Virus record (IMG/VR): IMGVR_UViG_3300045940_000214
Span: 1 to 21,917 of that record
DNA length: 21,917 nt
Reading direction: 5' to 3' (one strand)
DNA from: a virus
Part shown: positions 1 to 21,917 of the stretch, piece by piece
How the letters are laid out: each line of letters opens with the position of its first letter
How positions within the stretch are numbered: position 1 is the stretch's first letter
The notes under the pieces: generated by a model
Told to the model about the DNA's origin: nothing
The model's database searches: none
Seen by the model: only the letters and a program-made list of their open reading frames with translations
Made by a program: the position numbers and the translations under genes

Positions 1-521
1 GGCCCACTTGGACCACGTCGAGTCTGGGCAGCCACGAAGCAGGCCTGCTCGTCGCCGAACAGCCGGACGAACTTGAACGTCGTGGCGTCGCGTACCTCAC
101 CCGCCGCGTTGGTGTACTTGCGCCCCGACGGCACCAGCTGGGCCTCGACGTACTGGTTGTGGAGCTGCTTGGCGTTCAGGCCCAGCGCCCTGATCGACGG
201 GTTGACGAGCTGCGTCCACTCCCGGCTCTCGGCGATCAGGTCGCGCTCGGTCGTCTCGCGGCCCGGCACCACCGGGATCACCGCCAACTGGACGGCGGTG
301 TAGCAGTTGTCGCCGTGCAGCGCCGGGTCGTAGGGCACCTTGCCGGCCCCTTTCACCAGCGCGCAGGTCCAGACCTCGATCTGTGCCTGCCCGAACACGG
401 TGAAGGTGGGGTCCCAGGTCGCCGTGTCGGCCCGCGCCCAGGGATCGTCCGGTGTCGGTAGCTGCGTTTTTTGCGCGTGTGCCGTCTGTGCGGTCTGTGC
501 GGTCTGTGCGGTCTCTACCAC
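1..521 (-). CDS. Conserved phage early protein, unknown function (C-terminus beyond window)
   Basis: An open frame of 173 codons runs off the left edge. The GTG start at 521 is chosen because AAGGAGG (complement of 531-537) lies 9 nt upstream. The N-terminus is a short Thr-Ala-Gln repeat (residues about 4-15) coded by a 9-bp tandem repeat. The rest is a compact domain with a WDPTFTVFGQAQIEVW stretch near residue 36 and an ATTFKFVRLF stretch near residue 153. From memory, this pattern (a WDPTF/VxVW start and a TTFKFxxL(Y/F) end) occurs in a conserved phage family of unknown function, usually in early regions. It overlaps the upstream 64-aa membrane gene by 7 nt, so it is probably translationally coupled in the Cro-side early operon. 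A DNA-metabolism role would fit its position but is not shown. Confidence 0.75.
   Translation of the reverse strand, partial: MVETAQTAQTAQTAHAQKTQLPTPDDPWARADTATWDPTFTVFGQAQIEVWTCALVKGAGKVPYDPALHGDNCYTAVQLAVIPVVPGRETTERDLIAESREWTQLVNPSIRALGLNAKQLHNQYVEAQLVPSGRKYTNAAGEVRDATTFKFVRLFGDEQACFVAAQTRRGPSG
484..510. repeat. 9-bp tandem repeat, three perfect copies
   Basis: The unit GTCTGTGCG is present three times in tandem, with a degenerate fourth copy (GTCTCTACC) following. It lies inside the start of the leftmost minus-strand gene and encodes a Thr-Ala-Gln tripeptide repeat. The 9-bp period keeps the frame, so copy-number change would only alter the length of the N-terminal tail. Confidence 0.8.
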
Positions 522-709
522 GGTCGTGGGCCTCCTTGTGTTTGGTTGTGCCGGCGCACCTGCCCGCGCCTGCGCCGGTAGGCCTCTGCCTGGCTTGCCA
601 GCTCCCGCGCGTCCGGGTCGTAGATGCCCACCAGCGCCAGCAGGAGCGCCAGGATCAGAAAAGTCGCGGAGACGAAGCCGATGCCGAACGCGAGCCAAAA
701 CCCGTCCAT
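515..709 (-). CDS. Small single-pass membrane protein (64 aa)
   Basis: One strong hydrophobic segment (residues about 4-29, starting FWLAFGIGFVSATF) is followed by a hydrophilic tail with an Arg run near residue 46. This predicts one membrane helix with a basic, probably cytoplasmic, C-terminus. The ATG start overlaps the stop of the upstream HTH gene by one base (TGATG on the minus strand) and there is no good ribosome site, so coupled translation is likely. The end overlaps the next gene by 7 nt. Its place in a Cro-side early operon suggests an accessory or host-interaction role, such as superinfection control, but nothing in the sequence proves it. I do not recognise the family. Confidence 0.65.
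   Translation of the reverse strand: MDGFWLAFGIGFVSATFLILALLLALVGIYDPDARELASQAEAYRRRRGQVRRHNQTQGGPRPW
531..537 (-). promoter_or_regulatory. Strong ribosome binding site fixing a GTG start at 521
   Basis: The minus strand reads AAGGAGG here, then 9 nt, then GTG. This decides the start of the leftmost gene, which would otherwise be ambiguous. The site lies inside the upstream membrane-protein gene. Confidence 0.75.
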
Positions 710-1119
710 CAGGCGCTTGCCCGGGCCCGCAGGCGGGGCAACGGCCCTTCGGTGAGATGTCCGCCGGCACGGTCACCCGCCTGATGTGCCAGTCGCTCGA
801 CGCACCGCGCCGCGACCCGCGCCAGCTCGCCGGCCGCGAGCTCGTCGACGAGGGCCACCGCCCGTTCTACGGCCGGCGGGATGGGCGCGTCGTGCGGCAG
901 CAGCCGCTCCACGGCTGCCCGGTTGAGCACCACCCGCCCGCGCACCTTGCGCCCCGCCAGCGTGCCCTCCCGCCAGTGGCGCCGGACTGTCTCCGGCGAG
1001 AGTGAGAGCAGCGCCGCTGCCTCGTTCGGGGAGACGGTCGGCCCGGTCGGCCCGGTCGACGCCGGCGAGACGGGTGGCGCGTCAGGCCTCCCGGCCGCGC
1101 TCGGTAGAATCACGGTCAC
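709..1119 (-). CDS. MerR/excisionase-type helix-turn-helix DNA-binding protein
   Basis: Residues about 28-74 form a MerR-like winged HTH of the excisionase/HTH_17 type: a VSPNEAAALLSLSPETV helix-turn-helix, an HWREG wing start, and a GRVVLNRAAVERLL end. A Pro/Gly/Thr-rich leader precedes it. The C-terminal half (75-136) is Ala/Arg-rich and probably helical, with no family I can name. The GTG start at 1119 overlaps the TGA of the upstream CxxC frame by 4 bases (GTGA), suggesting coupling; its 3' end overlaps the membrane gene by one base. In this operon it could be the excisionase acting with the plus-strand integrase, or an early transcription regulator. The fold call is firm; the role is inference. 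Confidence 0.75.
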   Translation of the reverse strand: MTVILPSAAGRPDAPPVSPASTGPTGPTVSPNEAAALLSLSPETVRRHWREGTLAGRKVRGRVVLNRAAVERLLPHDAPIPPAVERAVALVDELAAGELARVAARCVERLAHQAGDRAGGHLTEGPLPRLRARASA

Positions 1120-1301
1120 ACCTGCCTTTCGTGCGCGTGTCGTGCACGTGCGACGCGCCCCGCCGGGTTTCCAGGCCCAGGCCGCGGGGCGCGTCGTCGT
1201 TTTCTAGGCTTGCCCGGCCTGCCGGCCAACGCCGCGCAGTCCTCCCCGAGGCGCTGCCCGTTCGGGTAGCAGTTCCGGCACTTGAGTAGCACGCCGGGCA
1301 A
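1116..1301 (-). CDS. Small CxxC zinc-ribbon-like protein overlapping the cro-like gene
   Basis: In the +1 frame relative to the Cro-like gene, an ORF of about 61 codons starts at TTG 1301 (or GTG 1292). It contains CRNC, then a third Cys in GEDC, then a very basic tail (RKPRKRRR type). Three cysteines with this spacing suggest a small zinc-binding module of the kind common in phage early genes. A GAGGTGG stretch lies about 12 nt before the TTG. The stop overlaps the GTG of the next gene as GTGA, the usual sign of coupled neighbouring genes. The awkward point is an overlap of about 98 nt with the 3' part of the Cro-like ORF, so either that ORF's tail is not the real product, or both frames are used, or a frameshift joins them. 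Confidence 0.42.
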   Translation of the reverse strand: MPGVLLKCRNCYPNGQRLGEDCAALAGRPGKPRKRRRAPRPGPGNPAGRVARARHAHERQV

Positions 1302-1503
1302 CGAGAGACGCCGCCACCTCGCGCAAGTCGCCGAAGTTCGCCATGACACCGCCCAGCGAATGGAGGCCCAACCCCCGCCGGTAAAGGCGGATGTGGCCCC
1401 ACTGCGCGCGGCCCACACACAGCAGCTTCGCCATCTCGGCATCGCTCAAATTGCGCGCTCTTTGGATGGCGATCAGCGCCTCCACCAACTGGCGTTCGTC
1501 CAT
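1204..1503 (-). CDS. Cro-like XRE-family repressor (99 aa)
   Basis: Residues about 5-45 look like an XRE helix-turn-helix: helix 2 in LSDAEMAKLLCV and recognition helix around RAQWGHIRLYRRG. It is transcribed divergently from the S24 repressor across an 86-nt control region, the classical cro position at the head of an early lytic operon. The ATG at 1503 has no Shine-Dalgarno sequence, but a good promoter places the transcript start within a few bases of it, so a leaderless message is likely. The last 30 or so residues (after GDLREVAAS) are Arg/Gly/Ala-rich and overlap the CxxC frame; they may not be conserved. Expected role: bind the same operators as the repressor and commit to lytic growth. 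Confidence 0.72.
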   Translation of the reverse strand: MDERQLVEALIAIQRARNLSDAEMAKLLCVGRAQWGHIRLYRRGLGLHSLGGVMANFGDLREVAASLVARRATQVPELLPERAAPRGGLRGVGRQAGQA

Positions 1504-1505
1504 CG

Positions 1506-1519
1506 GCTACCAAAGTAGC
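1506..1519. promoter_or_regulatory. Operator O1 (14-bp inverted repeat)
   Basis: GCTACCAAAGTAGC: perfect 5-bp arms GCTAC/GTAGC around CAAA. It covers the -10 element of the minus-strand promoter and ends 2 bp before the Cro-like start codon, so an occupied site should block that promoter. It has the same arms as O2. Confidence 0.8.
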
Positions 1520-1540
1520 ACCACCGCCCATTCTTGTCAA
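1512..1540 (-). promoter_or_regulatory. Early lytic promoter (P_R-like) for the cro-side operon
   Basis: On the minus strand there is a perfect -35 TTGACA (complement of 1535-1540), a 17-bp spacer, and TACTTT as -10 (complement of 1512-1517). The ATG at 1503 follows the -10 by 8 bp, so the transcript would begin at or within a few bases of the start codon. O1 overlaps the -10 element. Confidence 0.72.
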
Positions 1541-1559
1541 CCACATTTCGACCGTTCTT

Positions 1560-1573
1560 GCTACCACAGTAGC
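1560..1573. promoter_or_regulatory. Operator O2 (14-bp inverted repeat)
   Basis: GCTACCACAGTAGC: the same GCTAC/GTAGC arms as O1, differing only at one base of the central spacer. Its centre is 54 bp from that of O1, close to five helical turns. It sits just upstream of the -10-like TATGCT of the repressor gene, so it could mediate autoregulation. Confidence 0.8.
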
Positions 1574-1574
1574 G

Positions 1575-1580
1575 TATGCT
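1575..1580 (+). promoter_or_regulatory. Probable -10 element of the repressor promoter
   Basis: TATGCT lies 9 bp before the GTG at 1590, so the message would be leaderless or nearly so; no Shine-Dalgarno precedes the repressor start. I see no good -35 at 16-18 bp spacing, so the promoter may be weak or need activation, as maintenance promoters of phage repressors often do. Confidence 0.45.
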
Positions 1581-1589
1581 AGCGCCACC

Positions 1590-2261
1590 GTGGGCATGCG
1601 GGAGGTGGGCGCCTTCGTGCGCCAGCAGCGCGACCAGCGCGGCTTTAGCCAGGCCGACCTTGCAGAGGCGGTCGGGATCGCCCGCTCGTACGTGTCGAAG
1701 ATCGAGCGCGGCGACGTGGACGGGCTCGGCCACGACGTGGTGCGTAACCTCGCCGGTGCGCTCGGCGTGCCCCAGGAGCACCTCGAGGCGTTGCTGTACG
1801 ACCGTGATCCGGCACGCCCGATCACGCCCGAGCCGGTGCTCCCGTTTGCGGTCGGCGTCGTGGCCCAAGCCAACGCGGGGAGGGCAGGGGGAGGGTACGT
1901 GGAGGACTTCGTGTACCTGCCGCCGTCCGAAGCCCGCGGGCGCTTCCTGCAGGTGGTGCGCGTCACCGGGGACTGCATGGAGCCGGAGCTTTCGCCCGGC
2001 GATCACGTGCTCATCGACCGCCGGGCGGTGCCCCAGGACGGGCAGATCGTGGTGTTCACCCTCGACGGCGGCGACGTCCTGATCAAGCGCTTCCACCGCG
2101 GCAACGGCTACCTGCTGCTGTGGTCGAACGGCGGCGATCACCTGCGACTCGCACCCGAGTCGGTGCAGATCGAGGGCGTGGTGCTGCGCATCATGAAAGT
2201 GCCCGAGCGGCGGGCCATGCCCGCTGTCCCCGCGGTCCCGGCTGGCTCGTTGGCCTCATGA
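1590..2261 (+). CDS. CI/LexA-type phage repressor: XRE HTH plus S24 peptidase domain with Cys nucleophile position
   Basis: Residues about 5-62 are an XRE helix-turn-helix (FSQADLAEAVGI, then recognition helix RSYVSKIERG). Residues about 105-203 are an S24 LexA/UmuD-like dimerisation and self-cleavage domain. The usual GDSMEP box reads GDCMEP, so Cys129 occupies the catalytic Ser place; the general-base Lys is present at 166 (VLIKRFHR). Two Ala-Gly bonds, 96-97 and 99-100, lie in the linker as candidate self-cleavage sites. Start is GTG 1590 or ATG 1596, both close to the predicted transcript start. It faces the Cro-like gene across twin operators and is followed 25 bp later by the integrase, so the two form a lysogeny operon. 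Known family role: silence lytic promoters, with RecA-stimulated inactivation on DNA damage. Whether this Cys variant cleaves is unproven. Confidence 0.9.
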   Translation: MGMREVGAFVRQQRDQRGFSQADLAEAVGIARSYVSKIERGDVDGLGHDVVRNLAGALGVPQEHLEALLYDRDPARPITPEPVLPFAVGVVAQANAGRAGGGYVEDFVYLPPSEARGRFLQVVRVTGDCMEPELSPGDHVLIDRRAVPQDGQIVVFTLDGGDVLIKRFHRGNGYLLLWSNGGDHLRLAPESVQIEGVVLRIMKVPERRAMPAVPAVPAGSLAS

Positions 2262-2286
2262 CCGCCGCCACACGGGTGGGCTAGCC

Positions 2287-3447
2287 GTGTCCACCGTGCC
2301 AGGCCGGCACAAGCGGGGACAGGGCGACGGTTCGTACGACCGGCTTCCCAACGGCACCTGGCGCGGGCGCGTGACCCTCGACGGCGCGCGGCGCGCGGTC
2401 TACGGCCCGACGCGGGCCAACGTCGTCGCCCAGGCCGACGCGCTGCGCCGCCGCCACCGCGAGGGGCGGCTGCCCGCGTGCGTACCGGCCCACACCACCC
2501 TGGCCGGCGCGCTCGAACGGTTGCTCGAGGCGAAGGTAGCCGGGGGGCTCACCGGCCGACACCTGGACACGCACCGGCGCAACACCGCGACGCACCTGGC
2601 GCCCCTACACGCCGTGCGGGTCGAGCAGCTGGCCGCCGCCGACGTGCGCGGGCTGCTGGCGGCGCTGCTCGCGACGCGCGCCCCTGCCACGGTGCGCCAC
2701 GTGCGCTCGACGCTGCGCCAGGCGATGGCCCTGGCGGTCGTGGACGGGCTGGCGGTGCGCAACGTGGTCGACGACGTCCCCGCTCCCCGGCTGCCGCGCC
2801 GGCCGCCGCGGGCGCTGCAAGACGCCGAGCTGGCGCGGTTCTGGCGCGCGGCCCGGAAGCACCGGCTGTACGCCCTGTGGCTGCTGGCGGCCCGCACCGG
2901 CCTGCGCCAGGGCGAGCAGCGGGCGCTGCGCTGGACGGACATCGACAAACGCGCCGGCACCCTGACCGTCCAGCACACCATGCCGTGGCCGGGCACGCCC
3001 GACGGCGAGAAGGCGGCTAAGTCACTCGCCGGCGACCGCACGTTCGGGCTGACGCCGGGCATCCTCGCCGCGCTGGCCGCGCACCACGACCGGCAGGACG
3101 AGGAGCGCGCGCACGCCGGCACGCGCTGGCGCGAATCCGGTCTGGTGTTCACCACCGTGTGGGGCCGGGTGCTGCGGAACAACGCCATCTGGCGGGCGTT
3201 CCAGGAAGTCAAGTGCGCCGCGGCCCTCGCCGACCGGGTCCGGCCCCACGACCTGCGCCACACCGCCGCGTCGCACCTGCTGGCGGCTGGCGTCTCGCCC
3301 GCGGAGGTGGCCCAAATCCTGGGCCACGCCAGCGTGGCCGTGACCACGTCGATCTACGCCGGCTGGATTCGGCGCGGGGGCAGCGCCGCGCTGCAGGCCG
3401 TCGAGGACCGGGACCAAGGTTGGTCAACGAGTGACCAACCGGAGTGA
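2287..3447 (+). CDS. int: Phage tyrosine recombinase (integrase)
   Basis: A full-length 386-aa integrase. Residues about 14-60 resemble the arm-binding AP2-like domain (GSYDRLPNGTWRGRV), 65-155 the SAM-like core-binding domain, and 175-375 the catalytic domain. Visible catalytic residues are Arg207 (TGLRQGE), probably Lys245 in the hairpin (KAAKSLAGD), His321 and Arg324 (PHDLRHTAASH), His347 (LGHASV) and Tyr357 (SIYAGW). The set looks complete, so the enzyme should be active. GTG 2287 is the farthest start; an in-frame GTG at 2296 is possible. It follows the repressor on the same strand. The last 30 bases carry a perfect 9-bp inverted repeat of TGACCAACC that recurs downstream near the presumed attP. 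It converges with the late operon. Confidence 0.95.
   Translation: MSTVPGRHKRGQGDGSYDRLPNGTWRGRVTLDGARRAVYGPTRANVVAQADALRRRHREGRLPACVPAHTTLAGALERLLEAKVAGGLTGRHLDTHRRNTATHLAPLHAVRVEQLAAADVRGLLAALLATRAPATVRHVRSTLRQAMALAVVDGLAVRNVVDDVPAPRLPRRPPRALQDAELARFWRAARKHRLYALWLLAARTGLRQGEQRALRWTDIDKRAGTLTVQHTMPWPGTPDGEKAAKSLAGDRTFGLTPGILAALAAHHDRQDEERAHAGTRWRESGLVFTTVWGRVLRNNAIWRAFQEVKCAAALADRVRPHDLRHTAASHLLAAGVSPAEVAQILGHASVAVTTSIYAGWIRRGGSAALQAVEDRDQGWSTSDQPE
3418..3440. repeat. Perfect inverted repeat, 9-bp arms, at the 3' end of int
   Basis: GGTTGGTCA (3418-3426) and TGACCAACC (3432-3440) are separated by ACGAG. The arms recur as direct copies at 3650-3658 and 3661-3669. They may be arm-type integrase sites. 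A terminator hairpin is less likely because no T-run follows and the repeat lies inside the coding end. Confidence 0.75.
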
Positions 3448-3451
3448 CGCG

Positions 3452-3505
3452 GTGCCGTGCGCGCTGTGCGCCGCGTGCGCCGTGGGCGCGTTCTACCAGG
3501 AGTAG
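3452..3505 (+). CDS. Possible 17-aa cysteine-rich peptide after int (uncertain)
   Basis: GTG at 3452 is preceded by GGAG (3441-3444) with a 7-nt gap; the GGAG overlaps the stop region of int. The peptide carries three cysteines as CxxCxxC (positions 3, 6 and 9) and stops at TAG 3503-3505. Tiny CxxC-bearing ORFs arise easily in GC-rich DNA rich in TGC/GCG, so chance is the leading alternative. Confidence 0.18.
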   Translation: MPCALCAACAVGAFYQE

Positions 3506-3649
3506 CCCGTGCACGGTCGGCAGGCTCGTTGGCGGGGCAAGTCGCTTACGGGCCTGCTTGGCTTGGACACGCGCGCAGCCGGTTCCGCCCATTGCCTCCC
3601 TGGCTGGATCGCAGCACGCACGCGGTAGGGCACACCCGCGTGGGCGTAG

Positions 3650-3669
3650 TGACCAACCGCTGACCAACC
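3650..3669 (+). repeat. Two direct TGACCAACC boxes (putative integrase arm sites)
   Basis: TGACCAACC occurs at 3650-3658 and again at 3661-3669, spaced 11 bp start to start, about one helical turn. With the inverted pair at the end of int they make four copies flanking the presumed attP, the layout expected for arm-binding sites of a tyrosine integrase. Confidence 0.55.
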
Positions 3670-3696
3670 GGGTCATCCGTCCAGGCGCACCGTGCC

Positions 3697-3753
3697 TCAG
3701 CCGAACAGCAGCGCCGCCGCCGTCACGAACGCCAGGCACAACCAGGCGATCAC
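3697..3753 (-). CDS. Tiny 18-aa hydrophobic membrane peptide
   Basis: A GTG overlaps the TGA of the preceding holin-like gene as GTGA, the coupling arrangement used several times in this operon. It encodes an 18-residue, almost wholly hydrophobic peptide (begins with Ile-Ala-Trp-Leu, ends Leu-Leu-Phe-Gly), long enough to be one short membrane helix. It is the last reading frame of the late operon. It could be an auxiliary lysis peptide, or simply the far end of a late transcript that happens to be open. It is too short for homology; the overlap and composition are the only support. Confidence 0.3.
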   Translation of the reverse strand: MIAWLCLAFVTAAALLFG

Positions 3754-3953
3754 GGCGCCCGCCTCCACTGGTCGGCGGCGTGGTTCTGCTGCCGGTCGGC
3801 CAGGTGCGCCAGGGTGTCGATGAGCTTGGCGTTTTCGTCGCGGAGCGCCCGCATGTTGGCGCGGCATTCTCGCACGTGGAGCACCCAGCCGGTCAGGGCG
3901 ATGGCGAGCGCTGCCGCCGTGCCGGTGAGATTGGCGAGCTGCTCGCCGGTCAT
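3750..3953 (-). CDS. Holin-like small membrane protein with coiled-coil tail (67 aa)
   Basis: Residues about 11-27 are one membrane helix (GTAAALAIALTGWVL). The rest is charged and heptad-like (NMRALRDENAKLIDTLAHL), a probable coiled coil. One helix plus a charged coiled coil at the end of the tail operon is typical of small phage holins or holin-like lysis proteins. The ATG at 3953 follows the stop of the tail appendage gene by 5 nt and has AGGTG just upstream. No endolysin lies beside it in this window, which is unusual if it is the holin. A tail-associated or superinfection membrane protein is the alternative. Confidence 0.55.
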   Translation of the reverse strand: MTGEQLANLTGTAAALAIALTGWVLHVRECRANMRALRDENAKLIDTLAHLADRQQNHAADQWRRAP

Positions 3954-3958
3954 GGCAC

Positions 3959-4987
3959 CTAGGCAATCTGCCGGACGCCAAACTGGCTGGCATTGAGGTC
4001 GGCGATGGTCCACGCCGCGGCGGTATCCGGATTGGTATCCCAGCGTTCGCTGGCCATGCCGTAGGCGACGCCGAGGCCCTGCGTCGCGCCGACGTGGTTG
4101 GTGCTTCCCGGCCGCGCAACGAGCGCGATACTCCCCGACCCGGCGGCGTCGTCGCGCGCCAGCGCCGTCGCCTGGACCGCCTGGATCGTGCCGCTGAGGG
4201 TGAGGAGGTCGGCGAAGGTATAGGTATCGGTATTGCCGGCCGCCGCCGACGAGACGTAATCGGTATCGCCGTTGGGCGGCGCGTCGTCGACGCACTGGTA
4301 GTTGCTGCCGGCCGACGGCGTCCATGCCGTACTGGCTCCGGCGCCGTTGGGCACGATCTGCTCGACCCGGCAGTCGCCCGCAAAGTCGTTGTTGACGCTG
4401 CCGGTCGCATCGAAGATGTAGATATCGTCGTAGTCGTCGTTCGCGCCCGTAACGGCGACGCCGAAGTGGCCGAGCCGGACGACGCCCGCGTACGCCCCGG
4501 CGCCGTTCCGCGTGTCGACGCCGGTCAGGTTGAGGATGGTCGTGCCGTTCACCCGTACGACGACGACGCCGGCGGTGTCGTCGATCGTGCATTTCACCTC
4601 GATATAGGCCCAGGTGTTCGGCATCGGCGACCACGGCGTCGAGCTGAGTCCGGTACTCGGCGTCCCGCGCCAGGCGAAGAGGACGCCGGTATCGGTAGTA
4701 AGGGAGATACCGCAGTGCTGCGTGCCGCCGTCGTGGAAGGAGAGCAGCATCAACGGCGCGTTGGGCAGCGCAGAGATACGGAACGCGAAGCCGACGATCC
4801 AGGTCGCGAGCGGATCGCGGGTGAGCTGCATGGTGCCATTGGTGCTGCCGGTCGCGCGTCGGATGCCGTTGCCGTAGCGGCCGAACGACGGATCGATCGA
4901 CAACCCGCCGCCGAGCGACGACCACTTGCCGGCGTAGTCCGCGATCGTTGTACTGCTCTCCCATCCCTCGATCAAGCGCGCGACCAT
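3959..4987 (-). CDS. Tail appendage/fibre protein with LamG (concanavalin-like) fold
   Basis: 342 residues, beta-rich. Residues about 1-210 look like a LamG/concanavalin A-like jelly roll: WIVGFAFRIS strands, a FAWRGTPS turn, the PNTWAYIEVKCTIDDTAGVVVVRVNG strand pair, and an NDDYDDIYIFD segment typical of such phage tail proteins. A second part (about 215-342) ends in alternating Ala, Thr and aromatic residues. ATG 4987 has AAGGA about 11 nt upstream. As the last large gene of the tail module, it is probably a host-recognition or glycan-binding tip component. It matches no named receptor-binding protein I recognise, so the ligand is unknown. Confidence 0.7.
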   Translation of the reverse strand: MVARLIEGWESSTTIADYAGKWSSLGGGLSIDPSFGRYGNGIRRATGSTNGTMQLTRDPLATWIVGFAFRISALPNAPLMLLSFHDGGTQHCGISLTTDTGVLFAWRGTPSTGLSSTPWSPMPNTWAYIEVKCTIDDTAGVVVVRVNGTTILNLTGVDTRNGAGAYAGVVRLGHFGVAVTGANDDYDDIYIFDATGSVNNDFAGDCRVEQIVPNGAGASTAWTPSAGSNYQCVDDAPPNGDTDYVSSAAAGNTDTYTFADLLTLSGTIQAVQATALARDDAAGSGSIALVARPGSTNHVGATQGLGVAYGMASERWDTNPDTAAAWTIADLNASQFGVRQIA

Positions 4988-5031
4988 CGTTGGCGTGTCC
5001 TTCTGCCGTCTCGACTATCTCGGCTATCGGG

Positions 5032-5217
5032 CTACTCTAACCAGATGATCCACGCGCGCCGGCCCGGTAGCGGGCCGATGACGAGGACGTCGACGACGAG
5101 CTGCGTCGTCCGGACCGCGGGCGCGGCGACCATCGCCTCGACGGCGAGCTGCGTCGTGCGGACCGCGCCGCTGGCGACGAGCACCTCGACCGTAACCTGC
5201 GTCGTCCGGACCGCCAT
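5032..5217 (-). CDS. Mini tail protein made of three tandem 16-aa VRTTQ repeats
   Basis: The 61-aa product is almost entirely three imperfect 16-residue repeats beginning VRTTQ (residues 3-18, 19-34, 35-50), each followed by an alternating hydrophobic strand such as VTVEVLV. It ends in a short tail PGRRAWIIWLE. Similar (R)(V/T)TQxxVEVLV strands occur as spacer or beta-stacking motifs in phage tail proteins; here they stand alone. ATG 5217 lies 6 nt after the stop of the tail appendage gene upstream. It may be a tip accessory that assembles as a beta-structure with its neighbours. The repeats are plain in the sequence; the function is inference. Confidence 0.65.
   Translation of the reverse strand: MAVRTTQVTVEVLVASGAVRTTQLAVEAMVAAPAVRTTQLVVDVLVIGPLPGRRAWIIWLE
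5068..5211 (-). repeat. Three tandem 48-bp coding repeats
   Basis: Units at 5164-5211, 5116-5163 and 5068-5115 each code a 16-residue VRTTQ-type repeat. They differ at the nucleotide level, so the duplication is not recent, or the protein sequence is under selection. Confidence 0.75.
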
Positions 5218-5223
5218 CGCCGG

Positions 5224-5736
5224 TCAGGCCGCCTGCCAGTGGAGGATCAGCGTGGCTCGGGTAATCCCGCTCACACTCTCGTTGACCAGTTGCAGCACGC
5301 AATTCGCCTCCAAGTCGACGTCCCATCCGGTCACCGGCTGGTCGGCCGCCTTGCGCGCGCTCGATAGGGTCGGCTTGCTGCCCCCGCAGATCGACGCGCC
5401 GGCCGCGAGGTCGCCGGCCGTGGCCGGGAAATCGGCCCACGTCGCGGCCTTCCGGACGTCGATCACCATCGAGCCGACCTCCTTGGACACCAGCGACCAC
5501 GCCGTGAGCGTGCGCGCGGCCGCCGGCATCTCGAATTCGACCGCGCTGCCGGTCGCCAGTACGGCGCCGCCGCGGTCGAGCACGATAGCCACGCCGACCG
5601 GCCGGTGCAGGTTGTGGACGTGGGCATCGAGCAGCAGCCGCACCGAGCGCAGCGCGACACCGGCCGCCTTGCGGTAGACGTTGCGCCACATGCCGTCCAA
5701 CCGGGCGGCGCCGGGGTCGTAGAGGTCGGTCGTCAT
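5224..5736 (-). CDS. Phage tail appendage/baseplate protein (170 aa)
   Basis: The C-terminal 100 residues carry the pattern of a widespread phage tail domain: a GSMVIDVRKA strand, a WADFPATAGD segment, a SICGGSKPTLSSARKA loop, GWDVDL, then LVNESVSGITRATLILHW. I recognise this from many siphovirus tail-tip proteins, where it is a beta-sandwich appended to fibres. Residues 1-45 contain a helix and a DAHVHNLHRPVGVAI strand. The ATG at 5736 lies at the end of a triple 11-bp repeat that itself contains ATG, and no strong Shine-Dalgarno is present. The order hub, this gene, VRTTQ repeat protein, LamG protein suggests stacked tip components. Confidence 0.75.
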   Translation of the reverse strand: MTTDLYDPGAARLDGMWRNVYRKAAGVALRSVRLLLDAHVHNLHRPVGVAIVLDRGGAVLATGSAVEFEMPAAARTLTAWSLVSKEVGSMVIDVRKAATWADFPATAGDLAAGASICGGSKPTLSSARKAADQPVTGWDVDLEANCVLQLVNESVSGITRATLILHWQAA

Positions 5737-5766
5737 CGGCTCACCATCGGCTCACCATCGGCTCAC
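5734..5766. repeat. Three perfect 11-bp tandem repeats containing start codons
   Basis: CATCGGCTCAC occurs at 5734-5744, 5745-5755 and 5756-5766. On the minus strand each unit reads GTGAGCCGATG, so three ATGs precede or form the start of the 170-aa tail gene. Only the last opens the long frame. Confidence 0.85.
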
Positions 5767-5781
5767 TGCCCGCTCGCGCGC

Positions 5782-6978
5782 TCACGTCCGGCGCGTCGCC
5801 GTCATGCGCTGGCGGAACGTCCCGCGCTCGTCGACCTCGACCTCCAGGTGTTGCAGCCAGTACCGCTCACCGGCGTCGATCCCCAGGCGTGGCGAGGTAA
5901 ACGCGATGGTTTGCCCCGGCCCGAGCAGATCATCGCGCGGTGTGGCGACGCGCAGCGTGTCCAGGACGGCGTTGTTTTCGGCCAGCAGCAGGTTGGCCAC
6001 TTGCTCGCACGACACCACGTCGCCGGTGTCGGCGATCAGCGCTTTCTCGATCATCAGCGACGAGAACGGCGACGCGCTCACCTGGCGGTAGCCGTCGGCG
6101 CTGACCGGCACGACGGACGGAATGTACGGCGACGCCAGTACGCCGACTGGCGCCTTGGCCGTGTACTGGTACGACCCGAGTCCCGAGTAGTGCGGCGCCC
6201 CGGTCACGACCACCCGGTTGGCGGCGCCGGACGGGTCGCGCTCGATACTGGCGCCGGGCAGGATATCGGTGCCCTCCACGAACGAGAAATCGGCCGTGCC
6301 CGCCGGCTGCGTGGACAGCTTGATGCGGTACACCGTGCCGTCGAGCGACTCGAACGTGCGGTACCGCCCGCTGTAGTCGACCGGCACGCTGATGGCGTCG
6401 AGCTGCTCGATGTAGCTCAGACCGGTCTCGCCCTCGCGCCACCAGAACGGCGTCGGCGGCGTGAACGGCCCAAACGGGCTGGCGCCGATCGCGGCCAGGT
6501 CACGAAACCGGCTGCCGAGCAGATGGCCGGTGCCCAGGATGTTGCCGGCCGTGAAGGACACGCCGCACTGCGTCAGCACCGCCTGGACCTGATCCTCGTC
6601 GGCCATGCCGGCGCCGGCGCCGCTCAGGTTGGTGCCGTTCGTCACCTCGTTCTTGACGAATTCGGCGAGGTACAGCTTGCCCTTGCAGATGAGCGTGCCC
6701 TGCTGCGGCCACAGGTCGTTCGAGAGCGGCACCACCCACCCCCGGAAGCGCGTCTCGACGGTGGCCGGCGTGGCGCCCATCTTGATCTCCACGTCCGACC
6801 AGTACTCGATGGGCAGGGCAGCCGGGTCGCTCGGGTAGCCGGTGCCACCGGCACGGAGGACGCGCGCCTCGGCGTACCGCTGGTCGTACCCAAACGAGCA
6901 CGTGGCGGCGCGCGCCCGCGCATCCAGCTCGCCGTCGATGTAGACCTCGAGCACCGGCTGGCGGACGGTGACGGCCAT
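5782..6978 (-). CDS. Tail baseplate hub protein (phage late control D / gp27-like)
   Basis: 398 residues, largely beta. It opens VRQPVLEVYIDGELDARARA, continues with a RFRGWVVPL strand typical of hub barrels, and has a TDILPGASIERDPSGAANRV segment like the middle of the GpD/gp27 hub family (linker before the second barrel). ATG 6978 has GAGG about 8 nt upstream. It lies directly after the Dit-like gene and before the appendages, the normal hub position. Expected role: trimeric hub plugging the tail tube end and passing to fibres. No peptidase or lysozyme motif is visible. The longer upstream frame extension overlaps the Dit-like gene and is not used. Confidence 0.75.
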   Translation of the reverse strand: MAVTVRQPVLEVYIDGELDARARAATCSFGYDQRYAEARVLRAGGTGYPSDPAALPIEYWSDVEIKMGATPATVETRFRGWVVPLSNDLWPQQGTLICKGKLYLAEFVKNEVTNGTNLSGAGAGMADEDQVQAVLTQCGVSFTAGNILGTGHLLGSRFRDLAAIGASPFGPFTPPTPFWWREGETGLSYIEQLDAISVPVDYSGRYRTFESLDGTVYRIKLSTQPAGTADFSFVEGTDILPGASIERDPSGAANRVVVTGAPHYSGLGSYQYTAKAPVGVLASPYIPSVVPVSADGYRQVSASPFSSLMIEKALIADTGDVVSCEQVANLLLAENNAVLDTLRVATPRDDLLGPGQTIAFTSPRLGIDAGERYWLQHLEVEVDERGTFRQRMTATRRT

Positions 6979-7003
6979 CGTGGTCGCCTCTTCGCTCGCT
7001 CGC

Positions 7004-7351
7004 CTAGTCCAGCTTGAGGAAGCTGGCCCGACTCTCGGCCTGGCCGCTGGCGTAGAGGCGGGTTTGCGCGACCGGCGCCAGCAGGAGCGCGTCGCTGGTG
7101 CCCTCGGCCCATACGAGCGTCCCGGCCTGCCCGACCAGCGACTCGAGGGTGTCGTACTCGGCCGCCGTGTCGTGCAGCAGAGACAGGTCCCACCGGCGCG
7201 GCAGCCGGCCGCCCACGTCCACGAACACGGCGTCGCCGCCGGGAATGTGGGCGACCGTCGTTTCGGCGTCGCGCGAGCGCTCGCGCCGGTCGGGCGCGTC
7301 GAGCACCTGGAACGTGGCCACGGTGGCGCCGACGGTGAACGTGTCAGGCAC
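7004..7351 (-). CDS. Small tail-tip protein, possibly distal tail (Dit-like)
   Basis: 115 residues of beta-rich sequence (TFTVGATVATFQVLDAP, a TTVAHIPGGDAVFVDVGG turn, RRWDLSLLHDTAAEYDTLESLVG). The RRWDLSL ... L ... LVGQAGTLVW arrangement resembles the core of small siphovirus distal-tail or tail-completion proteins: a domain with a strand, then a helix measuring the ring, then a final strand. GTG 7351 is used; no strong ribosome site is visible. It sits between the lipoprotein-like gene and the hub. I cannot exclude another small tip protein; the name is by position and strand pattern. Confidence 0.55.
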   Translation of the reverse strand: MPDTFTVGATVATFQVLDAPDRRERSRDAETTVAHIPGGDAVFVDVGGRLPRRWDLSLLHDTAAEYDTLESLVGQAGTLVWAEGTSDALLLAPVAQTRLYASGQAESRASFLKLD

Positions 7352-7396
7352 GGTCCGTGTCCCGGTCCGGCGCCGTGCCGGTGGAAATTGGGGGGC

Positions 7397-7885
7397 TTAG
7401 CCGGCCGTCTCGTGGCGGCAGCGATCGAGGATCGCCGCGAGGAGGTAGGCGAACTCCTCGCCGTTTTGGTGCCGCCGGCGCTCGAACTCGTCGAAGCGCA
7501 TCCTGCCCTGCACCGCCTGCTGGGCGCATCGTGCCGCCGGCCCCGAGGTACCCCGAACAGTGCGGAAGAACGCCTCCACGGCGATGGCATCGGTGGCTGT
7601 CCAGCCCGTGGCCGCGGCGCGCGTCGCCTCTATGGCCTGGACGGTGGCTGATGCATCGGCGAAGCGCTCCGCAATGGAAGGGGTGGGGGTCGGCGGCGGC
7701 GGCGGCGGCGATGCAAGCGGTTGGGCCGCCGGCAATGGCACGAGCGTTGGTTGCGCAGTCGACGGCGGCACCGGAGCAGTCCGCGCACAGGCGAGGCCGG
7801 CCGCGAGTATCCCCAGCGCAAGAACGGGAGCGAGCCATGGCCATAGCGGCCTGGGAGGCGTGAACCGATACTTCATGGCCGGCAT
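7397..7885 (-). CDS. Secreted/lipoprotein-like protein inside the tail module
   Basis: A basic start (KYRF) is followed by a hydrophobic stretch (residues about 14-31, LWPWLAPVLALGILAAGL) ending in a Cys at 33 (AGLAC), a weak lipobox. Then comes a Pro/Thr-rich linker (runs of P and PTPTPS) and a C-terminal domain of about 90 residues with FADASATVQAIEATRAA and two further Cys. It looks like an exported, possibly lipid-anchored protein, not a virion tail part. Starts at 7915 (GTG), 7885 and 7876 are all possible; none has a clear Shine-Dalgarno. It lies between the tape measure and tip genes, a common place for morons that change the host surface or block superinfection. A spanin-like role is a weaker alternative. 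Confidence 0.55.
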   Translation of the reverse strand: MPAMKYRFTPPRPLWPWLAPVLALGILAAGLACARTAPVPPSTAQPTLVPLPAAQPLASPPPPPPTPTPSIAERFADASATVQAIEATRAAATGWTATDAIAVEAFFRTVRGTSGPAARCAQQAVQGRMRFDEFERRRHQNGEEFAYLLAAILDRCRHETAG

Positions 7886-7960
7886 ACGTGGCCGGCCGCC
7901 GGTGCGGCCGGCCACCCACCCGAATGGGCCATAGGGCGCCGCGATCTCCTGGAACGACGC

Positions 7961-10093
7961 TCATCGCCGTGCCCCGTGCAGCTCGGGATCGGCGCCCGGA
8001 TCGGTGGCCGCCTCCGACGCGATGATGGCGGCGATCGCGTCGGCACCGGCGCCGGTCATCTCACTGGTGGCCGTGTACGGCGGCGGCGGGAGCGGCCGGC
8101 GCGACGTGGTGGCCTGGCGCGCGCGCTGCCGGGCGATCCAGTCCGCGACGGCCTGCGCCGAGCCGGTCCCCCACGGCGTCTCCACGAACAGCGCGTCGGC
8201 GATGCCCTCGGCGACGGCGACGCCGATCTTGCCGCCGAGCGCGTTCAGCTGCGCCTTGCCGGTCGCGTCGTACCAGGCGTTGGCGCTGTCGGTGATCGAG
8301 GTCCACAGCCCGCCCTGGGTGATTTTCGCGTCCCACCCCCTGGCGATCGCGTCGGCCCACGCCTCGCCGGCCTGCCGGAACGGGTCCTGGCGCTTCTGGG
8401 CCTCCCGCACGGCGTCATCCGAGGCCTTGCCCACGGCCGGCGCGATCTTCTGCACGCCCTCCACCGCCGCGTCGATCTCGCCCTGGATCAGCTGCCACGC
8501 CCGGCGCTGCGCCTCGAGCGCGTCCGTCGTGTCCTGGGCCGCCTTGAGCTGCGCCTCGATCGGGGTGAGCGCGTCCTCTTGCGCGTCGCGGACCTCCTGG
8601 ATGCGGTCCTCCAGCGTGGCGATGGCCGGCGCCTGCTGCTGCTCCAGGCGCAGCGCCTCGCGGCGCTGCTCCATCTCCTGCACCATCAGCGCGCCGATGC
8701 GCTCGCGCAGGTCGAGCGCCGGGTCGTTCGGGTCGACGTTGCCCACCATCTGGCGCGCGGCCTCGATTTGCGCGTCGAGGATCAGCCCCTCCTGGGTGGC
8801 CCGGTTGGCGGCCAGCGCCCGGTTGACGGTCTGCAGGTCGCGCGCCTGCTGCAGCGCGCGGAGCTGGCGCTCGAGGGGCCGGAGCTGCGCGTCGTAGCGG
8901 TCGCGCACGTCCTGGGCGCGGCGCTGCAGCTCGGCCGTGTGCTGGCCGGCGGCGAGGAGCGCGCGCTCCAGCGCCGCCACCGGCTGTTGGGTTTGCGCGG
9001 CCAGCGAGCGGAGCTTCTCCACGTCGCCGGCCGCGGCGCGCAGCGCCGTGTGCGCCGCCGGCAGCGTGAGCGCCTCCCTGAACCGCTCCACGGCCGGCGC
9101 CGCCTGTTTCGCCGCGTCGCCGGTGTCGGCAACCGCATCCGGGATGGCGGCCAGCGCCTCGCGCACCTGCGTGGCCACGTCGGGCGCGAACCGGTCGAGC
9201 ACGCCAAGCAGGGCGTTCTGGATGTGCGTCGCCAGCCGGCCGAACACGGCGCCGATGCGCGAGCCAATCAGCGACGCGACGTCGTAAAACTGCTCGCCGT
9301 ACTTGGCGATGGCGTCGACCATGCGCCCCATCGCCTCGCTCACCCGGACGAAGATGCCCTCGCCGAGCCGGCGCTTGATCTCGTCGAAGAACGACACGAT
9401 CGTGGACTTGCGCCCCTCGAAGGTGTTGGCCAGCTGGTCGATCAACCGGCGGTCGGCGCCCAGCTCGGCGAGCGCCCGCCGGATGACCTCGATGGCCGGC
9501 ACCCCCTCGGCACGCAGCCGGTTGATCGCCTCGCGGGAGAGGTCGAAGCGGTTGATCAGCGACTCGAAGTCGCCGCCCAACGCCTCGCGGATGGCCACGG
9601 CGGCGCCCTCCAGCCCCTGGGCCGGGTTGAGCGCGGCCAGGATCTCGGCCGTCTTGATCAGGTCCATCAGCGCGTCCTGTGAGCCCCGCGCGCTGCTGAT
9701 CAGCGCCTGGCCGGCAGCGATCATCTCGGCCGTGTCGAACGGCGTGACGTCCGCCTCGCGGCGCAGCGCCTCCACGATGTCGGCCGCCGCGCCGGCCGAG
9801 CGGGTGAACGCCGTGAACCGCGCCGTGGCCTGCTCCAGCCGGCTGTTGGCGCCGAAGATCGCCTCGCCGACGCCACCGGCGACCGACATCACGCCGGCCA
9901 TGGCCGCCTGAACGGCGCCGAACCCGGTGGCGATGCCGGCGCCGAGCTTGAGCGCGCCGAAGGCGTCGAGCTGTTTCTGAGTCTGGGCCGTCGTGGCGCC
10001 GAGGTCGCGCAGTGCGCCCTGGAGTTGCCGCACGCTTCGCTGAGCTGAGGCACTCGACCCAGAAATTTGGAGCGCGAGCTGGAGATCCGCCAC
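7961..10093 (-). CDS. Tail tape measure protein (710 aa)
   Basis: The largest gene of the window. Residues about 45-85 are hydrophobic and Gly/Ala-rich (LGAGIATGFGAVQAAMAG), 85-270 form a tape-measure N-domain (TARFTAFTRSAGAAADIVEAL, then NPAQGLEGAAVAIREALGG), and 340-570 are a long Ala/Gln/Arg-rich coiled coil with many heptads. The C-terminus (640-710) is Pro-rich and probably flexible. GTG 10093 is preceded by TAGGA with a 7-nt gap and lies 16 nt after the GT stop. Tape measures set tail length at about 0.15 nm per residue, so 710 residues would predict a tail of roughly 105 nm (inference). No lytic transglycosylase motif was noticed. Confidence 0.93.
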   Translation of the reverse strand: MADLQLALQISGSSASAQRSVRQLQGALRDLGATTAQTQKQLDAFGALKLGAGIATGFGAVQAAMAGVMSVAGGVGEAIFGANSRLEQATARFTAFTRSAGAAADIVEALRREADVTPFDTAEMIAAGQALISSARGSQDALMDLIKTAEILAALNPAQGLEGAAVAIREALGGDFESLINRFDLSREAINRLRAEGVPAIEVIRRALAELGADRRLIDQLANTFEGRKSTIVSFFDEIKRRLGEGIFVRVSEAMGRMVDAIAKYGEQFYDVASLIGSRIGAVFGRLATHIQNALLGVLDRFAPDVATQVREALAAIPDAVADTGDAAKQAAPAVERFREALTLPAAHTALRAAAGDVEKLRSLAAQTQQPVAALERALLAAGQHTAELQRRAQDVRDRYDAQLRPLERQLRALQQARDLQTVNRALAANRATQEGLILDAQIEAARQMVGNVDPNDPALDLRERIGALMVQEMEQRREALRLEQQQAPAIATLEDRIQEVRDAQEDALTPIEAQLKAAQDTTDALEAQRRAWQLIQGEIDAAVEGVQKIAPAVGKASDDAVREAQKRQDPFRQAGEAWADAIARGWDAKITQGGLWTSITDSANAWYDATGKAQLNALGGKIGVAVAEGIADALFVETPWGTGSAQAVADWIARQRARQATTSRRPLPPPPYTATSEMTGAGADAIAAIIASEAATDPGADPELHGARR

Positions 10094-10109
10094 CGTGTAT
10101 CCTACGGTC

Positions 10110-10342
10110 TCACCGCCGGCCCTCGCGTTCGGCCCGCCACGCCGCCGCCTCGCCCTCGATGGCCATCAGCTTGAGCGCCAACGCGACCTCACTTGCGGGT
10201 GCCTCGTCGACCTGCCATGGCGCAACATGCCACTCGGCAGCCAACTGCTTACGCACGAACAGCCAGGGCACCGGCAACCCGACGCGCTGCGACGCGCGCA
10301 GCCAGATTCTCAAGTCTCGTTCTTCGCGCTCAGGCGAAAATT
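10110..10342 (-). CDS. Tail assembly chaperone T portion, expressed by -1 frameshift as GT
   Basis: This frame has no convincing start of its own but joins the upstream G frame at the slippery site. It gives about 75 extra residues (SPEREERDLRIWLRASQRVG, then a PWQVDEAPAS and LALKLMAIEGEAAAWRA end). The last part is helical with a conserved-looking Leu/Ala pattern seen in siphovirus T domains. The GT fusion (about 221 aa) would bridge G and the tape measure during tail assembly. It ends 16 nt before the tape measure start, the universal place for this gene. The limits given are approximate: the frame is read only after the shift at 10337. Confidence 0.85.
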
Positions 10343-10774
10343 TGGCAGGTTGGTCGGCTCCTGGTCGACCAGCCGGATGAGGGCGATGGCGCAGTCGAGC
10401 GGGATGGCCTGCCAGAACGCCGGATCGCCCGGCAGGGGCAGCTCGCTGCCGTCGAAATCGCGCCACGGGCCGGCGTCCTCGCCGTCCACGATGAGCCGGT
10501 GGCGCAGCACGACCTCGCCGAGCGCGTGGGCGACGTCGTCGCCGAACACGTCGCCGGTGCGGATGCGCTCGCGCAAGCGTTGGGGGTAGTTCACCCACAG
10601 CTCGACCTCGTAGGTGACGCTCGGCGCGTCGGTATCGGTCGCGCTCTGGACAAAGTCATAATCGGGGACTCTTACCCACCTGGTCTTGCGGACGAAGGCG
10701 TACACGGCCGCTGGCGTGGCCACGTGCCCGTTCAGGCTCGACGCTGCCGGTTTGCGCGTGCGTGTCTGGGCCAT
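10310..10774 (-). CDS. Tail assembly chaperone G (154 aa, upstream frame)
   Basis: ATG 10774 has GGAG about 8 nt upstream; a longer frame to 10810 lacks a better site and overlaps the tube gene. The product is about 154 aa with a VYAFVRKTRWVRVPDYDF start, a YEVELWVNYPQRLRERIR middle and a helical CAIALIRLVDQEP end, and it stops 27 nt after a slippery heptamer. Position between tube and tape measure plus the -1 frameshift identify it as the lambda gpG-type chaperone in a high-GC siphovirus. It binds nascent tape measure and is not in the virion (family knowledge). Confidence 0.88.
   Translation of the reverse strand: MAQTRTRKPAASSLNGHVATPAAVYAFVRKTRWVRVPDYDFVQSATDTDAPSVTYEVELWVNYPQRLRERIRTGDVFGDDVAHALGEVVLRHRLIVDGEDAGPWRDFDGSELPLPGDPAFWQAIPLDCAIALIRLVDQEPTNLPNFRLSAKNET
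10337..10343 (-). promoter_or_regulatory. Slippery heptamer for -1 ribosomal frameshift (G to GT)
   Basis: On the minus strand the G frame reads CCA AAT TTT CGC, so A-AAT-TTT is an X-XXY-YYZ site. After slipping, AAA TTT TCG continues into the T frame, which stays open to 10110. The zero-frame stop lies 27 nt downstream. I did not evaluate a downstream stem-loop. Confidence 0.85.
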
Positions 10775-10797
10775 ACGTCGTGCTCCAGGCGTGCCAG

Positions 10798-11808
10798 CTA
10801 GGCCGCCCATGCTGTGGTGCGGGCGTTCTTACAAGCCACCTGGACGCCATACCCCAAGGAACTGCTGTACAAGTACGTCCCACGCAGCTCGTACACACGG
10901 GTGCCATCGGCCGACTGCCCGAGGTCGAACGCCGTCCAGTACAGCGGAAGCACGAGCACCACCTCGGCGTTCTGGCCGGTTTCGATCTCCTGGGTGCCGA
11001 ACACGATGGTCACCAGCCGCGGCGTCGGCGCGATCCAGTTGGCGAATTCGGCGGCCACCACGGCATCAGACGCCTCGACGGTGAGCGTCGACTCACACGT
11101 GAGCTCGCCGACGGTGATGGCGCACGCCTGTTGCGAGGCGTGCGCGCCGTACTTGCGCCCCAGGTTGTTGCCGATGGTCACGTCCCACGACAGCAGCACG
11201 CACGGCTCTTCGGTGGTCCTGGCCGGCCCCTCGATGTCGTCGATGTAGAAACTGGTCTCCCACCCGGAGATGAAGTCGGGCGTGCGGTCGGCGAGCGCCG
11301 GGGTGAGCGTTTCCAGCTCCAGCGCCGTGCCGAACAGCTCGCAGGTCACGATGTGCTCGCCGTTGGCCGCGCCGGCAAACCGGATGGTGTTGCCGTAGCA
11401 GCCGTGCTCGGCCCACGCACGGGCGCCGTCGTGCCATTCGATGGTGGCGCTGTCGAGCGCGGTCGATCCGCCGGCGCCGCTCGGCTCGAATTCCCACAGG
11501 CGGGCCAGCGTGGCACCGCCCGGCGTGCTCGGCGTCACGCCACCCCGTACCGACATCAGCAACGGCTCGATAATCTCGCTCGAGGACATGGGCAGCGACA
11601 CCGTGCCGCCGGCGACTTGCGGCCCGAGGGTGAACCCGCGCACGTTGTCGCGCGTGCCGGTGGCGAAGCGGTACGGCCGCGGCTCGTGCTCCCGACTGAG
11701 CCGCGAGTCCTCGGTGCGGAAGTACATAACGCGGGTTGCCGGCGTATCGCTACCGTACACGCTTTCGTGTGCTATCTGGAATTTTGCTTGCCACAGCTCG
11801 CCGCTCAA
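10798..11808 (-). CDS. Major tail tube protein
   Basis: 336 residues, beta-rich, with a tube-protein layout: a start near KFQIAHESVYGSDTPATRVM, a TLGPQVAGGTVSLPMSS strand-loop in the first domain, and two long regular-strand domains (TCELFGTALELETLTP and SDAVVAAEFANWIAPT segments). TTG 11808 is the start because AGGAGGAGGT lies 8 nt upstream, the strongest ribosome site seen here. It is about twice the size of the smallest tube proteins, so it probably carries an extra Ig-like or second beta-sandwich domain. It is preceded by the terminator-like gene and followed by G/GT, the standard order. A role as hexameric rings around the tape measure is family knowledge. Confidence 0.88.
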   Translation of the reverse strand: MSGELWQAKFQIAHESVYGSDTPATRVMYFRTEDSRLSREHEPRPYRFATGTRDNVRGFTLGPQVAGGTVSLPMSSSEIIEPLLMSVRGGVTPSTPGGATLARLWEFEPSGAGGSTALDSATIEWHDGARAWAEHGCYGNTIRFAGAANGEHIVTCELFGTALELETLTPALADRTPDFISGWETSFYIDDIEGPARTTEEPCVLLSWDVTIGNNLGRKYGAHASQQACAITVGELTCESTLTVEASDAVVAAEFANWIAPTPRLVTIVFGTQEIETGQNAEVVLVLPLYWTAFDLGQSADGTRVYELRGTYLYSSSLGYGVQVACKNARTTAWAA

Positions 11809-11816
11809 CGCCGGAT

Positions 11817-11826
11817 ACCTCCTCCT
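11817..11826 (-). promoter_or_regulatory. Strong Shine-Dalgarno of the tail tube gene
   Basis: AGGAGGAGGT on the minus strand, 8 nt before TTG 11808. It sets the start of an otherwise ambiguous TTG gene and suits a highly expressed structural protein. Confidence 0.8.
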
Positions 11827-11832
11827 GTATGG

Positions 11833-12291
11833 CTAGGCCGCGAAGTTGCCGGCGAGGTCACACCGGACCTCGCCGGCTACGACGAGCCCGTAGTAATTTT
11901 GCTCCGCGTATTCCAGCACGCCCATCCGCCAGCTCGTGACGCGGCAATCACGACACGCGCCGTGCATCGTCTTGTGCCCGTTGACCAGCCGGCGCAGCGC
12001 GTCCTTGATCGGCAGCAGTTGGGTGCGCGCCCGCAGCGCGTCGGTCTGGTCGCTGAACACGTAGACCTCGAACACGTCGATCTCGTGCTGGCGCTGCGTC
12101 TCGACCATTCCCCAGCCGGGTTCCTCCCAACTCCCCGTGGCGGCCGAATTGACGACCGCCGGCAGCGCGGCCAGGTTCTCCGGCGGGTGGTCGTAGATGG
12201 CGCGCACCCCCTCGATGCCCACCGCGCGCTCGACCTGCGCCAGCGCCGCGAGGAACGCCTCGAGCCGGGAGGTAGGGAGCACAACGGCCAC
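11833..12291 (-). CDS. Tail terminator/completion-like protein (152 aa)
   Basis: The GTG at 12291 overlaps the TAG of the upstream gene by one base (TAGTG). The sequence begins with two hydrophobic and charged helices (LEAFLAALAQVERAVGIEG), then a PENLAALPAVV strand segment, a QRQHEIDVFEVYVFSDQ strand pair, and a long helix (LLPIKDALRRLVNGHKTMHG) before final strands ending in a GEVRCDLAGNF tail. This alternation and the position between the gp10-like protein and tube protein match siphovirus tail terminators (lambda gpU-type fold). A frame extended upstream to 12432 reads through the gp10-like gene and is a shadow. Confidence 0.7.
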   Translation of the reverse strand: MAVVLPTSRLEAFLAALAQVERAVGIEGVRAIYDHPPENLAALPAVVNSAATGSWEEPGWGMVETQRQHEIDVFEVYVFSDQTDALRARTQLLPIKDALRRLVNGHKTMHGACRDCRVTSWRMGVLEYAEQNYYGLVVAGEVRCDLAGNFAA

Positions 12292-12821
12292 TACGCGCCG
12301 CCCTCCGTGGCCCCAGCGCCCGACGCGCCGCCAGCGGACCCGGCGGACCAGGCGGCCTGGATCTCCCGCGCGGCGCCGTTGAGCAACTTCCGGAACTGCC
12401 CGCGCAGCCAGGTCCGGGCACCCGACAGCCAACCCCGCGTCGGCCGGCCCTTCATGGGTCCCGAGCGGTAGTGGAACCGTGGCCCGCCCTCGAGCGCGCC
12501 GGGGTAGCGGAACCCGTCGCGGGTGGGCATCGGCCGGCCGCGGCGCGGGTAGCCGATGGCCACGAAGCGCGGGACGGGGCGGTCGTCGAGCACGTGGGTG
12601 ACGGCGTTGGCCAACGATCCGCGCCGGCGCGGCGCCCGCGCCCGGACGTACGCCTGCCCCAGCTTGCCGATGTCGGCGAACGCCCGATGCACGGCCGGCG
12701 CGTAGAACGGGTTGGCCGGATCGAGCTTGGCCATGGCGGCGCCCAACCCGCGGACCTGGATGCGGTAGCTACCCCGTCCGATCGACCCGCTCGCGGTTCC
12801 GGCGGCGCGTTCCTGGCTCAT
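12291..12821 (-). CDS. HK97 gp10-like head-tail/neck protein
   Basis: 176 residues. It has the gp10-like pattern: an N-terminal GLGAAMAKLD helix start, ADIGKLGQAYVRARAPRRRG (helix then RAP.R.G turn) near residues 50-70, a GSLANAVTHVL strand, and an IGYPRRGRPMPTRDGFRYPGALEGG loop with RSGPMKGRPTRGWL. The APR(R)GxL and Y...E.G motifs are the usual HK97 gp10 signature. ATG 12821 follows the connector stop by 7 nt, with no strong ribosome site. The C-terminal tail is Gly/Ala-rich. Place in the neck between connector and terminator is consistent. Confidence 0.82.
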   Translation of the reverse strand: MSQERAAGTASGSIGRGSYRIQVRGLGAAMAKLDPANPFYAPAVHRAFADIGKLGQAYVRARAPRRRGSLANAVTHVLDDRPVPRFVAIGYPRRGRPMPTRDGFRYPGALEGGPRFHYRSGPMKGRPTRGWLSGARTWLRGQFRKLLNGAAREIQAAWSAGSAGGASGAGATEGGA

Positions 12822-12828
12822 CCGTGGC

Positions 12829-13434
12829 TCAGCCGATCGTCACGATCTTGTAGCTATCCAACACCCCACGCACGAAGGGATGAATCCCCGTCCCGAGTCC
12901 GGGCGTGCGGATTTCGGTATCCAACTCGACGCTGCCGGTGACGCCGTGCGGCGCCGAGCGCGCCCTGAACTGCAGGACACACTGGTCCAAACACGCCTCC
13001 TGCACCGGCGCCGGGACCTCGGCGCCAAAGCCCCACGCCGCCGTCACGCGCACGCCTCCCGGCCACGGTGGAAACACCCGCGGCGCGCTGGTGGGCCAGG
13101 TGGTGCGGATCTCCCAATAGGGACCGGGCGGCACGCCGTAGGCCGCGTTCAGCGGGTAGAGCGCATAGTCGGCGGCGTCCCAAATGGTTTCGTGCGTGCC
13201 GTCGTGGTCGTCGTCGGTGGCGACCTCGCTGACCGCGCCGGCGTCATCGATGAACACGCGGCCGGCCGCCGCGGCCGTGTAGGTGCGCGCCCCACTGCCG
13301 GCGGCGAATACGCGCCCGCAGTAGTTCTGGATCGAGTCGGAGACGGCCAGAATCAGCGCCGCCAGCGCTGCGTCGTCGCGGGTGTCGGCGATGCCCAGGC
13401 GGGCCTTGAGCTGCGAGAGACTACAAAGCGCCAT
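12829..13434 (-). CDS. Head-tail connector (gp6-like adaptor)
   Basis: 201 residues beginning MALCSLSQLKARLGIADTRD, the standard helical start of gp6-like connectors, continuing DDAALAALILAVSDSIQNYCGR (helix with the typical Ile-x-x-Cys/Ser-x-R). A beta domain with an ALYPLNAAYGVPPGPYWEI segment follows, then a VRVTAAWGFGAEVPAPVQEACL helix near residue 130 (the conserved VTAxxG...P..V...C/A..). It is about twice the length of short gp6 proteins because of the central insert. The ATG at 13434 is the natural start. It lies after the PE-repeat gene and before the gp10-like gene. Forms a ring on the portal in relatives. Confidence 0.85.
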   Translation of the reverse strand: MALCSLSQLKARLGIADTRDDAALAALILAVSDSIQNYCGRVFAAGSGARTYTAAAAGRVFIDDAGAVSEVATDDDHDGTHETIWDAADYALYPLNAAYGVPPGPYWEIRTTWPTSAPRVFPPWPGGVRVTAAWGFGAEVPAPVQEACLDQCVLQFRARSAPHGVTGSVELDTEIRTPGLGTGIHPFVRGVLDSYKIVTIG

Positions 13435-13465
13435 AGGGGCTGCCTCCGGGCTCCCTCCCGGCCGC

Positions 13466-13744
13466 CTACCGGGTCCGCCCCGTCCGTCCCGTGCGCATCG
13501 CGCCGGCGGGCGCGCGCCGGGATCGCGCGGGCTCGGGTTCCGGCTCGGGCTCCGGCTCGGGTTCGGGCTCCGGCTCGGGCTCCGGCTCCGGCTCCGGCGC
13601 GGGTGTCCCGACCACTTCGACCACTTCGGCGAAGCCGGCGGCGAACCACGCCGGGTCGACCTCGGCGTCGGGCACCTCGGCCACCTGGCCGGGACCGAAG
13701 CGCCCGCTGGGCGTCCCCACCGTGGTCAGGAACCGGAGCCTCAC
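13466..13744 (-). CDS. Small phage protein with a Pro-Glu repeat
   Basis: Residues 1-45 form a compact module (RFLTTVGTPSGRFGPGQVAEVP, then DAEVDPAWFAAGFAEVVE) seen in many phages as a small protein between capsid and connector genes. Residues about 48-71 are a run of 11 Pro-Glu dipeptides, then an Arg-rich tail with a GRTGRTR end. The GTG at 13744 overlaps the upstream stop as GTGA. The acidic rod followed by basic tail could be an extended linker; the function of the conserved module is not known to me. Confidence 0.7.
   Translation of the reverse strand: MRLRFLTTVGTPSGRFGPGQVAEVPDAEVDPAWFAAGFAEVVEVVGTPAPEPEPEPEPEPEPEPEPEPEPEPARSRRAPAGAMRTGRTGRTR
13532..13597 (-). repeat. (Pro-Glu)11 coding repeat
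   Basis: Eleven CC(G/C)-GA(G/A) codon pairs in tandem, 66 bp, with mixed third positions, inside the small protein gene after the head decoration gene. It makes an acidic, extended polyproline-like rod. Confidence 0.9.
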
Positions 13745-14190
13745 GCCACCACCTCGTCGACCGTCGTGGCGTCGGTGGCCGGCTGGTAGCGCGCGTCGTG
13801 GCCCAGCAGCAACCCGGCGACGAGCGCCGCCGCCGCCGCCGTGGTCACGGTCAGGCGCACGTGGGTGAAGGCGTTGTTGACGTCGAGCTCCTCGGCGCCG
13901 CAGTTGAGCACGGCCTGCTTGTTGCTGTCGGTGCCGGCCGCGGTCAACTGCGTGATCGCCTTGCCGGTGACGTCCTTGGCGCCGGCGCCGGCCGCGCTGG
14001 TGGCCTGCTCCAGCTTGGCGTCGACCGTGCCGGTGGCGGTGATCGCGCCCACGACGACGACACCCTGGACGGCGCTGTAGGTCGCCATCGACACCCAGCC
14101 GGTGCTGGCGCTACCCGGCGCCAGGCTCTGGGGGTTGATCACGCCGGCGATGGTCGCCCGGTCGGACGGATTCGCGTTGGGGGTGCTCAT
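13741..14190 (-). CDS. Virion structural protein, probable capsid decoration
   Basis: 149 residues following the capsid gene. It has a TGWVSMATYSAVQGVVVVGAI start strand, a KLEQATSAAGAGAKDVTGKA helix segment, a DSNKQAVLNCGAEELDVNN turn, then a HVRLTVTTAAAAALVAGLLL end strand and a YQPA end. This KxEQATSAAGAGAKD(I/V)TGKAITQLT...DSNKQ...EELDV pattern is frequent in siphovirus head modules in my experience; it is annotated there as structural, and its position favours a decoration or head-associated role. ATG 14190 has AAGGAG 8 nt upstream, consistent with high expression. Confidence 0.72.
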   Translation of the reverse strand: MSTPNANPSDRATIAGVINPQSLAPGSASTGWVSMATYSAVQGVVVVGAITATGTVDAKLEQATSAAGAGAKDVTGKAITQLTAAGTDSNKQAVLNCGAEELDVNNAFTHVRLTVTTAAAAALVAGLLLGHDARYQPATDATTVDEVVA

Positions 14191-14219
14191 GGCCTGTCTC
14201 CTTACGGGTCGGGCGACGG

Positions 14220-15635
14220 TTACGGCCGGACGGCCAGGGCCACGAAGTGCGACTTGGTGTTGCCGCCGTGCGCCGGCGAGACGGCCGCCGACAGGTACGG
14301 CTGCCCGCCCAACCGGAACGTCCAGCGGAACGCGTCGATGTTGTAGTCGAAGTACAGGTGGATACTCGACGCGAACTGCGGGCTGTCCGTCCGGCGGGTG
14401 GCGTAGTACCCGGTCGGGTCGACCAGTTGGATGTCGCCCGCGGCGCCCAGCGTCTGGCAGTGCTCGCTGGGCTGGACCGGGCGCCCGAAGAGGAACCCCC
14501 CGGGCGCGCCCGCGAACCCGGTGGCCGGGGGCGTCCAGATGGGCTGGTCGCCCAACGTGAGCTGCACCAACTGGGGCAGCACGTCGGGGTTGATCTTCCA
14601 GACGGCGCGGCCCAGCGAGCCGGCCAGCAGCCGGCCGAGCATGTTGGCCACGTTGGCGGCGATGACGGTCGCCGTGGTCTGGCTGCTCTCCTTGGCCACG
14701 CTGATCAGCGCGCCCGAGGTCATCCAGCCCAACGGCTGCCCCGCGCCCGTCCCCCACATGATCGCGTCGCTGGTCTTCCAGGCGATCGCGCGGGCCGCGC
14801 CCCGCGAGAGCCGGTCGTTCAGCCGGGGCGCGTCCTGCAGCAACTCTTCGGTGGCCAACACGAAGGCGTAGAGCGGGTGGAGGGGGACCTGCACCAGGTC
14901 GGTGTCCAGCCGGCTGGGCGTCATCTGGGTGCCCTCGGCACGCCAGCGGGCCTGGATGCCGGTGGCACCCCAGGGCGTGCTCTCGTCCTTGAGCAGCTCG
15001 ACCACGTTGCTGCTGGTCATCTCCGGCCCGACCTGGGCCAGCAGGTTGTCCTCGTCGGCCGCGACCAGCTCCCAGATCCCGTCGCGGAAGTCCGGCGGCA
15101 CCATGTACCCGTCGGGCGTGGCGCTCTCCAGGTGGAAGTTGGCCGGCGCGGCGCCGTACTGGCCGGGCTGGCCATAGCCGGTGCCTAGCCCGCGCAGGCG
15201 GTCGTCGACCGGCCCGCCGGGCAGGAGCGCGCCCTTGACCGCCAGGGCAAACTGGGCCAACGTCGCGAACCCGCGCCGCGGGTCGTCGAGGCGCCGCTCG
15301 TGGAGCAGCGCCACCGCTGCTCCGGCTGCCCCGAATCCGGTCGCGGCCGGTGCGGGAGACGGGGGCGCCGGCCCGCCCGCGACCGCGGCCGGCAGCGCGG
15401 GCTCGAGGCGCAAGCGCTCGCGCTGGCGTTCCTCGCGCTCGATCTCGCCGGCGAGCGCTTCCAGGCGGGCCTGGATGGCGTCGTCACGCCGGCGTTCGTC
15501 GTCGGTCAAGTCGCGGGCGTGCCCGTTCTGGGCGTCCTGGGCGTCGGCCTCGACGGCGGCGAAGAGGGCCTGCCCCTCGCGCACGAGCGCCGCCCGCTCG
15601 TCGAGGAGGTGCTGGTAGCGTCCGGGCATCGGCAT
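14220..15635 (-). CDS. HK97-fold major capsid protein
   Basis: 471 residues. The N-terminal 90 or so (QHLLDERAALVREGQALFAA, then EAEIEREERQRERL-like helices) are a delta-domain scaffold-like coiled coil, presumably removed by the S49 protease. Then an Ala/Pro linker, and from about 140 the HK97 fold: a DGYMVPPDFRDGIWELVA start, the WRAEGTQMTPSRLDTDLVQVPLHPLYAFVLATEELLQD stretch typical of the P-domain and spine helix region, AIMWGTGAGQPLGWM, and the A-domain end (RRTDSPQFASSIHLYFDYNIDAFRWTFRLGGQPYL). ATG 15635 has GGGAG about 6 nt upstream. It sits downstream of the zinc-ribbon moron and protease. Confidence 0.95.
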   Translation of the reverse strand: MPMPGRYQHLLDERAALVREGQALFAAVEADAQDAQNGHARDLTDDERRRDDAIQARLEALAGEIEREERQRERLRLEPALPAAVAGGPAPPSPAPAATGFGAAGAAVALLHERRLDDPRRGFATLAQFALAVKGALLPGGPVDDRLRGLGTGYGQPGQYGAAPANFHLESATPDGYMVPPDFRDGIWELVAADEDNLLAQVGPEMTSSNVVELLKDESTPWGATGIQARWRAEGTQMTPSRLDTDLVQVPLHPLYAFVLATEELLQDAPRLNDRLSRGAARAIAWKTSDAIMWGTGAGQPLGWMTSGALISVAKESSQTTATVIAANVANMLGRLLAGSLGRAVWKINPDVLPQLVQLTLGDQPIWTPPATGFAGAPGGFLFGRPVQPSEHCQTLGAAGDIQLVDPTGYYATRRTDSPQFASSIHLYFDYNIDAFRWTFRLGGQPYLSAAVSPAHGGNTKSHFVALAVRP

Positions 15636-15844
15636 CGCTGGCTCCCTGGCTCCTGGGCTGCTCCGTGGTGGAGCTGGTGGAGCGGCGGGCACCAAAAAGG
15701 TGCGCACCGCGGCCTGCGGACCATCCCGGTGGGGATCGTCCGGCAACCGACGGTCGCGCACCTCGCGACGGCGCGGCGCTTCCGTGTTACCCCCGCGGAC
15801 ACCAGATCGCGTCGGCGCTGGACTAGGCGGGAGCCTTCGAGCGC
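15636..15844. other. 209-bp intergenic gap before the capsid gene
   Basis: No convincing gene. It contains the perfect palindrome GGTGCGCACC (15699-15708) with an A5 run on its left side (15694-15698; T5 on the minus strand), and a small GCACC-AAAAA-GGTGC inverted repeat (15689-15703). This could be a weak terminator, a promoter element for the capsid gene, or nothing. It is longer than any other gap in the late operon. Confidence 0.4.
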
Positions 15845-16486
15845 TTACTGTAGCCGCGCCACCGAGAGGTCGTCAAGCACGGCCATCCGCACCAGCCCCA
15901 GCACCGCAGCATGGCCGGCCAGCGCCTCATCCCAAGTGCGATAGCGCTCGCAGATCTCTTCGTCTGCCTGCGCTTCACCAGCCGCGGCCGGCATCCCCTT
16001 CGCAGCCTTCGTATAGAACACCATCGTTTCGAACAGCACCGGACCACGCGCCGACCCCTCGAAATTGTGATCGACCCCCAGGAAGACGGTAGACACGCGC
16101 GCCGTCGAACCGCTCGGGAGTGCCACGGCGTCATCGGCAACCTGCCGATCGGCATTGGCCCACCATTCCGACCATTCGAGCCAGTCACGCGCCGGGCGCG
16201 GCACGTGGCCGTCGAGCACGTAGTTGAGGCGCAGATTCATCCCAAGTGGCACCGTCGCGCGCGCTGGGCGCGGCCCCTTAGCCCCGGTCTGGTGGGCAGC
16301 CTGGTGGGCGTTCGCCCATGCACCGAGACAGGTGAGTGAGCAGAAGTGGTGTGGCGCGTCGTGGATGACTGCCGGGTCGGCATTGCATGTGAAGAGCACC
16401 TGGCCGTACACATCCAGTTCCCACCAATTCACCGGCGGCTCCGGCGCCTCAACATGGCATTGGTTGCATCGAGTCGACATGGCCAT
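15845..16486 (-). CDS. Zinc-ribbon protein with conserved phage/bacterial domain, inserted between protease and capsid genes
   Basis: 213 residues. N-terminus: CNQC (7, 10), then HHFCSLTC (49, 53), an FCSxxC-type zinc ribbon with another Cys at 34. C-terminal half (about 89-192): YVLDGHVPRPARDWLEWSEW, then VSTVFLGVDHNF and LFETMVF, and an ERYRTWDEALAGH end. This matches a very widespread small protein in phages and bacteria (WxxW, VSTVFLGxDH, FETMVF, RYxTWxEAxxGH) whose function is not known to me. Here it carries an extra zinc ribbon in front. ATG 16486 has AAGGGGG upstream. It interrupts the usual protease-capsid neighbourhood, so it is a likely moron rather than a structural part. Flanking gaps are 209 and 64 nt. 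Confidence 0.7.
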   Translation of the reverse strand: MAMSTRCNQCHVEAPEPPVNWWELDVYGQVLFTCNADPAVIHDAPHHFCSLTCLGAWANAHQAAHQTGAKGPRPARATVPLGMNLRLNYVLDGHVPRPARDWLEWSEWWANADRQVADDAVALPSGSTARVSTVFLGVDHNFEGSARGPVLFETMVFYTKAAKGMPAAAGEAQADEEICERYRTWDEALAGHAAVLGLVRMAVLDDLSVARLQ

Positions 16487-16550
16487 TGCGGCCCCCTTCC
16501 AGACCGAGAGCACGCGAGGCGCGCCGGCGGAAGGACACCGCAGGGGCTGA

Positions 16551-17615
16551 TCAGGCCACGCGCCTGCGCATGCTACGAGTGTGCGCCAGATGATACCCGG
16601 CCGCCTGCGTCTCGCGGAACCGTTGCCGGCGCCGGCGCCAGTCCAGCCCGCTGACCAACTCCCAGGGCGGTTCCTCGCAGTGCCGTCCGGCGTCGGCGCG
16701 GAGCTGCGCCTCGGTAGCCGGCCCGGCATTGGCCACCAGCGCAGCGGCCCGCTGGCCAAGCTGCGCCCGCCCGCGCGCCGACTGCAGCCGCGCGATGGTT
16801 TGGGGCAGGCTTTCCACCCGATCGGCCATCCCCAATTCGACCGCCTCGCGGGCGCCCACCACGCGCCCCTCGCCGAACCCGTTGCGGACCGTGGCCACGG
16901 ACACGCCCCGGTGGCGGGCCACGTCGCGGGTGAACATGCCGTAGTAGTCGTCGACCCGCGCCTGGATCGCCGCCCGCGCCTCGGCCGTGAGCGGCGCGAA
17001 GGGGCTGGCCTCGCCCTTGTACGTACCGGCGTTGATCAAGCTGACGGTGACCCCTTCCTGGTCGAGGCGCCGGCTGTGATCTTCGTGGGCGGCGAGCACG
17101 CCGATGCTGCCGACCTCGCCCGACGGCGTGACGACCAGCTCGTCGACCGCCGTGGCCAGCCAGTAGGCCGCGCTCGCCGCCAGGCTGTTGGCCACGGCGA
17201 CGAGCGGCTTGCTGCCACGTGCCTCGTACAGGGATTGCGCCAGCTCGGGCACGCCGAAGACCGCGCCACCCGGTGAGTCGACGTCGAGGAGGACCGCCGC
17301 CACCTCGGGATTGGCGATGTGCGCGCGCAGGTCGGCCGCGATCTGCTCCGTACTCGTGCCGCCGCTGGAGGCGCCCAGCAACCCGGCGCGCTGGGCGATC
17401 ACGCCGTGCACCGGGATCACCGCCACGCTGCCGTCGTTCACCCTCCCCGCCCCCGACGGTCCGTCTCGCGGCGGGCCAATGCGGGCGGCGATCTGCTCGA
17501 CGGGGAGGCGCCCGCCCGCTGCCCGGAAGGCCAGCAGCTCGACGATGACGCCGAGCATCTCCGGCCGAATGGCCCAGGGCGTGTCGAAGACGAAGCGGGC
17601 GATGCGGTCGTACAC
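16551..17615 (-). CDS. S49-family prohead protease (SppA/ClpP-like)
   Basis: 354 residues with the S49 fold: a strand VAVIPVHGVI near 64, DVDSPGGAVFG (111-121), nucleophile Ser148 in NSLAASAAYWLA, and general base Lys200 in GTYKGEASPFAPLT. The catalytic pair and spacing fit phage prohead proteases, which cut the capsid scaffold region and themselves. The C-terminal 80 residues (QTIARLQSARGRAQLGQRA, then Arg-rich) could be an internal scaffold or DNA-binding tail. GTG 17615 has AGGAGGG 7 nt upstream and overlaps nothing. The upstream stop is 3 nt away. Confidence 0.92.
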   Translation of the reverse strand: MYDRIARFVFDTPWAIRPEMLGVIVELLAFRAAGGRLPVEQIAARIGPPRDGPSGAGRVNDGSVAVIPVHGVIAQRAGLLGASSGGTSTEQIAADLRAHIANPEVAAVLLDVDSPGGAVFGVPELAQSLYEARGSKPLVAVANSLAASAAYWLATAVDELVVTPSGEVGSIGVLAAHEDHSRRLDQEGVTVSLINAGTYKGEASPFAPLTAEARAAIQARVDDYYGMFTRDVARHRGVSVATVRNGFGEGRVVGAREAVELGMADRVESLPQTIARLQSARGRAQLGQRAAALVANAGPATEAQLRADAGRHCEEPPWELVSGLDWRRRRQRFRETQAAGYHLAHTRSMRRRVA

Positions 17616-17618
17616 AGA

Positions 17619-17873
17619 CTAGCCCTCCTGGGCATCCTCGGGGACGCGGTGCAGGCGCACCACCGGCGGGCGCACGAACCGCTCCTGGTCCGGTCCGTCC
17701 CGCCACGCGGTGGAATGGACCTCCAGGCGCACGCGCGCGGTGCCCCACAGCGTCGCGTCGGCGGGCAGCGGGTACTCGACCGAGTAGCGCCGCCGCGCGC
17801 CAGCCGGCGTCCGCAGCAGGTCGACCAGCAGGCGCAGGTCCAGCTCAAGCCAGCGCGTGCCCGGTGTGGCCAT
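17619..17873 (-). CDS. Small head-module protein of unknown function (84 aa)
   Basis: ATG 17873 has GAGGAGG about 6 nt upstream and overlaps the end of the portal gene by 29 nt. The product has a GTRWLELDLRLLVDLL helical start, a RRYSVEYPLPADATLWGTARVRLEVH strand pair, and ends VRLHRVPEDAQE. Beta-strand content and place between portal and protease suggest a small head or neck protein, but I recognise no family. The longer upstream frame reads through the portal C-terminus and is not the gene. Confidence 0.6.
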   Translation of the reverse strand: MATPGTRWLELDLRLLVDLLRTPAGARRRYSVEYPLPADATLWGTARVRLEVHSTAWRDGPDQERFVRPPVVRLHRVPEDAQEG

Positions 17874-19536
17874 CGTCGTCCTCCTCAGCCTCCGCAGCGT
17901 CTTCCAGTGCCGCCTCGTCGTCCTCAGCAGGGGCGGCGCCCGGCAGCAGCACGCCGGCGGCCACCAGCGCCAGCCGGGTGAGGGCCTCCCGCCTCCCGTC
18001 GAGCCAGCCGGGCACCGCCTCGGGCAGCACGGCCGCCAGCGCCGCCGCCTGCGCGGCGCAGTAGCCCGCGGCGACGTCGTCGGGCAGGCGCAACGCCGCC
18101 GCCACCGTTGCCCGATGGCCCGCATAGAACGCGTCGAGCGCCGCCCGCCACGCCGCCGGCTGCCCCACGCAGCGGTGGGCCGCCTTGCCCAGCGCGGCCT
18201 GCTCTTTCCGGATGAGCCGCGCGGCCGCGTCGCCGACGAAACCCTGGATCGTGGCCCCGGTGGCCCCGGCGGCCAGTGCCGGCACCGCCATCGCGCCGCG
18301 CTCGGGTGGGACCGGCCCCATCCCGGCCGGTGCCATATTCACCGGGACCAGGTAGTCGTCGAGGCCCGCAACCGGGTTGAGGTTCTCGTAGCGCCGCACG
18401 TCGTTGGCGCTGAGCCAGCCCCACTGCCGGCCGGTGGCGTAGGCGTCGTAGCGGTCCTTCTGGTTGCCCCGCAGCAGGCCGTCGACCAGGAACTCGGCAA
18501 AGAACCGCTGCGGGGCCAGGATCAGGTCGGCATTGATCCCGTTCTCCCACCGGCGCAGCCAGGGCAGCAGCGCGTAGGTGACGAACTCGATGCCCATACT
18601 CTCGATGCCGGAGCCCCAACTGCTCGACTTCGACACCAGCTGCACCAGGTGCAGGGGCACGCCGAAGAACCGGCAGATGTCCTCGACCTCGAACTCGCGC
18701 AGGCTGACCCACTCGGCGTCCTTGGGGGCCACGCCCATCGCCTTGTAGGACATGCCCTCGTCGAGCACGGCGGTCGAGTAGGCGTTGCCCAGCCCGGCGT
18801 GCGCCTCCTGCCACGCGGCGCGCAGTCGACGCTTGGCGTCGAGCGACAGCACCCCGGCGTACTCGATCACGCCCTTGGGCGCCGCGTCTTGGCTGAAGAA
18901 GCGGGCGCCGTAGCTCTCGGCCGCCAGCGACAACCCGATCGTCTCGCGGGCGTAGCCGAGCACGCTGAGCCCGCGCTTGCCGTCCAGCGTCAGCCCCAGC
19001 AGGCGCCACACCTCGTCGTCGAGCAGCACCCGCTGGCTGCCGTCCGGCTCGGTCACGCGGTAGCGCTGCCGGCCCGAGGGCAGCGCCTCCACGGCCACCC
19101 GGTCGGGCGGGAGCGGGAGGAGCTGGTCGACCGGGCCGCGCGGTCCCGGCACGATCCGGGCGTAGGCCTCGCCCCGCAGCAGCAGAGCCAGCATCATGGC
19201 CACCTTGAAGTCGAAGGCGGTCATGTGCTCGTTGGGCGCGTGCTGCAGCCGGTCGTAGAGCGGGTGGTTCGGCGCGCGCTGCCTGGCGCCGTCGGGGAAG
19301 CGCTCGTAGACCGGCAGCGGCAGTCCGGCCAGGCTCTCGCTGAGGAGCTTGCAACAGCCCCAAATGGCGCTGGCACAGAGCGCCGTCTGCTCGCTGACGT
19401 AGACGCCGGACACCGCGGGACCGGCCACGCTGGTCGGGCCGGCGGACCGCCACCAGAAGTCGTCGCCGGGGTCGCGGGCCACGCTCCCCCCGGCCTCCAT
19501 GGCCGCGGCGGCCCACGCGCGGCGGACCAGACTCAC
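17845..19536 (-). CDS. HK97-type portal protein
   Basis: 563 residues. Portal hallmarks: VYVSEQTALCASAIWGCCKLLSESLAGLPLPVYER (residues about 46-80), LPPDRVAVEALPSGRQRYRV, the long helix FEVEDICRFFGVPLHLVQL, SSWGSGIESMGIEFVTYALLPWLRRWENGI, LLRGNQKDRYDAYATGRQWGWLSANDVRRYENLNPV, and YLVPVNM. These are typical HK97 portal segments (including the wing and stem region and the GNxKDRxxxYxxGxxxGWxxxNxxRxxE box). The C-terminal 150 residues are an Ala/Arg-rich helical extension ending very acidic (EDDEAALEDAAEAEEDDD), which may be a tail or scaffold-like extension. GTG 19536 overlaps the upstream stop (GTGA) and has GGAGGG upstream. Confidence 0.95.
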   Translation of the reverse strand: MSLVRRAWAAAAMEAGGSVARDPGDDFWWRSAGPTSVAGPAVSGVYVSEQTALCASAIWGCCKLLSESLAGLPLPVYERFPDGARQRAPNHPLYDRLQHAPNEHMTAFDFKVAMMLALLLRGEAYARIVPGPRGPVDQLLPLPPDRVAVEALPSGRQRYRVTEPDGSQRVLLDDEVWRLLGLTLDGKRGLSVLGYARETIGLSLAAESYGARFFSQDAAPKGVIEYAGVLSLDAKRRLRAAWQEAHAGLGNAYSTAVLDEGMSYKAMGVAPKDAEWVSLREFEVEDICRFFGVPLHLVQLVSKSSSWGSGIESMGIEFVTYALLPWLRRWENGINADLILAPQRFFAEFLVDGLLRGNQKDRYDAYATGRQWGWLSANDVRRYENLNPVAGLDDYLVPVNMAPAGMGPVPPERGAMAVPALAAGATGATIQGFVGDAAARLIRKEQAALGKAAHRCVGQPAAWRAALDAFYAGHRATVAAALRLPDDVAAGYCAAQAAALAAVLPEAVPGWLDGRREALTRLALVAAGVLLPGAAPAEDDEAALEDAAEAEEDDDGHTGHALA

Positions 19537-19841
19537 GCCGCCCTCCGATCACCCGGGGGCGGGGCGGCCCGCGTCCCCTGCAAGCGCCCGTGCCCGGCCT
19601 GCTGGCCCGGGCTGCCGGCCCCTCCCAAGGCCCGCAAGCTGGCCCAATCGACCAGGTTGAGCACCGCGCTGTAGGCGATCCCGAACACCCCACCGGCGAG
19701 CAGCGTCCACCCCAGGCCACACAGCAGGTAGACGCCGGCGAGGGTCAACCCCGCGCCCAGCCAGAGCCACAGATCGGCCGCACCCGGAAGGTGCGGCCAC
19801 CAGCGGGCTCCCGTGGGACCACCCAGGCCTGCGCGGGCCAT
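19533..19841 (-). CDS. Small membrane protein between terminase and portal (102 aa)
   Basis: Two probable membrane helices between residues about 24 and 64 (LWLWLGAGLTLAGVYLLCGL and LLAGGVFGIAYSAVLNLV), then a Gly/Ala/Pro-rich tail. ATG 19841 has AGGAG close upstream; the end overlaps the portal start by 4 bases (GTGA). Small membrane proteins in this exact slot are seen in several high-GC siphoviruses; their function is not established, to my knowledge. The overlaps argue that it is a real translated gene. Confidence 0.7.
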   Translation of the reverse strand: MARAGLGGPTGARWWPHLPGAADLWLWLGAGLTLAGVYLLCGLGWTLLAGGVFGIAYSAVLNLVDWASLRALGGAGSPGQQAGHGRLQGTRAAPPPGDRRAA

Positions 19842-19881
19842 CGGCTCCTGGTGCCTCTCCCGGCGCGTAACTATACGCGGT

Positions 19882-21435
19882 CTACACCACCAGAAGCGCC
19901 TCGCCCTCGCGTTCCCAGCGCGAGGCCCGTCGTTCGCGACGGATCGCCCGGTCCAGCGCCATAACAAGCCCCAACATCCCGTCGATCTTCTCGGTGCTCT
20001 TCTGCTTGTCGGGCTTGAGGTTGCCGGCGGGGTCGGTGCGCACCACCAGGTTGTCGGCGTTCCAGCGCAGCACCGGGTGCCCGCCGTGGCGCAACCGGCC
20101 GGCCAGGACCAGGTTGAGCAGCTCCTTGGTCGGCGGCGAGAGGGTGGCGAAGCCCTGGCCCATGGCCACCACGGGCAGGCCGTCGTCGCCAAGCTCCTGG
20201 GCCAGTTGCGTGGCCCCCCAGCGGTCGAAGCCCAGCTCGCGGATGCGGAACTCGGCACCCACATCGCGCAAGGTCTGGCGGATCGCGCCGTAGTCGATCA
20301 CGTTGCCCGGCGTCGCCTGCACCAGGCCCTGGCGCACCCACAGGTCGTAGGGCACGCGGTCGCGGCGGGTCCGCTCCGCCACGGTGGCCGCCGGGACCCA
20401 GAAGAACGGCAGCACGTCGTACCCCTCGGGCTCGGCGCCGTCGGGAAAGACCAGCACCAGCGCCGCCAGGTCGGTCGTGCTGGCCAGGTCGAGGCCGGCG
20501 TAGCAGTCGCGCCCGCGCAGCGCCGCCCGGTCGACCGCGCCGGCGCAGGCGTCCCACCGGTCGAGCGCCAGCCAGCGCGTCTCGCTCGCCGTCCACTGGC
20601 ACAGGTACAGGCGCCGGAAGGCGTTCTCCAGCGCCGGCACCTGGCGCGCCCGCTCCGCCAGCGCCCGCATCTCGTCGAGCGAGCGGAAGTCGCCCAGCGC
20701 CGGGTTCGCCGCGCGCCATACCGCCTCGTCGGTCCAGTCGGCGTCCTCGGGCGCCGCCCGGATGTAGGCGAAGAAGGACGGATCGTCGACCGTGCCGTCG
20801 AGCACCTGCCGGGCGTGCTCGTGCAGCTCCCAGCAGATCGAGTGCCGGTCGAACCCGGCCGTGGTGATCGCGAACGTGAGCGGCTGCCGGCGGGCCCCGG
20901 TCGACGTGGTGAGCACGTCCCACAGGTCGCGGTTCGGTTGGACGTGCAGCTCGTCGACGATCACGCCGTGGGCGTTGAATCCGTGCGAGCCGGCCGCGTC
21001 GGCCGGGATCGCCCGGTAGAAGCCGCCGTCGGGCAACAGCAGGCGCTTGGTGGCGTCGAGCACCTGGCAGCGCCGGGCCAGCTCGGCCCGGCGCTTGACC
21101 ATCTGCGCCGCCACGCCGTAGACCAGACTGGCCTGGTCGCGGTCACCGGCTGCGCCGTAGATTTCCGCGCCCGGCTCCCCATCGGCGAACAGGAGGTACA
21201 GCGCGATCCCGGCCGCCAGTTCGGTCTTACCCTGCTTGCGGGGCATCTCCACGTAGGCGGTGCGGTAGCGCCGCGTGCCGTCGGCGTTGAGCGTGCCGAA
21301 CAGCGGGCGGATCAGCTCGTGCTCCTGCCACGGCGCCAGCACGAACGGCCGGCCGGCCCACTCGCCTTTGGTGTGCACCAACAGCCGGCTGAACCAGTTC
21401 ACGGCGCGATCAGCCGCCCTAGCCGAGTAGGGCAT
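19882..21435 (-). CDS. terL: Terminase large subunit (TerL), Terminase_1 type
   Basis: 517 residues, complete. ATPase domain: Walker A PRKQGKTE (Lys70), Walker B GVIVDE (Asp161-Glu162), coupling motif ITTAG (190-194). Nuclease domain: YAGLDLAST (Asp316), LGFDRWG (Asp404) and KIDGMLGLVMALDRA (Asp485), the expected acidic cluster. The N-terminal VLAPWQEHELI and RRYRTAYVEMPRKQGK regions are typical of headful or cos packaging Terminase_1 enzymes. ATG 21435 overlaps the terS end by 17 bp. It cuts and translocates DNA into the prohead through the portal. No intein or homing endonuclease is inserted. Confidence 0.96.
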   Translation of the reverse strand: MPYSARAADRAVNWFSRLLVHTKGEWAGRPFVLAPWQEHELIRPLFGTLNADGTRRYRTAYVEMPRKQGKTELAAGIALYLLFADGEPGAEIYGAAGDRDQASLVYGVAAQMVKRRAELARRCQVLDATKRLLLPDGGFYRAIPADAAGSHGFNAHGVIVDELHVQPNRDLWDVLTTSTGARRQPLTFAITTAGFDRHSICWELHEHARQVLDGTVDDPSFFAYIRAAPEDADWTDEAVWRAANPALGDFRSLDEMRALAERARQVPALENAFRRLYLCQWTASETRWLALDRWDACAGAVDRAALRGRDCYAGLDLASTTDLAALVLVFPDGAEPEGYDVLPFFWVPAATVAERTRRDRVPYDLWVRQGLVQATPGNVIDYGAIRQTLRDVGAEFRIRELGFDRWGATQLAQELGDDGLPVVAMGQGFATLSPPTKELLNLVLAGRLRHGGHPVLRWNADNLVVRTDPAGNLKPDKQKSTEKIDGMLGLVMALDRAIRRERRASRWEREGEALLVV

Positions 21436-21874
21436 CGAGGCCTCCGTCGGCCGGCCGTTCGGGCACCGTCATGCGCGCGCGCGCTGACGGGGTCAGGCCG
21501 AACTCGTGGCAGAACGCGCGCACCAACGCGAGACTCTTCTGCGCGATCGCCACCTCGGGCCGCACGCCGACAAACCCCGTCTGGGTGGTGAACGTGAGCT
21601 CGCCGTCGCGCACCCGTTCTTCAGCCGCGCGCCACCGGCTGTACGCCTGGCAGTACCCCGCCAGCGCCGCGCGATCGACCACCGTGAGCAACCCCAACCG
21701 GCGCAGCTCGGGCGCCACCCGGCGCCACTCGCGCTTGGCTTCGGGCTCGAGCCACGCCGGGCACGCCGGAAGCCCCCCCCCGACGCTCGGCTGGGGCACC
21801 CGGTCCGGCCGCCGGGCGGTGCCCTTGAGCACCTTGAGCGCCAGCGGTTCGGGTGCCGGTCCGCGCAACCCCAC
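21419..21874 (-). CDS. terS: Terminase small subunit (P27 family)
   Basis: 151 residues with the P27 start MGLRGPAPEPLALKVLKGTARRPDR, then CPAWLEPEAKREWRRVAPELRRLGLL (helix, W.R..P.L..LGLL), VDRAALAGYCQAYSRWRAAEERV, and a C-terminal RARMTVPERP tail close to the usual R.RL. motif. GTG 21874 is the start giving the complete RGPxP motif; a G-rich stretch precedes it. Binds the packaging site and passes DNA to TerL. It is the first gene of the visible late operon. Confidence 0.92.
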   Translation of the reverse strand: MGLRGPAPEPLALKVLKGTARRPDRVPQPSVGGGLPACPAWLEPEAKREWRRVAPELRRLGLLTVVDRAALAGYCQAYSRWRAAEERVRDGELTFTTQTGFVGVRPEVAIAQKSLALVRAFCHEFGLTPSARARMTVPERPADGGLDALLG

Positions 21875-21877
21875 GCG

Positions 21878-21917
21878 CTACCCCCCGACGAGAAACACCG
21901 CGGCGTTCGCACGGTGC
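21878..21917 (-). CDS. Possible C-terminal end of an upstream gene (edge fragment)
   Basis: On the minus strand 12 codons in one frame (ending ANAAVFLVGG and TAG at 21880-21878) precede the terS GTG by 3 nt. An HNH endonuclease commonly lies upstream of terS in P27-type phages and often ends in a short hydrophobic strand, but 12 residues cannot show this. The product is not identifiable. Confidence 0.22.
   Translation of the reverse strand, partial: HRANAAVFLVGG

Follow-up and report, generated by a model that had tools for sequence, protein, structure and literature searches.

The end of the integrase gene int in this viral DNA carries four copies of one nine-base word, TGACCAACC, two within the last codons of the gene and two beyond it, raising the question of whether the copies are arm-type sites of the integrase and the stretch that they span is the phage attachment site, attP. 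In the window, meaning the whole stretch of 21,917 nucleotides that was analyzed, an exact-word scan found TGACCAACC at these four sites only, where the first-pass annotation had placed them (Table 1). Judged from the sequence and its relatives, the boxes are very probably arm-type sites of the integrase encoded at 2287–3447, with 3418–3669 as the phage attP. The evidence for this reading, its rivals, and the predicted position of the crossover are presented below.

Table 1. Coordinates of the predicted attP region and the neighboring genes in the window
Feature	Position	Strand	Basis
HTH_17 protein, candidate excisionase	709–1119	-	Pfam HTH_17 1.1e-7; role inferred
S24/HTH (CI/LexA-like) repressor	1590–2261	+	Pfam Peptidase_S24 3.9e-14, HTH_31 8.8e-14; PHROG 4 repressor 1.4e-28
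int, tyrosine integrase, 386 aa	2287–3447	+	Pfam Phage_integrase 2.1e-22; PHROG 1 integrase 1e-61
Arm-type box 1 (putative)	3418–3426	-	exact TGACCAACC; int codons 378–380
Arm-type box 2 (putative)	3432–3440	+	exact TGACCAACC; int codons 382–385
Interval expected to contain attP core	3441–3649	.	209 bp; geometry of relatives
Candidate core (tentative)	3535–3562	.	weak inverted half-sites near CAAG (3538–3541) and CTTG (3557–3560); by eye
Arm-type box 3 (putative)	3650–3658	+	exact TGACCAACC; outside int
Arm-type box 4 (putative)	3661–3669	+	exact TGACCAACC; 11 bp from box 3, start to start

The integrase and its genomic setting

The window sits whole, at 99.94% identity, in the 40,466-bp record IMGVR_UViG_3300049730_000275. 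Six positions of the integrase, which we take to be the catalytic residues (R207, K245, H321, R324, H347, and Y357), are invariant in an alignment of Int with six relatives (7 sequences). The AlphaFold2 model of the protein (pLDDT 86.4) has its best PDB matches, covering core-binding and catalytic domains, in the integrases of Tn1549 (6emz_A; Z 22.3, rmsd 3.8, 293 residues) and lambda (1z19_B; Z 19.9, rmsd 3.0, 268 residues). In the model the N-terminal 60 residues are predicted to form a beta-beta-beta-alpha domain, and three strands plus a helix is the shape of the arm-binding domains in lambda-like integrases. No Pfam match was obtained for this N-domain, and a Foldseek search with the domain alone returned nothing at E ≤ 0.001; the weak matches include AP2 domains, and an integrase N-domain is absent among the 50 matches listed. 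The C-terminal tail of Int extends past the region conserved in relatives, so that its sequence can be shaped by DNA sites.

The S24/HTH repressor gene lies immediately upstream of int, and the HTH_17 gene is located to the left of the repressor gene on the opposite strand. Genes for the large terminase, portal, head protease, and major head protein are found farther right in the window, and the presence of integrase, repressor, and structural genes points to a temperate tailed phage. Elsewhere in the window, three head-to-tail copies of GTCTGTGCG at 484–510 are followed by a partial fourth.

Geometry and statistics of the boxes

Boxes 1 and 2 form a perfect inverted pair (3418–3440) with a 5-base gap inside the last int codons, and boxes 3 and 4 form a direct pair one helical turn apart, both as first annotated. 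The "250-bp gap" of that annotation needs correction, since the inner gap is 209 bp and it is the full array that spans 252 bp. The enclosing 40,466-bp record contains the identical four boxes at identical spacings and no further copies; being the same phage over the whole window, it does not provide independent evidence.

The clustering of the boxes exceeds chance. When up to one mismatch is allowed, the window has 11 TGACCAACC-like sites compared with a shuffle mean of 3.28, and none of 100 shuffles reached at least 11. When 9-mers were screened for four or more copies, free of overlap, inside 260 bp, two words of the window passed, TGACCAACC and GCCGGAGCC (near 13548). With no condition on A/T content some 9-mer also passed in 16 of 300 shuffles, whereas a clustered 9-mer with at least three A/T bases occurred in none of the 300 (TGACCAACC has four). 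Both the A/T filter and the exclusion of overlaps postdate an earlier run in which a four-copy 9-mer, overlaps counted, appeared in 74 of 100 shuffles, and the dinucleotide shuffles are approximate, with a random fallback once the transition list is exhausted. An equally good two-plus-two array was seen in 0 of 40 shuffles of the int end.

The int end also holds a partial box, GGACCAAGG, at 3411–3419, and the word GAGTGAC at 3429, repeated at 3442; the GAGTGAC repeats are possibly a decayed further box. The four copies of GCCGGAGCC are spaced 12–18 bp apart at 13548–13598, inside ORFs.

Arrays in phages with related integrases

Fourteen phages with related integrases, six from the top list and eight among 60 entries of a spread list, were picked before their arrays were inspected. 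The search extended from 150 bp upstream to 450 bp downstream of the int stop and looked for one 8-mer at four sites, with at most one mismatch each and in either orientation, two of the sites lying within 9–16 bp and two more 140–300 bp off. Such a two-plus-two array is present in 10 of the 14 (ZM2, Giles, phiMa, GBSV1, Emery, Bert, phiJB, ThulaThula, REQ2, and IN93), where Giles and ZM2 are near relatives counted as two of the ten. In these phages one box pair, 10–12 bp apart, lies near the int stop and the second roughly 170–230 bp away; shuffling, 40 times per phage, gave no equally good array for eight of them, one for Bert, and six for IN93. The search was negative in Tsatsa, PeggyLeg03, MJing1, and prophiGD51-2, the last of which has a record cut at the attachment site and shows an array once the record ends are joined. 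What these ten relatives share with the window is the layout; the box word itself differs among the phages.

The near pair lies within int in IN93, ThulaThula, and REQ2, and the first box of phiJB overlaps the int stop, so the earlier suggestion that part of the attP arm is embedded in the coding sequence has parallels in four relatives, and an arm of this kind is not unusual. A tRNA T-loop motif is found between the box pairs in 7 of the 10 array-bearing relatives, at a chance level of about 0.02 per interval (an arithmetic estimate rather than one from shuffles), and the phiJB motif may be a chance occurrence. This placement of the motif argues for a core between the two pairs, as had been proposed for the window; the motif itself is absent in the window, as it is in GBSV1, Emery, and Bert.

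In the GBSV1 locus (L225), the stretch between the box pairs lacks the tRNA motif and resembles by eye the end of a groEL gene, so that the attB of this phage may be protein-coding. In the IN93 locus (L017), GGGGACCAAC-like repeats with 10-bp spacing occur within int at about -71 to -45 of the stop, and this run is additional to the GACACCT array of that phage.

Comparison with known attachment sites

The attP of the mycobacteriophage Giles (and ZM2) resembles that of the window in having two pairs of sites close to the int stop, with a within-pair distance of 12 bp and first boxes separated by 221 bp. Its box, TGACCCCAATT on the other strand, differs from the window word, its four boxes are co-oriented as two direct pairs past the int stop, and a tRNA-like stretch lies between the pairs. 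The Thermus phages IN93 and phiMa have two-plus-two arrays in which distances of 211 and 221 bp, respectively, separate the first boxes, and the near pair of IN93 is inside int as in the window. Unlike in the window, the boxes of these two phages (GACACCT and TGGTGGTCA, respectively) are all co-oriented and a tRNA-like stretch separates the pairs; the IN93 array is the weak one in shuffles. The mixed orientation has a parallel in the mycobacterial prophage prophiGD51-2, in which the int side has an inverted box followed by a direct one, a direct pair lies on the far side, and the boxes read TGACC in the int sense as they do here. Joining the ends of the prophiGD51-2 record places the reversed box at +31, with direct boxes following at +45 and +57 and the far direct pair past the core. 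It differs from the window in having a full direct pair plus the inverted box on the near side, in its box word (TGACCCCA), and in its tRNA-like core, and the Int identity is 33%. The 7-mer of its box recurs in the joined sequence, both within the repeated core and at +469.

In the lambda-like systems of PMC10865867 (in the portion available), the attP core is flanked by pairs of putative arm-type sites, and the available portion of PMC3203893 describes pairs of putative arm sites for Giles and L5, paired arm sites flanking the core in CrimD, and arm-site words that differ among cluster K phages. According to the same portion, the cluster K mycobacteriophages CrimD and Pixie resemble the window both in the arm-site pairs on either side of the core and in mixed orientation, P3/P4 being inverted relative to P1/P2 in CrimD and P1 being reversed beside a direct pair in Pixie. 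The K1 phages differ in that the core lies 5' of int, within tmRNA, and Pixie in having six sites and an attB that overlaps a tRNA gene (PMC3203893). Lambda Int is heterobivalent, with an N-terminal arm domain plus core-binding and catalytic domains, as is predicted for the integrase of the window; lambda attP has five arm sites, and host bending proteins and Xis sites are known there (PMC4880445, in part). The excerpted text of PMC2951348 describes arm sites over an int promoter, an arrangement different from that of the window. The predicted attP is of a known lambda-like kind, in which the int-proximal arm enters int and one box is reversed.

Related integrase loci in bacterial genomes and the probable host

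The best relative of the integrase (40% identity) is in genome G235 of the phylum Chloroflexota, which also contains many of the other relatives; this phylum is that of G002, the genome with Chloroflexi bacterium MGR_bin359. The window terminase shares 62% identity with a terminase of G356, another genome of this phylum, and the contig that carries the G356 terminase also encodes a related integrase. From these sequence relationships the host is likely to belong to Chloroflexota.

Related integrases with enough flanking sequence were available at 42 loci (among L064–L107), 40 of them in the phylum of G002 and G006 and two (L064 and L070) in the Micromonospora genome G003; since the two phylum draws largely overlapped, the loci are not samples of two phyla. 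The 42 exclude six phage loci, L029 (the same place as L065), L102 (stop not reached), and L067 (below the E ≤ 1e-10 cut). A direct pair of an exact 8-mer, spaced 10–13 bp and lying in the stretch from -100 to +60 relative to the int stop, was found at 22 of the 42 loci compared with 3 of 126 control windows, the controls being inside int coding sequence and the tested stretch partly intergenic. Together with the phage arrays, this supports the earlier identification of the boxes as putative arm-type sites. Of these 22 pairs, 20 have a spacing of 12 bp; the remaining 20 of the 42 loci gave no direct pair in the test. One of the 22, the L068 pair (13 bp, at -64), appears to be a chance pair. 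GTCA/TGAC, the part common to the boxes of the window, Giles, and phiMa, occurs in the pair or at its edge in 11 of the 22; the remaining word differs, which suggests that the box word changes with the integrase. At the int end, inverted 8-mer pairs showed no clear enrichment (8 of 42 loci versus 12 of 126 control windows).

In queries with the integrase and portal for sister phages, the single close match was the enclosing record. Among 597 confirmed terminase relatives the best 80 were kept, and the 83 loci of the portal and terminase searches, three of which come from the enclosing record and do not all extend to int, contained no related integrase at E ≤ 1e-5; L255 has a partial integrase match (1.6e-5). 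A literature search for attP of Chloroflexota prophages found no report in the collection searched, and one on arm-type sites turned up a paper on Oenococcus prophages.

The predicted core and the search for attB

The crossover is predicted near the midpoint between the arms, at about 3545, and the candidate core listed in Table 1 is located at this midpoint. An inverted-repeat scan limited to spacers of 5–9 did not have the CAAG/CTTG half-sites among its results. The core does not resemble a tRNA 3' half, the form recognized in several relatives: there is no T-loop motif between the box pairs, no tRNA was detected, and no Rfam match was obtained within 3380–3760.

When the 209-bp interval was compared by BLAST with 18 genomes of the G356 order, all 18 gave weak matches (best E 8.9e-4, 83% over ~40 bases) and no convincing attB. 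Against 400 genomes of the phylum, with at most two scored candidates per listed genome, four weak matches were obtained at E ≤ 1e-4 (82–84% over ~40 bases, in a G+C-rich part), again with no convincing attB. The matches of both searches were judged to be noise. The stretch 3500–3600 gave nothing at E ≤ 0.001 in 294 genomes of the class, with at most three scored candidates per listed genome. A 16-mer of the predicted core occurs in eight stretches of viral contigs, its own record included, which was judged near chance level without a computed base count. As no attB, attL, or attR was found in these draws of 18, 400, and 294 genomes, the crossover is a predicted and not a mapped position.

Proposed mode of action and alternative explanations

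From the boxes, the integrase, and the layout common to relatives, all directly observed, we infer binding, bridging, and the position of the core. The small N-terminal domain of Int would hold the boxes on both sides, and the core-binding and catalytic domains would work on the enclosed core, whose predicted position is near 3545. Int molecules would bridge the arms and the core and recombine attP with the host attB, the int-proximal arm overlapping the last int codons.

A distinctly improbable alternative keeps box 2 and the direct pair as integrase sites and assigns the inverted box 1 to an RNA hairpin ending int, either as a terminator or as a brake on int positioned, like lambda sib (mentioned in the available part of PMC2951348), distal to the gene. 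The inverted pair does provide a 9-bp stem with a 5-base loop that lies within the minimum-energy structure, but the hairpin has no T tract, no terminator-like site was found, and its folding energy is unremarkable (z -1.42, equalled in 13 of 200 shuffles). The stem is the same word that recurs ~220 bp away, and an inverted box ahead of a direct pair is likewise present in prophiGD51-2 and L081. It is very unlikely that the boxes are operators through which the S24 repressor or the HTH_17 protein controls int or neighboring genes. Both proteins are encoded nearby, and dimeric repressors suit inverted repeats; however, even with one mismatch allowed, no box lies to the left of 3418, the side that holds the repressor and HTH_17 genes, no sigma-70-like promoter was found in 3300–4000, and the layout accompanies integrase genes in relatives. 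That the boxes are chance or coding-sequence repeats without function is hardly credible: although viral contigs with no recognized integrase nearby also carry the tandem word, none of 40 shuffles had an equal two-plus-two array and none of 300 a comparable cluster, and boxes 3 and 4 are outside int.

Taken alone, the attP of the window would be ordinary phage biology. As arm-type sites of Int, the boxes would define a precise predicted attP. The temperate phage probably has a Chloroflexota host, and its attP might thus serve for building an integration vector for this phylum. The boxes would also add one more integrase/arm-site pair to the question of how the N-domain chooses its box, raised for cluster K in the available portion of PMC3203893.

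The reversed box

All ten relatives' arrays have their four boxes in the same orientation, whereas box 1 of the window is reversed; a reversed box before a direct pair is otherwise found in prophiGD51-2 and in L081, a locus from the phylum of G002. An unlikely possibility is that integrase sits head to head on 3418–3440, giving an intasome unlike the usual type with four direct boxes, where the bound integrase could organize the int-side arm and also exert feedback on int, in a phage with an attB that is not a tRNA gene. If true, the feedback on int could act by a roadblock or an mRNA hairpin.

The box word in other viral contigs

The exact tandem TGACCAACC pair is found in 83 stretches of viral contigs. 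In the best 80 of these 83 (L139–L218, which do not include the enclosing record), a profile search found no integrase within 1 kb of the pair, with a profile built from only 7 sequences that found two ORFs overall and may be insensitive. Since the tandem word occurs in contigs lacking a recognized integrase, the word alone is not diagnostic, and the identification of attP follows from its place beside int together with the two-plus-two layout. The linker is 3 bases long in 61 of the 80 loci and reads TCA in 41. A literature search for TGACCAACC returned matches that, among those listed, appear unrelated by title. Runs of 7 and 8 copies of TGACCAACC with a period of 12 are present in L177 and L217, respectively. 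In L196, a phage contig with no recognized integrase near its repeats at 5168–5426, GGTTGGTCA occurs three times with 11-bp spacing (5168, 5179, and 5190), and TGACCAACC lies at 5418.
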